From positions 1 to 58,499 of IMG/VR virus record IMGVR_UViG_3300027777_000004: a DNA stretch of 58,499 nucleotides, one strand, 5' to 3'. The translations under genes and the position numbers were made by a program. This document shows, one piece after another, positions 1-58,499 of the stretch. The first letter of the stretch is position 1. The number at the start of each line of letters is the position of its first letter. The notes beneath the pieces were generated by a model. It did no database searches, had not been told where the DNA came from, and worked only from the letters and a program-made list of their open reading frames with translations. The stretch is from a virus.

Positions 1-99
1 GTACTTCATCGAAAGGGTAGACGTTCTCTCGGGAGGCGGGAGCTACTGGAAAAGCCCGACGTTAGTTGTGTCGGGCGGCAGTCCATTGAAGTCTGCCCA
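1..99. repeat. Terminal direct repeat, left copy
   Basis: These 99 bases are identical to the last 99 bases of the window (58401..58499). The copy lies inside a reading frame that continues correctly across the join, so it is best read as the overlap of a circular assembly and not as a biological repeat. Confidence 0.95.
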
Positions 100-3000
100 A
101 CTACGTGCGGTGGTGCAGGGCGGCAGCGTCGTCAGTGTCAATGTCGTTGACGGCGGCTCGGGATTCACTGGCCTGCCGACCATTACAGTAGACGAGTCAG
201 GGGTGAAGGGCGGCGGGTTCTTGGGCTTCGCCGTGGTGGGCACAGACCCCGGCCAGCAAGGGTTCGCATCCGCGCTCAACAAGACTTGCAGCGTTTCCAA
301 CAGCGGTGGCTTGAGCTACTTGAACTTTGCCAGCACTGCCGACCGGGATGCAGTGAAAGTAGGGATGTCAGTATTTGGCACTGGCATGGCCGCAACCTAC
401 GTAACTGCGGTTTCTACGTCCACTACGCAGGCTACGCTCGGGGATGTTCGCGCGACATTGGCCAGCACCACTATGACGTTCTCGTCGGGCGTGGTGACGG
501 GCAGCTTCACGAAGAACACCCACGCCTACACTGACGATCTTGCCAACACGACTATCGCCATCAAGAGTGGCAGCGACACGACTTCGGTGCCCGCCACGTA
601 CTCGGGTTCGAGCTACTCGGCCATCATTCCGCTGATTACTCAGGGGGCAAGTGCGGGGAAAGGTGCTTCCGCTCTTGTCTATTTCGACAAGACCGCATCT
701 TCACCGCTCAACTACCAGCTCGGGGGAAACGACTTCTGGACGGGGTCGGGCAATGGCTTTGCCAGCTTCGGCACCAGTAGCACAAGGTTCAAAGTATATG
801 ACGGTGAGTATTTCTACAATCGGGCCAGCCCCATCGCTCGCCCTACGCCCGAGAACACCAACATCGTCGGCTATCGCTATTGGTGGGACAACAAGGATTT
901 ATTCGCCGCCATCACGCCGGGGTTCACGTATAGGTTTGCCGGTCGCCAGCCGTTGAATCGCGTAATCAATGTCAACGGCAGCGGAACCCCCGGCTACACA
1001 ACCGGCCTAGCCTATGTCCCTGACTACTACACTATTTCGTATCGATATTTCACAGGTGCCCGCTCACAGATCGGCACCAGTGCGGACGCCGCTTCCTTGT
1101 GGCAGTGGGGCGAGGCCACTGTGCAGATTAACGGTGGAGTGCCCTACGTAGACATTACCCTCACGCCCGCACAAAAGACCCCCGGCGTGGCGTATGGCAA
1201 GGGTGCTGGCTACGTTGCCCCCCGGGTACGCATCTGGCTGCGGTATTGTCCTGCCTCTTGGCTTTGGAACGATCAGCCTGACGCTGGCTACACCCCTGTC
1301 AACACAGTAGAGAACGCCCAGCCTCAGACGGCTAACCAAGCCATCAACTTCTATCACGGCAGCTACGCTCAGTGGCTACGCGGGACTTCGGGCTACGCCA
1401 TAACAACAGGTGCCCCAGCCGACACTAACAAACGCTGGTGGCATCCGGGCAGCACCAGCAACTCGGCGGGCACTCTCAAACGCCCCATCGTTGACTTCCG
1501 AACGTCATTTGCCGCAGACGCGGCAGGCATAGCGAACGGCACAGTCGAGATTCTGGACTACGGAACGGGCCTAGAGTCGGGGACACTTTTTGCTCTGCAC
1601 TTTGAGCAGGCCAACTCCAATCATGTCGGCCTGTTCAACGTCGTCAACGTCGGCAACAACAACCGCACTACGTATTTCAATAGAGGAGCCTACGGCCCGC
1701 TCTGGTACGCGGGGCCTTCATATCAAGACAACAACCCCGCCATGACGCGGTACGATAGTGCCGTCCAAAATATAGGGGCGTTCCACGACCAAAGCGTAGC
1801 GGCGACCGCCCTCGGCTCTCAGCGGTTCTACTTCGGGGCCAACACCACTGGTGGCGGGCAGACGGGCATCCCCGCGCGAGTGCTGACCAGCCCGCTCCCG
1901 ACCGTCATCTCGGGCGGCGGGTTTTTCAAATCCGGCGACACCGCGAGCTTCACCCTGCGGCAGCGGGATATTGGCACTACGGGGTTTACCGATTCCGAAA
2001 CTTATACGTTCAGAGCATCGCAACTGACATCGCCCGGAACCCAAACGCAGATTACTCGCGTCGATGTTTCCCAGCCGGGGGCAGGGTATCTGTCGGCCCC
2101 GACCTTGGTGGCGACGGGTGGCGGCGGGGTGGGATTGCAGCTTTCTGCTGCGGTGAGTGGTGGGGCGATTGCCTCTGTGAGTGTTGCCGACCCGGGCACT
2201 GGCTATTCCTCGGGGCCGATCATCACTACCGACTCCCGCACAGCGCAGCTCATCCCTGTCATGCGGCCCGCGATGCGGGGTGCGTACCGTTGTGCCTACC
2301 GCTTCGCTGATTGGTCTGCCACCGTTATTTCCACAGTCACCGCAACAACGGTCAACGGCAGTGCAGCGGTCTTCGTGAGTTCCGCGACGGGCATCAAGCC
2401 GGGGATGGTACTTGAGGGTGAGGGCCTCCCGTGGCAGGCCAAGGTTGTCTCCATTGCGGGGGCAACACTGACGCTGTCTAGCCCAGCCACCATCGACGGG
2501 TCCACCTCTGCCGTGGTGCGGGATATGTCCAAGCCCATCACCTACAGTTCGTTCTCCCCGATCACTGACGTTGATACTGCCTCGTCTGCATCCGCCGCCC
2601 CCAGCCAGATGGTGTGGTCGCTGGCTGGTGTTCAGCCGCCCGCACGCGCGCAGGTGGTTGAGTTCTTTCGCACCTCTGCCGATCAGTCGCTTGTGTTCTA
2701 CCGGCTAGAGCAGTACGGCCTGTGTGCAGGTGGGGCTATCACTCAGGTTGGCACAGACACCCTAACTGACGAGCAGCTCTTCGATGCGAGCCGCAGATTC
2801 TATGCCGCCGTCCCGGTAGTTTTGCCCAACGGCAATCTGAACGCCTATCGGTTCGGCGTTCCGCGATCCGACAGGAGTGTGTGCGTGTCTTATGGCGACC
2901 GGCTTTGGTACGCAGTCTCCACTTCGGGGGATAAGTGCAACACTGTGTCGTTCAGTGAGTACGATGAGTTTGAATCTTGTCCAGACATCAACGAAATCAC

Positions 3001-4321
3001 CATCCAAAACAACGTAGTCAGTGCCGACACAATCACCGCCCTAGTGCCGTACTCGACTAGCCTCATGGTGTTCCAAGGGAGCCACTGCTATTCCCTTGAC
3101 TACAACACTAGCCCGCTGGATGACCCCGCCATCTCCCTCATTGCACAGCGGGGGTGCTTGAACCAACGATGCCATGACATCTTTGACTACAGTATGTATT
3201 GCATGGATGAACGGGGCATCTACGCCCTATCGGCCAGCGGCGACGTTGAGAACCTGTCCGACACCATCGGCAACTACTTCTATGACAACTTGATTAAGTT
3301 CTCACTCAAGCACACCTTCTTCTTGAAGGTTGAGAAGTCTACGAAGATTCTGCGGGCGTTTGTTTGCGTCAATTCAACTACGTATCCAGATACCGCCCTC
3401 TGCTATCGGATAGGGGAGAAGACTTGGTGGGTGGAGACTTTCCCGACCACCCTCACCGATTCATGCGAACTGCGTAGGCTCACGCGCGAGCAGCCCGTCT
3501 ACGCCAGCGCGAGCGGGGATATTTACGCCTTCACGGGCAACACTGACATAGCCTATCGGAGCCTATCTGCGGCTGGAGTCAGTGATGCTGGCGGCGGGTA
3601 CATCACGCCACCTACTGTGACGGTGGACCCCTCAAATGCCTCTGGGGTTGGCGTCGGGGCTAGACTTCGAGCGATCATCGCAGACGGTCAAGTCACAGAG
3701 GTTCTCGTCCTCGACGGCGGCTCGGGTTACGGATCATTCGGTACTGCCGGGGATGACGGCATAGTTCCATTTGTCTCGTCGGTGCCGCTTCTTATAGGTG
3801 CGCCGCCTGCGGGCGGGACGCAAGCGATTGCAGCCGCTACCGCCCTTGCCCCCGACATTCGCCGGTATCAGACGGTCAACTGGTCGTTTAAGAGCGGGGC
3901 GATGGAATTCCTCACAGACGGCAACACTCGAAACGGCGAGCGGATGACAGACCGATCTGTGATCCTCACCTACGAACCCACGGCCACCAGCCACCGCGTC
4001 GATCTAAGGGAATACTTCAACAACGCACCCTACCCACGCAGCAATACCATCCACCGCGACCGGGGTACGGGCTTTGTGCAGGAGCCAGACGGGGCCAGGA
4101 CGAGTTTGGACATCTCGGCAACTCGCAGTGCCTTGGGCCTTGCAACCGGCGTGGCTAAAGCCCAGTTCGCGGGCAGGAGTTACGAGGACATGGCCAGCTC
4201 CGACAGGCACATAGCGGTCGAATTTGCCCATATCTCACAGGCGATAGACCCAGCAGTCAGTACGCCATCGCAGGTTGTCCTCCACTCCGTAGACGTTCGA
4301 GGAGTGCAGGAGAATGGCTAG
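1..4321 (+). CDS. Tail nozzle-like protein, 3' part (continues from 57904)
   Basis: This is the 3' part of one gene of about 1605 codons starting at 57904; the frame is kept when the contig is closed. The C-terminal third has the mix of aromatic, loop and beta segments seen in podovirus nozzle proteins (tail tubular B / gp12 type), for example VSYGDRLWYAV, MVFQGSHCYSLDY, MDERGIYALS and TALCYRIGEKTWWVE, which suggest propeller blades. Three copies of a repeat built on GxGY...P...V then a Gly-rich turn are seen, near residues 165-235, 848-910 and 1357-1415 of the full protein. The large insertion between the first and second copies is unlike a minimal nozzle and may carry a receptor or carbohydrate-binding role (inference). 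It follows the tubular A-like gene and overlaps the next gene by 8 bases, with an SD for that gene inside its end. Confidence 0.7.
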   Translation, partial: YFIERVDVLSGGGSYWKSPTLVVSGGSPLKSAQLRAVVQGGSVVSVNVVDGGSGFTGLPTITVDESGVKGGGFLGFAVVGTDPGQQGFASALNKTCSVSNSGGLSYLNFASTADRDAVKVGMSVFGTGMAATYVTAVSTSTTQATLGDVRATLASTTMTFSSGVVTGSFTKNTHAYTDDLANTTIAIKSGSDTTSVPATYSGSSYSAIIPLITQGASAGKGASALVYFDKTASSPLNYQLGGNDFWTGSGNGFASFGTSSTRFKVYDGEYFYNRASPIARPTPENTNIVGYRYWWDNKDLFAAITPGFTYRFAGRQPLNRVINVNGSGTPGYTTGLAYVPDYYTISYRYFTGARSQIGTSADAASLWQWGEATVQINGGVPYVDITLTPAQKTPGVAYGKGAGYVAPRVRIWLRYCPASWLWNDQPDAGYTPVNTVENAQPQTANQAINFYHGSYAQWLRGTSGYAITTGAPADTNKRWWHPGSTSNSAGTLKRPIVDFRTSFAADAAGIANGTVEILDYGTGLESGTLFALHFEQANSNHVGLFNVVNVGNNNRTTYFNRGAYGPLWYAGPSYQDNNPAMTRYDSAVQNIGAFHDQSVAATALGSQRFYFGANTTGGGQTGIPARVLTSPLPTVISGGGFFKSGDTASFTLRQRDIGTTGFTDSETYTFRASQLTSPGTQTQITRVDVSQPGAGYLSAPTLVATGGGGVGLQLSAAVSGGAIASVSVADPGTGYSSGPIITTDSRTAQLIPVMRPAMRGAYRCAYRFADWSATVISTVTATTVNGSAAVFVSSATGIKPGMVLEGEGLPWQAKVVSIAGATLTLSSPATIDGSTSAVVRDMSKPITYSSFSPITDVDTASSASAAPSQMVWSLAGVQPPARAQVVEFFRTSADQSLVFYRLEQYGLCAGGAITQVGTDTLTDEQLFDASRRFYAAVPVVLPNGNLNAYRFGVPRSDRSVCVSYGDRLWYAVSTSGDKCNTVSFSEYDEFESCPDINEITIQNNVVSADTITALVPYSTSLMVFQGSHCYSLDYNTSPLDDPAISLIAQRGCLNQRCHDIFDYSMYCMDERGIYALSASGDVENLSDTIGNYFYDNLIKFSLKHTFFLKVEKSTKILRAFVCVNSTTYPDTALCYRIGEKTWWVETFPTTLTDSCELRRLTREQPVYASASGDIYAFTGNTDIAYRSLSAAGVSDAGGGYITPPTVTVDPSNASGVGVGARLRAIIADGQVTEVLVLDGGSGYGSFGTAGDDGIVPFVSSVPLLIGAPPAGGTQAIAAATALAPDIRRYQTVNWSFKSGAMEFLTDGNTRNGERMTDRSVILTYEPTATSHRVDLREYFNNAPYPRSNTIHRDRGTGFVQEPDGARTSLDISATRSALGLATGVAKAQFAGRSYEDMASSDRHIAVEFAHISQAIDPAVSTPSQVVLHSVDVRGVQENG

Positions 4322-5258
4322 TCAGTCTGGCAATCTGATCCAGAACCTTATTTCTGGGGGCATGGCAGCACCGCTGGCCAAGCTTGTCGCCAACGCTATT
4401 GCCAACGGCAACACGGGCCAGTTGTCGAAGGGGGGCGACTCCGTAGACGGCACGCCCGCGCGGGCAATGCGAATGATCGACGCCGACGCTCGCCGGTATC
4501 AGTTCCCGAATCTGGACTACTCCCCCGACCAGCCCTATCAAGACACTCTCGGGGATAGTCCGGTGCAATATACGGACGCAACCGGCATCCACCCGTACCA
4601 AGACTCGCAGCCTGTCAAAGCTAGTCCACCATTATCGCAACCTGCGATAAAGGGCGGGGCCTACATCGACGCTGTGCCGGGGGTCGAGAACAACGCCTCT
4701 CAGACGATGGTGAGTCTGAGAATCAAGCAGGGGGACGGCACGCACTTGCGGCTCAATCCGGCCACCAACGGCATCGACAGTGTGCCGCTGACGTTCAGCT
4801 CCCCACAAGGGATTGTGGCTGGAAGTGTCTCGGAAACAGAGGCAGGGACAGAGATCACCCTGTCAGTGCCAAATCAAACCCTGCTCGGCATCTTGTCGGT
4901 CTACAACCGGCCCGTCTATCAGTGTCGGGCGTGGGCACTGTTTTCAGCCAAGAAAAACACGGCTGGCACTGACGACATCTCCACCCTGCCCCTGACCAAT
5001 CGGCTCATACGCAACAGCGGCAATGTGTCCAGTGTGCTGCGGGCCAGCTCGGGTGTTTACCAAGTGTTTTTCACGACGCCCATGCTGACTACCACCTACG
5101 CCGTGATGGTAACGACTAGTGCCGAAACAGTTGTATTGTCAGGGCGGGCAGTTACGGCGAATCACACGACCACATATTGCCAAGTTTTCCTCACGAATGC
5201 GGCCCAGACCGCAGTCGAGAACAACAGCGACTACGTGCATGTCGCCGTATTCGAGTAG
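4314..5258 (+). CDS. Virion-associated protein, unknown
   Basis: A 314-residue protein whose ATG overlaps the stop of the nozzle gene and is preceded by AGGAG/GCAGGAGA. The N-terminus looks helical and alanine-rich (MAAPLAKLVANAIANG). The C-terminal 80 residues alternate small and beta-prone residues (GVYQVFFTTPMLTTTYAVMV), resembling the C-terminal beta domains of tail appendage proteins. No catalytic motif is visible. Position in the tail block suggests a structural protein; the exact role is not recognised. Confidence 0.6.
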   Translation: MASQSGNLIQNLISGGMAAPLAKLVANAIANGNTGQLSKGGDSVDGTPARAMRMIDADARRYQFPNLDYSPDQPYQDTLGDSPVQYTDATGIHPYQDSQPVKASPPLSQPAIKGGAYIDAVPGVENNASQTMVSLRIKQGDGTHLRLNPATNGIDSVPLTFSSPQGIVAGSVSETEAGTEITLSVPNQTLLGILSVYNRPVYQCRAWALFSAKKNTAGTDDISTLPLTNRLIRNSGNVSSVLRASSGVYQVFFTTPMLTTTYAVMVTTSAETVVLSGRAVTANHTTTYCQVFLTNAAQTAVENNSDYVHVAVFE

Positions 5259-5285
5259 CTGTCCAGATAAAGGGTAGGAGTTGCC

Positions 5286-5858
5286 ATGCTGCCAAAGCCA
5301 AAGTTCGCACAACCGCCCATGAAGCAGGCCCCGGTCACGCCGGGGTTGACGGGCAATTTCGGCTCTAGCATCCCAACCGCCGCACCCCTCGCCGGATCAC
5401 AAACGCAGCAATATTCTGCGATGAAGCCTGTTTTTCAGCCCCAAGGTGGCGGATTCGGGGCGGCAGACCAAAGCCGCAGCGCGTTTGCCCGGGCCCTCTC
5501 GGACTCCGCTAATGTCGGCACTCAGGCCGATATGCAGGAATTCAACCTAGGGCTACAGCGAAAGAGCCAAGACGCGGTAGCCAGAGACGTACAGCAACAG
5601 CGGCAGATCGGCACAGACAGATTCGGGATGGGGCGGCAGGCAGATACCGTTCGGGCAGACATTCGCAATCGCCGCGCTCAGGGCATGGCCGACATTGCTA
5701 CCAAGTTGTCTATCAGCCGCAAGAACGCCAACGCTGCCGCACTGGACAACGCCGTAAATTTTACGACGGGGGCTATGAGCCTCTTTAGCCCCACTGGGTC
5801 TTTTAGGACGGGTGCCCACGCAGCCAGCGGGATGCTTGGCGGATTGATGAGTTATTAA
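5286..5858 (+). CDS. Hypothetical virion-block protein
   Basis: A 190-residue protein with a clear SD (TAGGAG) before ATG. The first 60 residues are rich in Pro, Gln and Gly; the middle (about 70-150) is charged and probably alpha-helical with many Gln, Arg and Asp; the C-terminus is small-residue rich (ASGMLGGLMSY). It is translationally coupled to the next gene by a TAATG overlap. Short helical proteins in this position are often internal virion or ejection components, but the family is not recognised. Confidence 0.6.
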   Translation: MLPKPKFAQPPMKQAPVTPGLTGNFGSSIPTAAPLAGSQTQQYSAMKPVFQPQGGGFGAADQSRSAFARALSDSANVGTQADMQEFNLGLQRKSQDAVARDVQQQRQIGTDRFGMGRQADTVRADIRNRRAQGMADIATKLSISRKNANAAALDNAVNFTTGAMSLFSPTGSFRTGAHAASGMLGGLMSY

Positions 5859-6355
5859 TGTTTTCTACAGGCAGTTACACACCGACATACGCCGCGCCCA
5901 TCAAGGCGACGGGCGAAGTTGCGCGTCGCCAGCGTAACGACGCGATGGGCCAGATGGCCTTTTACGGCGATAAACGGCAATACAACCAAGACACTGCCGC
6001 AGGCAAGGGCGTGGCCGCTGGCGGGCTGGGGGCTCAGTTTCGGGCGGGCCTCACCGGGGACATGGCCGCGAGCAAGCGGGCCACTCAGGCCCAGGCGGGC
6101 ATGCTGGACTACCTCAAGGACTCGGCTGGCGAAGACCTACGTTTTAGTAGCGGACGCGCGGAAGAAGCTAATTCTTTGAGCAGTCTGCTATTGGACAGAG
6201 ACAAGACCAATCTCGACTTCAACCTCAGTGGGCAGAGGCGGCAAATGGAGTCGCAACTCGCACAAAGCCAGAGGGATGCCGAAAGCAAAGCCGCCGACAT
6301 GCAGCGTAAAACTCGGACCTCACAATCTATCCTTGGCCTATTTGGATTGGCATAG
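5858..6355 (+). CDS. Hypothetical virion-block protein, helical
   Basis: A 165-residue protein whose ATG shares an A with the TAA of the gene before it. The sequence is strongly helical (QRRQMESQLAQSQRDAESK near residues 125-143) with a short hydrophobic C-terminus ending ILGLFGLA. Composition resembles its upstream neighbour, so the two may be related small structural proteins. No enzymatic motif is visible. Confidence 0.6.
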   Translation: MFSTGSYTPTYAAPIKATGEVARRQRNDAMGQMAFYGDKRQYNQDTAAGKGVAAGGLGAQFRAGLTGDMAASKRATQAQAGMLDYLKDSAGEDLRFSSGRAEEANSLSSLLLDRDKTNLDFNLSGQRRQMESQLAQSQRDAESKAADMQRKTRTSQSILGLFGLA

Positions 6356-6359
6356 AACT

Positions 6360-6707
6360 ATGAAACACGAACCCCAGAGTGAAGTAGAACTCAACTATGA
6401 GTTCGACCTGTCGGACATCAAGCCCGAAGTGGTTACCCGCATGTTGAAGCAGGCCATGAAGCGCGAGGCCATGCGGTCGCTCCCATCGGACAAGCGGAAG
6501 GCCGCTGCGGAGGAAGACGACGGGGAGGGGTCTGACGATAGCGAAATCGGGGAGGAGATGGGCAAGCTGGCCGACCTCAAAGAAGAGTCAGGCAAGGCCC
6601 CGCCCATTTCGGTGTCGCCCGAGGACATGGCTAAATCTACGGCCAAGAAACTAGCCGGTGACCTAGCTGCGGCCCGTGACAAGAATGCCCCCGGGAAGAA
6701 GTCCTAA
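6360..6707 (+). CDS. Hypothetical acidic protein
   Basis: A 115-residue protein. The open frame extends further upstream, but the ATG at 6360 begins a sensible protein just after the previous stop and the upstream extension overlaps that gene. It has an acidic stretch (AAEEDDGEGSDDSEIGEE, about residues 48-65) flanked by Lys-rich helical parts. It ends in a TAATG overlap with the next gene. It could be a small chaperone or scaffold-like virion factor; function unknown. Confidence 0.6.
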   Translation: MKHEPQSEVELNYEFDLSDIKPEVVTRMLKQAMKREAMRSLPSDKRKAAAEEDDGEGSDDSEIGEEMGKLADLKEESGKAPPISVSPEDMAKSTAKKLAGDLAAARDKNAPGKKS

Positions 6708-8506
6708 TGTCCAAAAAGAAGCCGCCGAAGCCCACGAAGGCCGTTCAGACCAAGCCGCCGAAGGCCATTCCGGCAGCACAACAGCCACTCGACGGTGGTC
6801 TGTCCCGGCAAGTGGACCCCGAGGATGCCCTGCTTCCGACGCCGCCGCCGCGCAACATGGCCGGGAAGATCACTATTGGGTCGTCGCTGCGAGGCTTGTT
6901 GCAGCGGGCCAAGAAGTCGGGGGATTATTCCGGCATACGGGCATACGCAGAGCGATTGGACATTGAGCAGCAGCGCAGCCCCAATGAGCCCATCGCCGCC
7001 CCGTTCCATGAGGCCCTCAATCAGCTCCCGTCTGCCGACCGCGAGGCAGTAGAGGCCATGCTGAGTGACCTGCCGACATTCAAGGCACTGGACAGCACGG
7101 CCTTTGACGACTTGCGGGACGCTACCGGAGCAGTCACTCCAGTAGAGGACGTTGTCGATCCTACCGCTCTCGCAGGGATGCAGCGGCTCAACGAACTCTA
7201 CAACGCTCAGTCAGAGCTGCGCGTCTCCGTACCAGACTTCGACGCCACTCCTGACGGCAAGCGTCTACAGAGTGAGATTGAGCAGCTCTCGCGGGGTAAG
7301 GACTTGTCAGAGATGGCTGGGCCTGACCTGACAGTCGTTGACGCCCCAGATGACATTGAGCCGGGGCCAGCCGCCCCGTTCGAGGTGCCGCTTGACCGCA
7401 GGCTATCCACCTACGCAGGCCGAGAGGCCATGCAGAACACCAAGCTCAAGACTAAGTTCGAGAGCGACCCAATTCGTGAGCTGCGGCGATTATCCCCTGA
7501 GATGCAGGATATTCGCCGCGTCGAGCAGATGCAGGAAGCTGCCGACAAGGGTGGCGTGAATGTTGATGTGTTCCCCACCCTGCCAGCGGCAGTCGAGGGT
7601 ACATCTGCCAAGGCTAAAAATACTGCGGCTCGTCTGGCCATCGAACGGGCCGGTACTCAAAGCACTATCGCCCAACCCGGCACCCTCTCGCCCGAATACA
7701 ACAAGCCGACCCAGCTTGGTGTTCCTTTGCGTGTTGGCGCATCGTCCGACAGGATTGGCGACCTTAATGCAGAGCGGAGCATGAGGCACCCCGCCGACCA
7801 ACTCCTGAGAAACCTCATTGAGGCGACAGGGGCCAAGACGGGCTCAACTGGTGCGCTTGACACTTTGAGCAGAAGTGACACGGGTGCCTACAGCATCGCG
7901 GACATGGATGAGGCTGCAAACACGACTGTCAATCTCGACTCTATTTTCCCCCAAAGCCGTGGACTGTTCCCTTCCATAGGCGCGGACGGGACGACTACGC
8001 ACGAACAGGCTACGGCTGATCTCATAGCCAGACTGCTAATTGGCAAGATTGAGGCAGCGCAGGGGGTGGAACTTGGGCCAGATTACGTGACCAAGATTAC
8101 GCCGCTGATTGAGCGAAGCCTGCAAGAGAGTGCCGACACTCGGCCCCGCACCCCAGAAGCCCAGAAATTCTTGAACTACAAATTTCAGCCCGGGCCGCAG
8201 GGGATGAAGTTCCTGTCTAAGCAAGCAGGCAGCAACACTTTGAACATCGGCGGGCCTGCCCAGCCAGCACTCCCCGCGCCGCCTGCGGCACCACCCCCAC
8301 CGTTCATGCTGGATGACATTGAGGGCGTACCGCCAGAGCTAGAGTCGATGCCGCAGCCGCCGCCACCGGGACAGAAGCGGCCAGTACCGCCCCCGCTCGA
8401 CCTTAGTCAGATGGGTATTCCAGAGCAGTACGGTGCAGAAATGCTTATGGGAATGCCCGACCAGCAGATGAGTCCCCTTCTCCGTCGCATCCTCGCAAGG
8501 ACTTGA
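6707..8506 (+). CDS. Large virion-block protein, unknown
   Basis: A 599-residue protein, coupled by TAATG to its upstream gene. The N-terminus is Lys/Pro-rich (KKKPPKPTKAVQTKPPK), the middle is mostly helical and charged, and the C-terminal 80 residues are a proline-rich tail (PPAAPPPPFMLDD and PPPPGQKRPVPPP). Low-complexity ends around a helical body are common in internal or ejection proteins of podoviruses, but no domain is recognised. Confidence 0.6.
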   Translation: MSKKKPPKPTKAVQTKPPKAIPAAQQPLDGGLSRQVDPEDALLPTPPPRNMAGKITIGSSLRGLLQRAKKSGDYSGIRAYAERLDIEQQRSPNEPIAAPFHEALNQLPSADREAVEAMLSDLPTFKALDSTAFDDLRDATGAVTPVEDVVDPTALAGMQRLNELYNAQSELRVSVPDFDATPDGKRLQSEIEQLSRGKDLSEMAGPDLTVVDAPDDIEPGPAAPFEVPLDRRLSTYAGREAMQNTKLKTKFESDPIRELRRLSPEMQDIRRVEQMQEAADKGGVNVDVFPTLPAAVEGTSAKAKNTAARLAIERAGTQSTIAQPGTLSPEYNKPTQLGVPLRVGASSDRIGDLNAERSMRHPADQLLRNLIEATGAKTGSTGALDTLSRSDTGAYSIADMDEAANTTVNLDSIFPQSRGLFPSIGADGTTTHEQATADLIARLLIGKIEAAQGVELGPDYVTKITPLIERSLQESADTRPRTPEAQKFLNYKFQPGPQGMKFLSKQAGSNTLNIGGPAQPALPAPPAAPPPPFMLDDIEGVPPELESMPQPPPPGQKRPVPPPLDLSQMGIPEQYGAEMLMGMPDQQMSPLLRRILART

Positions 8507-8512
8507 CCGGCC

Positions 8513-9370
8513 ATGGCCCCACGTAAACCACCTAAACCAAAAGTTCCGACACCTCCGAAGAACACCACGCCCCCGCCGCTGAACCTAGGGGACGCGATCA
8601 CGGGGGACCGGCAGAGCAATCAAGTCACCAAGAATATGCGGACTGATCTGACCAAGTTGCTGGTCGATCAGGCCAAAGCTGCCGACCCTAACGCTGATGT
8701 GTCCGCAGTCGCCCCCATGGTCAAAGCCATGGATGTGACCGCCCTTGGGGAAGCACTAGATAGGGCCCGCAACCCCGATCCTATTTCTACGGATGCGGAT
8801 TTAGGCCCCCTGCCACCAAAACCAATCGTAGTGCCCAAGAGGGGCCGCAAGAAAGCCGCTGATACAAACACCCCGCCAGATACCACTCCCGCGCCCATCG
8901 AAGTTGAGAAGCAGCGAAAGAAGAAGCAGCAGCCGCGCGACCCCGCGAAGCAGACCTACTCGAAGCCATTAGGCCCACTGCCGGAAGCTCCGACGCCCAA
9001 AAAGAGGGCGACTACAGCTAATGACCCGCCCCCTCCTGTGAATGAGGGTACGGAGCCAAGGTTTGGCCAGTACGATCCAGTGGTAACTCTCGGGCGACTC
9101 GGATTGACGGGTCTTTTCCACTCCCCGACAGGCATGGTCGCTGGCGGGGCTGCTGCCTTGTACGCTCTTAATAAGCTAGCCGAGATGGGGCGAACTCCAC
9201 CCCCGGGCCAGCCGCCGTTGCCCCCAGACATCGGCAACATGCCACCGGCATCCCCGCCGCCGCCCCCGGGCGGCACACCGCCCGTTCCGTTCCCTATCGA
9301 CGAGGAAGACGACGAACAAAAGCTACAGCAATTACCACCAGACGATTACCGCCGATTTCTCAAGAAGTAA
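8513..9370 (+). CDS. Proline- and lysine-rich virion-block protein
   Basis: A 285-residue protein starting 7 bases after the previous stop, without a convincing SD, so translation may be coupled. Lys/Pro-rich stretches occur at residues 1-25 and 100-165. A Gly/Ala-rich, weakly hydrophobic helix (HSPTGMVAGGAAALYALNKL, about 203-222) could insert into a membrane. The C-terminus is very proline-rich. The bias matches the 6707 gene and suggests the two work together. Function unknown. Confidence 0.55.
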   Translation: MAPRKPPKPKVPTPPKNTTPPPLNLGDAITGDRQSNQVTKNMRTDLTKLLVDQAKAADPNADVSAVAPMVKAMDVTALGEALDRARNPDPISTDADLGPLPPKPIVVPKRGRKKAADTNTPPDTTPAPIEVEKQRKKKQQPRDPAKQTYSKPLGPLPEAPTPKKRATTANDPPPPVNEGTEPRFGQYDPVVTLGRLGLTGLFHSPTGMVAGGAAALYALNKLAEMGRTPPPGQPPLPPDIGNMPPASPPPPPGGTPPVPFPIDEEDDEQKLQQLPPDDYRRFLKK

Positions 9371-9387
9371 CCCCCTAGGTAGTCCCA

Positions 9388-9732
9388 ATGGCCATCACGC
9401 ATATTGCCCGAGTCACTGAGACGTTTACTAATCCTGTTGGTGCAGCAACAACGGTTGGGGCTGCGGACGCCTTCAGCCTCAATACGGCGGTAGGTGCTGT
9501 TCTGAGATGCACTGCCACCACCGGAAGCACTGCTGTGGTGGTGAAGTTCTATGTCTTAGGGACTGCGGACGGCACGGGCTTCGAGCTACGCGACGCAACC
9601 AATACCGCAGTCAGCGTTACAGTCGCTCCAAATTGTGCCTACGAACTTCCTTCAGAGCTGTTCGCGGCCCCATTTGTTAAGATGATTACTGCGACGGGCA
9701 CCGCCACATTCACCATTTCCACCAAGTCGTAG
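9388..9732 (+). CDS. Small beta-rich virion protein
   Basis: A 114-residue protein rich in Thr, Ala and Val (AITHIARVTETFTNPVGAA, VVVKFYVLGT), with no charged clusters and the appearance of a compact beta sandwich. AGGTAG lies before the ATG. The gene at 9953 has a similar size and composition, so both may be minor head or tail decoration proteins. Function is inferred from context only. Confidence 0.55.
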   Translation: MAITHIARVTETFTNPVGAATTVGAADAFSLNTAVGAVLRCTATTGSTAVVVKFYVLGTADGTGFELRDATNTAVSVTVAPNCAYELPSELFAAPFVKMITATGTATFTISTKS

Positions 9733-9739
9733 CCATGCC

Positions 9740-9937
9740 ATGCCACAAGACCATCGCAAGCTGCGGCCAAGAAAAAAGAAGGTCATTGTTGCCGTCGTCG
9801 CCTTCTACTTAGGGACAGAAGGTTCGCCGCCGGATCGGATCACTACGGAAACCAATGACTATCTGATCTGTGAGCAGACGGATATTTCGACCAGCACTAT
9901 CACGTATTTCGACTTCATCAACTTCCGCTTCTTCTAG
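9740..9937 (+). CDS. Hypothetical small protein
   Basis: A 65-residue protein filling the space between two structural genes on the same strand. It begins basic (RKLRPRKKK), continues hydrophobic (VIVAVVAFYLGT) and ends in an aromatic stretch (TYFDFINFRFF). The hydrophobic stretch is too short for certainty but could be a membrane contact. No good SD is seen. Confidence 0.45.
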   Translation: MPQDHRKLRPRKKKVIVAVVAFYLGTEGSPPDRITTETNDYLICEQTDISTSTITYFDFINFRFF

Positions 9938-9952
9938 TAACAGGTAGCACTC

Positions 9953-10312
9953 ATGGCAGTACCGAATCTCAACGCATCGACCACTACCGTCAATGGCAAG
10001 ATGACAGTGACCGCGCTCACCACCTCGTCGCAGAACATCGTCAGCGTCGGCGGCGGTGAAGTTCGCTCTGTCCGCGTCCGCGCTATGTTCGTCACCAATC
10101 GAACGGCCATTACGCAGAGTGCTACGCTCAACCTTGTGCGGGGGGGCGTGACATACCCTATGGTTTTCGAGGCGTCTGTCATTCGCAATTCTATCTACAA
10201 CATCGCCAGCCTTGACGATGCGCTGTACCTCGAACCCGGCGACACCATTGCCGCAGCAGCCGGTGCCGCATCGGCCATTACCCTGTTCATTAGCTACGAG
10301 GACTGTTTCTGA
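9953..10312 (+). CDS. Small beta-rich virion protein
   Basis: A 119-residue Thr/Ala/Val-rich protein preceded by 'aacaggtagcactc'. It has alternating beta-type segments and the motif YLEPGDTIAAAAGAASAI near the C-terminus. The phrase LxPGDT is common in small virion proteins with a jelly-roll-like fold (general knowledge, not proof). It is followed at once by the fibronectin-domain fibre gene, overlapping by one base. Confidence 0.55.
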   Translation: MAVPNLNASTTTVNGKMTVTALTTSSQNIVSVGGGEVRSVRVRAMFVTNRTAITQSATLNLVRGGVTYPMVFEASVIRNSIYNIASLDDALYLEPGDTIAAAAGAASAITLFISYEDCF

Positions 10313-13212
10313 TGCCTAAGAGTAATGCGGGCCATCGGAATGGAAGTCCCGATGCTGCGGATACGCTGACGCCTACTCGCATGGTCGAGCTGGGTGGCAG
10401 CATCCCAATGTCACAGGTCCAAGAACTGCGCAAGATTCCATCTGCGCTGCCGTCCCTGTTCCCGCCGTCCAGAGTGCAGAATTACTTCCTCGACATTGCG
10501 GGCCCCACATCGCTGCGTCTTACGTGGACTGCTCCTGCCAGTAACGGCGGCTCGTCTGTTTTGGGCTACAAGATTCGTGTCATAAATCAGTCCACAAGTG
10601 CGACTGTGTATGAGTCGGCTACCTATGACACATCGCCGTTCACGGCCACTGGACTGACGGCGGGCGTGAGCTACCAAGTGCGGATCGCTGCCGCCAACGT
10701 CATCGGCCAAGGCGAGCAAGACTATAGCGATTCCATTCCCGGCGCAGTCAGCCCCGGTGCCCCAACAGCCCTGTCTGGCACTGCCGGTGACGGGACGGCG
10801 TCGCTTACATGGTCTGCCCCTGCCAGCGATGGTGGCGCATCCATAACCGGATACGTAGTGGAATACACCCCGGCGGGCGGCTCCGCCCAGACCTCGGGCA
10901 CCGGCTCGGCAAGCACTTCGTTCCAACTGAACTCTGGCAACTCGACTATCACGAACGCCGTTGCTCAATCTATTAGGGTTGCCGCTGTGAATGCTGCGGG
11001 CCAAGGCCCATACGGCAGTGCCGTCAGTGTTACACCCCGTACCGTTCCCGGTGCCCCAACCGCTTTGGCGGCTACATCAAACGCAGACTCCTCTGTTCCG
11101 CTCTCATGGTCTGCCCCGGCAAGCAATGGCGGTGCATCCATCACTGGCTATGTCGTCGAGTGGACTCCAGCCGGTGGGTCTGCATCGACTGTCAGCACTG
11201 GCTCTGCCAGCACTAGCTATACCAAGACCGGACTGACCAATGGCACTGCCTATGGCTTCCGGGTCGCAGCGGTCAATCCTGCGGGCCAAGGCCCGTACAG
11301 CGGGTCAGTCAGTGCCACGCCGCAGACTGTAGGCGACCCGTACTACCAGAAGGTGGCTCTACTGTTGCACTTTGACGGCATAAATACCGCAAATGGCGAA
11401 TCTGGTCTTACCGATAGTTCGCCATTCCAGAGGTTCGCCTATTTTGCGGGAGGAACGCTGACCACAGATGCCGCAGACCAAAGCCCTGCTGGCGGCACTG
11501 CATGCCTGCACTTAAGCACCACCTCCGACTATAGCGGCAATCCTCCGTTTCCGCTCGGTGCCCGCGACCTTGGCCTAAATGCTGGCACTGGCGACTTCAC
11601 TTTCGAGTGGTGGGGAAACCACATCGGAACGGCTGACACGAATCAGACGATGCCGACCGGGGCTGTGTGGTCTACGGAGAGCGACGAAGCGGGGCGACCG
11701 GTAATCTACATCGACAGGCTCCAGAAAACACAAAACGGCCAGTGGGCTGTGGTGCTGACATGCTGGCGGCGGCAGACCGACTACCCGTATCACGAAAATT
11801 ACCGCTGGGCTGTAGACATCACAGCCCAAGTGGGTCAGTGGACGCATTACGCGGTTAGTCGCACTGGTGGCGTAACTCGCGTTTTCATCAATGGTGCGTT
11901 AGCAACCCTTGGCACCACTAGCATGTCGCCCGACTCTCCCGCGCGCGCCTTCGACACGACGGCTACCTCTGTAGCCGATCCATGCGTGTGGAATTTTCCA
12001 TCTGGAGCTTCTCAGTATCACAACATAGGCATGTCCCTGTTTGGATACCGCTGGGCGAAGGTTGGCGGGTTCGCAGACGAGGTCAGGTACACTGTCGGCG
12101 TGGGTCGCTATAGCGCATCCTTCTCGGCCCCTACTGTTGCGTTCCCCGACACCGGACCAAACCTCGCCCCCGACGCACCCACCAATTTGGTCGGAACGGG
12201 TGGCAACGCGCAGATTGCCCTCACTTGGACGGCTCCTGCGCGCACCGGCGGCGCGGCGATCACTGACTATGTCGTTCAGTATTCCAGTAACGCGGGCTCA
12301 AGCTGGACGACGTTCGCGGATGGCACCAGCACCGCCGCGTCCGCGACTATTACGGGACTGACCAACCTCACGGGATACCTCGTCCGCGTTGCCGCAGTCA
12401 ATAGTGTGGGCACTGGCGACTATGTAACATCGGGCACCGTCACGCCAAGCGAACCCATCAACATCACGCAACAGCCACTCAACACCTACACTGGCACTAA
12501 CAGTGCTACGGGAACCCTCTCCGTAACGGCTACTGGTGGCGGCGGCTCACTGACCTACCAGTGGCAGTGGTACGGACCTGACTACCCGAACAGTGACTAC
12601 ACAAATCAGTGGCGAAACCTGCCAGATAAGACCTCATCATCGGTAGTCCTGAGTTCCGACTACATCACAGGCACCATCGGATACTGGGACTTCGATTACT
12701 CTCCTAGCGTCCAGATTCGCTGTGCCGTTGCGGTATCCGGCGGCAGTCCGACCTATACGCAGGCAGTGCGATTCCTGTGCCTGCAAAACGCCCACCAGCC
12801 ATATCCCAATTGGTACAACGGGAGCAATGGCGGCGGGGCAAACTACGGCCAGCCGCAGACGATGTCTCCCGGCTCTACGGAGTCTGTCAAGGTGGACATC
12901 AACGACTACTCTTACGGCGGAATCGACATGAGTTGGTTCTCGGGAAACGATGTCACCGTCAAGGTGCAGGTGGCAACCAGCGGATATACCGACGCGGCCA
13001 ACTGGTCAGACCTGTCCAGCACTGGCTATCGCGGATCGTTCTATGTGGGCGGATACGAGATTTTCCCCAGCACGGGCACTAAGTATTACCGCGCCATAGC
13101 CGTAGTTAAGTGGCCGTTTACGGCTACGAACGGCACCTCGTCATTCACGCCGGGGTCGCTGCACATTTACTCCCACAGCAACTACGATGCGTTGCAAGTC
13201 ACTTGGCCATAA
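10312..13212 (+). CDS. Tail fibre/adhesin with fibronectin III and lectin-like domains
   Basis: A 966-residue modular surface protein. Fibronectin type III repeats are recognised near residues 62-146, 148-242, 245-337 and 622-716, each with the LTWxAPxxxGGxxIxxYxV core and a G(Q/T)GxY segment near the end. Residues about 345-620 look like a LamG/concanavalin-type lectin domain (LLHFDGIN, DFTFEWWGNH, VGQWTHYAVSR, VFINGALA). Residues 718-830 resemble an Ig-like domain (TYQWQWYG, QIRCAVAVSGG), followed by a Tyr/Gly-rich C-terminus. Such architecture is typical of phage proteins that bind host glycans. SD is GAGGA. Confidence 0.8.
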   Translation: MPKSNAGHRNGSPDAADTLTPTRMVELGGSIPMSQVQELRKIPSALPSLFPPSRVQNYFLDIAGPTSLRLTWTAPASNGGSSVLGYKIRVINQSTSATVYESATYDTSPFTATGLTAGVSYQVRIAAANVIGQGEQDYSDSIPGAVSPGAPTALSGTAGDGTASLTWSAPASDGGASITGYVVEYTPAGGSAQTSGTGSASTSFQLNSGNSTITNAVAQSIRVAAVNAAGQGPYGSAVSVTPRTVPGAPTALAATSNADSSVPLSWSAPASNGGASITGYVVEWTPAGGSASTVSTGSASTSYTKTGLTNGTAYGFRVAAVNPAGQGPYSGSVSATPQTVGDPYYQKVALLLHFDGINTANGESGLTDSSPFQRFAYFAGGTLTTDAADQSPAGGTACLHLSTTSDYSGNPPFPLGARDLGLNAGTGDFTFEWWGNHIGTADTNQTMPTGAVWSTESDEAGRPVIYIDRLQKTQNGQWAVVLTCWRRQTDYPYHENYRWAVDITAQVGQWTHYAVSRTGGVTRVFINGALATLGTTSMSPDSPARAFDTTATSVADPCVWNFPSGASQYHNIGMSLFGYRWAKVGGFADEVRYTVGVGRYSASFSAPTVAFPDTGPNLAPDAPTNLVGTGGNAQIALTWTAPARTGGAAITDYVVQYSSNAGSSWTTFADGTSTAASATITGLTNLTGYLVRVAAVNSVGTGDYVTSGTVTPSEPINITQQPLNTYTGTNSATGTLSVTATGGGGSLTYQWQWYGPDYPNSDYTNQWRNLPDKTSSSVVLSSDYITGTIGYWDFDYSPSVQIRCAVAVSGGSPTYTQAVRFLCLQNAHQPYPNWYNGSNGGGANYGQPQTMSPGSTESVKVDINDYSYGGIDMSWFSGNDVTVKVQVATSGYTDAANWSDLSSTGYRGSFYVGGYEIFPSTGTKYYRAIAVVKWPFTATNGTSSFTPGSLHIYSHSNYDALQVTWP

Positions 13213-13225
13213 TTAAGGAATACTC

Positions 13226-13489
13226 ATGGAACTAGCTACGCCCGTGACGCTGACCGTAGGTGCCGCACAAATGACACTTGAGCATCTTGATCCCGTCTGG
13301 ATTGACGACACCGCTCGCCGGATTGTGTTCGCCCGACTGCATCCTGCCCTGCGGCTTATGGTTATTTATCGCGGAACTGGGTATGACGCGATTGGAGATT
13401 GGACGCAGGCCGGTGCAGAGGGAGCTGTAACTGCGCAGCTTGGCGGCGATCCGCAGTCTGTGCTGCAATCATTGGTTTATCAAGCGTAA
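13226..13489 (+). CDS. Hypothetical small protein after the fibre gene
   Basis: An 87-residue protein 13 bases after the fibre gene, with SD AAGGAA. It looks like a small mixed alpha/beta fold (MELATPVTLTVGAAQMTLEHL, RRIVFARLHPALRLMVIYRG). Position suggests a fibre-associated protein or chaperone; nothing in the sequence settles this. Confidence 0.55.
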   Translation: MELATPVTLTVGAAQMTLEHLDPVWIDDTARRIVFARLHPALRLMVIYRGTGYDAIGDWTQAGAEGAVTAQLGGDPQSVLQSLVYQA

Positions 13490-13519
13490 AGACACACGTA
13501 CTGAGAGCAAGAGGACGCC

Positions 13520-14554
13520 ATGCCCGACGTAAAGATTAGTGGACTGCCCGCAGGAACAGTGACGGGGGCCAGCACTGTAGCCGCCGTGATTAGCGGCGTA
13601 ACATCTAGAACAACAGTGGTGGCGTCTACGCAGGCCGCACTGAGCGGGCTTGGGGTGTATACGGGGACAGACACCGTAAGCATCGGCACGGCCACTATCG
13701 CGACGGGGCCTCGGCTGCGGGTCTATGGGGCTATCACCGGGGCGGTCGGCTCGAACGCTGTCGTCTGTGACTCCTACGTTGCCGCTGATGTGACCAGCTC
13801 GGCGCGCAGTTTCCTCGCGTACCCCTCCACGACGGCAGCGGCTTTTACCCTCGCGCAGCTTGTCAGCTTCTATTCTGGATTTAATAGCAAGGGGGCGGGG
13901 TCCACCATCACCTCGCACATTGGGTTTCTGGCCGAGTCCAGCATGACGCAGGCCACAAACAATTACGGCTTCGTTGGCAATATCGCCGCCGCCACGGGGT
14001 GCTGGAATCTTTACTGCGGCGGCACGGCCCAAAACTACTTCGGTGGCAGAGTCGGTATCGGAACTACAGCCCCAGCATCATCGCTGGAGGTGATGCCAGC
14101 GATTTTGACGACCGGGAATTCGCAGGGAATAAACGCCTTCATGTCCAACACGGGCAACGCAGTCACCTATGCCGTGATGGCCCAATCGGTTGGAACGGCT
14201 TCCTCGGGTTACAATACTGGTTTTTATGCCAATGCCTATGGTGCCGCATATAACTACGCAGTGCGGATCGTCAACCCATCGTCCGCAAGCGCAAGCAATT
14301 GGGCCATCTATTCTGACGCGACCGCGCAGTCCTACTTCGCTGGCAATATCGGGATCGGTACATCAACCCCCACCAACCAGTTGGATGTGAGTGGCAGTTC
14401 TATACGCATTCGTACAGCCAGTTCCCCGACTTCCGCTGCAACGGCGGGCAACATTGGTGAGATTCGCTGGGACTCTGGATTTCTGTATATCTGCACGGCC
14501 ACCGGGGTTGCGGGGTCTGCGACTTGGAAGAAGGTTGCGCTCTCCGCAGCCTAG
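13520..14554 (+). CDS. Tail fibre / tailspike-like protein
   Basis: A 344-residue protein with SD AGAGGA. The C-terminal half carries two copies of the fibre motif G(I/V)GTxTPxxxL(D/E)V (GRVGIGTTAPASSLEVMPA near 177 and GNIGIGTSTPTNQLDVSGS near 274), which is widespread in trimeric tail fibres just before C-terminal tip or chaperone regions. Ala/Thr/Ser-rich beta repeats precede it. It ends RWDSGFLYICTATGVAGSATWKKVAL, cut here only as a description, a segment common at fibre C-termini. A hairpin follows the gene. Confidence 0.75.
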   Translation: MPDVKISGLPAGTVTGASTVAAVISGVTSRTTVVASTQAALSGLGVYTGTDTVSIGTATIATGPRLRVYGAITGAVGSNAVVCDSYVAADVTSSARSFLAYPSTTAAAFTLAQLVSFYSGFNSKGAGSTITSHIGFLAESSMTQATNNYGFVGNIAAATGCWNLYCGGTAQNYFGGRVGIGTTAPASSLEVMPAILTTGNSQGINAFMSNTGNAVTYAVMAQSVGTASSGYNTGFYANAYGAAYNYAVRIVNPSSASASNWAIYSDATAQSYFAGNIGIGTSTPTNQLDVSGSSIRIRTASSPTSAATAGNIGEIRWDSGFLYICTATGVAGSATWKKVALSAA

Positions 14555-14557
14555 TGC

Positions 14558-14576
14558 CGCTGGTCGGCACCCAGCG
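14558..14576 (+). terminator. Hairpin after the fibre gene, possible terminator
   Basis: CGCTGG and CCAGCG form a 6-bp stem with a 7-base loop, 4 bases after the fibre stop. There is no strong T-run after it, so it may be a weak terminator or an mRNA-end stabiliser. Confidence 0.35.
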
Positions 14577-14609
14577 ACCATATCTCTATAGCCACACTAG
14601 GAGTCTGCA

Positions 14610-15851
14610 ATGGGCCCGATCCGCGATCTAATCAGCCGCATCCGAGAACGCCGCATGGAGCGGATGGGAAGCCGCCAAGGGCTGTTTCCCCGGCTGCGCA
14701 ACCTCATCAATCCACTGGATTCGCAGTCCATGATGGATCGGGCGCAGGGCACCAAGGTCGGCACAGCGTCCCCTGCCCCCCTGTCCTACAACAAGCGGCT
14801 ATTCCCCAGCCTTGCCGGTGGCACCGCTACTGCCGCACCCAAAGTAGCAGGAAAGCCCGCCCCGTCGAATCCGGCGCAGGAAGACTTGGCCTCCCTCACG
14901 CCGCCCGGGATCGATGACCTCCACTCGCAGTATGCGGATGCTCAGAAAAGAGAAGCTATTGCGCGGGCGCGGGCCGATGTCCCCGGGCAACCTCCCGAGC
15001 GTCGCGCTGAGTTTATTGCTGAAGCGCAGTCGCACGCGCGGCGGGCGCAACAAATCAGCGGCCAATTCGGTACGCTCGACCTATTGCGGCAGGAGAGAGC
15101 AGACAAGAAGAAGCCCGCGCTCACCAGCCAGTTCGAGTCTCAGCAGGATGTAGAGCGGCGGATGTTCTCCGGTGAAACGACGCCCGCAGAGGGGGCGATG
15201 GTTATTTTTACGGGCTTGCAAGCAGGCCGCCAAACACCACTTACTGGGCAGGCAGCGGACGCGGAGCGGCTTGAGATTCAGCGTAGGCTGACCATGCCGT
15301 ATTTGGCTGGGCAAATGAGCAATGGCCAAGTGCCGACTCCCGGCACTCCCTTGGGTGCGCAGTTAGAAGTGGCACTGTCTGGCCTGCCCGCCGAGCAACG
15401 ACAGCCGTACGTGACCGCGTCACTGGGCCCAGAACTCACCAAGAGTTTCATCAGCCGCGTTCAAGCCTCCCATGCCGCATCCCAGAATCCTCGCCCTTTG
15501 GACATGGCGGCGGTGATGCAAGCTGCGTCATCCCATTCCCAAGCCGAGCTTGCGAAGATCAGCCCATCGTTCTACGACGATGCTCAGAGCGGTAACATGA
15601 TAAAGTTCTTTGGGGACGCTGCCAAAGGAGCGGGTCAATTCCTACCAGATGGTGGGGATATAGGCCGAGGTGCTACCAGCCTAGTCAACCAAATCTTTGA
15701 CCGTCCCGCTGCCAGTGGTGCATCCCCAGTTGGCGCAGCACCCGCTACTCCTATGGCCCCGCCGGTAGCTGCCCCTGCACCCCCGAGTGATGTGTTTACA
15801 GAAGGGCCGTTCAAGGGCCGGAAGCGTCCCAAGCCCATCACAGTAAAGTAG
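14610..15851 (+). CDS. Hypothetical virion-block protein
   Basis: A 413-residue protein with SD AGGAG. The N-terminus is basic and helical (RIRERRMERMGSR), residues about 110-150 form a charged helix, and the last 60 residues are Pro/Ala-rich before a basic end (KGRKRPKPITVK). This is the same style as the proteins at 6707 and 8513. It begins the block leading to the 1140-residue protein at 16463 and may be an ejection component. No recognised domain. Confidence 0.6.
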   Translation: MGPIRDLISRIRERRMERMGSRQGLFPRLRNLINPLDSQSMMDRAQGTKVGTASPAPLSYNKRLFPSLAGGTATAAPKVAGKPAPSNPAQEDLASLTPPGIDDLHSQYADAQKREAIARARADVPGQPPERRAEFIAEAQSHARRAQQISGQFGTLDLLRQERADKKKPALTSQFESQQDVERRMFSGETTPAEGAMVIFTGLQAGRQTPLTGQAADAERLEIQRRLTMPYLAGQMSNGQVPTPGTPLGAQLEVALSGLPAEQRQPYVTASLGPELTKSFISRVQASHAASQNPRPLDMAAVMQAASSHSQAELAKISPSFYDDAQSGNMIKFFGDAAKGAGQFLPDGGDIGRGATSLVNQIFDRPAASGASPVGAAPATPMAPPVAAPAPPSDVFTEGPFKGRKRPKPITVK

Positions 15852-15856
15852 TACCT

Positions 15857-16090
15857 ATGTATCAACGTCAGGGGCTCCTACCGTTTCTCATGGCCCACAT
15901 TCGGGCGCGGCAGAAGGCTGCGCGCGGCCCAGAGCAATCGGCCACCAATGAGTACCAGAGGCAGCAGAAGGCCGCTCATAGGATGATCATGCAGGCTTAC
16001 GGGTCTGCGTCTGACGATACGGAAGCGGACATCCCAGACTACGGACAAACCCTCGCCAAGGCCCTCATGTCCATGCAAAGGGGGGACTGA
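15857..16090 (+). CDS. Hypothetical small helical protein
   Basis: A 77-residue basic, Gln-rich protein (HIRARQKAARGPEQSATNEY) whose stop TGA overlaps the ATG of the next gene. It lies 5 bases after the preceding stop, so it is probably translated by coupling. Function unknown. Confidence 0.5.
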   Translation: MYQRQGLLPFLMAHIRARQKAARGPEQSATNEYQRQQKAAHRMIMQAYGSASDDTEADIPDYGQTLAKALMSMQRGD

Positions 16091-16458
16091 TGCTCGAAGG
16101 ACTGTCTGGTGGAACCACCCGTCGCGGCAAGCCTGCCCCCGCTGCCAATCTCCTAGGTGGACTGCGGGCCGACAACGCCTTTGTGCCGATGGTCAACGGG
16201 GTAACTCAGTCGGTGCCAGACTACCCGCCGCAGCAGCAGATCGACCCCGAGGACATGGGTGACTACGGCGGCAAGATGCGAGTGAGCGACACGGGCATCC
16301 TAGGGTTTGGGGCAGAGCCAGTGCCCGCCCCTCCGGCCGATTCAGCCGACGAAAGCCCGATGCTCTTCACCACGCAGCCAGAAGCCCCTGTGCAGGTGCG
16401 TCAGTCGCTACCCGAGCTACTGATCGAAGCCTACCGCCGCAAGTATCCCATGAGGTAA
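16090..16458 (+). CDS. Hypothetical virion-block protein
   Basis: A 122-residue protein with a Pro-rich middle and a basic C-terminus (LLIEAYRRKYPMR). It is tightly packed between its neighbours (shares ATGA-type overlap upstream, 4-base gap downstream), which points to one translational unit with the large protein at 16463. Confidence 0.5.
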   Translation: MLEGLSGGTTRRGKPAPAANLLGGLRADNAFVPMVNGVTQSVPDYPPQQQIDPEDMGDYGGKMRVSDTGILGFGAEPVPAPPADSADESPMLFTTQPEAPVQVRQSLPELLIEAYRRKYPMR

Positions 16459-16462
16459 TGCC

Positions 16463-19400
16463 GTGGCACTACCGGGAGACATCTACGGCGACCCTTATGC
16501 TCCGCGTCCCCGCCGCAGCAGGACGCCCAAGGAGTATTTGCCGCAAGAGGAGCAGGAGTCGCTGCTCGCGCAACTCGCACGGCAGTCAGGCAGCTTTGTT
16601 GAGAGCCTCGGGCTTGCACTGGACACCCCGGGTGCTATCGCCAGAGGTATTCTGGCAGGAGAGCCCCTCTCTGGGCTCAACTGGGACTCCGATAAGCGCG
16701 TGTCGGGCGAGGAGCTACTCTCGGCCTACGGGATCGACGGCTACTCTGGCAACAAGTCGCTCGACAGCTACCTGTCTGTGCCTATTGGCTTGGCTACAGA
16801 AATAGTGACCGACCCTTTATTCGCCATTGGGGGGCCGCTCAAGGCGTACACGAAGGCGGGCAAGATCGCGGATCGCGCGGGGCTTATCAATCTAGCCTCG
16901 CAAGCAGCACAGAATAAGCTGGGCACTCTGGCCGCTCGAAACACTCGCACGGGCCAAGGCACAGTAGAGGCGTTCAAGAAGGCGGGCCTCAAGGAAACGG
17001 CAGGCAATCTAGCGGCTCGTCCCTACATTGGCCCTCGACTCGCCCAGAACACTGCCACCCTGAGCGATGTGATCGCAGCGGCACCGGACACCGCCAAGGC
17101 CCGAGCTGACGTTGAAGCCGCCATCAAGGCCCTAGGTGGGACATTCAATGACGTTGCCAATCAGAAGTTAGGCGGGGCGTTTGGGTTTGGCCTGTTCGAC
17201 CAAACCGCCGTGCAAGTGCCGGGGGCCGAGGGCTTTCTGGATATGCTCGACTCTACTGGCAATGCCATCCAGTGGTCAGCACCCGCCCGCTATCTGAGTG
17301 CGGCTTTTGATAAGCGTATTGGCACGAACAATCTGGACATGGCATCGCAGGTTGGAGCCATTCGCCGCAGTGCCCTCGAAGAGAATCGGATTAGTGGTAG
17401 ACGGGGGCTGGCCAGCAAGCACCTCCAGATCATCAACGATGTGAAGCTCTCCCCGCAGGCCAAGCAACTGCTTGGTGCCGACTCACTGAGTAGCAGAGAG
17501 GGCAACGACTTTCTGACAAGACTGTCTGAAACCAAAAGCACGGCCAACGACAAGCTCATCCTGCGGGCCGCACCCGAGCTTCTCAAGTACCGCCGATCAT
17601 GGGGCCAACTGCGCCGCTTGATTGGCGAGGAGCGCAAGGCTTTTGGTATCGCTGGCAACATAATGAAGAAGGACAAGTTCGGAGGACGGTATTCTCCGCG
17701 CTATGGCGATGAGTTTGACCTAGGCCCCCAAACCCGCAGCGGTGGGGGCAAGGCCGAGTTCTCTACCACCACGCCCGAGGCTATGGGTCGCCGGTCGGAA
17801 TACATGACTCCCGGCGGTACGGTTGACATGCGAGAACTGTCGGAACTGCCCGACATTCGCAAGCATGCAATGCTGGGGACAGCCTCGACGCTGAGTGAAG
17901 ACAATGTTGCCGACATGGTAAAGGATTACTTCACTAGCAAGTACGGTAGTCAGATGGTGTCTGACAATGATGCTAGTCAGATTGCCCGTCTCATGGGGCG
18001 TATGAACAAAGACCTGCCGGGGAACGTCCCGGCGTTTGCTGCCCATCCGGCGAATGCACAGGCCCGGGCGATCATTAACTCTGCTAAGAGCCGCGCCAAT
18101 GCGGAGTTTATCTATCAGAGCTTGGGCGAAGCCGCCGAGCAGGTGGATGCTGGCAGCATCGCGGGGGCAGGCTACCGCAAGGCCGACAATGCTTTGAACA
18201 TGGTGGCCAAGGCTACGGGGCTCAAAACGCACAAAGGCAAGGCCCAGCCCCGGGTAAAACAGCTACTACAAGAGAGCATCGCCAAACAATACAACATCGC
18301 TGACCCCGCCACTATCGATCTGGCCAAGTACGCCATATCGGAAGACACTGTTAACCGACTCATCAAGGTACAAGGGTTCTACGAATCGCCCGAAGTGCAG
18401 AAGCAGGTGCTATCGCTCTTTGATAAATACACGCGCGTATTTAAGGGCTTTGTCCTCGCCTTTCCGAGTCGCTTCGTTCGTGATAGTTACAGTAATCTCT
18501 ATAGTAACTGGGTAGTAGTTGGCGATGCCAACCTAGTCATCAACAGCACCGCAGAGGCTTCCAACATCCTCGCGGGCAAGATTGACAAGGTGTTACCATC
18601 ACTGGCGTCGATCCCCCGTTACAGCGGAAAGTCTCTGGACGAGGTCAAGCAACTATTCCTTCAAGAGTCGGGCGGCTCCGGTGTGTTGTCTGGGCTTTCC
18701 ACTAGCGACTTACTGAAGAGCGCAGTCGAGGGCGAATACTCGCAGCTTGTCCCCGGGTCGCGGCCTGTGTCCATCTCGGCGGGCCTCAAGACGTTAATAC
18801 CAGACGGCAGTCGCAGTCTGGGCCAGCAAGTGGGTGACTTCGCCAACATCCAAGGCGTGACTAATAACTACACCACACGCAACGCCCTGCTACAGAGTAG
18901 TAACCAGATCGGTGATGCCATCGATAGTATGCACCGACTAGGTGGGTACATCGCATTGCTAAAGAAGGGCTACTCACCGGAGCAAGCGGCCAAGGAAATC
19001 AAGCGGGCTTTGGTGGATTACGGCAGTCTTACAAGTGTGGAACAAAACCTGTTCAAGGCCCTGTTTCCTTGGTGGAGTTTTACTAGTAGAACGGGCAAGT
19101 TCGTAGCAGAAGAGTTGGCGACGAAGCCGGGAGGTCGCTTTGCCCAAACGCTCAGGGGGCTCAATGTCACACAGCGGAGTGACGACGACCAGTATGTGCC
19201 TGCGGCACTACGCAGCCAGTTTGCCCTGCGTGTCCCCGATGAGTTCCGGCCCTACATGGGCCTGCCGAAGAGTGATGCTACTACCTTCTTAACCGACGTA
19301 GACATCCCCGGTGTGGACATCTTGAATCTAATACGTACCACGGGCGGTACACCTAGTCTGCTTGGCACTGTGCAGAGTGTGTTCGGTCAGGCCAATCCAC

Positions 19401-19885
19401 TGATCCGCTCTGCCGCCGAGCTAGCCAGCAACACCGATTTTTTCACTGGGCGTCCGCTGGGGCAGTCAGTAACGCGGGCCGACCGCATCTACCAAGGACT
19501 GACGGGCCGTACCGATACACTCAATCCACTACTCAAGGCGACGATCAACAACCTGCCCCTGCCCCTGCGGGCGGTCAACACTATCGGCGGGCTCATGGAT
19601 ACGCGAGTCCCGCTGCAACAGCGATTGGTGCGTGAGGGGGTGAATGCGTTTGCGGGCGTGAAGTTGCGCGACGTTGACCCCGAGTGGCAGCTCCAAGATG
19701 CAAAGAGGCAGGTGGACGCCAACCTTGGCGAGTTCACGCGCAACAGTGTGCAGAGCTTCATCCCCGAGTCGCTATTGCCATACATATCGCCAGAGCAACT
19801 GGCCCAATTCAATCTGGGCAAGGAATTGGACAGGGACATCAAGGGCATCAAGGCCCAGAAGAAGGCGCAAGGAGCAGGGCTATGA
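16463..19885 (+). CDS. Large internal virion / DNA ejection-like protein
   Basis: A 1140-residue protein, the longest intact reading frame inside the window. The start is GTG (GTG GCA CTA CCG), 4 bases after the previous stop; no nearer ATG in this frame precedes the conserved-looking N-terminus. The protein is mostly helical. Near residue 860-885 it has the phrase LFKALFPWWSFTSRTGKF, which resembles a segment found in very large polyvalent or internal virion proteins of podoviruses. No transglycosylase or peptidase motif is visible. Length, order after the tail genes and helical nature suggest a channel-forming or ejection protein (inference). Confidence 0.65.
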   Translation: MALPGDIYGDPYAPRPRRSRTPKEYLPQEEQESLLAQLARQSGSFVESLGLALDTPGAIARGILAGEPLSGLNWDSDKRVSGEELLSAYGIDGYSGNKSLDSYLSVPIGLATEIVTDPLFAIGGPLKAYTKAGKIADRAGLINLASQAAQNKLGTLAARNTRTGQGTVEAFKKAGLKETAGNLAARPYIGPRLAQNTATLSDVIAAAPDTAKARADVEAAIKALGGTFNDVANQKLGGAFGFGLFDQTAVQVPGAEGFLDMLDSTGNAIQWSAPARYLSAAFDKRIGTNNLDMASQVGAIRRSALEENRISGRRGLASKHLQIINDVKLSPQAKQLLGADSLSSREGNDFLTRLSETKSTANDKLILRAAPELLKYRRSWGQLRRLIGEERKAFGIAGNIMKKDKFGGRYSPRYGDEFDLGPQTRSGGGKAEFSTTTPEAMGRRSEYMTPGGTVDMRELSELPDIRKHAMLGTASTLSEDNVADMVKDYFTSKYGSQMVSDNDASQIARLMGRMNKDLPGNVPAFAAHPANAQARAIINSAKSRANAEFIYQSLGEAAEQVDAGSIAGAGYRKADNALNMVAKATGLKTHKGKAQPRVKQLLQESIAKQYNIADPATIDLAKYAISEDTVNRLIKVQGFYESPEVQKQVLSLFDKYTRVFKGFVLAFPSRFVRDSYSNLYSNWVVVGDANLVINSTAEASNILAGKIDKVLPSLASIPRYSGKSLDEVKQLFLQESGGSGVLSGLSTSDLLKSAVEGEYSQLVPGSRPVSISAGLKTLIPDGSRSLGQQVGDFANIQGVTNNYTTRNALLQSSNQIGDAIDSMHRLGGYIALLKKGYSPEQAAKEIKRALVDYGSLTSVEQNLFKALFPWWSFTSRTGKFVAEELATKPGGRFAQTLRGLNVTQRSDDDQYVPAALRSQFALRVPDEFRPYMGLPKSDATTFLTDVDIPGVDILNLIRTTGGTPSLLGTVQSVFGQANPLIRSAAELASNTDFFTGRPLGQSVTRADRIYQGLTGRTDTLNPLLKATINNLPLPLRAVNTIGGLMDTRVPLQQRLVREGVNAFAGVKLRDVDPEWQLQDAKRQVDANLGEFTRNSVQSFIPESLLPYISPEQLAQFNLGKELDRDIKGIKAQKKAQGAGL

Positions 19886-20046
19886 GCGACATCATCCGAA
19901 AGAGCAAGGGTCTGTACGCCAACATCCACGCCAAGCAAGAGCGTATCGCTAACGGTAGCGGGGAAAAGATGCGGAAACCGGGGGCTGAAGGCGCACCGAC
20001 AGCCGCCCAGTTCCGCGAGTCAGCTAAGACTGCCAAGAAACGCTAG
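19882..20046 (+). CDS. Small conserved phage protein (MRKPGxxGAPT type)
   Basis: A 54-residue basic protein whose ATGA overlaps the stop of the large protein. It contains GEKMRKPGAEGAPTAAQFRE followed by a Lys-rich end. This short MRKPG..GAPT..xF..(S/A)AKTAKK pattern is common in small proteins of many phages; no function is established that I can name. It is the last gene before the leftward integrase. Confidence 0.65.
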   Translation: MSDIIRKSKGLYANIHAKQERIANGSGEKMRKPGAEGAPTAAQFRESAKTAKKR

Positions 20047-20955
20047 TCATTTGGCCCTGCGAATAGAGGGTGGCCCCTCTGGCATGTCCAACAAAGTTTG
20101 GTCGAGGTAGTGCTTCCAGACCAGCTTGGGATCGGAGTGCGAGAGGTAGTCGCTGGCTTGCCCCGGCGACTTGCGTTGCACATAGGTTGCACAGCTACGC
20201 CGCAGAAACTTCGACGAGCCGCTGAATTTATGCTCTGCCAGAAATCGCTGCCACATGACGAAGGCCCGCCGTCGCGGCACTGCCCATTTGAATAGCGTCC
20301 CATCCGGTGAGTGCTTGAATAGCAGCCCCACCTCTTCGCCCGTCTCCTCTGACACGGGGCGAATGGTCGTCTTGCCCGTCTTTTGCGCCGTGACTGCCAC
20401 GCAATTATTTCTAAAGTTCTTGATGGTTAGGGCGTGAACGTCCGCAAACCTCAACCCAGTATCGAAGGCCAAGCCGATCCACGCCGGGATGACCATCCTC
20501 CGGGTGACATGAGGCACCCGGAGGCTCACGGGTGTCTCGTCCCGTGCAGCCACCGCAATCATCCGCTCCAGCGTCGTCATGCTCCATGCCTCCACAGGGC
20601 GGGCCCTCACCTTGATCCGGTGTAGCCGCAGAGGGGGGCTCTCAGACCACTCGCGGTCAAAAGCCCACTTCCACAACGTCAGAATTTCTCTTCTGATGTT
20701 GTGTTTTGTGGCGGGAGTTAGCTGCATTTCTGCCAGGGCAGTGTTGACCGTCGTCGCGGACAGTTGACGAACTAGATGCAAACCGTATGCTGCGAACTTG
20801 CGGGCGGTTCTGCATAGATTTGCCCTATAGCCGCCGCTTGCTGCGTTCTCCGCAGAATAAGCGACCGCCAGCTCAGTGAGCGTCATGGAGGATGATGTGC
20901 CAGTGCCAAGGACGGGAGGAGCGAATTCTGCGCGGACAGAAGAGTGTGTGGACAT
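20047..20955 (-). CDS. Tyrosine recombinase (phage integrase)
   Basis: A 302-residue protein (278 if the internal ATG at 20886 is used; neither start has a clear SD). The catalytic set is visible: Arg169 in DTGLRFADV, Lys near 192/195 in TAQKTGKT, KxxR (Lys249-Arg252) replacing the commoner HxxR, His273 in YLSHSD, and nucleophile Tyr283 in KHYLD. The N-terminal 115 residues look like a helical core-binding domain. The gene faces the other way from its neighbours and its start is about 115 bases from a half-tRNA that is the likely attP. It should catalyse site-specific integration and, with a directionality factor not identified here, excision. Confidence 0.9.
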   Translation of the reverse strand: MSTHSSVRAEFAPPVLGTGTSSSMTLTELAVAYSAENAASGGYRANLCRTARKFAAYGLHLVRQLSATTVNTALAEMQLTPATKHNIRREILTLWKWAFDREWSESPPLRLHRIKVRARPVEAWSMTTLERMIAVAARDETPVSLRVPHVTRRMVIPAWIGLAFDTGLRFADVHALTIKNFRNNCVAVTAQKTGKTTIRPVSEETGEEVGLLFKHSPDGTLFKWAVPRRRAFVMWQRFLAEHKFSGSSKFLRRSCATYVQRKSPGQASDYLSHSDPKLVWKHYLDQTLLDMPEGPPSIRRAK

Positions 20956-21069
20956 AGCTTCGTCTTTCGAGGGGACTGACCCCTGCCAAAAAACCTTAGA
21001 CCCACCAAAGACAGGATGTTCCAGCGGAACACGCCCCCTTGGGGGGACGGTGGAACAGGGCGGTTTCCA

Positions 21070-21116
21070 TCAGCTTCCCAAGCTGGATGTCGAGGGTTCG
21101 AGTCCCTTCGCCCGCT
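21070..21116 (+). other. Probable attP: 3' half of tRNA-Gly(CCC)
   Basis: The sequence folds as tRNA positions 27-73: anticodon stem TCAGC/GCTGG around loop TTCCCAA (anticodon CCC), variable loop ATGTC, T arm GAGGG-TTCGAGT-CCCTT, and acceptor strand CGCCCGC plus T. The matching 5' half (a GCGGGCG strand and D arm) is absent upstream. A tRNA 3' end beside an integrase gene is the classic attP core that restores the host tRNA on integration. The exact core limits cannot be fixed without the host sequence. Confidence 0.85.
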
Positions 21117-21118
21117 TT

Positions 21119-21952
21119 TTGTTTCCATCGCGGGGAAATTTTATTTCCCTGACGGTAGAGGAGTCAAGCCTCTATCACACTTGGCCGGAACCCAGTTGCT
21201 CCGACCTAAAGTTACTGGACGAAAGTCCCGTTGCTTACTACGAGCGCAAGGTCGCACAGACCGCGCCGCCCCGCACTGGCGAGGCTCTGTCCTACGGGAC
21301 ACTTTTGCATTCGTGGGCCGAGATCGGTGACGAGGCATTTTGGGCGCGGGCTGTCATCTGCCCCAACCAGTACGCCACAAGCACTGGCCTGTGGGGCAAG
21401 GTTACCGATGCGTGGGCGAGAGAGTTGCCGCCCGATGCTCTGCCGCTCGCGCCCGCTGACGGGCACAAGCTCAGGGCCCAGACCCTCCAAGTCCTTGCCA
21501 ACCCCGCCGCCCGCAAGCTGCTGACAACGGCCATCGTCAAAGAGGCCAACGTCCGGTGGCGTTGGAACGGACATCTAGTACGGTGCCGGTTCGACGGGGC
21601 GACAGAGGAGTGCTGGTGGGACATCAAGACCACCCGCGACCAGAAGCCGTTGGAGTCTTTTTGGCAGAGCGTCAAGACGTTCCGCTACGACATGCAAGCG
21701 GCCATGTATGAGTCAGCCATGGTGGCATGTGGCTGGGACTACCACCCGCTTGTTTTCATAGCCACATCAACAACGTACCCGTACCACTGCTCTGTGGTGA
21801 CGCTGCCGCCCTCTGTGACTGCCAGAGGGAAGGCCCGCTGTCTGCGGCTCCTCGACGAGCTTGAGACGCGCATCGACTTCGACCACTGGTTGCCCAGCGA
21901 CTACGGGCAAATCCAAGAACTTCCCTGCCCCCGTTTCTTCAAGGAGAGCTAG
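21119..21952 (+). CDS. PD-(D/E)XK exonuclease-like protein (recombination)
   Basis: About 278 residues. The N-terminus (YHTWPEPSCSDLKLLDESP then YYERK and GEALSYGTLLHSW) matches phage RecB/exonuclease VIII-like nucleases that start with a 'SDL..L..SP..Y' segment. Likely active-site elements are LVRCRFDG and EECWWDIKTTRD, the D...(D)xK pattern. A QAAMYESAM segment resembles the QxxxY motif of RecB-like nucleases. The start is uncertain: no ATG lies near this N-terminus. TTG at 21119 is used here; ATT at 21143 after GGGGA would also fit; the frame is open back to an ATG at 20876, through attP. It probably resects DNA for annealing-type recombination together with the next genes. Confidence 0.75.
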   Translation: MFPSRGNFISLTVEESSLYHTWPEPSCSDLKLLDESPVAYYERKVAQTAPPRTGEALSYGTLLHSWAEIGDEAFWARAVICPNQYATSTGLWGKVTDAWARELPPDALPLAPADGHKLRAQTLQVLANPAARKLLTTAIVKEANVRWRWNGHLVRCRFDGATEECWWDIKTTRDQKPLESFWQSVKTFRYDMQAAMYESAMVACGWDYHPLVFIATSTTYPYHCSVVTLPPSVTARGKARCLRLLDELETRIDFDHWLPSDYGQIQELPCPRFFKES

Positions 21953-21954
21953 TT

Positions 21955-22620
21955 ATGGAAATAGGTATTAGACCAGCCCGCAAAATCTTTCTGTATAGGG
22001 AGAAGTCCGACCACACTGGTGAGCTGTATACGGCACTGGCCGCAGCAACAATGGCGTTCCTGCCCGTTGAGAAGGACACTGACGGTGAGTTCGGCAGGTA
22101 CGCCAGCCTGTCATCGCTGCACCGCTCGACCAAATTGCAATGTGCAGAGGTTGGGCTGGTAGTTACTGGCGAGACAACGCCCATCGACGGTGTTATCAAT
22201 CTGGCCGCTACCCTAGTCCACGGCCCATCGGACCAGTGGGTGTGTAGTGTCGTCGGCATCCGCGACAACGGTGACATCCGCAGGACGCTGGCAGACATTG
22301 GCTGGTGGAGAAGGACGCACTACGCCCTGCTCCTCAACCTCACTGCCGAAGCCGAGGGTGAGTCGCTACCGCCGTCCACAACGGTAGAGGGCGAGGACAG
22401 CCAGCCCGCCGCCAGTAATGGCGATTGGCTCATCCAACAACAGCTTGCCGTGGACGCTATTACCACGGCCACGACGACAGCCCGCATCAACAAGATTCTC
22501 GCCCGGGTGCGGGACAAGATCGTCGCCGGGGACATGAACCCTCATGGCCTTGGAGCCCTTGAGGCCATGGCCCAGCAACGCTTCGAGAACATCGCGGCAG
22601 AGAGGGCGGTGCCCGCATGA
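21955..22620 (+). CDS. Hypothetical protein of the recombination cluster
   Basis: A 221-residue protein 2 bases after the exonuclease. The N-terminal 125 residues look alpha/beta (VICSVVGIRDNG-like hydrophobic strands); residues 135-160 are a flexible acidic linker; the C-terminal 60 residues form a helical segment (ARINKILARVRDKIVAG). Position between exonuclease and helicase suggests a DNA-annealing or accessory factor, but no RecT or Erf motif is recognised. It overlaps the next gene by ATGA. Confidence 0.55.
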   Translation: MEIGIRPARKIFLYREKSDHTGELYTALAAATMAFLPVEKDTDGEFGRYASLSSLHRSTKLQCAEVGLVVTGETTPIDGVINLAATLVHGPSDQWVCSVVGIRDNGDIRRTLADIGWWRRTHYALLLNLTAEAEGESLPPSTTVEGEDSQPAASNGDWLIQQQLAVDAITTATTTARINKILARVRDKIVAGDMNPHGLGALEAMAQQRFENIAAERAVPA

Positions 22621-23063
22621 TCGACGCCGCTGAGTATATCCAGCTTCGCCAGCGGGTTCTCATCGCCGCCGAGGCTGCGCATCGCATCGCAATAAGCCCA
22701 CATCAAGTGGTGTTCTACGAGCAAGAGGATTACCAGACGGTGTTACATGCAATGGTCTGTCTGAAGGCAGACATTAGGAAATTGGTGTTCGAGTGTCAGA
22801 TTTTACGGGGAGCTAGTCATGGAGGCAACGATGGAGTCGCTGTACGTATTGTGGGAGGAGTGCCAGAGGGAGCCGATCACACGGGTAGCACTACGCAACG
22901 GCTACCCGTCGATGCAAGCCCTGCTATCGGAGTTCCGGCAGGCGGGCCTGACGGGGCGGCGACCAGCCGACCCAAGTCCCGACGAAATACGGGCCGAAAC
23001 CGAAAGCCTGCGGCAGAAGTGGTCAAAGTCAGTCGAGCAAAGCCGGTGGATCGGTCGCGGTAG
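22617..23063 (+). CDS. Hypothetical protein, C-terminal half overprinted
   Basis: The frame is 148 codons. The first 70 residues look like a normal protein (AAEAAHRIAISPHQVVFYEQ, LHAMVCLKADIRKLVFECQI). After residue about 68 the composition changes to Gly/Pro/Arg-rich sequence, and this part overlaps the better-looking gene at 22819 in another frame. The real product may be the N-terminal part with an accidental tail, or a frameshift may join the two. Function unknown. Confidence 0.45.
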   Translation: MIDAAEYIQLRQRVLIAAEAAHRIAISPHQVVFYEQEDYQTVLHAMVCLKADIRKLVFECQILRGASHGGNDGVAVRIVGGVPEGADHTGSTTQRLPVDASPAIGVPAGGPDGAATSRPKSRRNTGRNRKPAAEVVKVSRAKPVDRSR

Positions 23064-23067
23064 GTAG
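22819..23067 (+). CDS. Small conserved phage protein (PSPDEIR type)
   Basis: An 82-residue protein; 'GGGGAGCTAGTC' before ATG gives an SD. The C-terminal half (ADPSPDEIRAETESLRQKW then QSRWIGR) follows the pattern DP(S/T)PEEI...eIr..W....RW.GR seen in many small phage and bacterial proteins near regulatory genes. The N-terminal half resembles a helix-turn-helix (PITRVALRNGYPSMQALLSE), so DNA binding is possible. Confidence 0.6.
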   Translation: MEATMESLYVLWEECQREPITRVALRNGYPSMQALLSEFRQAGLTGRRPADPSPDEIRAETESLRQKWSKSVEQSRWIGRGR

Positions 23068-23130
23068 GGATCGGCGTAGTCACTGGAGTGACTAGCACAG
23101 GAGTGCGTGTTCGCAGGGAGGTTGAGCGGT

Positions 23131-24693
23131 ATGAGTGGTCTACTGTTTCCTGAGATGGCGGCGGGGGGGGCGAAAACTCCCCCTCCGCTGCTAACGCTAC
23201 GGCCATACCAGCGGCAGGCTGTAGTCCGAGTCGTCACTGTCCTGAGTGACGCCCGGGCATGTCTAGTGATTGCTGCTACTGGTGTCGGCAAGACAGAGAT
23301 CATCTGTTCGCTCATAGACACACTAGATGGTGCCATGGAGGGTGCCCTAGTGATAAGCCCCCTCAAAGACTTGACTGCGCAGACAGCGGCGCGACTGAGG
23401 TCTAGGGGGGTGGCCTGCGGTGTCGAGCAGGGGACTAACTACAGTGCCGCGCCCGTAACCGTCGCGTGTTACAACAGCCTTCTCTCCCGGGGCCGCTACC
23501 AGAAGTATCTTGGCACGACCAAATTGGTAGTGGTGGATGAAGTCCATCTGAACTACTCACCCCGTAGCCTTGAGATGCTGCGGCAGTTCCGAGAGTGCGG
23601 AGCCCAGATTGTCGGGCTTACCGCCAGCCCCAATCGAACAAAGGGCGATCCGCTCACGGCCTTCTATGGGCCAGTGGCATACGAGTACCACTACCGGCAG
23701 GCGGTGGAGGATGGCTGGCTTGTGCCCGCGCGCGTGTGGATGACGGTTGTCGAGAGCCTCGACCTGTCAGCTTTCAAGAACGCCTTCGGGGATTTTGATC
23801 CGGCCAAACTAGCGGCCATCATGCAGCGGGAGACGGTCGTGCAGGGCATCGCGGAGATGATTGCCCAGCACCATGACGGTCAGCCGTCAGTGGTGTTTGC
23901 TGCGTCCATCCGGCAGGCCCAGCTAATCCAAGAGCTACTGCACCGGCGAGGCATCGTCGCGTCCATCGTCCACTCCAACATGGAGCCAGACGAGCGGGCC
24001 TACAACCTTTATCAGTTTGAGCATGGCGACAACAACATCATCATCAACGTCGGGTGTCTGACTCTAGGCTGGGACTGCCCTGCCGTCCGCAAGCTTTTCT
24101 TGGCCCGACCAACATCCTCGCCAAACACCTATATCCAAATGTTCGGGCGCGGCACCCGGGCACTCCCCGGCGTAGTTGATGGTCTGGCGACCCCTGAGTT
24201 GCGTCGAGCCGCTATCGCTGCGAGTGCCAAGAGCCACTTCGAGGTGTTCGACATCACCGACAGCAGCCGCCGTAACGATCTCTGCACCGCTCTTGTTGTG
24301 CTGCGCCCCGACATCGACGAGGAGCTGGCACGACGAACCCGCAAGAGGGGCGAGCAGGCCCCTAGGTTGCCCGAGGAGGTCGATGCGGTGGTCGAGCAGG
24401 AGAAACTGCGGATGCTGGCCGAGCAGGCTGCACTGGACGCCCTGACGGCTCAGAAGCGGATGCAGTTGACGGCCCGCGCCCAGCTAGGTGTGTACGAGCG
24501 CGACCCGCACGCGCCCGCCGAGGTGGTCGAGAAGGCCAAGAACTACTCATACCTGCCGTTCGGCAAGGCTCACAGAGGCAAGCCACTGACCCAAGTTCCT
24601 TCGGGCTATCTCCAGTGGGCCCTCCGCGAGGCCAGCCTTTCCAAGGGTTTGCGCGAGTCCATCCAGCGCGAGGTCAATCGCCGCCCCCACTAA
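23131..24693 (+). CDS. SF2 DNA/RNA helicase (DEAD/H-type, ResIII-like)
   Basis: A 520-residue protein. ATG at 23131 is chosen because GGGAGG lies 8 bases before it; the frame is open from GTG at 23107. Superfamily 2 motifs appear in order: Q-like LRPYQRQAV, motif I AATGVGKTEI, motif II VVVDEVH, motif III LTASPNR, motif IV VVFAASIRQA, motif V VGCLTLGWDCP, and motif VI YIQMFGRGTR. The C-terminal 110 residues (after about 410) are charged and Gln/Ala-rich with no known domain. It may serve recombination, replication restart or transcription-coupled roles. It closes the exonuclease cluster. Confidence 0.9.
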   Translation: MSGLLFPEMAAGGAKTPPPLLTLRPYQRQAVVRVVTVLSDARACLVIAATGVGKTEIICSLIDTLDGAMEGALVISPLKDLTAQTAARLRSRGVACGVEQGTNYSAAPVTVACYNSLLSRGRYQKYLGTTKLVVVDEVHLNYSPRSLEMLRQFRECGAQIVGLTASPNRTKGDPLTAFYGPVAYEYHYRQAVEDGWLVPARVWMTVVESLDLSAFKNAFGDFDPAKLAAIMQRETVVQGIAEMIAQHHDGQPSVVFAASIRQAQLIQELLHRRGIVASIVHSNMEPDERAYNLYQFEHGDNNIIINVGCLTLGWDCPAVRKLFLARPTSSPNTYIQMFGRGTRALPGVVDGLATPELRRAAIAASAKSHFEVFDITDSSRRNDLCTALVVLRPDIDEELARRTRKRGEQAPRLPEEVDAVVEQEKLRMLAEQAALDALTAQKRMQLTARAQLGVYERDPHAPAEVVEKAKNYSYLPFGKAHRGKPLTQVPSGYLQWALREASLSKGLRESIQREVNRRPH

Positions 24694-25014
24694 AACAATA
24701 CTCATCTTGATAAGAGCGGTTCATTTTCTCGCAGCACCCGCCACTGTTAATCAAAAGCGCGAGCCTAAAGAAACGCCTGCCTACGCAGGAGCGGCTAGTC
24801 CGCGAAAGTCAGTAGACCCAGCACGAAATACCGGGCAACGGAACCGTACTCTGATCGGTGATAGCCCTACGTCCCGGTGGTGTTGAACTAGGCCAAATAA
24901 GGCTGGGCGAGCTTCCCAATACGGGACGACGAGGAGGCGACGGGCCTTCTCAGAACGGAAGCGGTCTAGCCCCACCATTGCATAGTGCCAGAGCCAAACC
25001 AACAGGAGTTTTCC
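24694..25014 (+). other. 321-bp non-coding gap, possibly structured
   Basis: No convincing coding frame is seen. Short inverted repeats occur near 24775-24792 (CCTGC/GCAGG) and just after (GCGG ctagt CCGC, 24791-24803). A divergent promoter or a structured RNA leader for the genes at 25015 onward is possible. I recognise no known riboswitch or ribozyme core. Confidence 0.35.
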
Positions 25015-25272
25015 ATGAGAGAGATTGGTCATGCGGTCGGTTTTCTTATTAGGCGCACCAGTACGTGGACAGGAACGGCGCATCTATACGATGGCAAAGA
25101 TACCCACTGTCGAATGTGGTCTACCGGGGGCATGAGGAAGTCGAAATATGACTACTATCCAACCATTGATGCCGTACTTTCGGTCAACCAAAACGCCACA
25201 ATCTGCACCCTGTGCGCGGCCCGTGGCGTAGATGACGGCCCCGTCCACCAACAGGTCGGTGGTAGCTCTTGA
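25015..25272 (+). CDS. Hypothetical small protein with a CxxC pair
   Basis: An 85-residue protein with SD AGGAG before ATG (the frame is open slightly upstream). It has a CTLC pair near residue 67 and a single Cys in DTHCRMWSTG, so metal binding is possible. It opens the operon of small genes that follows the gap. Function unknown. Confidence 0.55.
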   Translation: MREIGHAVGFLIRRTSTWTGTAHLYDGKDTHCRMWSTGGMRKSKYDYYPTIDAVLSVNQNATICTLCAARGVDDGPVHQQVGGSS

Positions 25273-25323
25273 CACGCCCGTACAACTAAGAAAGACGGAC
25301 AACCCTAATAAGAGGAGCTGACG

Positions 25324-25671
25324 ATGCAGGTTACCTACAAGCTATCCAACTGCGAGCTGACCGTTGATGGGCCCGACGCCAAGGCTGTGTTTGATGAATT
25401 GGCCGGTGCCATGGAGGTGTTCGGCCACTCGCACTGCGGGGCCTGCGACTCGACTCGAATTGGTCTGGTAAGCCGTGACTATGAGGGCAATACGTACCGC
25501 GAGTGCAAGTGCATGGACTGCGGCTGTGTGCTGGGACTTGGCCAGCGGAAGGACGGCAAGCTGTTCCCCAAGCGGAAGGACAAGACCGGCGGCTGGATGC
25601 CCAATAACGGCTGGGCGAAGTATGGCAACAGGGACAACGACGCCGCCGATCCCTTCATGGAAAAGCATTAG
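25324..25671 (+). CDS. Zinc-ribbon-like small protein
   Basis: A 115-residue protein with strong SD GAGGAG. Residues about 37-62 hold HSHCGAC and ECKCMDCGC, two Cys pairs 22 residues apart typical of a zinc ribbon, and the rest ends GGWMPNNGWAKY. Similar single zinc-ribbon proteins are often found in early regions of phages and are thought to bind nucleic acid; the exact role is unknown. It overlaps the next start as TAGTG. Confidence 0.65.
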   Translation: MQVTYKLSNCELTVDGPDAKAVFDELAGAMEVFGHSHCGACDSTRIGLVSRDYEGNTYRECKCMDCGCVLGLGQRKDGKLFPKRKDKTGGWMPNNGWAKYGNRDNDAADPFMEKH

Positions 25672-26201
25672 TGAAGCCCGACGCTGTATTCATCGGAAAC
25701 TTACGGCAGGCCGAGGAGGTCGAGCGTCTCCTATACACCCTGCTGCGTCCGCTGAATGCAGAGCTTCGCCCCAAGCCCCTTATCACTACGGGTAAGAAAA
25801 TAGTGATAGGGTTCGAGGACGACGGCGACATGACGTTCACGGGCAGAGTTGAGGTCAAGCACCGCAAGATCAAGTTCACTAATCAAGCTGACTTCCCCTA
25901 CCCTACGGTCATTTTGGATGAGACATACAAGTTGCGTCAGCCCCATGTGACACAGGGTATGTGGGAGCAGTTCTCGCACCGGGAGCAGCTAGCCCATATT
26001 CGGTGGTTCCACTCCTACTGGATTGTGTCTAGCGATATGAGATACGCCGCCGTGGTCAAGCCTCACACCAAGTCTCATTGGGTGCAGAGGCAAGTAAGAG
26101 ACAGGACAGAGGATCGTATGTGTCTGAACTACGAATGCCCCGTTGAGCATTGCCAGTGGGTAGGTATGACGCCGCAGGGTGTACGGGAGGCCCTCCAATG
26201 A
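25671..26201 (+). CDS. Hypothetical protein
   Basis: A 176-residue protein that starts with GTG inside the TAGTG overlap. It is mixed alpha/beta, with an early segment FIGNLRQAEEVERLLYTLLR and two Cys pairs late (CLNYECPVEHC). The start is supported by the tight coupling and by absence of an ATG near. It ends in an ATGA overlap with the next gene. Function unknown. Confidence 0.55.
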   Translation: MKPDAVFIGNLRQAEEVERLLYTLLRPLNAELRPKPLITTGKKIVIGFEDDGDMTFTGRVEVKHRKIKFTNQADFPYPTVILDETYKLRQPHVTQGMWEQFSHREQLAHIRWFHSYWIVSSDMRYAAVVKPHTKSHWVQRQVRDRTEDRMCLNYECPVEHCQWVGMTPQGVREALQ

Positions 26202-26446
26202 ACGTCCCCTCCCAGCCCCCAGCTTGTTGCGGTAACTGTGTTCACTACCAGCCAATCGACCCACTGGCCGAGGGCGAACAGCTAGAGCTGTCGGGCGACA
26301 ACAAGCCCGGGGAGATCGGTCGCTGCACCCGGTATCCACCCGCGTTCTTCTACCCCAAGTTGCTTAATGCCGAGTTCCCGGTGGTGGGTGAGGAAGTGTG
26401 CTGCGGCGAGTTCAAGCTGCATCCCGAGCTAGAGGGAGTGCTGTAA
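26198..26446 (+). CDS. Cysteine-rich small protein
   Basis: An 82-residue protein beginning in the ATGA overlap. Cys residues are arranged as CCGNC, C(TRYPP) and VCCGEF, a pattern of small metal-binding or Fe-S-like proteins found in many phages and bacteria, with the common phrase GRCxRxPP. The function of this type is not established. Confidence 0.6.
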   Translation: MNVPSQPPACCGNCVHYQPIDPLAEGEQLELSGDNKPGEIGRCTRYPPAFFYPKLLNAEFPVVGEEVCCGEFKLHPELEGVL

Positions 26447-26919
26447 TGCTGCACATCCAGTGCTTCGACCCGCCACCCAGAAACCTGCTGCCAATGGCCC
26501 AACAGTTGGCCCACCTGTGCAAGCACGGCAGTGAAATGCAGGAGTTGTTCCGTAGCGTAGCTAACCAGCAAAGCCTGCCCCCCGCCGCCTATTCCCTGCA
26601 CATAGCGATAGCGTTTGTCCTCGACGAGGACGCGAGCCTAGAGCCGTGGGGATGGTCCGCACTCTCCATGTGGGACGGCCAGCTCTGCCTTCAGCAGTTC
26701 GTCGCGCGTGAGAAAAGAGAGCGTCATTTAGCGACTGCCCTCACCACTGCGCTGTTTCTGGATAGGGGTTGTCCAGAAACCCTCTGCGTGTTCGCGCCAG
26801 CATCAGCCCGTATTGCAACACGCCTTGGAGTAGCCGATGTGCGGCTGTTCAAGCGGGTGGCCGACGGCTGGCTACGGAGCGACCATGCAGACAGCCAACG
26901 AAGAGATGAGCCCGAATGA
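26446..26919 (+). CDS. GNAT-like acetyltransferase, tentative
   Basis: A 157-residue protein starting in a TAATG overlap. The C-terminal half reads as a GNAT-like core: strand then LSMWDGQLCLQQFVA, REKRERHLATALTTALF as the CoA-binding loop and helix, and CVFAPASARIATRLGV before a final strand. The canonical Q/RxxGxG/A loop is degenerate (REKRERHLA). It might acetylate a host or defence protein (inference). It overlaps the HNH gene downstream by 35 bases. Confidence 0.5.
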   Translation: MLHIQCFDPPPRNLLPMAQQLAHLCKHGSEMQELFRSVANQQSLPPAAYSLHIAIAFVLDEDASLEPWGWSALSMWDGQLCLQQFVAREKRERHLATALTTALFLDRGCPETLCVFAPASARIATRLGVADVRLFKRVADGWLRSDHADSQRRDEPE

Positions 26920-27268
26920 ATACATGCTGCTGCACGACTGCTGCGCGGTGTGTCACTGGCCTGCCCAGCGGCGGGGCAGGTGGATGGAGCTACACCACAT
27001 CGTCGGCGGCTCTGGCCGTAAGGACGTTGAGATTAACTATCTGTGTCTGTGCTGCCGCTGCCATCATGCCGTCCACAACAGCCTGCCGGGATACGGTGAG
27101 CTTCCCAAGGGGTGCTTGCTCGCAGCCAAGCGGGAGCAGGACGGTGCCGTTGACGAGACAGGGCTGGCTGCACTCAAGGGGCGGCGCGGACTCCCGTATG
27201 ACATCTGTCCCATTCCAGAGAAATTCCTAGCGGATCGCACTCAGAAGGGTGGAAGGTCATGGCCATAA
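26885..27268 (+). CDS. HNH-like endonuclease or zinc-binding HNH-fold protein
   Basis: A 127-residue protein; ATG at 26885 lies within the end of the previous gene. It has CAVC as first Cys pair (about residues 20-23), LHHIVGGSGR (about 36-45), and a second Cys/His cluster LCLCCRCHHAVH. This is the HNH pattern with structural zinc, common in phage genes beside recombination nucleases. Whether it is a free-standing homing enzyme or works in phage DNA processing cannot be told. Confidence 0.7.
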   Translation: MQTANEEMSPNEYMLLHDCCAVCHWPAQRRGRWMELHHIVGGSGRKDVEINYLCLCCRCHHAVHNSLPGYGELPKGCLLAAKREQDGAVDETGLAALKGRRGLPYDICPIPEKFLADRTQKGGRSWP

Positions 27269-27645
27269 ATTCGAGACAGAAGGGCAAGACAGGCGAACTT
27301 GAAATTGTCCGTGTCCTCAAAGAGCTATTCGGTTGGAGTGGAAGGCGCACACAGCAGTTCAGCGGTTGGGCCAAGGGCGGTGCGAGTGCCGACATCTACG
27401 TTGACCAGACTCCCGACCTGTTCTACGAAATCAAAAGAGTCGAGCGGCTGAATATCAATAACGCCATGGCCCTGGCGGTAGAGCAGGCCGACCGCAAATG
27501 CCCAGTAGTCCTACATAGGATCAACCGCAGCCCAGATTGGTTGCTGACGATCCGGCTTCAAGACCTACCTCGACTCGCACACGCATATGAAGCGGCGGTG
27601 AACTGTGGCGACGGACATTCACAGGACGATTCGGTGGCTCCGTAG
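27259..27645 (+). CDS. Holliday-junction-resolvase-like PD-(D/E)XK nuclease
   Basis: A 128-residue protein. The N-terminus KGKTGELEIVRVLKELF supplies the conserved Glu helix; ASADIYVDQTPDLFYEIKR gives the D...ExK active site; MALAVEQADRKCPVVLHR and LLTIRLQDL follow as in the phage resolvase-like nuclease family. It probably resolves recombination or replication branches. It overlaps both neighbours. Confidence 0.7.
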   Translation: MAINSRQKGKTGELEIVRVLKELFGWSGRRTQQFSGWAKGGASADIYVDQTPDLFYEIKRVERLNINNAMALAVEQADRKCPVVLHRINRSPDWLLTIRLQDLPRLAHAYEAAVNCGDGHSQDDSVAP

Positions 27646-27910
27646 GCACTTCCAGCCCCGCACCCCGACCATGGTTAGGGTCGTGGATCGGTTGCCGGGA
27701 TGCCACGGCATCTGCTTGATTGGCGACGGACGCGCCCTTATTAAACTAGCCAAAGCAACAAAGGCCGTGATGGATGACACACTGATTGAGGAGTTCGCTC
27801 ATGTCCTGCGGCATGACTGCCCCCTGCCCATCACCGAAGACGATCACGACGCCCTCTTTTGGGCTATCTATGGAGCCATCCAAGCCAAGTGGCGAGGGGA
27901 ATCCCCTTGA
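27605..27910 (+). CDS. Small protein resembling a degenerate metallopeptidase
   Basis: A 101-residue protein starting GTG at 27605 and overlapping the nuclease gene by 41 bases. It has TLIEEFAHVLRHD then EDDHDALFWAIYGAIQAKW, which resembles the helix and the C-terminal part of SprT/ImmA-like small metallopeptidases. The first His of the HExxH motif is replaced (EEFAH), so catalysis is doubtful unless another ligand serves. Function unknown. Confidence 0.5.
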   Translation: MATDIHRTIRWLRRHFQPRTPTMVRVVDRLPGCHGICLIGDGRALIKLAKATKAVMDDTLIEEFAHVLRHDCPLPITEDDHDALFWAIYGAIQAKWRGESP

Positions 27911-27948
27911 CCGTACCTGTCAAGGCAACTGTTGCAATAGGTGTAAAA

Positions 27949-28251
27949 ATGTCATGCGAGAATTGGTGGCACAAGCCCTGTCCTCGGCCCTCCCAGCCGG
28001 AACCGCAGGCTCTACCCGAGCCGCCGGAACCAGCCCCGACCCCAGTGACGCCTAGTCACTATCGCCAGCACCCTTCTGGCATACAGGCGATCACTATTAC
28101 CGAAGGATTTTCGTTCAATCTTGGGAACGTAGTGAAATACGTTTGGAGAAGCGACCATAAAAATGGGATTGAGGACTTAGAGAAGGCCCTATGGTATCTA
28201 GCCCGGGAGATAGACCGGCGCAAGGCGCAGTTGAAGGAGGAGGGCAAGTGA
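27949..28251 (+). CDS. DUF3310-like protein
   Basis: A 100-residue protein with 'ATAGGTG' before ATG. The core HYRQHPSGIQAITITEGFSF then NLGNVVKYVWRSDHKNG, IEDLEKALWYLAREI matches the family often annotated as DUF3310 (nucleotide kinase-like in some phages). The N-terminal 30 residues are Pro-rich and extra. It is common near replication or recombination genes of phages; its biochemical activity is not known to me. Confidence 0.85.
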   Translation: MSCENWWHKPCPRPSQPEPQALPEPPEPAPTPVTPSHYRQHPSGIQAITITEGFSFNLGNVVKYVWRSDHKNGIEDLEKALWYLAREIDRRKAQLKEEGK

Positions 28252-28631
28252 TCCCAGATACCCTAGAGCAGGTCATACTCAGCGACCTAGAGCCCCTCTG
28301 CCCGCAGGAGCTAGAGGGTGGGATGCGGGCCCTCTGTACGCTCATGGTCAGTCGCACATGCACGGCACTGACGGGCAAGACGCAGCTTCGAGAGGACTCC
28401 ATGGGGGAGAAGCGGGCGGCTCAAGGCTGGCTGGAAGGTGGGGTAGGTACAGTCACATTTGAGCAGGCTTGCTCCCTTCTGGACTATGACTGCGAATGCG
28501 CCCGTAATCGCATCCTGCGATATGTAGCCACCGAAAAGGCCCGTACCATAAAGCTTATACCCCCCAAGGAAACCCGCTCATGCAGGACAACATCTACGCC
28601 TTCGACCCAGAGAGTCAGTCATACGGGTTGA
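28248..28631 (+). CDS. Hypothetical protein
   Basis: A 127-residue protein beginning GTG in a GTGA overlap with the DUF3310-like gene; the SD GGAGGAGGG just before is very strong. It is a mixed helical sequence with several Cys (LDYDCECARN) and a Lys/Arg/Thr-rich C-terminus that overlaps the next gene by 52 bases. Function unknown. Confidence 0.55.
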   Translation: MIPDTLEQVILSDLEPLCPQELEGGMRALCTLMVSRTCTALTGKTQLREDSMGEKRAAQGWLEGGVGTVTFEQACSLLDYDCECARNRILRYVATEKARTIKLIPPKETRSCRTTSTPSTQRVSHTG

Positions 28632-28921
28632 GCTGGTCTGCCCAGTTTGAGCTGGTCATGAAGTGGGCACCCGCTATCACATTGCTCACAGCAATAACAG
28701 GGTCGAAGCCGGGGCGGGACAGGGTCATGGCGGTTATGGCCATGCTGCAATACGCAGCGGCACAGACGCCGATCCCAGCGGACGACAAGGTCGCAGCCCT
28801 GACTGCAAAAATGTTGCTGACGGTCGAGGGGGGCGCGCTAGTAGACTATTTACACTCACTGTTCCTAGGACTAGCGGAGCCAAGCAATCATGCCCAGCCT
28901 GATCGACCTGCTGGTACTTAG
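28580..28921 (+). CDS. Hypothetical protein
   Basis: A 113-residue, mostly helical protein with hydrophobic faces (WAPAITLLTAITG, MAVMAMLQYAAA), overlapping its neighbours at both ends (52 and 32 bases). It is not obviously membrane-spanning. It precedes the lysis cassette. Function unknown. Confidence 0.5.
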   Translation: MQDNIYAFDPESQSYGLSWSAQFELVMKWAPAITLLTAITGSKPGRDRVMAVMAMLQYAAAQTPIPADDKVAALTAKMLLTVEGGALVDYLHSLFLGLAEPSNHAQPDRPAGT

Positions 28922-29174
28922 TGGAATCGGCTGCATAGCCCTTTTCCCATACGCATTGCAGTATCTACGCAAGCTTCCAGCCAGACCGGCCCCGACCCCG
29001 GCGGTTGCGAACCATACGCAGTGGCAGACCCACTGGACTAACACCCTCATTCAGCTTCTCAATGAGCTGGATGAGAGCGGCGATCCCGAGGCAGTTGCGC
29101 TCACCCGCGACCTCATGTGGCAGATTTTGGGAGGCGGGGAAAGAAAGCCCGCCACGCATGGGGGGGTGAATTAA
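28890..29174 (+). CDS. Small N-terminal membrane protein
   Basis: A 94-residue protein with one N-terminal membrane segment (LIDLLVLSGIGCIALFPYAL, about residues 4-23), then a Pro-rich linker and a soluble helical tail. One of three or four small membrane proteins in tandem around the predicted lysin, it is a holin or spanin-like candidate by context only. Confidence 0.55.
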   Translation: MPSLIDLLVLSGIGCIALFPYALQYLRKLPARPAPTPAVANHTQWQTHWTNTLIQLLNELDESGDPEAVALTRDLMWQILGGGERKPATHGGVN

Positions 29175-29175
29175 T

Positions 29176-29637
29176 ATGCCCACCCTGCACCCAATCTACC
29201 GGATGGTCGCATGTGCCGCGATGGCCGGGATGTATCTGGTCTACCGGCACGGCGGCGGCGACCTGCGCGTCCCGCTGATCCCTATCCCGGCGGTCGCCCG
29301 AATACCGGAGCTAGTTGAGCTAGCCAAGGGCATGACCGCTCAGGATAAGCGGGCTCTCCGCGAGGCTTATCAAATCCTTGCCCGCTGCATCGCATCCGAC
29401 CCCGCCGACGAGCCGGTGTTCGATACTGTGCTGGCGATACGGGAAGCCCACAGAGCGGCCCTCCTGTGCGTCTGGCGGGGCGTGCTGAACAATCACCCCG
29501 GCAAGTACCCCGGCCTGCGAGAAGCCCTTGAGGGGGCCGTCCAGAAGCGGCTGGGCAGTGACGACGCCGCCGTGTCCCCGCCCATCCGGCAGGATGCTGC
29601 TGCCGTACTCAACGAAATAGCGGAGACGCTTCAGTGA
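29176..29637 (+). CDS. Membrane-anchored hypothetical protein of the lysis region
   Basis: A 153-residue protein with a weak hydrophobic N-terminus (MVACAAMAGMYLVYRHG) followed by a helical soluble domain (AKGMTAQDKRALREAYQI). It ends ATGA-coupled with the lysin candidate. It could be a holin partner or unrelated. No catalytic motif. Confidence 0.5.
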   Translation: MPTLHPIYRMVACAAMAGMYLVYRHGGGDLRVPLIPIPAVARIPELVELAKGMTAQDKRALREAYQILARCIASDPADEPVFDTVLAIREAHRAALLCVWRGVLNNHPGKYPGLREALEGAVQKRLGSDDAAVSPPIRQDAAAVLNEIAETLQ

Positions 29638-30653
29638 AGGATCGGGCAACAGCACAATTCGCAGCACCGCAGGACGCCCTCGAACAATACGAGAAGGGCT
29701 TCGTCGGGGCCTACGTTGACCCAGCGGCGACCCTCTCACTAGCCCAAGCCATTCGGGCCCGGGGCCAGAGCCATCTGGCTAGGCAGGCCATCAAAGAATA
29801 CGGCCTTGAGAACACTGGCGAGGGGAAGCTCAGTCTCCCCTACCTCGCAGCCACGACCCTTTACCCCGGCTGTCTGCCGGGACTGCCGCAGCTACGCGGC
29901 GACTGCGTGAGTTTCTCGACACGCACCACGGGACTTGTGTCCTATTGTGCAGCCCTCATGTACGGCGAGAACGATCCCCGGTATGTGGCCCCGGCCCTGT
30001 CCCCCATCGCTATTCAATCTAGCTGCTTCAGTACCGAAGCACTGTTTTTTTTCAGAGGCTATGACGGGGACGGGTGGAGCTGTGCCGCTGCTGCCGAGGT
30101 AGCGATCACCAAGTCGGGCCTAGTGCTGCGACAGAACTACCCTGACTTACGGCTAGACCTAACGGAATACAATCCGCAGACCGCTGGAAAGTGGGGCAGG
30201 GTGGCACCCCCTGCCGACGTTCAGCAGATGACCTCGCAGCATGTGTGCCAGAACGCCACCACTTGCCACTCATGGGAGGAAGTGCGGGACATGCTGGCCA
30301 ATGGCTATGCCGTTAGCACTTGCGGTGGCGAGGCATGGGTCAGTGAGCGCGACGATTGGGGCGTCTGCAAGAGGAGCAACAAGTCTTGGGCACACGCCAT
30401 CTCGGCCATCGCAGCGGACGACCGGCCCGAGACTCACCAGAAGTACGGGTGTGGCTTGATATGCCTCTGCAATTCTTGGGGCCCGTATCTCACTGGCCCT
30501 GACACTGTCCACGGCACGACTAAGAAGATACCGTCTGGTGCTTTCTGGACGCGGTGGTCGGACTGCCGCGATAGGTATTTCATCGCCATCGGTACTGGCG
30601 AGGGTTGGAAGGGAAACAAGTTGCCCGATTGGGGGCTAGGAGGAATCGTCTGA
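29634..30653 (+). CDS. Papain-fold cysteine peptidase-like protein, candidate lysin
   Basis: A 339-residue protein with a papain (C1) triad pattern: Gln86-x4-Cys91 (PQLRGDCVSF), His254 (SWAHAISAIA) and Asn280 in CLCNSWGP, the typical NSWG signature. Several other cysteines could form disulfides. There is no signal peptide at the N-terminus. Lying between small membrane proteins, ahead of a signal-bearing protein and a holin-like protein, it may be the peptidoglycan-degrading endolysin or another peptidase for host takeover. Papain-type enzymes are known as bacterial and phage hydrolases; the substrate here is inferred, not shown. Confidence 0.75.
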   Translation: MKDRATAQFAAPQDALEQYEKGFVGAYVDPAATLSLAQAIRARGQSHLARQAIKEYGLENTGEGKLSLPYLAATTLYPGCLPGLPQLRGDCVSFSTRTTGLVSYCAALMYGENDPRYVAPALSPIAIQSSCFSTEALFFFRGYDGDGWSCAAAAEVAITKSGLVLRQNYPDLRLDLTEYNPQTAGKWGRVAPPADVQQMTSQHVCQNATTCHSWEEVRDMLANGYAVSTCGGEAWVSERDDWGVCKRSNKSWAHAISAIAADDRPETHQKYGCGLICLCNSWGPYLTGPDTVHGTTKKIPSGAFWTRWSDCRDRYFIAIGTGEGWKGNKLPDWGLGGIV

Positions 30654-30868
30654 TGAAGAAACTGATTGTTACTTTGGCCTTGGTGGTAGCAGCATGGCAG
30701 GTACAGATGGCTGTCGAAGCTGGAGTCTCCACCGTTTCGACGCGGCATCGCCGTCGCCTGCTACAGCCACGACCAGCACAGGCCGAGTCCCTTTGCCCGC
30801 CGGGAGCCAAGTCATGTCCAGCCGTACCGCCGAAGCCACCGCAGCCGACGACAAATCCAACCCGCTAG
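30653..30868 (+). CDS. Small secreted / spanin-like protein
   Basis: A 71-residue protein; ATG overlaps the lysin stop (TGATG). The N-terminus is a signal peptide (MKKLIVTLALVVAAWQVQMA), followed by a basic segment, two Cys (SLCPPGAKSC) and a Pro-rich end. Its gene overlaps the next one (30814) in another frame, an arrangement like o-spanin/i-spanin pairs, though no clear lipobox is seen. Confidence 0.55.
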   Translation: MKKLIVTLALVVAAWQVQMAVEAGVSTVSTRHRRRLLQPRPAQAESLCPPGAKSCPAVPPKPPQPTTNPTR

Positions 30869-31095
30869 GCGGCGAGTTCCTCCTGCGGACGGCTGAGAGA
30901 TTCGGCGTCCCGGTGGTGCTGCTGATCCTGCTCCTTTGGTGGGCGCGCACTGATATTGTGCAGCCGCTTCTGAACGCCCATTTTGAAATGGTCGGCAAGA
31001 TAGTGGAGGGGCAGGAGACTCATACCAAGGGGCTGGATAGCCTAGGCCGCAAGCTGGATGAGCTTATCTCTGCCACCAAAAGCCTAAGCAGATGA
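30814..31095 (+). CDS. Single-span membrane protein, holin- or spanin-like
   Basis: A 93-residue protein with SD GGGAG. After a polar N-terminus there is one membrane segment (FGVPVVLLILLLWWA, about residues 30-45) and then an amphipathic helical tail (KIVEGQETHTKGLDSLGRKL) that looks like a coiled coil. This topology fits a holin of the single-span class or an inner spanin. It is ATGA-coupled to the sigma-like gene. Confidence 0.6.
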   Translation: MSSRTAEATAADDKSNPLGGEFLLRTAERFGVPVVLLILLLWWARTDIVQPLLNAHFEMVGKIVEGQETHTKGLDSLGRKLDELISATKSLSR

Positions 31096-31604
31096 CACGG
31101 CTCACCGCCGAACAGCAGCAGCTAGCAGAAGACGCAATCAGATATTGCGGGCCAGTGATAGCGCAATTCCTCAAGGTCAACGATGACCTAAAGAGAGCGG
31201 CCCGCAGGGTAGACCTAGCCAGCACTGCCATGTACGCGGTGTGCTTGGCGGCAACTACCTATGACGCAGAGAAGTCTAAGCCCTCTACGTATTTCAGTAT
31301 CGCCATTCGGCATGCACTGATACGGGCAGTGCTGCGGCAGCAGAAGCTCGACGGCAGATACATAGCAGTGGAGTCCCTGCTAGAGCCATCGCCCAACGTC
31401 CACCGCACACGGCAGGAGATGCGTGCGCTCAAGGCCCTCAAGAGTCTCTCGGCCTATGATAAGACGCTGCTCGAAGACCGGCTCATCGAAGCCGTTACCC
31501 TAGAACAACTGGGCCTAGAGCAACGACTTGATCCCCGCACCGTAGCCAAGAGGGTATCATCGGCCATCGACAAGCTACGCCGTGCGGAGGACAATCTCCC
31601 CTGA
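31092..31604 (+). CDS. RNA polymerase sigma-factor-like protein
   Basis: A 170-residue protein. Residues about 35-85 resemble sigma70 region 2: helical, with AARRVDLASTAMYAV, YDAEKSKPSTYFSIAIRHAL and IRAVLRQQK, matching the 'FDP..g..FstYa...Ir..i' core. Residues about 113-165 resemble region 4 with a helix-turn-helix: LSAYDKTLLEDRLIEAVTL, EQLGLEQRLDPRTVAKRV, then IDKLRR. Region 1.1 and 3 are absent, as in short ECF-like factors. It could redirect host RNA polymerase to late or middle phage promoters. It is last in the rightward unit and ends overlapping the leftward recombinase gene by 30 bases. Confidence 0.75.
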   Translation: MTRLTAEQQQLAEDAIRYCGPVIAQFLKVNDDLKRAARRVDLASTAMYAVCLAATTYDAEKSKPSTYFSIAIRHALIRAVLRQQKLDGRYIAVESLLEPSPNVHRTRQEMRALKALKSLSAYDKTLLEDRLIEAVTLEQLGLEQRLDPRTVAKRVSSAIDKLRRAEDNLP

Positions 31605-32363
31605 CTTCACGGCCTTGATGAACTGCTTGTAGTTGGGAATCTTCGGGTAGCCTGCCTGCCTAGCAAGCAACGCCCACTTCACTTGGCTGGGCGTTGGCAA
31701 GTCCCGCTTGCAGATGATCTCCTTCTGGTGGAATGTCCATAGAGATAGGTTGTCGAGGCTCATCCCTTTGTCCCGCTGATACTTCAGCAACTCCACCATC
31801 TCCCGCTCGGCCTTGTCTATCCGGTAATACTGGTTGGGCCTCTCGCCCCTCTTCTTCCAGCCAATCGGACAGCCATGGGAGTATGGCCTGCCCTGTGACT
31901 TGCGCAGGGCAATGGTTTCATTCGTCCGTTCGCGGGTGAACTCCCTCTCTAGTTCCGATACCGCCAGAAGTATCTGCTTAAAGAACTTGCCCAGCGCGGT
32001 GCTGGTATCTATTTGCAAGTCCATGCTGTGGAACACCACGCCCCGGGCACCGAACATATCCATGGTGCCGATGCCATCTTTGAGGGAACGGAATGCCCTG
32101 TCCAGCTTCGAGCAAACCACATGATCCCCGGGCTGGGCAAGAGCATACACCTGCCGCCCATACTCCCGTTCTGTGAAAGGCTTCTTACCAGATTGAGCCT
32201 TGTCATAGAACCAACCGCCCCACTGTACGCCCTTGTCCCGCAGGGTTCGCTCCCAATATCCATAGCAGCGATGTTCTTGTACCTCTTGGGTTAGCTCCTG
32301 CTTGGCAGTGGAATGCCGCCCATACCCATAACACACGGGGGGCCGACCATTAGGTGTCGCCAT
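31575..32363 (-). CDS. Serine recombinase (resolvase/invertase family)
   Basis: A 262-residue protein; ATG at 32363 overlaps the preceding stop. The N-terminal catalytic domain shows YGYGRHSTAKQ (nucleophile Ser in the RxS motif), DKAQSGKK (GSxx loop-like), DHVVCSKLDRAFRS (the LDRlxRs motif) and ELEREFTRERT. The C-terminal about 110 residues (GWKKRG onward) form a helix-rich DNA-binding part. It is larger than a small invertase and smaller than large integrases. As the phage already has a tyrosine integrase, this may be a resolvase, an inversion enzyme or a second integrase. No invertible segment with paired sites is recognised. Confidence 0.85.
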   Translation of the reverse strand: MATPNGRPPVCYGYGRHSTAKQELTQEVQEHRCYGYWERTLRDKGVQWGGWFYDKAQSGKKPFTEREYGRQVYALAQPGDHVVCSKLDRAFRSLKDGIGTMDMFGARGVVFHSMDLQIDTSTALGKFFKQILLAVSELEREFTRERTNETIALRKSQGRPYSHGCPIGWKKRGERPNQYYRIDKAEREMVELLKYQRDKGMSLDNLSLWTFHQKEIICKRDLPTPSQVKWALLARQAGYPKIPNYKQFIKAVKSGEIVLRTA

Positions 32364-32790
32364 CAAAGCCACCATCCTCCCCGGTGTCATCGTCAAGCAG
32401 ATAGCCGCCGCCCTGCCGCGCATCCCAGATGCAGTTATGGATCGTATCGGCCCAAGCTATGTCAATGAACATACTCATAACACTCAGGGCGATAGTGCGC
32501 TCGACCACCCAATGCTCTTCCTCCCACTCGCCGTCGGCCATAGTCTCTAGGTCTAGGTAGACCTCCTTGCAGACCTCAACGAACTCCGCGTCTTTGTCTT
32601 GAGCGGCGACAGCCGCCCGAGTTTCTATAGACGCGGAGATATGAATAGGCTTCGCAGTTGGGTCAGCTTCACGCAGTGTTCCCAAGAACTCGAACGCCGT
32701 CTTGCCTGCCGATGCAGGTAGTTCATAGCCCCCATCTGTCTCAATGATGTCATTGAAAATCCCCACTAGAGCCGCGTCATACCATGCCAT
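32350..32790 (-). CDS. Hypothetical acidic protein
   Basis: A 146-residue acidic protein (WEEEHWVVERTIAL; C-terminus DDDTGEDGGFDGDT). Mostly helical with aromatic residues. It overlaps both neighbours on the leftward strand (13 and 13 bases), so it is translated in a coupled operon. Function unknown. Confidence 0.55.
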   Translation of the reverse strand: MAWYDAALVGIFNDIIETDGGYELPASAGKTAFEFLGTLREADPTAKPIHISASIETRAAVAAQDKDAEFVEVCKEVYLDLETMADGEWEEEHWVVERTIALSVMSMFIDIAWADTIHNCIWDARQGGGYLLDDDTGEDGGFDGDT

Positions 32791-32968
32791 CTTCAGCCTC
32801 CTTCGTCTGCTTAGAGGGGAACAACATATCCATCGCCTTCATGCGGGCTGGTATTACAACCATGTCATTGCATTCGCCGCAGCACCGACCGTCGTTGATA
32901 GGACGGGCATTATTCCCATACCCATAATACTGTTGCTTGCATATCGAACACTTCTGCATCTCCATCAT
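32777..32968 (-). CDS. Small zinc-finger protein
   Basis: A 63-residue protein with CSIC near the N-terminus and GRCCGECN about 20 residues later, around the phrase YGNNARPINDG. The pattern CxxC...NNAxPIxxGxCCxxCN is known from small phage and bacterial zinc proteins of unknown function. SD is GGGAGA-like. Confidence 0.75.
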   Translation of the reverse strand: MMEMQKCSICKQQYYGYGNNARPINDGRCCGECNDMVVIPARMKAMDMLFPSKQTKEAEDGMV

Positions 32969-33486
32969 TCTCTCCCTTCGTTGTATTTGTTGAACTCAAT
33001 TCTCAACTGCTCTTTGATTACCAGCAACGATTGCATGGTGGATAAATCATTACTGCCATGAACGTACATGCTGGTAATCGCATCGTTCACCACCTTGGAT
33101 AGCACGGCAAAGGTGCAGCCTGCGTACCCATCGCCGGTATTTTTCAACACCAGTGTGTAGGTAACCGGATACGAAAACGGCACAGTGTCGGGCTTGGGTA
33201 CTCTCTGGTACTTCACCGCCGCTGGCCAATGAATGCCCTTGAGCCACGCCTTGAAGTCGGGAACCACATGCTGGGTGTAGCGGGGCGTATAGCCCTTCTT
33301 CTCCAGCTCCAACTCCATCAGCGCATGGGCATCTTCACCCTGCACATACATGAACTCGCCCCGCTTCGGTCGCGTAATGCCAATGCCGCACTCCGTGCAT
33401 ACGGTCATAGGTATCTCTACCCAACTACGCTCATCCTCTGTGCAAATCTGCCGCAGGTCTAGAACCTTCAGCTTCTTCTTCGCCAT
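32965..33486 (-). CDS. Hypothetical protein with a CxxC pair
   Basis: A 173-residue protein; ATG at 33486 overlaps the stop of the gene before it. It has CTECGIGITRPKRGEFMYV near residues 28-46 (one CxxC), then a helical/beta C-terminus. Metal binding is possible. Operon coupling on both sides. Function unknown. Confidence 0.55.
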   Translation of the reverse strand: MAKKKLKVLDLRQICTEDERSWVEIPMTVCTECGIGITRPKRGEFMYVQGEDAHALMELELEKKGYTPRYTQHVVPDFKAWLKGIHWPAAVKYQRVPKPDTVPFSYPVTYTLVLKNTGDGYAGCTFAVLSKVVNDAITSMYVHGSNDLSTMQSLLVIKEQLRIEFNKYNEGRE

Positions 33487-33701
33487 CAGTCGTCCTCCCC
33501 TTTGGTAATGCCATGGGCGATAGACTTCGCCCATGACTCAATCTCAGAAACCCTACCTCGCACGACCCAACGCAGGTGTGCGTCATACTCATCCCAATCT
33601 TGGAATATGATGTTGGCGTACTGGCGCAGCCGGGGCGAATGCTCCACCCGATACTGCGCTCTCCACTCCACATCACTTGGGTCAATCTTCTTGCCCATCA
33701 C
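33486..33701 (-). CDS. Hypothetical small protein
   Basis: A 71-residue protein (MMGKKIDPSDVEWRAQYRVE) with Trp and Tyr spread through and a basic/acidic mix. Start may be the second Met (33698). It overlaps the upstream gene by 20 bases. Function unknown. Confidence 0.55.
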   Translation of the reverse strand: MMGKKIDPSDVEWRAQYRVEHSPRLRQYANIIFQDWDEYDAHLRWVVRGRVSEIESWAKSIAHGITKGEDD

Positions 33702-34338
33702 TCACCCTTTCTTGTTGGACTAGGTATCGGTCAATCTCGTCGATCACACTCACGACAATCGCTGGCTCTGTCTCTTTGGTCGCTTCACTGAGCCGCCTGA
33801 GAACGCTCATCAGAATCGCCCTGTCGGGATTCAAATACTCCACCCCATGGATAGGGGTATGGGCCAATGGCTGCGTCATATCTCGAATGGCCAGTAGGGC
33901 ATACGGATCATCAGGGTTCAGTGCCCGCTGCTTGGTATTCGGATGCCTATTCAAACAGTCGGCATCCATAATGCAACCCTGCTTGAACCCAAGCTGCAAC
34001 TCTATCCCCGCAGGCAAGCACCATAGGTGGTACTGGTTCGCCTCATCCACCACCCTGCCAGACCTGGGGTACAGCTCAATGGCTTCCCGATCCCGGCCCA
34101 CCAGCTCATCCTTGATACGTTGGAAGTGCCGCCAATCACGCACTGGCTCCCGGTTAGGGGTGCGGATTGACAGGTGAATCCAACCCTGCCCACCCTCTAC
34201 GTTATCCAGACGGGTGAGCAGCACAACGTAGTAGCTGTTCTTGCACAGCACTGTGGTGTTCCTCCCAGCCAAATGCACAGTAGGCTCACTCAACTCCCAT
34301 GTAGTCCACTGTTTACCCTTCGGACGTTTCGTACTCAT
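33682..34338 (-). CDS. Conserved phage protein (DUF7694-like)
   Basis: A 218-residue protein. Residues about 55-120 follow the pattern SIRT...PVRDWRHFQRIKDELVG, AIELYPRSGRVVDEANQYHL, which I associate with a small conserved domain of unknown function (DUF7694-like; not checked by search). The C-terminal part is helical. No known activity. It overlaps neighbours in the leftward operon. Confidence 0.65.
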   Translation of the reverse strand: MSTKRPKGKQWTTWELSEPTVHLAGRNTTVLCKNSYYVVLLTRLDNVEGGQGWIHLSIRTPNREPVRDWRHFQRIKDELVGRDREAIELYPRSGRVVDEANQYHLWCLPAGIELQLGFKQGCIMDADCLNRHPNTKQRALNPDDPYALLAIRDMTQPLAHTPIHGVEYLNPDRAILMSVLRRLSEATKETEPAIVVSVIDEIDRYLVQQERVSDGQED

Positions 34339-34549
34339 CCTTCTCTGCCTCCTTCTCTGTCTCGACGCAGTGAATGGGAACGATCTCTACCTTGTAGCAA
34401 TCGCAATCAGCGGGGTGCGCGAAGTTCACCATCGCCTCCCGCATGGTCTTGGCAGTGACCATCATGGTGTGTGCCCCAGCCCATGGCCCGATAGCACCCC
34501 GTCGCAGCCGGTTCTGCTCCAGCCAGTATGTAATTAAAAACTGCTTCAT
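34313..34549 (-). CDS. Hypothetical small protein
   Basis: A 78-residue protein: beta/alpha start (MKQFLITYWLEQNRLRRG), a HPADCDCYKVEIV Cys/His stretch, and an acidic C-terminus. It overlaps both neighbouring genes by a few bases. Function unknown. Confidence 0.5.
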   Translation of the reverse strand: MKQFLITYWLEQNRLRRGAIGPWAGAHTMMVTAKTMREAMVNFAHPADCDCYKVEIVPIHCVETEKEAEKDEYETSEG

Positions 34550-34830
34550 TGCTGCCCTGTCCCTTCTGCCTTGTTGATTACGTTCACTGCTCTTTGCGTT
34601 GGCGAGTCGTTATCGGGAGTCGCGCCGCCCAAACAGCGGAGCATCACCATCTCAATCAACGTAGCCAGCAACTCGGGTGCTGCCGCTATGAGTCTGGCAT
34701 CAGCGTCCCCAATATGGCTGGCAACATGAACCCGCGAAGGGGCATCCCCCTCCTCCCTCGCCCACACTTGGGCCCCATCCTCTGCCCCCTCCTCATACAC
34801 CGTCCAGACACCGGGAGTAATGTCACTCAC
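34546..34830 (-). CDS. Small conserved phage protein (ARLIAAAPELL type)
   Basis: A 94-residue protein. The start is taken as GTG at 34830, overlapping the TGA of the gene before; it opens MSDITPGVWTVYEE when read as Met. DARLIAAAPELLATLIEM is a motif found in a great many small phage proteins (often 'ARLIAAAPELLEAL'), whose function is not known. The same motif recurs in the 41536 gene. Confidence 0.6.
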   Translation of the reverse strand: MSDITPGVWTVYEEGAEDGAQVWAREEGDAPSRVHVASHIGDADARLIAAAPELLATLIEMVMLRCLGGATPDNDSPTQRAVNVINKAEGTGQQ

Positions 34831-35152
34831 TGGCCACCTCCTCCTCATCCTCATCCTCCTTCTGATCCTCCTCCCAAGTCTCACACCAATCGGCAACCCT
34901 GCGAGACTGCATGCAGGTATAGCTGGTTTCAGTCTCCGTGGGGTCGCCGTCCTGCTCGACATCGCCATCCTCGCAAGAGCCATTATCGTCGATCATGTCG
35001 TGCAGAAAACCATCGCAGTGACAGTCAGTGGCCATGTCAAGGGCCATCTGGTCAGCAGTCTCTTGGTCACGCGCCTCGAAATCGAACTCGACTTCGTGGA
35101 TGCGAGTGACATAGAACTTCACTCTGTAATTCTTCTTCTCACTCGCACTCAT
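34823..35152 (-). CDS. Hypothetical acidic protein
   Basis: A 109-residue protein starting at MSASEKKNYRVKFYV; the longer frame upstream is basic and overlaps another gene, so is rejected. The first half is beta-rich (RIHEVEFDFEARD), the second very acidic with Cys residues, ending EEDQKEDEDEEEVASE. Strong acidic tails recur in several leftward genes. Function unknown. Confidence 0.55.
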   Translation of the reverse strand: MSASEKKNYRVKFYVTRIHEVEFDFEARDQETADQMALDMATDCHCDGFLHDMIDDNGSCEDGDVEQDGDPTETETSYTCMQSRRVADWCETWEEDQKEDEDEEEVASE

Positions 35153-35462
35153 CTTCGTCCTCTTCGGGGTTAGGGGTGGTGGTATCGTCCTCTTCGTTCT
35201 CTTCCTCGACTTGGTTGTCGGGATCGTCGTACTCCGACAGGAACCACTGCACATCAACCAGCATGCAGTAGGCTTGCTTGAGGCAGTCCTCCTTCTCCTG
35301 CTGCTCCTCAGTCACGCCAGCGATAGGGGTGGTCAACACAATCTTGGGACTCAGCTCCCGAAACGGTGCTATCGTTCTGCGCAGTCTGGCAATGAGAGTC
35401 TCCGTTCGCAGGGCATGGAACATCAGCCCGTTGCTGGGCTTGGGTGTAGTGGACATCGTCAT
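35139..35462 (-). CDS. Hypothetical protein with acidic tail
   Basis: A 107-residue protein. N-terminal two thirds are helical with ALRTETLIARLRRTIAPF and QEKEDCLKQAYCMLVDV, followed by a long Glu/Asp-rich tail. ATG overlaps the stop of the LexA-like gene. Function unknown. Confidence 0.55.
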   Translation of the reverse strand: MTMSTTPKPSNGLMFHALRTETLIARLRRTIAPFRELSPKIVLTTPIAGVTEEQQEKEDCLKQAYCMLVDVQWFLSEYDDPDNQVEEENEEDDTTTPNPEEDEDECE

Positions 35463-35743
35463 TCATCTTCTTTCTTGGTGACGTAGCTACGCCAGTTGTA
35501 GGAAATACCTCGGGCTCCACAGACTGTGACCTCTTTCTTCTTCACTAAATTCTTGACCATCTGAGCAATGAAGTTCAGGCTAGTCCAACCAAACGCCTTG
35601 GCTATCTGACGATAGGACGGCTGGACCCCCGTCTTATCTATCGACATGGCCACCATGACAAGCAGCTCATGCTCACGGGGCGTAAGCCCCTTGGGCGGGG
35701 CGGGCATTGCTGCCCTGCCCCGCCGCCCGGGTTTAGCTTTCAT
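35459..35743 (-). CDS. LexA-type winged-helix DNA-binding protein
   Basis: A 94-residue protein. After a basic N-terminus, LTPREHELLVMVAMSIDKTG, QPSYRQIAKAFGWTS, NFIAQMVKNLVKK matches the LexA N-terminal winged helix (LTxxQxxxLxxIxxxxxxxGxxPSxxEIAxxxG). No autocleavage protease domain follows. It could be a phage regulator controlling the leftward genes or lysogeny. Its gene is ATGA-linked to the next. Confidence 0.7.
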   Translation of the reverse strand: MKAKPGRRGRAAMPAPPKGLTPREHELLVMVAMSIDKTGVQPSYRQIAKAFGWTSLNFIAQMVKNLVKKKEVTVCGARGISYNWRSYVTKKEDE

Positions 35744-36141
35744 GCACCCGCCTTTGCCACCTGCGCCGTTTCATTGGCAGCAGCAGTCTTGGTGGGCATC
35801 CGCTTGTGGCAGACCTGCGACACGGCACCGCCGGTGCATTTAACACCCATACGCCGTGCGATGATCCGCCACTTGAGCCCTGTCCCCCGCATTTGCAGAG
35901 CGGCGAGGAGCATATCGTCAGTCCACTTGAGCTGACGATGGCGGCGAGTGCGGCGAGTGACAGTGACCGGCTTGTCGGGAGTCACCCGAATAACCTGCAC
36001 ACCGCCCCGACGCACAGTGCCAGCAGGCTTGTGTGCTACCGCTTTGGGCATTGCAGCAGACAGCTCGAACCCCTGCCGCAGCAGTCGGGTCATTGCCATC
36101 AACTCGGCGGTATCAATCTCTTTATAGATTACGAACTTCAT
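35740..36141 (-). CDS. Putative DNA-binding regulator (HTH/Myb-like)
   Basis: A 133-residue protein; ATG at 36141 with GAAAGGC as SD. The middle is basic (TRRTRRHRQLKWTDD), followed by MLLAALQMRGTGLKWRIIAR and RMGVKCTGGAVSQVCHKRM, which reads as a helix-turn-helix of the Myb/GcrA-like kind. It lies just before the LexA-like gene and after a G-rich element copy. Regulatory function is inferred. Confidence 0.6.
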   Translation of the reverse strand: MKFVIYKEIDTAELMAMTRLLRQGFELSAAMPKAVAHKPAGTVRRGGVQVIRVTPDKPVTVTRRTRRHRQLKWTDDMLLAALQMRGTGLKWRIIARRMGVKCTGGAVSQVCHKRMPTKTAAANETAQVAKAGA

Positions 36142-36184
36142 CACTAGCCTTTCTGGCCATAGGAATAACAATCAACCACGGGGG

Positions 36185-36231
36185 GTGTCGGACAACCCGA
36201 CACACTACCCCTCGCCCCCGCCCCTTCGGGG
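36185..36231 (-). promoter_or_regulatory. G-rich element copy A with following hairpin
   Basis: On the minus strand CCCCGAAGGGGCGGGGGCGAG continues into GGGG and then a GTGTCGG/CCGACAC hairpin (36185..36203). It lies 44 bases before the ATG at 36141. One of six copies; this is the most diverged core (GCGGGGGCGAGGGGTAGT). No T-run follows the hairpin. Confidence 0.6.
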
Positions 36232-36245
36232 CAGGGAATGTCGAA

Positions 36246-37241
36246 TCAACTCACGAACAAAGTGTCTGCCATCGACGCAAGGGTGGGGAGCTGAACGTAA
36301 ACGGCCGTGATCTGCTGACAGTGAACCGCCCAGAACGGCGGGCATGTGGACACACTCATCAAAGTGTCGCCGCGTCGCAGATACAAGGCCAGCGTCGTGT
36401 CATACTGCCCCATCAAGTCACCGAAGTCGATTGGCTGGGCGAAAGCCCATGTGGCAAACTGACAGCGCAGTTGATGGAGTCGAGCATAGGCAGTGCGAAT
36501 GCTATACATATGCTCATCCAGACAAGCCGGTCGGTCGGGTAGCTGCCGCACTGTGTTCAACAGTAACGACCATGAGATGCTATCGACGTACTCTACGTCG
36601 CGTTTGCCGCCACGGCTGGTGTATGTCTTCATGAAGGGCTGGGCATTCTTGCTGTTACCCCTCTGGTAAATCACTGTGCTGGGCAAGTACGCCGCCAGTT
36701 TCTTGAGCATGCACTGTATCTCAGACGGCTTAGGCTTTACGATCACGCCGCATCTTGCAGCTCTCTGAATGTCCTTGAAGGCAATGCGATAGTGCGTGGA
36801 ACTTTCACCGTCGCATGTAGTTAGCCCACTGAGATATTGGGGGTCGGTGCCGCTGTGGTTCGTGCGAGCCCCAAGCGTTTTGCTGTGCCGAAGGTCAATG
36901 TCATCGATGCCCTCATACTTTAGGCTCGAATGCGGACTACGGGGACAGCCCAGCGCAGCAGTGACATAGCACAACTGATTGAGGGCATGCCCGTAATCGA
37001 AGAGCTGATACCGCAGGTAGGCGGCGTTTGCTAGGGCCCAATAAAGCCGACGCATATGCACCGACAGGCCAGAGTCAATAGCGCGGGCATTCACGCAGTG
37101 ACGGGCCAGCATGTCATGCAAGAGAGTCCCGGGGAAATGACCATCAATGCTGCCCTCGGGAGCGGCACAACGCAACTGCGCATATGCGTAGTCAGCGTTG
37201 GCCTTCTCGAAGGGGGTGAGGTCGAAACAATTACCAGCCAT
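36246..37241 (-). CDS. Hypothetical protein downstream of the MoxR/VWA module
   Basis: A 331-residue mostly helical protein with many His, Tyr and Cys residues (NARAIDSGLSVHMRRLYWAL, QLFDYGHALNQLCYVTAALG). No known motif. It follows the VWA-like gene in the same leftward operon, so it may act with that module. It ends just before element A. Confidence 0.5.
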   Translation of the reverse strand: MAGNCFDLTPFEKANADYAYAQLRCAAPEGSIDGHFPGTLLHDMLARHCVNARAIDSGLSVHMRRLYWALANAAYLRYQLFDYGHALNQLCYVTAALGCPRSPHSSLKYEGIDDIDLRHSKTLGARTNHSGTDPQYLSGLTTCDGESSTHYRIAFKDIQRAARCGVIVKPKPSEIQCMLKKLAAYLPSTVIYQRGNSKNAQPFMKTYTSRGGKRDVEYVDSISWSLLLNTVRQLPDRPACLDEHMYSIRTAYARLHQLRCQFATWAFAQPIDFGDLMGQYDTTLALYLRRGDTLMSVSTCPPFWAVHCQQITAVYVQLPTLASMADTLFVS

Positions 37242-37243
37242 AT

Positions 37244-37318
37244 CTACTTACTCCCGTTGATAAAAAGGTGGAACACAATTACGGCACAGACAAGGGCGAA
37301 CATGGAGTCAGCCTGCAT
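37244..37318 (-). CDS. Tiny single-span membrane peptide
   Basis: A 24-codon frame (MQADSMFALVCAVIVFHLFI...) whose ATG has GGAGG five bases before it, inside the end of the VWA gene. The hydrophobic stretch SMFALVCAVIVFHLFI would span a membrane once. Its stop is 2 bases before the next gene. Small size limits confidence. Confidence 0.4.
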   Translation of the reverse strand: MQADSMFALVCAVIVFHLFINGSK

Positions 37319-38726
37319 AGCCGCCTCCATTCCGGTACAGATGGACAACCTTGGCCCATGGTGGTGTGGGATAGCCCTTGCATTCCTCAGTAAGTGCGAT
37401 GATGACCCTCGCCCTCGGCTTGGCACACCATCCCGTTTCACCATCGGTCAGCACGACAATCGCATCGGGCCGATCCTCTTTGTCCACCGTCGTTACTGCC
37501 AGACCCATGTCAGTACCGCCGCCGCCCTGCCAGACAAAGTTCTTGAGGCTTTGAACCTCCTTGCGGGCCTGCATTCTGGCATCGAAGCAGGTTACTTTCG
37601 GACGCTGCACCTGCCGTAATCCTGCGGCTAGTGCAACAAGTGCCCGCTGAATGTTGTCACCGCTGGACATGCTGCCAGAAGTGTCAACGATGATCGAACA
37701 CTGAGGGGATACCCTTGTCACGCCCCGTTTACGGGGGCCATCGGGGTCTTGCCGACGAGACAGCTTCTTATAGGTCAGCTCATCCGTTCCGATGGGGCTG
37801 GCAACAGACCTCGCAGCAAACGTCCTGAGTTGCTGAAAGGGGTCAGGCTGGGGACGAAGACGGGCAGCGATAGCTGCCGCCAACGTACCTGCCCCTCTGC
37901 CGGGAGTAGATTGAATGGCCTTCTCAATCTCCTCCAACTGCTGCACCTGACGAGCAATGTCGCCCATCTTGCACGGCTTCTCCCATGGTTTGGGCACACC
38001 GTCAGACGCACTGCCCTCCATGTCGGGGTCATTGTTCGGCCCCTTGGAATCGTTGTCTGGCTGGTCATCACCACTGCCAGTGCCGCCGCCAGACTTCTTC
38101 TTCTTTTGGGGCCCAGGCTGGCCATCATCTCCCGTACCATCAGACCCACCATCGTCGCCGTCGTCTCCGTCCTCCCCCTCTTGCTCATCCTCTGCCTCGG
38201 GGGCCTTCTTCTTGCGGAAGTAGGGGGCAAGCAGCCCGACATAGGCTTCCGTTGTCAAGCCGGAACGCACCATTGGGATGTCCGCAAACGGGCACTCGAA
38301 GTCTGGCAGATGGCTAGACAGTTGGAGTGCATCGTCAGGGAGTGTGGTGTCACGGGCCAGCAGTTGATTAACTGCTAGGTCTGCGGCAATGTTCCACAGT
38401 TTGCACTGGTCTTCAGTGGGCATGCCACCCATCCAATCCTCTCGCCGCTTGGCATGAGAGAGGGCCAGATGGTAGACCTCATGAATCATGATCGCAGCCA
38501 AGTCAGCTTTGGAGCGGGTGCTACACCGCTCTTCGTTGACATAGAGCCTGCCCACCTTGTCCACGGCCATGACCGGGACTTCGGCAGTTATGATTACGGG
38601 CATACCAACAAGCGTCCGGTAGAAGTAGGGGCAGATTGCCCCTGCCAACTTGCGGGCAGCATAGAGCTTCTTACGAATGTCACTGATGGGCTTTCGCCCC
38701 TTGGGAATCGGAAGGATCGAAGTCAT
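37308..38726 (-). CDS. VWA-domain / metallopeptidase-like partner of the MoxR ATPase
   Basis: A 472-residue protein; ATG at 38726 with GGAGG upstream (a TTG at 38735 is in frame). The N-terminal part has AAIMIHEVYHLALSH, an HExxH zinc-peptidase motif (about residues 82-86). The middle (about 165-265) is a low-complexity Asp/Gly/Pro/Lys linker. The C-terminal VWA-like domain has IVDTSGSMSS, a MIDAS DxSxS metal site near residue 345, and a GGGTDMG segment. This order (metallopeptidase-like domain then VWA-like domain) matches the DUF2201-type proteins encoded beside MoxR ATPases. Confidence 0.8.
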   Translation of the reverse strand: MTSILPIPKGRKPISDIRKKLYAARKLAGAICPYFYRTLVGMPVIITAEVPVMAVDKVGRLYVNEERCSTRSKADLAAIMIHEVYHLALSHAKRREDWMGGMPTEDQCKLWNIAADLAVNQLLARDTTLPDDALQLSSHLPDFECPFADIPMVRSGLTTEAYVGLLAPYFRKKKAPEAEDEQEGEDGDDGDDGGSDGTGDDGQPGPQKKKKSGGGTGSGDDQPDNDSKGPNNDPDMEGSASDGVPKPWEKPCKMGDIARQVQQLEEIEKAIQSTPGRGAGTLAAAIAARLRPQPDPFQQLRTFAARSVASPIGTDELTYKKLSRRQDPDGPRKRGVTRVSPQCSIIVDTSGSMSSGDNIQRALVALAAGLRQVQRPKVTCFDARMQARKEVQSLKNFVWQGGGGTDMGLAVTTVDKEDRPDAIVVLTDGETGWCAKPRARVIIALTEECKGYPTPPWAKVVHLYRNGGGYAG

Positions 38727-38731
38727 GGGTA

Positions 38732-39826
38732 TCAACCCTCCAGTTGGGAAACGATGCGGGAGTAACGGGTAAGCAGGGACATGGGGATCTCGTACTGCGG
38801 GAACAGTTCCGTGATCTGTGCCAGTGACGGCACGGACAGCTCGGCCAAGTCGTTCTCGGCCATGGTCACAAGAATTTCCGACAGCTTGTTCAGCCGCTTT
38901 TCGGTGGGGTTCAGTGCTGCTGCACTGAGCAGTGCAGTAGGCAGGCAGGCAAGAACGTCGCCCCGGTCGCCGTCCATTTCGATGACGACCTTGCCGTCGA
39001 GAGCCTCATCGGGATCGTACAAGTCGATAGCATCGACATAGCGGCCCAGCTCCACGGCACAACCTTCACCGACGATGCCTGTCGCCAGCTCCATTCGGAC
39101 ATCGGCATCAGCACCCACCTTGTCGGCACCTGCCAGACAGAGGGACAGGTTGTACCAAGCACGAAGCGACTGAAAACCGAAGGCGTTTTCGTCGATTGTC
39201 TTGGCCTTGCGAAGCCCGACGTTGGCCTTGACCAGATTGCTGGTGAGCCGCATCCACTTGGGCACATAGGCACTGAAGTCACCGACAATCGGCAGGTTTG
39301 TAGGGGGCGAGAACACGCCGCCCTTCTGCATGCCGTCGTACCAAGAGTCAAACGGCAGTGCCCATTGGTGGTGGTAGCACCGATTGAGCAGAGCGGGCTC
39401 AAGCGGAGAGCCATTGGGACAAAGCTCGGGAGGGTTAGCAGCACCAGCCCGAATGGTAGTGGGATGGAACTCAAGCTTGCCAATGCGGCCTTCGTTGAGC
39501 GCACTGAGGAGCAATGGCTTCATCGTCGGGGAGGACGTTGTGATTTCGTCGATCATGAGGAACCAGTTGGGGTTCGTCAGTGCGAGGATGAACTCCATCG
39601 GCAGCATGTCAACGATCCGCTTCAGCAAGTCGGGCACCGGCAGACCACTCAAGTCATCAGCACAGTGCTGGCTGGGCACGAAGCAGAAGAAGTTCATTCC
39701 CAGAGCCCGGGCAATAGCCATGCCCATGGCCGTCTTCCCCTCGCCAACACCGCCCCAAGCGATGGAAGCCACACCGCACTGGAGTGCGATGAAGTAGGAG
39801 ATGTTCAAACAGGTCAACGTATTCAT
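38732..39826 (-). CDS. MoxR-type AAA+ ATPase
   Basis: A 364-residue protein. Walker A is GGVGEGKT (about residues 25-32), Walker B WFLMIDEIT (about 88-96), sensor 1 AGAANPPE (about 128-134), and the LLNRC segment supplies an arginine-finger-like Arg. The C-terminal 150 residues are helical and less conserved. With the VWA-like partner directly downstream it forms a MoxR/VWA pair, a chaperone-like remodelling system that inserts metals or activates target proteins in bacteria. The phage target is unknown. Upstream lie a terminator-like hairpin and a G-rich element. Confidence 0.85.
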   Translation of the reverse strand: MNTLTCLNISYFIALQCGVASIAWGGVGEGKTAMGMAIARALGMNFFCFVPSQHCADDLSGLPVPDLLKRIVDMLPMEFILALTNPNWFLMIDEITTSSPTMKPLLLSALNEGRIGKLEFHPTTIRAGAANPPELCPNGSPLEPALLNRCYHHQWALPFDSWYDGMQKGGVFSPPTNLPIVGDFSAYVPKWMRLTSNLVKANVGLRKAKTIDENAFGFQSLRAWYNLSLCLAGADKVGADADVRMELATGIVGEGCAVELGRYVDAIDLYDPDEALDGKVVIEMDGDRGDVLACLPTALLSAAALNPTEKRLNKLSEILVTMAENDLAELSVPSLAQITELFPQYEIPMSLLTRYSRIVSQLEG

Positions 39827-39852
39827 CAGTCTGTACCTTTGTTCATGCGTAA

Positions 39853-39893
39853 GTGAAAAAGAACGTCGGGGCTCGGAACACCCGAACCCCGAC
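39853..39893 (-). terminator. Terminator-like hairpin in the MoxR leader
   Basis: On the minus strand GTCGGGGTTCGG and CCGAGCCCCGAC form a 12-bp stem (one G-U) with a 5-base loop, followed by GTTCTTTTTC. It sits between the G-rich element and the MoxR start, so it could terminate the upstream transcript or act as an attenuator for moxR. Confidence 0.7.
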
Positions 39894-39895
39894 AG

Positions 39896-39927
39896 AAAAC
39901 CCCTCGCCCCCACCCCTTCGGGGTTAG
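39896..39927 (-). promoter_or_regulatory. G-rich element copy B
   Basis: Minus strand reads CTAACCCCGAAGGGGTGGGG followed by GCGAGGGGTTTT. The same sequence from CTAACCCC to CGAGGG is repeated at copies C and D. It lies just after the stop of the 39930 gene and before the moxR leader hairpin. Confidence 0.7.
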
Positions 39928-39929
39928 GG

Positions 39930-40811
39930 CTATTTCGCCATCTTGATACCTTCAGCACCGATAGCAGCCCGAGTGCTAGCGATAGCACTCTTGCACCGGC
40001 TGAATGGGCGACCGAAGAACGAAGCCATGGTCTTGAGCTGTTGCTCTGACTCCATCAGCTCCTTGATGCGACGAGACTGCCCGTTCTTGCGAGGGGCAGC
40101 ACCAGTGGCATACAGAGCCTTGATCTCGGCCTGCATCTCATCGCAGTGTTGAGTGAGACGCTCCTCGAAGAACTCACTGACCTCTTTGACAAGGTCGAGA
40201 TTCATCTCGGGGCTAAACACAACACGACTCAGCTTCGGGCCATGCTTGGACAGCAGGCCACCGACTGTGATATAGGGGTCCATGTTGTCCCTAGTCACGA
40301 AGTAGACGCCGCCACCATCACGCAACAGCACGCCCTTCATCTTCTTGATGAGCAGCACTATCGCCATGGTCACCTTGTTAGCATCGACCACCGACAGTGC
40401 GGCGGTGAACTCAGCTTGTGCTGCTTCACGCAGTGCCGTTTGGTCGCCAACTAGCAGGGTGTCTACGCTGGGGTCCACTTCCAGCAGCTTCACGCCGCCA
40501 GCCTTGGTAACGCCAAGGCTGAACAGAAACGGGTAGAGGTTCTTCTTCAGCCCCTTCTGAAACTGCCGAACCTCGACGCCGATAGCGTCCCGGTCGGACT
40601 GAAGCGGGCGAATGTCCACCTTGCAGTCATCGGTCAAGCCAAGAGCTTGAGCGACAGTGCGAGCGGCCTCTCGAATGCAGTGCATTTGATCGACCTTGGG
40701 AACCATGTGGCCGAAGCCGATGGCATCGAACGCAGCCTGCAAAAACTGCCGCTGCATTGCGGTCGCCTTCCAGAAAAGGATGGCACCTTCACTACTGACC
40801 TTACGAATCAC
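39930..40811 (-). CDS. Hypothetical protein upstream of the MoxR/VWA module
   Basis: A 293-residue protein; GTG at 40811 is chosen because AAGGAG lies 6 bases before it (a TTG start 51 bases upstream is also in frame). Mixed alpha/beta; segments include KVTMAIVLLIKKMKGVLLRD and GGGVYFVTRDN, then a helical C-terminus with a Lys/Arg-rich patch. Proteins of about 300 residues often precede MoxR/VWA pairs in phages (DUF6744-like, from memory, not verified). It may be part of the module. Confidence 0.6.
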   Translation of the reverse strand: MIRKVSSEGAILFWKATAMQRQFLQAAFDAIGFGHMVPKVDQMHCIREAARTVAQALGLTDDCKVDIRPLQSDRDAIGVEVRQFQKGLKKNLYPFLFSLGVTKAGGVKLLEVDPSVDTLLVGDQTALREAAQAEFTAALSVVDANKVTMAIVLLIKKMKGVLLRDGGGVYFVTRDNMDPYITVGGLLSKHGPKLSRVVFSPEMNLDLVKEVSEFFEERLTQHCDEMQAEIKALYATGAAPRKNGQSRRIKELMESEQQLKTMASFFGRPFSRCKSAIASTRAAIGAEGIKMAK

Positions 40812-40871
40812 GGGAATCTCCTTACGTCTTTGGGTGTGAAACTCATTGTCTGGGTCTGTCAAGAGCTACAA

Positions 40872-40922
40872 AACGAAGAGGCCCACTGGCTACGCTCATG
40901 CGCAACCAGTGGGCCTTCGTTT
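40872..40922 (-). terminator. Long hairpin, probable terminator
   Basis: GGCCCACTGG and CCAGTGGGCC form a 10-bp stem with a 16-base loop, extended by AACGAA/TTCGTT outside a two-base bulge. On the minus strand it ends CTTCGTTTTG. It lies 24 bases after the acidic gene's stop and should terminate or buffer that transcript; it is nearly symmetrical and might act in both directions. Confidence 0.7.
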
Positions 40923-40945
40923 ACGGTGGTTTCCTGAGTGCTGGA

Positions 40946-41344
40946 CTAGCTCTTCTTGAGCTTGGCCAGCATCTCATCGGCGTTGTCGCGGATCACTTCG
41001 ATGAGGGTGCAGAGAGCATAAGTGAAGTCACCCATGGGATCGGCTTCCTCCTCGTCGTCCTCATCGTCATCGCCATCGTCTTCGTCCTCCTCCTCCTCTT
41101 CGTCGGCCTCATCCTCGACCACCGGGATGGGCCTTCCCCGAAGACTGCCGAGCGTCTTCACCGGGGCGACTTCCTCCTCCTCTTCCTCCTCTTCCTCTTC
41201 CTCTTCCTCCTCTTCCTCGACGGCAACCGGGGCAGCCGGTGCCGAACGACCATTGCGAGGGGCAGCTACCGCCGCCGTCGCCTTGGCACCGCCGAGTTTG
41301 CGGAGATTTTCCAGAGCTTTGCTGCTAACAATCGACTTTGCCAT
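40946..41344 (-). CDS. Poly-Glu/Asp acidic protein
   Basis: A 132-residue protein starting at MAKSIVSSKALENLRKLGG with SD TAGGAG; the upstream extension is rejected. After an Ala/Pro-rich linker come 16-17 consecutive Glu residues (near 43-59) and a second long Glu/Asp block (about 79-100), then a short helical C-terminus. Such proteins can mimic DNA or bind basic proteins. It has its own leader with a strong terminator-like hairpin and a G-rich element. Confidence 0.75.
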   Translation of the reverse strand: MAKSIVSSKALENLRKLGGAKATAAVAAPRNGRSAPAAPVAVEEEEEEEEEEEEEEEEVAPVKTLGSLRGRPIPVVEDEADEEEEEDEDDGDDDEDDEEEADPMGDFTYALCTLIEVIRDNADEMLAKLKKS

Positions 41345-41420
41345 CGAACAGACTCCTACTAACAGGGTGAAAAGAACAACTCCGTCGAGTTCCGACATTG
41401 GAACCCCCTTGTCAAGATCA

Positions 41421-41464
41421 AGAACAAAAAACACCGGGCCGGTCGGAAACGATCCGACCGGCCC
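41421..41464 (-). terminator. Terminator-like hairpin in the acidic-gene leader
   Basis: On the minus strand GGGCCGGTCGG and CCGACCGGCCC form a perfect 11-bp stem with a 7-base loop, followed by GGTGTTTTTTGTTCTT. It stands between G-rich element C and the acidic gene's ATG, as in the moxR leader. Confidence 0.75.
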
Positions 41465-41470
41465 ATCGAA

Positions 41471-41498
41471 CCCCTCGCCCCCACCCCTTCGGGGTTAG
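41471..41498 (-). promoter_or_regulatory. G-rich element copy C
   Basis: Minus strand CTAACCCCGAAGGGGTGGGG continues GCGAGGGGTTCG. Identical to copies B and D over the first 25 bases. It follows the stop of the 41536 gene and precedes the leader hairpin of the acidic gene. Confidence 0.7.
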
Positions 41499-41535
41499 TC
41501 AAGGGAATTACTTGTTGTGATGAGTAGCCAAGTAG

Positions 41536-41916
41536 CTACTCGGGCCACCCCGTAATCTCACTAACCGGAATGGTGTTAGAGCTAAACACCATGCCCTGCC
41601 GGTTGATGCCAGCCGCCGAGTGCATGGAGTCAGAGAGAATCTTGACCCAGCGAAGGAACAGTTGCTCCTCACTCCACGACAGACTGCCACTGTTGATAGC
41701 CTTGCCCAGCTCATTGCTCACAGTGGTGACTGCCGCCAACAGCTCCGGTGCAGCCTTGATGAGATGCTGCACTTGACCGGGGTTCGCCCCCTCTTTCGTC
41801 CACTCATTGTTCTGCAACCAGCACACCAAGTGGCCATTCGTATCGTCACTCAAGGCGACCATATACTCATGCCAATCACCCAAAGACCAAGTCGTCTGCA
41901 TTGTTACATTGCCCAT
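41536..41916 (-). CDS. Hypothetical protein (LIKAAPELLAAV motif)
   Basis: A 126-residue protein with SD AGGAG 8 bases before ATG. HLIKAAPELLAAVTTVSNEL matches the 'AAPELL' type also present in the 34546 gene. The rest has Trp/Tyr-rich beta-type segments (WSLGDWHEYMVALSDDTNG). Function unknown. Confidence 0.6.
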   Translation of the reverse strand: MGNVTMQTTWSLGDWHEYMVALSDDTNGHLVCWLQNNEWTKEGANPGQVQHLIKAAPELLAAVTTVSNELGKAINSGSLSWSEEQLFLRWVKILSDSMHSAAGINRQGMVFSSNTIPVSEITGWPE

Positions 41917-41927
41917 CTGAATAACTC

Positions 41928-42158
41928 CTATCGGCTACGGCGATAACAGCGCAGGGCTTTGCGCTCATCGCCACGGGGGATAATGACAGCAAAGCCCGCT
42001 GTTTTGTGACCATACTCCATCAGCACCATCAATGGAGGCTCGGCACTGCACCCCTTGCAGACCATTGGCCTGCCGGAAGTGCTAAGAAACACTACCCGAT
42101 CCTTGGGCAGCTTGCGATGACAGTGCATACAAAGCTGCGACATAGGGCCAATCTCCAT
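41928..42158 (-). CDS. Small zinc-ribbon protein
   Basis: A 76-residue protein. CMHC and CKGC pairs lie about 22 residues apart, then a basic C-terminus (ERKALRCYRRSR). Start may be 42158, 1 base after the previous stop, or ATG 42143, which has GGAG nearer. Single zinc ribbons like this are common in phage early regions. Confidence 0.6.
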   Translation of the reverse strand: MEIGPMSQLCMHCHRKLPKDRVVFLSTSGRPMVCKGCSAEPPLMVLMEYGHKTAGFAVIIPRGDERKALRCYRRSR

Positions 42159-42159
42159 G

Positions 42160-42408
42160 CTAAAAGGGGAGATCCGACATAATGGCCAGCAGATGATCCC
42201 CGGGCACTGTCAGCTTGAACTTGGCGATAGCCGCCAGCAGCTCATAGTTGGTGCCATAGCCCTCGCCAGTTTGACTGCCCACCAAGTCGGTGACCTTTGG
42301 GTAGCCGTTCTTCCTAGGCGTATGCCGTTGCAGGAAATACTCTTGCAAAGGCTTGTCATACCCATATGCGTATGTGACTAGGCCCACTTGCAGGTGATAG
42401 CGGCTCAT
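42160..42408 (-). CDS. Hypothetical small protein
   Basis: An 82-residue protein; ATG overlaps the previous stop as ATGA. Tyr-rich start (MSRYHLQVGLVTYAYGYDK), a GSQTGEGYGTNYELLAAI segment and a hydrophobic end. Function unknown. Confidence 0.55.
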   Translation of the reverse strand: MSRYHLQVGLVTYAYGYDKPLQEYFLQRHTPRKNGYPKVTDLVGSQTGEGYGTNYELLAAIAKFKLTVPGDHLLAIMSDLPF

Positions 42409-42665
42409 ACCCCATCCCTTTCGTCCCAAGAGGGGAACACGACGGGGCCAGGGCAAAGGCCAGTGGACAGAGCTTCCAGCATGGCGGCGTAATTCGTGAG
42501 TTCTGTGGCCAAACGGCTGGCGTTGAGCTGCCAAGCGTCAGGCCCACAAGTGTCTTGGCAGACTGCGTCACCACAAAGCTCTTGATGCCGCCGCAGGATG
42601 GAATCGCGGTGCTGACTGAGCCGCTGGTGAATGAGATCAGAGAGCCCCTGTTCGGAAGGTGTCAT
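42405..42665 (-). CDS. Hypothetical small protein, first leftward gene
   Basis: An 86-residue helical protein with a Cys-containing segment (CGDAVCQDTCGPDAW). It is the first gene of the leftward unit, just after G-rich element D. No clear SD. Function unknown. Confidence 0.5.
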   Translation of the reverse strand: MTPSEQGLSDLIHQRLSQHRDSILRRHQELCGDAVCQDTCGPDAWQLNASRLATELTNYAAMLEALSTGLCPGPVVFPSWDERDGV

Positions 42666-42721
42666 GTTATGCCCATGAGTAGTGAGATACGGGAACCGAC
42701 CGACGCCGGAACCACCGGAGT

Positions 42722-42767
42722 GTTTTCCCCGGCGAAAACTCCCTCGCCCCCACCCCTTCGGGGTTAG
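42722..42767 (-). promoter_or_regulatory. G-rich element copy D with hairpin
   Basis: Minus strand CTAACCCCGAAGGGGTGGGG continues GCGAGGGAGTTTTC, then a GTTTTC/GAAAAC hairpin around GCCGGG. It precedes the first leftward gene. Confidence 0.7.
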
Positions 42768-42995
42768 CCAAGTATCTAGCTAGTAGTGAAGGTATCTATG
42801 ACTAGGTGTATAGGGGCATAGAACAAGCCCTAAGTCACGGCCCGCGAACCAATTATCCCGCGCGACCTGCCCATAGTCCTTATGCCCATACCCAAGTGGG
42901 TACACATGCTGCCCCGACCCCGCATGGGTATGCCTCAAGTAGCTTGAGACTAGGGCTTATCGCTAATCCCATGCGTACTTGAACAAGAGCAAGTG
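42768..42995. promoter_or_regulatory. Divergent control region with nested inverted repeats
   Basis: There is no gene between 42666 and 43053. Visible inverted repeats are AAGCCCTA (42825..42832) with TAGGGCTT (42951..42958); TACCCA with TGGGTA (42889..42902); CGCATGGG (42921..42928) with CCCATGCG (42968..42975); and CTCAAG with CTTGAG (42934..42948). G-rich elements D and E bracket it, facing outward. It could hold operators, the main early promoters or a replication origin. No repeated iterons are seen. Confidence 0.55.
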
Positions 42996-43013
42996 GTGGG
43001 GGCGAGGGGTTTT
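42996..43013 (+). promoter_or_regulatory. G-rich element copy E
   Basis: GTGGGGGCGAGGGGTTTT, 41 bases before the ATG at 43054, first gene of the rightward unit. The leading CCCCGAAGGGG part of the leftward copies is absent here. Confidence 0.7.
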
Positions 43014-43053
43014 GTGAGGGACGACCGATACCACAACACCCAAGAGGACAACG

Positions 43054-43257
43054 ATGAAAGCTTCCAAATTCAGCCTACTGCACCAAAAGAATTGGGACGT
43101 ATTCAAGCTGAATTTCAGCACACTGTGGGCCTTCAACACCACAGTCGAAGGATGGTACGTCCAAGCCTACAACCGCCACAGAGTCTATGAGGGCGACTTG
43201 TATGGCCCGTTTGAATCAAAGGCCGCTGCAATCTTCTGGCTTGTAGGCCAGAAGTGA
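43054..43257 (+). CDS. Hypothetical small protein, first rightward gene
   Basis: A 67-residue protein with SD AGAGGA. Aromatic-rich (NWDVFKLNFSTLWAFNTTVE, GWYVQAYNRHRVYEG), compact alpha/beta look. It stands directly downstream of element E. Function unknown. Confidence 0.6.
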   Translation: MKASKFSLLHQKNWDVFKLNFSTLWAFNTTVEGWYVQAYNRHRVYEGDLYGPFESKAAAIFWLVGQK

Positions 43258-43268
43258 CCGCACAATGT

Positions 43269-43374
43269 AGCCCCAAAGGCGTTAGCTGGAAGCCTATGGC
43301 CATAGTCTTCTAACCCATAGCCTTACGTGGTACGGCTCATTAGGGCCGGGTAGGTTCGATTCCTACTGGGGTTT
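43269..43374 (+). ncRNA. tRNA-like element
   Basis: A perfect T arm is present (GTAGG-TTCGATT-CCTAC, 43350..43366) with a 7-bp acceptor AGCCCCA (43269..43275)/TGGGGTT (43367..43373) and a D-arm-like AGGC/GCCT hairpin. Between them TATGG/CCATA encloses a 15-base loop, not the normal 7, and AGCC/GGCT forms an extra arm like a long variable arm. It may be a decayed or unusual tRNA; I assign no amino acid. Confidence 0.4.
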
Positions 43375-43494
43375 CTCTCAAAAGCTATCTGCTTCCCATA
43401 CTCCCGGTAGACAAGGCCACTATGGGCAAGCAGACAAGCCTAAGACAATGACGAAAATCCCCTATCTATATAGGCAATGAAATAATCTTTTGTA

Positions 43495-43536
43495 GTGGGG
43501 GCGAGGGGTTTTTTAGACCGACGACGATGTCCGTCG
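43495..43536 (+). promoter_or_regulatory. G-rich element copy F with hairpin
   Basis: GTGGGGGCGAGGGGTTTT (43495..43512) followed by CGACG/CGTCG (43522..43536), 38 bases before the ATG at 43574. AT-rich sequence (TATATAGGCAATGAAATAAT) lies just upstream of the element, unlike at the other copies. Confidence 0.7.
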
Positions 43537-43573
43537 CCGGATGATCGATGGGTTTTCTTGAAAGGGTTTTACG

Positions 43574-43975
43574 ATGGCGAAAAAAGTATCCGCGAAGTCT
43601 GTGGAAATGGTCACAGTTCCCCGTGAGGAGTATGACCGTCTCACGGCCGGAAAGGCGACCGGCGGAACGGCGAGCGCGGCCGATGGGACATTCTCTGAGC
43701 CTAAGCCGGATGAAGACTACAACCAGTATGAGCGATGCCGAGTTTTGATCGGTGGCGGCATTGCCCGATGGACTGTCAGCAATGGCGGATGGGTACACCT
43801 CCAGATCGACTTCGTCCCACAAAAGGGCCGGGGAGCGCGAGCCGGATTCGGTGGGTATTTCGGACGCTGGAGGGACCGCTACATGAAGTATTTCCGCTCG
43901 ACCTTGTTCACAGATGACCTTGACGCTTGTCGGCTGAATGGTGCAATTGAAGCACCAACGGCGAAAAAGAAATAG
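43574..43975 (+). CDS. Hypothetical protein with its own element and terminator
   Basis: A 133-residue protein with SD AAAGGG. The N-terminal 45 residues are Lys/Ala/Thr-rich, the middle is beta-like (RCRVLIGGGIARWTVSNGGW) and the C-terminus is basic (PTAKKK). It has G-rich element F upstream and a strong intrinsic terminator downstream, so it forms a single-gene unit and may be made in quantity. Function unknown. Confidence 0.65.
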   Translation: MAKKVSAKSVEMVTVPREEYDRLTAGKATGGTASAADGTFSEPKPDEDYNQYERCRVLIGGGIARWTVSNGGWVHLQIDFVPQKGRGARAGFGGYFGRWRDRYMKYFRSTLFTDDLDACRLNGAIEAPTAKKK

Positions 43976-44002
43976 GCCGACGCCCGATTGAACAATCGGC
44001 AG

Positions 44003-44037
44003 AAAACCCCTCCCGGGAAACTGGGAGGGGTTTTTTT
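44003..44037 (+). terminator. Rho-independent terminator
   Basis: AAAACCCCTCCC and GGGAGGGGTTTT form a stem with loop GGGAAACT, followed by seven T. It is the clearest intrinsic terminator in the window. A second small hairpin, CCGATTG/CAATCGG (43984..43999), lies just before it. Confidence 0.9.
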
Positions 44038-44118
44038 ATGCCCATTGTGCAACGTCCGATAATGTTTTGGGCGCGACGGTTTTCCCCAGCCTGTTAGTAT
44101 GAATGGGGGGGTATGGTC

Positions 44119-44258
44119 GGCCAGCAGGCAGGCAGGCCACGCCACGCCATTGCAGGCAGGCCACAGCACAGCAGGCACAGCATCGGCCAGCAGGCAGCAT
44201 CGCACAGCAGGCAGCATCGCACAGCAGGCAGGCAGGCATCGGCCAGCAGGCAGCATAT
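44119..44258. repeat. GCAGGCAGC-type tandem repeat region
   Basis: About 140 bases of imperfect repeats built from GCAGGCAGC, GCAGGCAGGC and CAGCATCG. CAGCAGGCAGCATCGCA occurs twice in tandem (44188..44204 and 44205..44221) and partial copies flank it. It lies in a 590-base stretch with no gene (44038..44628). No coding frame on either strand looks real. Confidence 0.75.
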
Positions 44259-44475
44259 GGGCGCAGTTGTGCGACACTCACAGGCAACATTTTGGAACGC
44301 TGAACCGGAACCGGTTCCATGGGCCTTGACGCAAACCCTTTGCAGGAGCGGACTTACGACACGACCGCACCCCGGACCCCCCCGCCGCCGCACCGACCCC
44401 ACTCACATACCCCCTCCAAAATAAATCCAAATTAGCAAAGTGGTTAGTGCCATACCCATTTGATTAACACCCCCT

Positions 44476-44513
44476 TGCGAAACGGTGCCTCAAGAGCCTG
44501 CGAAACGGTGCCT
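44476..44513. repeat. 15-base direct repeat before the 44629 gene
   Basis: TGCGAAACGGTGCCT occurs at 44476..44490 and 44499..44513 (23-base spacing, about two helical turns). It lies upstream of the accessory operon and may be a protein-binding site. Confidence 0.55.
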
Positions 44514-44628
44514 GTTCCATATTCTGGTATCTGGAACAAATGCAGTATTGGGCCGAGTTAGTAGGGTTCGCTGTATATGGCCACACTTCTTGCTGGTAGC
44601 TCTTGACTGCGTCGTGACAATGACGCTC

Positions 44629-44877
44629 ATGACTATGCCAGACGAGAGATACCGTTCGCTGCTGTATGTGCGGGATTTCCTCTATGACCTGCTCGACCCC
44701 GAGATGACAGAGAGAGTCCCCGCAGCGGTGAGACAGCGGGCCAGAAGGATGCTACGCCACTACCCATTGCAACATGAGCTAGAGCTACTAGCCATGAAGG
44801 CCCCCGAGCTACTGGACGGTACGGGCCCCATGCTGTTCACAGACACAACCGCAGCAGCGGGACCGGGACCGGACTGA
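44629..44877 (+). CDS. BPSL0761-like small protein
   Basis: An 82-residue protein starting MTMPDERYRSLLYVRDFLYD; ATG at 44620 and 44635 are also in frame. It contains LLDPEMTERVPAAVRQRARR, MLRHYP, a pattern seen in a family annotated BPSL0761 in bacteria and phages, whose function is unknown. The C-terminus is Thr/Ala/Gly-rich. Confidence 0.65.
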   Translation: MTMPDERYRSLLYVRDFLYDLLDPEMTERVPAAVRQRARRMLRHYPLQHELELLAMKAPELLDGTGPMLFTDTTAAAGPGPD

Positions 44878-44926
44878 TAAACCGACACCCCTTACCCCCG
44901 CTGCTGCGGTTCTCTAGGAGCTACCC

Positions 44927-45127
44927 ATGACTGACAACGCTGATAGCAGTCTGGCTATCAACAAGGACGTTCTTGAAAGGGCTACGGCCCACCTAGCATC
45001 CCTGCCGCCGCATCTGCGGGACAGGTACTCGGCACAGTTGATTCTTGCCCTAGCCACTGAGGTAGACCGGCTGCGGCTCAAGTGCTGGCAGTGGAGTAAT
45101 CACGCACACAGGATGAGCGACAAATGA
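44927..45127 (+). CDS. Hypothetical small protein
   Basis: A 66-residue helical protein with SD TAGGAG, containing LATEVDRLRLK near the end. Similar (A/D)EIxRLR helices occur in the two genes downstream, suggesting related coiled-coil proteins. It overlaps the next start as ATGA. Confidence 0.5.
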   Translation: MTDNADSSLAINKDVLERATAHLASLPPHLRDRYSAQLILALATEVDRLRLKCWQWSNHAHRMSDK

Positions 45128-45309
45128 CAGACACCCCCGAGACTACAGACATCCTTGAGAGACTCCGACCTCTCCCTGACCGTCTAGCCAAAGAGGCTTT
45201 GGACGAGATCAAGCGGCTGCGGATGGAGCTGTCTATTGCCGAGGGTCAAAGGAACAAGCTACAGGGCGACGTAGTTGAACTACTCACTAGGAATTCGAGG
45301 ACGACATGA
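45124..45309 (+). CDS. Hypothetical small helical protein
   Basis: A 61-residue protein (ILERLRPLPDRLAKEALDEI, KRLRMELSIAEG). Coiled-coil in appearance and ATGA-overlapped on both sides. Function unknown. Confidence 0.5.
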   Translation: MTDTPETTDILERLRPLPDRLAKEALDEIKRLRMELSIAEGQRNKLQGDVVELLTRNSRTT

Positions 45310-45599
45310 GCGATGACAACTTTTACGATCCCAAGCCCCCTACGCTGGAGGAATGTGCGCGGGTAGTTAAATCCTTGACTCTGGGCATAGCCTTTCTGAA
45401 GCGGGAAAGCCTGCGTAGCTCAATGGCAGAGCAGCAGTTTTGTAAACTGCCGGTTGCTGGTTCAAGTCCAGCCGTAGGCTCTTTGACCCCCGAGGAGCGG
45501 GAAGCGATTCAATGGTTTTCGCAGTTGTCATATGGCGAGGGTGGAAGAGTGCCAGACTACGCCGCCACCCTCCGATCCCTACTAGAGAGGCTGAAATGA
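45306..45599 (+). CDS. Small protein whose frame spans a tRNA gene
   Basis: The frame is 97 codons and reads straight through the tRNA at 45409..45480. The N-terminus (MSDDNFYDPKPPTLEECARV) and C-terminus (LTPEEREAIQWFSQL and AATLRSLLERLK) both look like real protein; the latter matches a common phage type (LT.EER.AI.W...L...LL.RL). The middle is translated tRNA. A TTG at 45483, immediately after the tRNA, could start the C-terminal part alone (38 residues). Confidence 0.45.
   Translation: MSDDNFYDPKPPTLEECARVVKSLTLGIAFLKRESLRSSMAEQQFCKLPVAGSSPAVGSLTPEEREAIQWFSQLSYGEGGRVPDYAATLRSLLERLK
45409..45480 (+). tRNA. tRNA-Thr (anticodon TGT)
   Basis: Cloverleaf: acceptor GCCTGCG/CGTAGGC (one G-U), D arm GCTC/GAGC, anticodon stem GCAGT/ACTGC with loop TTTGTAA (anticodon TGT), variable loop CGGTT, T arm GCTGG-TTCAAGT-CCAGC, discriminator T. 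CCA is not encoded. It is the only complete tRNA I find. Confidence 0.9.
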
Positions 45600-45862
45600 C
45601 TGACATCACAGACCGGCTTCGCAGTTGGTGCTACACCCCGACCAGTGGTACGGCCCAAGACCTCATGGACGAGGCTGCGGTGGCGATTGAGCGGCTGCGT
45701 GACGCGCTCGACGGCACACTCGACCACCGCGACCTGCTGACGGTGAAGGTCAGTCAATGGGAAGCTGTGACAAAACCTAGGCCCATAGAGATAAGTGCCG
45801 AGGTTTCGTTACACCCCAAAAGTGACCGCATCTACGTGTCAGGCCAAGATTCCGACGACTAA
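45596..45862 (+). CDS. Small conserved phage protein (ITDRLRSW type)
   Basis: An 88-residue protein with ATG in an ATGA overlap. MTDITDRLRSW then AQDLMDEAAVAIERLRD follows a pattern common in small phage proteins (I..RLR.W...D...EAA.EIErLR); the function is unknown. The C-terminus is polar. Confidence 0.65.
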   Translation: MTDITDRLRSWCYTPTSGTAQDLMDEAAVAIERLRDALDGTLDHRDLLTVKVSQWEAVTKPRPIEISAEVSLHPKSDRIYVSGQDSDD

Positions 45863-45965
45863 TTGAAGTCTCGGCCCGACAGTCGGCCATATACCTAGTA
45901 GAGATTCCGACCCGCACCCAGTAGCTATCTAGCTACGCATCACAACAGAGAGGGGGTGATCGAAG

Positions 45966-46166
45966 ATGGCGTACCCGAAAAAGAAGAAGAGCGGCTCCGG
46001 TGGCATGTGCAAGGACGGCAAGCCCGTAGTTGGTGGCCAGCCACCCGACCTGCGAGCGAAGCTCATGTCTGCGTATAAGGCCATGGAGTACGGCGGCGGC
46101 ACCAAGACCCCGACAGAGAACAACAAGCCCGTTTATCCCACCAAGGCCAAGCAGAAGGCGAAGTGA
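45966..46166 (+). CDS. Hypothetical small basic protein
   Basis: A 66-residue Lys-rich protein (MAYPKKKKSGSGGMCKDGK), proline-containing, ending PTKAKQKAK. GGGGG/GTGATCG lies upstream. It could bind DNA or be a minor virion protein. Unknown. Confidence 0.5.
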   Translation: MAYPKKKKSGSGGMCKDGKPVVGGQPPDLRAKLMSAYKAMEYGGGTKTPTENNKPVYPTKAKQKAK

Positions 46167-46172
46167 GATGAA

Positions 46173-46589
46173 ATGCCACGACCCACTAGCTTCAAGACGT
46201 TGCAGGAATACGTATGGCAGAAGTTGCCACGGCGTCGGACGATGGTGGGCAAGGAAGCTGTATTTGACGCTGTATCTGTGGCTGTTCAAGAATGGCCCAG
46301 CCAGAAGTTTGAGGCGTTCGCGGATAGCGAACAGGGTGAGGCTTCTGGTGAAGAGACTGCTGCGCTCAAAGAGCTAGAGGGCAATATCAAGCGGCAGATG
46401 GACTTGGTCTACGGCGACCGCAAGTTCGGTTTCGTCTGGGTCATAGCCCTCCAGTTCATCCTCCCGATCATCATTCGTCTCATCTACGATTGGTGGAAAA
46501 AGCGGAAGGAGAACAGTGACCTCCTATCGTCATGGCAATCCAAGCTAGTGGGCGACGACTCTAACCCTCCTTCGGTGGACAATGGCTGA
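46173..46589 (+). CDS. Hypothetical membrane protein
   Basis: A 138-residue protein with one strong membrane segment near residues 88-105 (FVWVIALQFILPIIIRLIYD) flanked by basic residues (WWKKRKEN), after an amphipathic N-terminal half. It precedes the 46582 gene with an 8-base overlap. Function unknown. Confidence 0.55.
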   Translation: MPRPTSFKTLQEYVWQKLPRRRTMVGKEAVFDAVSVAVQEWPSQKFEAFADSEQGEASGEETAALKELEGNIKRQMDLVYGDRKFGFVWVIALQFILPIIIRLIYDWWKKRKENSDLLSSWQSKLVGDDSNPPSVDNG

Positions 46590-48372
46590 ACCAGACAATG
46601 CCCAGAGGGCTGGCCAAGTATTGACGGACTTGGTCAGACGCCCCGGCGAGAGCCTCGGGTCATACTTGGTGCGGGCTCAGTCCATGACCAAGCCCCAGTA
46701 CCAGCGTCGGGCACCCGATGACCGTACTGCACTGGCCAAGATGACAGGGGATATGACCACTGGCATCAGCGACAATGAGCTTGAAGATTGGTACATGACT
46801 CTGGATGAGAAGACGATCCCCGAGCATGAGCAGTTCAAGGAGAATGTCGCCCGCACCCTAGGCGAGCAGGTCTTTACCATTCCCCCCGTAGACGAATCTG
46901 GCGAGGGAGATGGTTATGTGCCAGCCAACTTCGACCAATTCTTTATGCGAACGATTCTTCCGCAGATAGAGGCCGATTACGGCACTGCTGTCGATGCCCC
47001 GCAAGTGCAAGAGCATATTATGGCCCGACTCATGGGGGAGCCGCACGACTTCCAAGACGAGAACATCAAGAAATACACCACTATGGTGCTGGACAACCTC
47101 AAAGAGGGTCAGTCCATCGATCCGTTCCCGGCTATGAGCCAAGAAGAGGCGGACGACGCCTACGCCAAGTACGGAACGAAGGCCCGCTTCTACATTGGCC
47201 AAGAGAATAGGGACAACTTTGCCCGCAAGAAAGCCTACGGGCTACTGCAAACCTTCGCAGATGGCGAACATGCCCCACCTCTCCAAGGGCTACCCTCTGC
47301 AATAGCGGGCGCGGCGGGGCAGATGTATACGAATGTCGCTGATGTCTTCGCCCCGCGAGACCTTTTTGACCCGCAGCCGGAATTTGTCTCGAACGACGGC
47401 TCGAAGGATGGATACGAGAATGCCCGCGCAGCTACCGATGCCCTCGGCGGGCCGCTCGGGAGGATCAGACAGGCCAACAAGTTCTACGAAAGGGCCACCG
47501 AAGACCCCGAATCTGTACGCGATCCCGTCACTGGGGCCAATTATGCAGACCAATCCAACCTAGGCATGGTTGGAATGGGCAACCATGGGGCAAAGTCGGA
47601 CGGCTACTACCAGTACGCCACCAATGAGCTGAAGAATCTGTTCGACAACACCAAGTTCACAGGTGGGCTAGACCCACTGATGGGATTTACCCACCAGAGC
47701 AACCAGATACAGCCCCCAGAAGTGATGAGTGAACTGTCGCAATATGAGCGCAATAGCAACAGGACGACTCCCATCGTCCCGGGCGGTCGCTATGTCTCTG
47801 AAACTGACAATAAAGACACCAGCCCCGCCGAAGAAGCCGCAGATTTGTTCAAAGGCTACAAGGATCACACGGCAGATGCGTTTAATCGGGGGTATAGGGA
47901 GCGAACGGGCATGAACCCGACCCAATTCCAGAGCAGCATGGGTAATATCCTGCGAGAAACCCTCACAGACCCCGCGACACTTGCTGGAACGGCCCTTTCG
48001 GCAGGGTTTGGTGCCCTGTTTGGTGGCGTGAAGGGGGCGGCAACGCCTGTTACCCTAGGTCTGGGCAGGGAATTACTAGAAGAAGGCGGCTTTACGGGGG
48101 CTTTAGAGTCCCTTTTGACCGGCCCGAGCTACTTTACAGAGCCTCTAGAAGGGGCTGGATATAGCCCTTTTGACCCCCAGAACAAGGCTTTAGAGGCCAT
48201 CCAGCAGTCCCGAGAACAGGCCGATGCTAGTGCTAAAGTCGCTGCGGCTCTGATGCGACAGCAGCGCAGCCCCATAGGTCAGTCACTCCTGCCCGAAGAG
48301 CAGCCAGCACTGCCCCGCCGCAGGCCCTCTATGAACCAGATGCCGCCCAAGTCCAGCCTACGGGATTTGTAG
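46582..48372 (+). CDS. Virion-block protein, unknown
   Basis: A 596-residue protein with a polar, Asp/Gln-rich first half and a Gly/Ala-rich, weakly hydrophobic region near 465-500 (TLAGTALSAGFGALFGGVKG) that could be membrane-active, then a Pro/Arg-rich end. It comes just before the scaffold and capsid genes. It might be an ejection or minor head protein; no domain recognised. Confidence 0.55.
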   Translation: MAEPDNAQRAGQVLTDLVRRPGESLGSYLVRAQSMTKPQYQRRAPDDRTALAKMTGDMTTGISDNELEDWYMTLDEKTIPEHEQFKENVARTLGEQVFTIPPVDESGEGDGYVPANFDQFFMRTILPQIEADYGTAVDAPQVQEHIMARLMGEPHDFQDENIKKYTTMVLDNLKEGQSIDPFPAMSQEEADDAYAKYGTKARFYIGQENRDNFARKKAYGLLQTFADGEHAPPLQGLPSAIAGAAGQMYTNVADVFAPRDLFDPQPEFVSNDGSKDGYENARAATDALGGPLGRIRQANKFYERATEDPESVRDPVTGANYADQSNLGMVGMGNHGAKSDGYYQYATNELKNLFDNTKFTGGLDPLMGFTHQSNQIQPPEVMSELSQYERNSNRTTPIVPGGRYVSETDNKDTSPAEEAADLFKGYKDHTADAFNRGYRERTGMNPTQFQSSMGNILRETLTDPATLAGTALSAGFGALFGGVKGAATPVTLGLGRELLEEGGFTGALESLLTGPSYFTEPLEGAGYSPFDPQNKALEAIQQSREQADASAKVAAALMRQQRSPIGQSLLPEEQPALPRRRPSMNQMPPKSSLRDL

Positions 48373-48445
48373 TAACAAATTCCTGCTGGTGAGATGGCTA
48401 CATCATTGGGCATACTGATAGCTCACCTCCCTAGGAGTGCTATGT

Positions 48446-49519
48446 ATGGCCGACGATGCAGAAGTTGGGATCGATGACCTGCCGGTAGGGGAACCCGAGG
48501 CTATCGAATCAGATGGGGCATCAGAAGAAGGCTATTCCGGCCCAGACGAAACTGCGGCAGAAGAGACACCGGGAGAAGCGGCCGCGCCTGTTGAAGTCTG
48601 GTCGCATTTCCGACAGCTCCCCCAGTTCAATGGCCAGGACGATAACGCCATTGCAGGGCGGCTCTACCAAGCCCTCCAAAGGGAAGAGTCGGTTGCTCGA
48701 CAGCTCCAGCAGTATCAGTCTGTCATCCCTGTTGCCAGCGAATACCTTGCCAATCGTCCTTCGTATGAGCAGTGGAAACAGTCCCAGCAGCAGCCCCAGC
48801 AGCAGCCGCAAGCCCAAGCGAAGCCGCCGGAAGAGCCGTCCCCGTGGACGCCGCCCAAGCTGAAGGACAGCTACCGACAGTATCTCGTCAAGGACGAGAA
48901 TGGTCGTGACAGTATTGCTCCCGAGGCACCACTTGATGCCAAGGCTGCACTGCAAGAACACATGGCATTTCGGGCCAACTTCGCTACCCGATTGCTCGAC
49001 AACCCAGAAGAGACGTTGCAGCCCATCATCTCGAAGATGGCACGGCAACAGGCACAGGAATTGTTCTCGTCAGAGATCGGTCGGATGCAGGAACAGGGGT
49101 TTGTAGACCAGACCCTCGAAGACAATAAAGATTGGCTTTATGCAAATGGAACAAATGGGGATGCGTCTGCGGAAGGACTCGCGGTACAGAAATATATTGA
49201 GGACATGAAGGGTTACGGCATCCAAGGAGCTGAACCCCGTTGGGAAATGGCGAAGAAGTTATTGGAGCGGGATGTGCTTGAAGCCCATGCCCGAAACTTG
49301 GAGGAAAACCTCCGACGACTCCAAGGACAGATCGCAACGACCCAGCAGGTGCAGCAACAACCGACAGCCGACGCCAAGAACATGGACTACCTGCGACAGC
49401 AGGCGATGCGGTCGGTGAATCGTACAAGTGTTAGCACTACCGATAGCCGAGTACCGCAGAAACCAATGACATTTGCTGACCGCTTCCGAAAAGATTTGTC
49501 CGACGCCGGAATGACCTGA
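48446..49519 (+). CDS. Putative scaffolding protein
   Basis: A 357-residue protein; ATG at 48446 with AGGAG 8 bases upstream. The N-terminus is acidic, the region 105-135 is Gln/Pro-rich (WKQSQQQPQQQPQAQAKPPE), and the remainder is helical and charged (LERDVLEAHARNLEENLRRL). This acidic-to-helical, Gln-rich make-up directly upstream of the capsid gene is typical of podovirus scaffolds. No sequence signature proves it. Confidence 0.7.
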   Translation: MADDAEVGIDDLPVGEPEAIESDGASEEGYSGPDETAAEETPGEAAAPVEVWSHFRQLPQFNGQDDNAIAGRLYQALQREESVARQLQQYQSVIPVASEYLANRPSYEQWKQSQQQPQQQPQAQAKPPEEPSPWTPPKLKDSYRQYLVKDENGRDSIAPEAPLDAKAALQEHMAFRANFATRLLDNPEETLQPIISKMARQQAQELFSSEIGRMQEQGFVDQTLEDNKDWLYANGTNGDASAEGLAVQKYIEDMKGYGIQGAEPRWEMAKKLLERDVLEAHARNLEENLRRLQGQIATTQQVQQQPTADAKNMDYLRQQAMRSVNRTSVSTTDSRVPQKPMTFADRFRKDLSDAGMT

Positions 49520-49541
49520 CCACCCCAAAGGTTTAATTACA

Positions 49542-50711
49542 ATGGCCTCACCTACAGACTGGGCGCGCGTTATTGCAACAACGATTGTCAACCATCTTCG
49601 TGAAGAAGAGGTGGCGACGTTCCGCAAGTTCAAGGTGTTCGCCTTGCTGGAGTCCAGCGGCAACATTGTAATGAATCAGAGTGGAAGGGGATTCGACTGG
49701 AACGTCCGCTGGAAAAATGCAAGTGTGACAGGTAACACTGGTGATACACCGCGTACCTTCAGCCGCATCAATATGTTCAAGCGGCCCCAGCTTCCTTGGA
49801 AAGGCTTTGTTGCCACCGACGCCATCATGCGGCGCGAAATGCTGGAGAACCGGGGTCAGCAGGCACTTGTTGACGTTGCTGGCAAGATGGCCGAGCGTCT
49901 GCAAGAGTCGCTTGAGCAGCACCTCGCCTACCAGCCGTACAAAGATGGTTCTCTGAATGATAACGACTTCCACGGGCTGGAATCGTTCCTCGGGTTCGAT
50001 GGTACTATCAACGAAGACGATGCAACGTCGCCGTTCGCCAAGCGCAACTCGGGCAACACCAGCGACCGCTATGGCTACCCGTCGGATACGTTCGCTGATC
50101 TGAACACTCAGCTCGGCGTGTACGGTGGTGGCCGAGTCGCTGGCCCTGCTACTCCCCTCTCCACCACTCCGAAATGGCCGAACCATGCGGTTGATCCAGA
50201 GGCGGATTTTTGGTCGCCGGTAATTGTAAACTATAATGCGTCGGGCCTTAACAAGGCTGCCGCCGCTAGCCGAAGCTGGGCGAAGAATTGCACCTTTGCG
50301 ATGCGCGAAGGAATTCATCAGACCAAGAGAAATGATTCTGTGCAGGGGCAGATCGACATGATCGCTCTGGACAGGTCGCTGTATATCCAGTTCCTCAACA
50401 CTTACCGCGACAATGAGCGGCTGGTGGTGTCGAAGGAGAACGGCCTCAAGGCTCTGGGCTTCAATGACACCGTCACCCTCGACGGCGTGGAAGTAACAAG
50501 TGAGTATGCTGTTCCCGCAGGCCGAGGCTACGGCTTCAGCATCGGCAACATGCAGCTCCGATGCCTCGAATCGCAGCTCATGGTGGCCGAGGGCCCCTTC
50601 TTCGACGAAGAGACTCAAGCGTACCGATATGCTTGCTCGACACTCGGCAACTTCTATTTTAAGAGTCCGAGAAATTTCTTTGCCCTCGCCCCTGTTACGG
50701 CTGAAGCCTGA
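49542..50711 (+). CDS. Major capsid protein
   Basis: A 389-residue protein with AAAGG before ATG. It follows the scaffold, has the right size, and shows an N-terminal helix plus a beta-rich body (GRGFDWNVRWKNASVTGNTG, MFKRPQLPWKGFVATDAIMR), a helix LVDVAGKMAERLQESLEQH, and ends in a segment with PRNFFALAPV. These fit an HK97-fold capsid protein of this head type. Call rests on context plus composition. Confidence 0.8.
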   Translation: MASPTDWARVIATTIVNHLREEEVATFRKFKVFALLESSGNIVMNQSGRGFDWNVRWKNASVTGNTGDTPRTFSRINMFKRPQLPWKGFVATDAIMRREMLENRGQQALVDVAGKMAERLQESLEQHLAYQPYKDGSLNDNDFHGLESFLGFDGTINEDDATSPFAKRNSGNTSDRYGYPSDTFADLNTQLGVYGGGRVAGPATPLSTTPKWPNHAVDPEADFWSPVIVNYNASGLNKAAAASRSWAKNCTFAMREGIHQTKRNDSVQGQIDMIALDRSLYIQFLNTYRDNERLVVSKENGLKALGFNDTVTLDGVEVTSEYAVPAGRGYGFSIGNMQLRCLESQLMVAEGPFFDEETQAYRYACSTLGNFYFKSPRNFFALAPVTAEA

Positions 50712-50734
50712 CCCACTTGTAGGAGCATCTCACA

Positions 50735-51328
50735 ATGTCCAGTTTGTTCTCTGATCCTCCGTTCACTCGCGGCTCGACGCTGCTTGGTGGCGAAGTTATT
50801 GAAACTGACGGCAATGGCCCTATTGCGGGTCGTGCAATCGCCGGTCAGGTCAAGATTTTCCAAGACATCAACCCCTCGACGAAGTCACTCAACAGTGATC
50901 GATTGGTGTATTGCGTTGCGGCCCGCTACATGGGCAGCAATGTGGCAGACGTAACGACCATCGCCGGTAACTTGTACGTGTTCGACGCCACAGTGTCGGG
51001 CACCACGCAGGTAGGTGCCTTGGAGAATTTCTCCGCACTTGGAACGTCGTCCAATATCACCAATACGGCGGTCGCATTTGGCGTACTGGACGAGTACCTG
51101 ACCGGGGCCATTAGGACGAACGACATCGTCTGGCTTGTCGTCAAGGGCCCGTGCAGCGTCCGACAGTCAGCAGCGATTGTCGGTGCGAACGCGGCAGTGG
51201 CACCCGCTACGATTGGTAATGTTGCGGCATGGTCAACGGGCCTCGCCATCGGCCAGAACATTGGTTTGGCCACCACGGCAGCACTTCAGTTGCTCCGAGT
51301 CAACATTGCCAGCAATGCAGTGGCGTGA
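50735..51328 (+). CDS. Putative capsid decoration / minor head protein
   Basis: A 197-residue beta-rich protein (VYCVAARYMGSNVADVTTIA, NDIVWLVVKGPCSV), with SD AGGAG, directly after the capsid gene. A strong hairpin follows its stop. It fits a decoration protein by position; unproven. Confidence 0.6.
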   Translation: MSSLFSDPPFTRGSTLLGGEVIETDGNGPIAGRAIAGQVKIFQDINPSTKSLNSDRLVYCVAARYMGSNVADVTTIAGNLYVFDATVSGTTQVGALENFSALGTSSNITNTAVAFGVLDEYLTGAIRTNDIVWLVVKGPCSVRQSAAIVGANAAVAPATIGNVAAWSTGLAIGQNIGLATTAALQLLRVNIASNAVA

Positions 51329-51362
51329 GTGTGATGGCACGACCATCCCGCTAACTAAATAC

Positions 51363-51399
51363 GATAACAGCCTGCGGAGAGATACCGCAGGCTGTTATC
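51363..51399 (+). terminator. Strong hairpin between head and terminase genes
   Basis: GATAACAGCCTGCGG and CCGCAGGCTGTTATC are a perfect 15-bp inverted repeat with a 7-base loop. It lies 34 bases after the decoration gene's stop and 10 bases before the next ATG. T content afterwards is low, so it may be a terminator or an mRNA-processing/stabilising site. Confidence 0.7.
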
Positions 51400-51409
51400 A
51401 TTTACTGAC

Positions 51410-52096
51410 ATGAGTGATCGCACATGCACCAACTGCGGGGATACCCGCCCGCTGACCAAGGAATTCTTCCGGTGGCGGGAGCGGGACGGCAAGGGTTTCT
51501 TTACCCCTGAGTGCCGCGTCTGTATTGCGGCCCAGAAGAAAGAAACCGTCCAGCGGATCAAGCAGCGGCGGCGCGATAGCCTCAAGAAGATTGAGGCGGC
51601 TGGCGTTGACTTGTATGTGCAGTCGGCCCAAGCAGGCGGCTCCAACATCCCGCACTCAGCCGAGGTGATTGAACGGGTCTTTCAGTATTTCGGCGGGGTG
51701 GGCGGGTTCTCGGCCATGCTGGTCAAGCAGTATTACGACAGCCCGCCCGGTAGCCCTGCCCGTAACAAGCTCCTAGAGACGCTGTGCCGCCTAGTCAGCA
51801 AGAACGTCGAACAGGGCGGGGCCAAGAAGCCCTTAACCCTATGGTCAGAGGAAGAGCTTGAGCTGGAGCTAACTGACCGTTTTCAGCAAGCAGTCGCCGC
51901 ATTCAAGGGAACCACCATCAATGTCCAAGGCACCGAAACGGCACCCCAAGCTATCGCCGCCGACTATCCCCACTCTGCCGACGATGACCAAGTTCGAGCG
52001 GGACTCCATCCGCGAACTGCAAAGCGAACTCCGCGAAAGAAAACTCGAAGCACTGAAGCTCTACCATCCCAACCAGAATCAAGCGGAGATTCATGA
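51410..52096 (+). CDS. Putative terminase small subunit with zinc finger
   Basis: A 228-residue protein. The N-terminus has CTNC and CRVC pairs (Cys6/9 and 35/38), a zinc-ribbon. The middle is helical (AEVIERVFQYFGGVGGF, then FSAMLVKQYYDSP), like small terminase helix-turn-helix regions, and the C-terminus is basic (RTAKRTPRKKTRS). It overlaps the large terminase by 176 bases. Position is the main argument. Confidence 0.6.
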   Translation: MSDRTCTNCGDTRPLTKEFFRWRERDGKGFFTPECRVCIAAQKKETVQRIKQRRRDSLKKIEAAGVDLYVQSAQAGGSNIPHSAEVIERVFQYFGGVGGFSAMLVKQYYDSPPGSPARNKLLETLCRLVSKNVEQGGAKKPLTLWSEEELELELTDRFQQAVAAFKGTTINVQGTETAPQAIAADYPHSADDDQVRAGLHPRTAKRTPRKKTRSTEALPSQPESSGDS

Positions 52097-53612
52097 GTGC
52101 AGGGCTAGCGAAGTCCTCGTCATTGGGGGCAATCGGTCAGGGAAATCCCTGTGTACGTTCGTTGAGGATGCACGCGCGGCGACCGGACAAGACCCCTTTA
52201 AGAAATACCCAGAAAAAGATGGGATTCTGGTGATCGTAGGGAAGGATTGGAAGCACATAGGCATGGTGGTGTACCCCATGCTGTTTAAATGGGGGGCTTT
52301 CAAGATCGTCAAGGATAAAGTCACTGGGGATTGGCGGTCCTTCGACCCAACCCGCGACGCCCGGGAGGACGCCCGCCCTTCGCCGCCGCTGATCCCCCCA
52401 AGGCTCATCAAGTCAGTTAGCTGGGTACACAAATCCGCTAACTATATCCAGATGGCCACTATGACAAATGGGTGGGTCATTCACTTCTTCTCTAGTGAAG
52501 GTGATCCCGTACAAGGCTTTCAAAGTGATCGTTGCCACATCGACGAGGACGTTTCAAATGAGCAGTGGGTTTCGGAGTTACAAGCCCGCATTATCGACCG
52601 CAAGGGGACGTTCGTTTGGTCGGCAATGCCCCATAGCGCGAATAATGCACTCCTAGGATTGAAGGAGCGGGCCGACGCTAGCGAACAGGCCCTCGGGGAT
52701 AAGTCCCATATCCGGCAGTTCAAGCTCAGGTTTTTAGATAATCCGCACTTGGATGCCGAAGAGAAGGCCAAGAGCATCGAACGCTGGGCCTCAGTGGGCG
52801 ACGACGTTCTCAGGATGCGGGCCGAGGGTGATTTCATCACCGACTCAGTGCTGTGCTACCCCAGCTTCGACATGCGGATACACGGCATGGATCGGTCGGA
52901 GCTACCCGATGGGCAAGTTCCCTACGATTGGTGCCGCTACGCCGTTATCGACCCGGGCCACGCCGTCACGGCGGTTTTGTTCGCTGCCGTACCTCCCAGC
53001 GGCAACTTCTGGCTGTTGTATGACCAGCTCTACCTGCGGCAGTCAAACGCCATGATCTTTGGGGAGCAGTTCGCCAAGAAAGCGCAGAACCAGCATTGGC
53101 ATGCGTTTATCATCGATGCTCATGGCGGTAGGTTGCGCGACATCGGCTCTGGCAGGCTCCCCGTCGAGCAATACACAGAACAGCTAGTCAAACGCAACAT
53201 CCGCAGCCAGACAACCGGGGCGAGCTTCCTGTCGGGGTGCGATGATATTCCCGCCCGCACGGAATCTACCCGAATGGCCCTGCATATAAGGCCCGAGGGC
53301 ACTCCGATCCTGCGGGTGTTGCGCGACTCCTGCCCCGATTTGGAGCGGGAAATCAAGCGATACCGCAAGCTCGTCAATTACGTTAGCGGCACGGCCATTG
53401 TCACAGACCGGCCTAATACTAGGGGCGAAGTCCACTTGTGCCAGACACTTGAATACCTCTGTGCCTATCGGCCTAGGTATCACCAGCCGCCGTCCCGGTC
53501 TACAGAGCCAGAGCCGTGGTGGGTCAAGTGGCGTGAGAACAGAAAAAAGCGGCTGGGGGAGTCGGGGGGTAGCTATGTATATTTAGGCCCAACACGAAGG
53601 GAGAACCAGTAA
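51921..53612 (+). CDS. terL: Terminase large subunit
   Basis: A 563-residue protein. ATPase: Walker A GGNRSGKS (about 69-76), Walker B CHIDED with Asp208-Glu209. Nuclease: metal-binding Asp344 in YAVIDPGHAVTAV and Asp399 in FIIDAHGG; a third acidic residue lies further on. These motifs mark the packaging motor that cuts and loads phage DNA. ATG at 51921 has AAGGGA upstream; ATG 51984 is an alternative. Confidence 0.95.
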   Translation: MSKAPKRHPKLSPPTIPTLPTMTKFERDSIRELQSELRERKLEALKLYHPNQNQAEIHECRASEVLVIGGNRSGKSLCTFVEDARAATGQDPFKKYPEKDGILVIVGKDWKHIGMVVYPMLFKWGAFKIVKDKVTGDWRSFDPTRDAREDARPSPPLIPPRLIKSVSWVHKSANYIQMATMTNGWVIHFFSSEGDPVQGFQSDRCHIDEDVSNEQWVSELQARIIDRKGTFVWSAMPHSANNALLGLKERADASEQALGDKSHIRQFKLRFLDNPHLDAEEKAKSIERWASVGDDVLRMRAEGDFITDSVLCYPSFDMRIHGMDRSELPDGQVPYDWCRYAVIDPGHAVTAVLFAAVPPSGNFWLLYDQLYLRQSNAMIFGEQFAKKAQNQHWHAFIIDAHGGRLRDIGSGRLPVEQYTEQLVKRNIRSQTTGASFLSGCDDIPARTESTRMALHIRPEGTPILRVLRDSCPDLEREIKRYRKLVNYVSGTAIVTDRPNTRGEVHLCQTLEYLCAYRPRYHQPPSRSTEPEPWWVKWRENRKKRLGESGGSYVYLGPTRRENQ

Positions 53613-53613
53613 T

Positions 53614-53946
53614 ATGTCAAACGAATCTGAAGAAGTTAGCTGGCGTATGCCGCAGCCCAGCATCGGGGACGCGGTGCTATTTGCACCAGATTACAACAGC
53701 ATGAACCGGCCCATACTGGGTCTTATCGTCAGCCCCCCGGGTGATAGTGCTGTGACTCTGGCGGTATTGTCACCTAACGGCATGATGATCCGGTCGGGGG
53801 TCAAGCACATTGATGACCCGGGCTGGAAGCAGGACAACTTCTGGAATGACCTCGGGGTGTGGGATTTCGCCCCCGTCACCAAGTCTATTCGGGCACTCAT
53901 GGAAAGAGAGAAGGTGAGAAATGGTCGAGAAACTGGAGCCAAGTAG
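53614..53946 (+). CDS. Hypothetical protein between terminase and portal
   Basis: A 110-residue protein with GGGAGAA before ATG. Compact beta-rich body (GDAVLFAPDYNSMNRPILGL, AVTLAVLSPNGMM) resembling an SH3-like barrel, then a basic helix. It overlaps the portal start by 26 bases. Function unknown, perhaps a head-neck accessory. Confidence 0.55.
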   Translation: MSNESEEVSWRMPQPSIGDAVLFAPDYNSMNRPILGLIVSPPGDSAVTLAVLSPNGMMIRSGVKHIDDPGWKQDNFWNDLGVWDFAPVTKSIRALMEREKVRNGRETGAK

Positions 53947-55972
53947 TCCGCTGCGGCAGATCACCAGCACTTGGGTAGACAAGCTCAAGGCGGCGATGGA
54001 CTACAAGAAACCGTTCTCAGAGGACGCCAAAGAAGCGGGCATGTTCTTTGACGGCGACCACAACTGGATGTGGAAGGACTCCTACAGTCGTGGCGAACGC
54101 GGCTACAACTCCAGCATCGCCCCGCCTTCTTTCCGCATGCAGTTGAATAAGGTGTTCGAGCTGGTGGAGATTTTCGGGGCAGTCATTTACCACCGCAATC
54201 CGGTGCGTACTGTGACAGTCATGGAGCATCCGAACCTCCCGCCCGATGCGTTTGGTATCGACCCCACGCAGCCGATGGACCCCAACGCTCTCACGCCCGA
54301 GCAGCAGCAGCTACTTGGCATGGCGCAAGAGCAGCAGTCGGCCCAGAAGAAAAGGGCCATCGCGTCCCAGCTACTCAATGCGTATTTGAACTGGACGCCC
54401 CAAGAGTTGGACTTGAAGCGGCAGGCCAAGAAGGTGGTCAACGAAGCCCTCATCAAGGGCATGGGGGTGTTTTGGACAGAGTTAGTCACCCTGCCCACCT
54501 CGGGCGACGATCAAGAACGACCGCTTCGTATGGTGGGCAGCTACTACGATACGGTCGATAACCTGTTGATTGACCCCGACTTCGACAACATGGATGACAT
54601 GCTGTGGTGCGCTCGCAAGTGCGTCAAGCCGTTGCTCGAAGTCGCAGAGACATACGGCATCCCGCCCGATGAGCTGCGAAAACACCTAGAGGACAGCAAG
54701 AGCCGGTTGTCCAAAGAGCCCAAGAACACGAAGAAGAAGCAGACCAATGAGCTTCTGACCTACTACAAAATCTGGTCGAAGACCGGCATCGGGGACCGCT
54801 TCAAGGACAGCCCGAAAGAGAACCGGGGTGTGTTCGACAACCTGGGCCCCCATGTCTATCTGATTGTCTGTGAAGGTATCCCGTATCCGCTCAATCTGCC
54901 GCCCGAAGTGATGCAGGAGCCCGTAGACGAGCAACTCGGGTTTCCTCAGTCCATCGTCACCCGTACTGCATGGCCGGTGCCGTACTACGCCGATACGCAG
55001 GGCTGGCCCTTCACGCCTCTCTACTTCCATCCCAAGCCCGGGTATGCGTGGCCCATCAGCCATATCCGTCCGGGGATCGGGGAGTTGCGGCTGTTGAATT
55101 GGGCAATGAGTTTCTTGGCCACCCGTATCGCAACGTCCTGCGAAACAATGGTGGCGGTGCAGAAGGCAGCAGACCAGACGCTCAAAGACCAGATTCTCGC
55201 CCCGAGTGAGGGTGGTTTCAAGATTGTTGAACTGTCCGAATTGGTGGGCAGACGCATCGAAGATGTCATGTCAGTGTTCCAGTTCCCGCAGGTTACGCGG
55301 GACTTATATGACATTATCCAGAGCGTCGGGGAGATGTTCGCCCAACGCACCGGTTTGTCGGAGTTGGTCTATGGTTACACCCGTAACCAATTTCGTAGTG
55401 CAGCAGAGGCGAACATCAAGCAGGAGAACATCAGTGTTCGGCCTGACTCCATGGCGAACGACCTCGAAGACGCCATGAGTCTTCTGGCTCGCCGGGAGAG
55501 CCTCGCCGCCCGCTGGCTACTTGAGCCCCAAGACATCACCCCGGTGCTTGGCCCGCTGGGGGCACTGGCGTGGAGCCAGAACGTCTCGTCTCAGAGCCTT
55601 GTGGCACTGACTAGGGACTTCCTATACCGCGTTGAGGCTGGCAGTGCCCGCAAGCCCAACAAGGCCACCAAGGTCGAACAGATGCAGCTATCTGTGCAGA
55701 CGTTGGGGCCGATCCTGTCGGGGCTAGTTGGGTCTGGAATCGTTGGGCCATTCAATGCCCTAATCCGAGATTGGGCCGAGAGCCTCGACATCAATGCCGA
55801 GCCGTATCTTGTGCCCGAACCGCAACCCCCTGCCGCTGCGCCGCCGCCGTCCTCCCCTTCGGTTGAGCAGGCTGCGGCTGCGGGGGGCGATCCTGCCATG
55901 CCCAGCGAATTACCGCCCGACCCGGGGCCACCACCGCAAGTCCCGCCCGAGCTTGATCCCGCAGCGGCGTGA
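53921..55972 (+). CDS. Portal protein
   Basis: A 683-residue protein, the usual size for podovirus portals. Features: an N-terminal helical region, a Gln-rich stretch (TPEQQQLLGMAQEQQSAQKK), a core with RITNEXX-like helices (QSVGEMFAQRTGLSEL near 468, then EANIKQENISVRPDSMANDL) and a Pro/Ala-rich C-terminal tail after about 630. It forms the DNA vertex ring beside terminase. GAGAAGGTGAGAA lies before ATG. Confidence 0.85.
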   Translation: MVEKLEPSSPLRQITSTWVDKLKAAMDYKKPFSEDAKEAGMFFDGDHNWMWKDSYSRGERGYNSSIAPPSFRMQLNKVFELVEIFGAVIYHRNPVRTVTVMEHPNLPPDAFGIDPTQPMDPNALTPEQQQLLGMAQEQQSAQKKRAIASQLLNAYLNWTPQELDLKRQAKKVVNEALIKGMGVFWTELVTLPTSGDDQERPLRMVGSYYDTVDNLLIDPDFDNMDDMLWCARKCVKPLLEVAETYGIPPDELRKHLEDSKSRLSKEPKNTKKKQTNELLTYYKIWSKTGIGDRFKDSPKENRGVFDNLGPHVYLIVCEGIPYPLNLPPEVMQEPVDEQLGFPQSIVTRTAWPVPYYADTQGWPFTPLYFHPKPGYAWPISHIRPGIGELRLLNWAMSFLATRIATSCETMVAVQKAADQTLKDQILAPSEGGFKIVELSELVGRRIEDVMSVFQFPQVTRDLYDIIQSVGEMFAQRTGLSELVYGYTRNQFRSAAEANIKQENISVRPDSMANDLEDAMSLLARRESLAARWLLEPQDITPVLGPLGALAWSQNVSSQSLVALTRDFLYRVEAGSARKPNKATKVEQMQLSVQTLGPILSGLVGSGIVGPFNALIRDWAESLDINAEPYLVPEPQPPAAAPPPSSPSVEQAAAAGGDPAMPSELPPDPGPPPQVPPELDPAAA

Positions 55973-56523
55973 GCAAACACAGGAAACAAAATAAACGGCG
56001 ACACAACCTTTGGGCTAGGTATCGACTGACACCCGAAGCCCATGCCGAGCTTGTGCGTCGAGCGAATGGACGGTGTGAAATCTGCGGTGCCCCCGGTAAC
56101 TGCGTTGACCATTGTCATGAGAGCAGGCAGGTGCGGGGCTGGCTGTGCAAGTCTTGCAACTGTGCGTTGGCCCGGTTTGGCGACACCATCGGCGGGTTAC
56201 TCAAAGCCCTTAAATACCTAAAGAAACATGATCGAAATACCCGCAGCAGTGCTAAGAGCAGGGCCCGAAGTCGTGCAGTTCTACGTGAAATTACTATCAC
56301 GGGGAGAAACACAGCTATGGGCCGAGATGTGCGCCCTCCAGCAGCCTCCGGGCCTCAAGGGGACAGACCGCTCCTACATGCAGGGCCGTCTAAACAACCA
56401 GCAGTTGGACAACATGGCCCCAGTGCAGGCCCAGAGCCTTCTTGCTCAAGCCCGCCGAGCCGGGATCAGCACCAGCGGGAAATACTACGCCGGGGGGCTG
56501 GCAGACAAGCGGGGGGCCGCTGA
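55969..56523 (+). CDS. Endonuclease VII-like HNH nuclease
   Basis: GTG start in a GTGA overlap with the portal gene. Residues 30-87 match recombination endonuclease VII (T4 gp49-like): CEIC (36-39), CVDHCHESRQVRGWLC with catalytic DHxH (47-50), a second Cys pair (60, 63), CNCALARFGD, and LLKALKYLKKH. It should cut branched DNA during packaging or act as a homing nuclease. The C-terminal 95 residues overlap the next gene in another frame and look unlike a folded domain. Confidence 0.8.
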   Translation: MSKHRKQNKRRHNLWARYRLTPEAHAELVRRANGRCEICGAPGNCVDHCHESRQVRGWLCKSCNCALARFGDTIGGLLKALKYLKKHDRNTRSSAKSRARSRAVLREITITGRNTAMGRDVRPPAASGPQGDRPLLHAGPSKQPAVGQHGPSAGPEPSCSSPPSRDQHQREILRRGAGRQAGGR

Positions 56524-56758
56524 TCCGGCGGCGTGGGTGGACTCTGTGGCCGATGTGAAGAAGGTTGCTGAGATGCGCAATCTGACAGTGTCGGGGGCAG
56601 TCGAGCATGAAGGACGCCCCCAGCCCCGCCCGCATGTCGCACTAAGTGAGCGGGCTACTCGACAAATGATGCAGCGGGAGCGGGCCAATCATCCAAATAT
56701 GAAGGTAGGCGAGCTGCGCGAGCTTGTCGTTGCCAAGTATGGCCGCAAGAAAAAGTAG
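56228..56758 (+). CDS. Conserved phage virion-region protein
   Basis: A 176-residue protein. QQPPGLKGTDRSYMQGRLNN, AQARRAGISTSGKYYAGGLA, DKRGAADPAAWVDSVADVKK, then a C-terminal basic end match a widespread phage pattern (PG.KGTDR..M.G...., AGI...GK.Y.GGLAD.RG..DP.AWVDS..DVK.VA). Its function is unknown to me. Its start is 6 bases after the Endo VII-like domain, so its first 296 bases overlap that frame. Confidence 0.7.
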   Translation: MIEIPAAVLRAGPEVVQFYVKLLSRGETQLWAEMCALQQPPGLKGTDRSYMQGRLNNQQLDNMAPVQAQSLLAQARRAGISTSGKYYAGGLADKRGAADPAAWVDSVADVKKVAEMRNLTVSGAVEHEGRPQPRPHVALSERATRQMMQRERANHPNMKVGELRELVVAKYGRKKK

Positions 56759-56767
56759 GCATTTGCC

Positions 56768-57901
56768 ATGTGGACAGCCCAAGATGTCGTTGATTACCTC
56801 CTGACCACCACTGGTGGCGGTGCCCAAGACGGCGAGCATCGGGCCATCCGGCAGGCCGCTATCCATGGTATTCGGGATGTGTTGCAGTGCCGGGAGTGGC
56901 TCTGGCACACCAAGACGGGCTGGCTCCAGACCTATTTCCTTACCACCACGGCCACATTCACAGCAGGCAACAAGACGATTACGGTCGCTAGCTCTGCTGG
57001 ATTCGTGGCAGGGCGGGTTCTAGCGTTTCAGCCCGGGTACTGGAACGTCACGCCTCGCGTAGTGTCGGTGGTTGATGCCACGACCATCACAGTAGACGCC
57101 GCCCCCGTAGCCAACGGGACAGGTGTCACAGTGCAGGCTCAGACGTTCTACGATCTGCCCTACAACCTGCGCAGCATCGACTCCCTCATCAGCGACACGG
57201 CTGGCATGCTGCACTGCTACATCACGCCGCAGCAGTGGCTCCAGCTTCAAGTCAACACCAAGGGTTCCTCGGAGCCCTATTACTACACCATCATGCGAAG
57301 CGACACCGATCCAGACAACTGGCAGGTGCGGTTCGTAGGCGTCCCGGCCAACGGCACCATACTCCACTACACATTTAGATATACGCCGCAGCCCATGAAA
57401 TACATGGGGTTCGAGGGCATCTGCCGCCAAGGGACGGTGACAACGACGGGAACCTCTACTGTCACGGGTACGGGAACAGCATTTCCTACGGACTTTGCCG
57501 GGGCCGTCATCCGCTTTGGCAGTGCCTCTAGCCCCGCCGACTCTATCGGCTCGACGACGCCATACGCATACGAACAGAAGATTGTCACCGTTACTAACGG
57601 TACGAGTTTGACTATGGCGGCTACCGTCCCGGCCCTCACCGGAGTTAAGTATTCCGTCAGCGACTTGATCGACGCTAGCCCCACTATGTATACGGCCATC
57701 CTGTCGAGCGCGGAGATGTGGTACGCCCGCATCACCGGCAAATCAGCCGCCGATGCTATCGCTCTATACAACAAGGATTTGCGGCGGGCCCTCGAAGATG
57801 ACGTTGTCTCGCCGCTGTCGGGCAGGCCGCGAGGCTTTGCCTATCCTACGCCCAGAAGCATGGGCTACCGTTCCGCACTTCTCAATGATATTGGCGGGTG
57901 A
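56768..57901 (+). CDS. Tail tubular/gatekeeper protein A-like (head-tail adaptor)
   Basis: A 377-residue protein. The N-terminus TAQDVVDYLLTTTGGGAQDG and REWLWHTKTGW, with a later run FYDLPYNLRSIDSLI, matches the pattern of podovirus tail tubular protein A/adaptor proteins, which have an early helical part and a beta domain. Two beta insertions (TATFTAGNKTITVASSAGFV; GTSTVTGTGTAFPTDFAGAV) resemble adhesin-like loops. It lies directly before the nozzle gene, as A and B do in other podoviruses. Confidence 0.7.
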   Translation: MWTAQDVVDYLLTTTGGGAQDGEHRAIRQAAIHGIRDVLQCREWLWHTKTGWLQTYFLTTTATFTAGNKTITVASSAGFVAGRVLAFQPGYWNVTPRVVSVVDATTITVDAAPVANGTGVTVQAQTFYDLPYNLRSIDSLISDTAGMLHCYITPQQWLQLQVNTKGSSEPYYYTIMRSDTDPDNWQVRFVGVPANGTILHYTFRYTPQPMKYMGFEGICRQGTVTTTGTSTVTGTGTAFPTDFAGAVIRFGSASSPADSIGSTTPYAYEQKIVTVTNGTSLTMAATVPALTGVKYSVSDLIDASPTMYTAILSSAEMWYARITGKSAADAIALYNKDLRRALEDDVVSPLSGRPRGFAYPTPRSMGYRSALLNDIGG

Positions 57902-57903
57902 TA

Positions 57904-58499
57904 ATGCGACATAATGAATGGAAGGGGCTCATCACGGCGGCTAGCCCGTATGTCCTGCCCTCGGGTGTCACTGCCGAACAGTGGAACCTCCAATGCCGCA
58001 AGGCGGGCCAACTCACTAGCCGCCCCGGCTTGGGCGAAGTGGTGGTCGATGTCGCCACCGACGCGCCGATCTATTCCATCTTTCGGCTCACCTACGGCTC
58101 GGGCAAGCAGGAAAATCTGATTGTCTGGCGAAACGGTACGAGTGGCACGTACACACTCGACCTATTCACGCCCGACGCCACCTATACCAACTCGGAGTGG
58201 AGCTACACGACGCTCGCAGCGTTGACGGCCCTACCGGCAAGCAGGCCGTCCATCACCCAAGACCGAAATGGGTACATCTACGCATTCTTCGGGCACGGCA
58301 ATGCACCCGTCATGTATCGCCCTGGCGTTGATGCCGCAGCCAGCCCGATAGGACTCGCAGCCCCCACCGTCGCTCCCTCTGTCACGCCCTCGGGAAACGG
58401 GTACTTCATCGAAAGGGTAGACGTTCTCTCGGGAGGCGGGAGCTACTGGAAAAGCCCGACGTTAGTTGTGTCGGGCGGCAGTCCATTGAAGTCTGCCCA
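57904..58499 (+). CDS. Tail nozzle-like protein, 5' part (continues at position 1)
   Basis: ATG at 57904 (after GGCGGGTGATA, weak SD) opens a frame that runs off the window and continues in frame at position 2 on closing the circle (1605 residues in all). The first 165 residues (MRHNEWKGLITAASPYVLPS, then SIFRLTYGSGK and ENLIVWRNGT) look like the start of a beta-propeller nozzle protein. The first GxGY-type repeat begins at VDVLSGGGSYW, within the 99-base overlap. Confidence 0.8.
   Translation, partial: MRHNEWKGLITAASPYVLPSGVTAEQWNLQCRKAGQLTSRPGLGEVVVDVATDAPIYSIFRLTYGSGKQENLIVWRNGTSGTYTLDLFTPDATYTNSEWSYTTLAALTALPASRPSITQDRNGYIYAFFGHGNAPVMYRPGVDAAASPIGLAAPTVAPSVTPSGNGYFIERVDVLSGGGSYWKSPTLVVSGGSPLKSA
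58401..58499. repeat. Terminal direct repeat, right copy
   Basis: Identical to bases 1..99. See the left copy. Removing one copy gives a 58,400-base circle. Confidence 0.95.

Follow-up and report, generated by a model that had tools for sequence, protein, structure and literature searches.

A directional G-rich element ahead of presumed early genes in a phage genome, with a core that differs in concert from that of a relative

Lambda-type nut sites are phage-specific. The nutR site is made up of boxA, a spacer and boxB (PMC3526286), and the put sites of HK022 are cis-acting stem-loop elements located downstream of the early promoters of both directions (PMC9378689). Cluster A mycobacteriophages have stoperators, short asymmetric sites that are oriented with transcription, lie at promoters and in intergenic spaces, and have a motif that varies among relatives (PMC9283540, PMC6550527). 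The SAS/ESAS of cluster K mycobacteriophages are oriented asymmetric repeats before a subset of non-structural genes, half of which have an inverted repeat upstream that differs among subclusters (PMC3203893). Furthermore, the PeSLs of T4-like phages are promoter-terminator cassettes in intergenic spaces (via PMC4503421), and conAn of Gram-positive conjugative plasmids is an antitermination system with terminators inside operons (PMC8955417). The element described below was compared feature by feature with nut, put, stoperators and SAS/ESAS, and in outline with PeSLs and conAn. Each of the former four departs from it in at least one defining feature, and membership is claimed in none of them.

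The stretch of DNA analyzed here (the window) is the 58,499-nucleotide IMG/VR record IMGVR_UViG_3300027777_000004, which is a complete phage genome as judged from a 99-nt direct repeat at both ends. The phage is probably temperate, and it encodes tyrosine-integrase-like and serine-recombinase-like genes, a LexA-like DNA-binding domain, an ECF-type sigma factor (31092–31604; TIGR02937, 46.6 bits with a cut-off of 42.9) and, in the early operon, a MoxR-like ATPase (phrog_1297) paired with a DUF2201 metallopeptidase/VWA protein (37308–39826). The sigma factor is approximately 61% conserved in a distant relative (G002). ARAGORN placed a tRNA-Gly (ccc) at 21042–21117, within the exonuclease gene (20876–21952) adjoining the integrase; it was not found by Rfam and may be a false call. 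When 20 kb of the window was compared to GenBank phages by megablast there was no match, and tblastn with several proteins returned nothing from these phages except a weak match to a Microcystis phage portal protein and generic helicases. With the major head protein as query, a scan recovered 16 loci in IMG/VR, and the same early region was seen in one of them alone, G001 (also L119; IMGVR_UViG_3300032303_001488, 53,428 bases). G001 shows synteny with the window, and the majority of the genes tested are common to both, typically with 50–90% amino-acid identity; in the other relatives (70–72% head-protein identity) the MoxR/VWA early region was undetectable. Alignments of MoxR and of the 44485-gene again gave G001 only and no GTDB genome, and single-protein scans with MoxR and with the protein encoded at 46582–48372 gave no relatives.

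The initial annotation had reported six copies of a G-rich element, and a search of the window with the 18-mer GTGGGGGCGAGGGGTTTT returned exactly these six at 0–3 mismatches, with no site at up to three mismatches elsewhere in the genome; 0.09 sites were expected by chance, this being the average over shuffles, which never reached six. Four copies lie on the minus strand: A (GCGGGGGCGAGGGGTAGT, 36204–36221, three mismatches), B (39896–39913, exact), C (41467–41484, two mismatches) and D (42736–42753, two mismatches, within the leftward operon leader). The plus strand carries E (42996–43013, within the leader sequence of the rightward unit) and F (43495–43512), both exact. Between D and E lies a divergent intergenic region (42765–42992) which, from sequence and gene map, presumably holds the early promoters of both directions. 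As had been stated, each copy points with the gene it precedes: all six are non-coding and oriented with the next gene, at core-to-start-codon distances of 40, 61, 62, 69, 70 and 122 nt (sorted; next same-direction gene), in a genome that is 8.7% non-coding by our gene list (19% in the 31.6–44.5 kb region). The cores are 93% alike within the window, the terminal TTTT being retained in B, E and F only, and among complex 11-mers, those that recur most often in the genome are words from the core and the hairpin. A longer form ascribed to B, C and D is indeed shared there, but it is not special to these three, as A also has CCCCGAAGGGG; this sequence is thus present in all four leftward copies and absent from E and F. 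A longer 19-mer and a hairpin-plus-core pattern were found in no other IMG/VR contig, the latter pattern occurred in none of the GTDB genomes, GenBank phages and plasmids gave matches to the element at chance level only, and Rfam had no match at the element. Chi-like recombination sites were ruled out since every copy is intergenic. Also rejected were a trans RNA (there is no further complementary site in the window genome) and a GTG-initiated leader peptide, which is in frame with the gene at B only.

A scan of the genome and its relatives, which the initial annotation had proposed, gave, beyond the six intergenic window sites, a set of elements in G001 that have a different core and occupy the positions orthologous to B–F (leftward B', C' and D'; rightward E' and F'); copy A has no counterpart at its place there. 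The G001 core, GTGCGGTGGGTTG, is alike in all five copies (87% likeness), and orthologous pairs from the two genomes match at only 8–9 of 14 positions. In cross-searches the window core was absent from G001 and the G001 core absent from the window. The leftward hairpin ACCCCGAAGGGGT is identical in both genomes (13/13 nt in B', C' and D') and is followed by AGTGCGGTGGGTTG in G001 vs GGGGGCGAGGGGTTTT in the window. All copies have thus changed in parallel, which is what sites recognized by a single evolving factor would do, and this suggests a sequence-specific regulator that changed along with all its binding sites. The most plausible explanation for the replacement in concert of five dispersed copies next to an unchanged hairpin is a trans-acting reader of altered specificity; from two genomes, G001 being the single relative with the element, we infer that such a change probably took place. 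The ECF-type sigma factor and the LexA-like protein were rejected as the cause of the switch, their DNA-recognition segments being conserved between the window and G001. The earlier description of a directional, phage-specific regulatory element before early genes stands, and G001 lends it further weight; the concerted core switch and the downstream hairpins and terminators described below had been missed. With two syntenic phages carrying two versions of the element at the same places and the flanking hairpin kept, the pair of site and factor can be sought by genomics, and phages escaping the control of a relative must change the regulator and all sites together. In G002–G005 neither core is present, except for one single-mismatch match in G005. 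At positions 14–70 of G002 (L127), an F-like TATAGACA is followed by G-runs (GGGGGTCTGGTGGGGGGTGACGGGGTGTGTGTGTTG) and resembles F and F'; it lies where the contig ends and may be a third version of the element.

In predicted folds, the leftward copies are arranged as hairpin 1, core and hairpin 2. Hairpin 1 (ACCCC-GAA-GGGGT in B, 39912–39924) is identical in G001 at B, C (41483–41495) and D (42752–42764), all on the minus strand, and in A (GCCCC-GAA-GGGGC, 36220–36232, minus strand) its pairing is preserved through a double change, a compensatory G-C replacing A-T. It is absent from E, F, E' and F'. In B it is no more stable than shuffles because the C-run can also pair with a distal GGGG; a conserved RNA switch, in which pairing of AACCCC with the proximal and with the distal GGGG would be mutually exclusive, is not supported, as this arrangement is found in B and C and not in G001. 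Hairpin 2 lies a few bases past the core in 10 of the 11 copies of both genomes, with loops of 5–6 nt and unrelated stem sequences. On the minus strand, B (39864–39894, directly after the core and ahead of the MoxR-like ATPase gene) and C (41435–41465) have a GC-rich hairpin followed by a U-tract, i.e. an intrinsic terminator, which begins 1–2 nt past the core and ranks with the strongest in the genome. At C, pairing of the stem survives in G001 through two double changes, and C' is likewise an intrinsic terminator. The U-tract is found at B and C only and is short in B'; the hairpins of A (GTGTCGG-GTTGT-CCGACAC, 36185–36203) and D (42714–42733), also on the minus strand, are without it. The plus-strand hairpin of F (CCGaCGACG-ATGTC-CGTCGcCGG, 43518–43540) has a z of −2.2 as an isolated stretch and is unremarkable in a wider fold. 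Ranked together against the two genomes, hairpin 2 gave P = 5e-10, a value to which the terminator copies contribute most; hairpin 2 is weak and not significant at E, and F and A are weak to insignificant when a wider context is folded. Directly after three of the six cores comes a hairpin that ranks, by strength, in the top seven terminator-like hairpins of the genome (P = 0.004 for random intergenic placement), a count that includes the hairpin of A, which lacks a proper U-tract. At B, no promoter of its own is visible for the MoxR gene after the terminator, so that its expression would require read-through unless a promoter escaped notice. A promoter-like (GTAGCT)CTTGACA was observed upstream of several genes (40863–40869, 41416, 25262 and 44596), in some cases right after terminators and at the same places in G001; an ordinary −10 box is absent.

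We tentatively read the element as an RNA signal of early leaders, with a logic similar to that of nut, that would control transcription past the adjoining hairpin or terminator, and we give this somewhat less than an even chance. The six copies would be cis-acting leader signals of early operons, each with a sequence-specific linear core of approximately 14–18 nt, a small hairpin before it in the leftward copies and a second hairpin after it. The core would be bound in the nascent RNA by a phage protein, alone or with host elongation factors, and the bound factor would determine if RNA polymerase continues past the neighbouring hairpin or terminator, by attenuation or antitermination. Recognition in trans, action on RNA and an effect on termination are thereby presumed, and the leaders are presumably early, as judged from gene order. 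The element is a single block with no partner at fixed spacing and lies in leaders or before terminators, so that a post-initiation signal fits better than a promoter. Recognition may be of RNA or of DNA: the conservation of hairpin 1 and the repeated occurrence of a hairpin downstream point to RNA, while the asymmetry, the orientation and a possible SANT/Myb-like protein gene after A would favour a DNA site, and sites bound as DNA would be expected to diverge in concert just as well. Against the RNA reading, C precedes a TTGACA promoter-like site and may thus merely end a transcription unit.

Like lambda-type nut, the element would be a phage-specific signal in early-operon leaders, with copies in the transcribed direction near terminators and a linear element combined with a hairpin. 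In contrast to nut, its core is G-rich and not boxA-like, the loops of hairpin 2 vary between copies where boxB has a constant loop, hairpin 1 has a triloop and does not occur at E and F, four copies lie in one operon, and an N protein was not identified: a search of the small ORFs of the early region gave no N-like arginine-rich peptide or other antiterminator, an absence that is no proof. HK022 put resembles it in consisting of stem-loop elements that act in cis and are placed after the early promoters (here presumed) of both directions, but put is approximately 70 nt long, has two structured stem-loops and acts protein-free, whereas a conserved linear core dominates here, and the two are set apart by this anatomy. 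Unlike conAn, a single element at the operon start, the present element occurs in several copies. If it is an RNA signal, nut/put-type control would extend to a phage group far from the known ones. It is possible, though on balance doubtful, that hairpin, G-rich linear core and terminator or hairpin together form a new class of early-transcription signal with a putative phage-encoded reader, its specificity switched along with the sites between relatives.

The element might instead be an asymmetric DNA site of a stoperator-like phage repressor or regulator, near the early promoters (D, E and F) and intergenic (A, B and C), that halts transcription in one direction; we consider this rather unlikely. 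Under it, the core switch would be a switch of immunity specificity and the system an independent stoperator-like one. Shared with stoperators (PMC9283540, PMC6550527) are a short asymmetric site, the orientation with transcription, places at promoters (presumed here) and in intergenic spaces, and a motif that diverges between relatives; the integrase-like genes of the phage are also in keeping with it. Directly downstream of A lies a 133-aa candidate regulator gene (35740–36141, minus strand) whose product resembles a SANT/Myb-like helix-turn-helix protein in a motif recognized by eye, and the presumed recognition helix differs between the window and G001. However, this product has no Pfam match and no usable model, and the G001 copy of the gene has no site in front. 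Structure predictions were too poor for it (AF2) and for the product of the other candidate factor gene, directly downstream of F (43574–43975, plus strand; 133 aa, with an RG-rich stretch), the pLDDT values of the two being 48 and 34, and no reliable fold was predicted for the product of the gene after F. Stoperators are bound by a two-domain monomeric repressor, and a homologous repressor was not recognized here. Furthermore, there are six sites in the window and five in G001, compared to 20–30 per cluster A genome, their sequence is unrelated to that of stoperators, and they are tied to hairpins and terminators, to which a DNA site gives no role; nor does it account for hairpin 1 staying identical while the core changes.

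We regard as improbable a post-transcriptional mark, acting in processing, stabilization or translational control through a phage or host RNA-binding protein. Every copy does lie in a 5' leader or intercistronic space ahead of a start codon, with hairpins flanking the core on one or both sides, and the start-associated sequences of cluster K (PMC3203893) offer a precedent, being likewise oriented asymmetric repeats ahead of a subset of genes, some with an upstream inverted repeat. SAS are tied to the translation start, whereas the core, 40–122 nt from the start codon, is too distant for a ribosome-binding site, and in reverse of SAS/ESAS the hairpin stays here while the core changes. The association with terminators is left unexplained.

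Promoters or promoter-terminator cassettes with a start in or at the core, served by a host sigma or the phage ECF-like sigma or built like PeSLs, are quite improbable. The phage has its own ECF-type sigma factor, T4-like phages have mobile cassettes of this kind, the PeSLs (via PMC4503421), and TATATAG lies a short way upstream of both F and F'. A second conserved block at a fixed distance is nevertheless absent in both genomes, and no promoter block accompanies the core as in PeSLs. The terminators of B and C leave only 1–2 nt after the core, and the recognition segment of sigma region 4 is unchanged in G001 despite the changed core. As no single-subunit RNA polymerase was found among the proteins scanned either, the earlier hint at a promoter class was not borne out.

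A G-quadruplex in the RNA or the non-template strand had also been put forward, and the window copies score 1.5–2.1 in G4Hunter; E and F, however, hold two G-tracts of three or more, the G001 copies hold one or two and score lower at the leftward places, and the switch preserves the identity between copies rather than the G-tracts, so that the potential is not conserved and the idea is very improbable. Chance, low complexity or a functionless mobile repeat has hardly any likelihood: the bare 14-mer GTGGGGGCGAGGGG occurs in about 100 unrelated viral contigs, matches which look like chance, but such an origin is already contradicted by the conserved orthologous places with their concerted sequence change, and clustering, orientation and intergenic placement speak against it as well.

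In addition, a tRNA-like sequence between E and F (43270–43375) contains a GGTTCGATTCC motif and CCCCA/TGGGGT ends; it is unreported by ARAGORN and Rfam, is absent from G001 and is possibly a decayed tRNA gene. In the unrelated viral contig L031 (IMGVR_UViG_2619618892_000005), repeated intergenic hairpins of the form CGGGGCGAG...CCCTCGCCCC were seen at 981–1022, 1440–1476, 1961–1991 and 2954–2988, representing another dispersed family of phage intergenic hairpins.

Follow-up and report, generated by a model that had tools for sequence, protein, structure and literature searches.

The window, that is, the whole stretch of 58,499 bases analysed here, belongs to a freshwater phage, denoted W, and its first and last 99 bases are identical. 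Late genes lie on the plus strand, and the early operon runs along the minus strand from ~42.7 to 31.6 kb. No DNA similar to W was found among 50,697 phage records, whereas a query with the W terminase recovered 63 IMG/VR loci; relatives are labelled G002, G008, G011, G015, G017, G023 and so on. Relative G002 (53.4 kb) is collinear with W at roughly 75% nucleotide identity. Searches with single early proteins of W returned no relatives, and the W/G002 ATPase alignment, used as a query, returned only G002. A 3.2-kb contig from a Planctomycetia MAG carries a terminase 74% identical to that of W, a weak hint that Planctomycetia may include the host. Since the phage family encodes an integrase, lysogeny is plausible.

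The early region of W contains six copies of a short element. Four copies of a 24-nt sequence, at up to 3 mismatches, were found against 0.01 expected, all on the minus strand: copy A (36208..36231), a GCCCCGAAGGGGC stem-loop followed by GGGGGCGAGGGG, precedes the HTH gene 36141-35740; copy B (39900..39923) begins 6 nt after the upstream stop codon and precedes a MoxR-like ATPase gene; copy C lies at 41471..41494; and copy D (42740..42763) stands at the head of the operon within which A, B and C are located. The 14-nt core, GTGGGGGCGAGGGG, occurs exactly twice more, both times on the plus strand, at 42996..43009 before gene 43054-43257 and at 43495..43508 before gene 43574-43975 (a one-sequence structural model of the product of the latter, with pLDDT 43, was set aside). 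The exact W element was found in none of the IMG/VR and GTDB genomes. The first-pass annotation had described hairpins without a T-run at A, D and a further copy, which holds for A (36185..36203 (-), 7 bp) and D (42714..42733 (-)) but not for the plus strand, where the copy at 43495 has a weak downstream hairpin and the copy at 42996, devoid of an ACCCC-type stem-loop, has none. Further along, a two-way terminator, AAAACCCCTCCC...GGGAGGGGTTTT, lies at 44003-44034 between convergent regions, one arm resembling the GAGGGGTTTT of the element, and a non-coding stretch with repeated TGCCTGCTGGCCGATGC units occupies 44100-44260.

At B and C, the order reported in the first-pass annotation, namely the element, then a strong hairpin with a T-run, then the gene start, was confirmed, with stems of 13 and 12 pairs, respectively; the element and hairpin lie between two genes as described, and the order at both loci is kept in G002. 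Hairpin B (39864..39894 (-); 13 pairs, two of them G.T) is followed by the T-run TTCTTTTTC (39855..39863 (-)) and by the MoxR-like ATPase gene (phrog_1297; 38732..39826 (-), 364 aa, ATG at 39826). The ATPase adjoins a metallopeptidase-VWA protein (DUF2201), and this module (37308-39826 (-)) is common to W, G002, G017 and G023. Hairpin C (41435..41465 (-); 12-13 pairs, 12 of them perfect) is followed by a T6 run (41426..41431 (-)), present in G002 too, and by a gene (40946..41344 (-), 132 aa, with an alternative in-frame upstream ATG at 41398) for a small, Glu-rich acidic protein with long glutamate/aspartate runs. In the 33-52 kb region, the two hairpins belong to the top four terminator-like stems by length, and terminator-like sites as a class (19 against 15.2 +/- 3.9 in shuffles) are not above the shuffled level there. 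Both recur in G002 with compensatory changes; at C, the two top pairs are exchanged on both sides. The hairpin at locus B is also present at the orthologous place in G017 and G023, hence in four phages including W, but its T-run is weak or absent in the orthologues (GAGTTTTAC in G002, TTCACTTG in G017 and TTTCATTC in G023) and good only in W.

Terminators do not appear to be linked to the element, because a T-run follows only two of the six W copies and one strong terminator in the same operon, at 40879..40916 (-), is conserved in G002 without any element, being followed by TTGACA (40862-40857) and a 295-aa gene. Of the larger gaps in the early operon, eight in number, two hold both element and terminator, which is the chance level (~0.4, hypergeometric count), and 'element then terminator' is not demonstrably a general rule. 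The TTGACA motif also occurs at 25269-25274 (+) and at 41410..41415 (-), after terminator C, where it is conserved in G002 and is a candidate promoter. In most phages compared, TTGACA is conserved ~50 nt upstream of the gene 25324 orthologues, which makes it a likely promoter element; the sites are often followed after 6 nt by TANNAT or TANNAC, with no -10 at the usual distance. At some places GCTCTTGACA resembles boxA, but the counterparts in G008, G013 and G017 have CTATTGACA or CGATTGACA, without the GCTC part, so that what is conserved is TTGACA and a boxA identity is not favoured. At C, the conserved CTTGACA past the hairpin makes a start there possible, and the downstream gene may be transcribed from it, a situation that the first-pass annotation had itself named as counting against its proposal. 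At B, no promoter motif and no TTGACA was seen in the ~30 nt between the T-run and the ATG, and RNA of the ATPase gene therefore probably runs through hairpin B. The proposal that the element controls read-through is thus upheld in part: the order is kept in G002 and RNA probably crosses hairpin B, but the terminators are not tied to the element.

Comparison with G002 showed that the element changes in concert. Copy A has no counterpart there; at loci B, C and D the CCCCGAAGGGG stem-loop (ACCCCGAAGGGGT) is kept and the tail reads AGTGCGGTG in place of the GGGGGCGAGGGG of W, such that all three orthologous minus-strand copies read ACCCCGAAGGGGTAGTGCGGTG. The two plus-strand sites of G002 share GTGCGGTG, whereas W has GGGGGCGAGGGG at all places. 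The G-rich tail has accordingly been exchanged at all five G002 places, pointing to a phage-specific regulator, because the relative replaced every copy at the same places. If these were ordinary gene boundaries, with intrinsic terminators followed by TTGACA promoters and the element no more than a passive repeat between genes, the terminator followed by CTTGACA that W and G002 share at C and at 40.9 kb would be explained; however, B has no TTGACA, and the concerted replacement of repeats at orthologous places, together with their absence from coding sequence, needs selection or purposeful gene conversion, which leaves this reading quite improbable.

Private repeats were found in four further relatives, making five with G002: GCGGATTTCCGGCAAC in G008 (24 copies), GAACTAACGGCAAGGG in G011 (13), TGACCCCGCGACATAG in G015 (12) and TTGASGCTCGTTCGGCAGGT in G023 (4), these phages having a 74-76% identical terminase, or less. 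Every copy found reads in sense with its downstream gene and lies, by the median, a short way from the next start; most copies are intergenic (W, 5/5 counted; G008, 18/24; G011, 13/13; G015, 11/12; G023, 4/4), against a background intergenic share of 9-23%. When IMG/VR was scanned for the elements of W/G002, G008 and G011, no further contig had more than one copy; single 16-mer matches in unrelated contigs correspond to the chance expectation. In W, G002 and G023, a hairpin follows ~13 of 15 copies, mostly within ~10 nt, and the local hairpin after the 15 copies is stronger than at other early-region intergenic positions (pooled Mann-Whitney p = 4e-5, a rough value given that the control positions overlap). 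The general pattern is thus a private element, usually a hairpin within ~10 nt, and then a gene. By contrast, the 12-24 copies in G008, G011 and G015 lie directly before ribosome sites, without a downstream hairpin, and several of them are arranged in tandem at the operon head. The elements of the two sets of phages do not align convincingly, and it is their layout that would join W, G002 and G023 with G008, G011 and G015 as one system, by analogy. The proximity to ribosome sites in the latter three would fit an element of translation initiation comparable to the cluster K mycobacteriophage SAS; in W, however, the element lies 45-75 nt or more from the start codon, with a hairpin in between, and we regard this as the least probable of the readings. 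A protein of the GP88 family (mycobacteriophage L5 gene 88 family) is encoded among the first early-operon genes of G008, G011 and G015. An AT-rich motif, GGAAAAAATCCARGAGCGGGACATATATA, either a promoter or a replication origin, is highly conserved near operon heads (G008 57182 (+), G011 4697 (-), G023 17518 (+), G009 2681 (-), G021 17650 (+) and G025 710 (-)).

Folding of the element as RNA gave a mixed picture. All 7 minus-strand copies of W and G002 contain a C(GAA)G stem-loop, with compensatory changes in the stem of copy A (G-C for A-T) and at locus B. The flank of copy A lengthens the pairing to 9-10 pairs, and that of locus B matches the tail of its own phage (-18.3 and -16.2 for the native combinations; -10.5 and -11.9 with flanks swapped between W and G002). 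The extended stem is individually significant at A and B only, being no better than with random flanks at C and D, and was rejected as a general feature on the joint p of 0.22 and the two plus-strand copies, which have no stem-loop. A G-quadruplex as the conserved function was likewise rejected, the G002 tail AGTGCGGTG having no G-runs. In the four leaders folded, no alternative pairing of element against terminator reached comparable stability, loss of the terminator stem costing 8.6-15.6 kcal/mol. Neither a leader peptide nor a put or nut signature was found, and Rfam gave no match at the gathering threshold and no credible one below it. The suggestion that the element is a put or nut site or a simple attenuator accordingly gains no support, with neither mutually exclusive folds nor leader peptide, riboswitch, put or nut signature in evidence.

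Control of read-through at the RNA level could nonetheless take another form, in which a phage protein, or RNA polymerase itself, binds the transcribed stem-loop and its purine-rich tail, so that downstream hairpins and terminators are passed. The sense orientation, the shared stem-loop with its compensatory pair at A and native match at B, the hairpin within ~10 nt after most copies, and the presence of sites on both divergent early units, like nut and put sites, are in favour of this. Opposed to it are the plus-strand copies, the extended stems at C and D, the scarcity of T-runs together with the terminator that lacks an element, the hairpin-free copies of G008, G011 and G015, and the consideration that processive antitermination should need one site; on balance, we see it as possible but doubtful. 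That each phage would carry a private code of this kind, with a leader stem-loop or box plus a hairpin for each early unit and a fast-evolving factor, the sites being rewritten together while their places stay fixed, appears distinctly unlikely.

Alternatively, the elements might be private promoters served by a phage-specific activator or polymerase, RNA starting 6-8 nt past the element and the hairpin being an mRNA-stabilising 5'-terminal stem-loop. The gap between element and hairpin, mostly 5-9 nt, equals the usual distance from a -10 box to the RNA start; G008, G011 and G015 have one element per gene and short leaders; concerted change is typical of phage promoters; and it would no longer be puzzling that a terminator precedes the gene. 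Against this, no single-subunit RNA polymerase was found with PF00940, in a weak search whose control matched nowhere either, and no polymerase motifs were seen in the large proteins. In G008, G011 and G015, moreover, the true promoter could be the conserved AT-rich motif found ~135-165 nt ahead of the first copy, although an origin is another possible role for it. A sigma-like protein (31092-31604 (+); Sigma70_r2 at 25.2 bits with a cut-off of 24, and a weak r4) is ill suited as a private factor, because it is conserved across the family (at least 60%) while the elements are not. Taken together, these points make private promoters rather unlikely.

The search for a factor extended to other proteins of the early region. 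A LexA-like HTH protein (35459-35743) was rejected as the private factor, its recognition helix being identical in W and G002. The recognition region of the HTH protein downstream of copy A (35740-36141) differs between the two phages, and gene 36246-37241 forms the fastest-changing W/G002 pair (28%). No regulator varying together with the element was identified, and a phmmer search of six-frame translations with Bxb1 gp69 for a Bxb1-type repressor gave no match at E 5.

Our preferred explanation, to which we assign a probability of roughly 0.4, is that the element is a binding site for a phage-specific regulator, placed in early leaders in a stoperator-like manner. The element would be a sequence-specific, one-directional site, and the regulator would be phage-encoded and different from phage to phage. 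One site would lie in the leader of most early units: D stands where the minus-strand operon begins, A, B and C lie within that operon, and the units opposite have the two plus-strand copies. By occupying this site, most probably on the DNA and with the site working as an operator or as a barrier to elongation, the regulator would determine whether polymerase goes on into the early gene that follows, much as the cluster A mycobacteriophage repressor does at stoperators. The downstream hairpin would belong to the leader RNA, and at C, perhaps also at B, it would double as an intrinsic terminator isolating neighbouring units. Four points here are inferred: the binding of a protein, DNA and not RNA as its target, its role as a repressor, and elongation as the step under control. 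We thus prefer a DNA-bound regulator, followed by RNA-level read-through and then by private promoters; under either of the first two, elongation within the leader would be the step acted on, and this is the part of the first-pass proposal that survives. If a private regulator does read these sites, a family without relatives in the annotated phage collection searched would have evolved a layout like that of mycobacteriophage immunity sites, and would show a genome rewriting all its regulatory sites together. Pairs of the W/G002 type, with the same places and different letters, would then be natural specificity-swap experiments.

Several known systems offer comparisons. The N4 virion RNA polymerase recognises promoters formed by a C(GNA)G hairpin on the template strand; an N4-like hairpin promoter was rejected here, the C(GAA)G of W being on the non-template strand and its large proteins having no polymerase motifs. 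The nut site of lambda consists of boxA followed by a phage-specific boxB hairpin and works with the N protein. As in W, such sites are phage-specific and have changed in concert on both early transcripts, but no boxA/boxB was found in W, no N-like protein was recognised, and W has copies internal to the operon. The put sites of HK022, one per early transcript just past the promoter, span ~70 nt with two long stem-loops (PMC9378689) and bring about antitermination in cis with no protein needed. They share with W the stem-loops in both divergent early leaders, followed by terminators; unlike W, with six copies, four of them inside or at the head of one operon, and plus-strand copies without a stem-loop, put sites are conserved in sequence and have no copies inside an operon. 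SAS of cluster K phages, a 13-nt consensus GGGATAGGAGCCC at the ribosome site, is common across subclusters, and ESAS has an inverted repeat (PMC3203893). Like the W element, these are repeats before gene starts, of unknown function, but the W element is private, at least 45 nt from the start and not at the ribosome site.

The closest parallel is with the stoperators of cluster A mycobacteriophages, at which the repressor (L5 gp71, Bxb1 gp69) blocks elongation by binding and which do not call for hairpins. Stoperators number 20-30 in each genome; they are asymmetric, point in the direction of transcription, occupy short intergenic spaces and differ between subclusters together with the repressor (PMC6550527, PMC9283540). 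The likeness is limited by the six copies in W (24 in G008), the unrelated sequence, the presence in W, G002 and G023 of hairpins past the element, and the fact that neither a homologous repressor nor an element-linked regulator was identified. What the systems have in common is short asymmetric repeats in one orientation with transcription, located in short early intergenic spaces, with a phage-specific consensus and, in G008, G011 and G015, clustering at the early operon head; indeed, Bxb1 stoperators lie directly before the ribosome site, as do the copies in G008.
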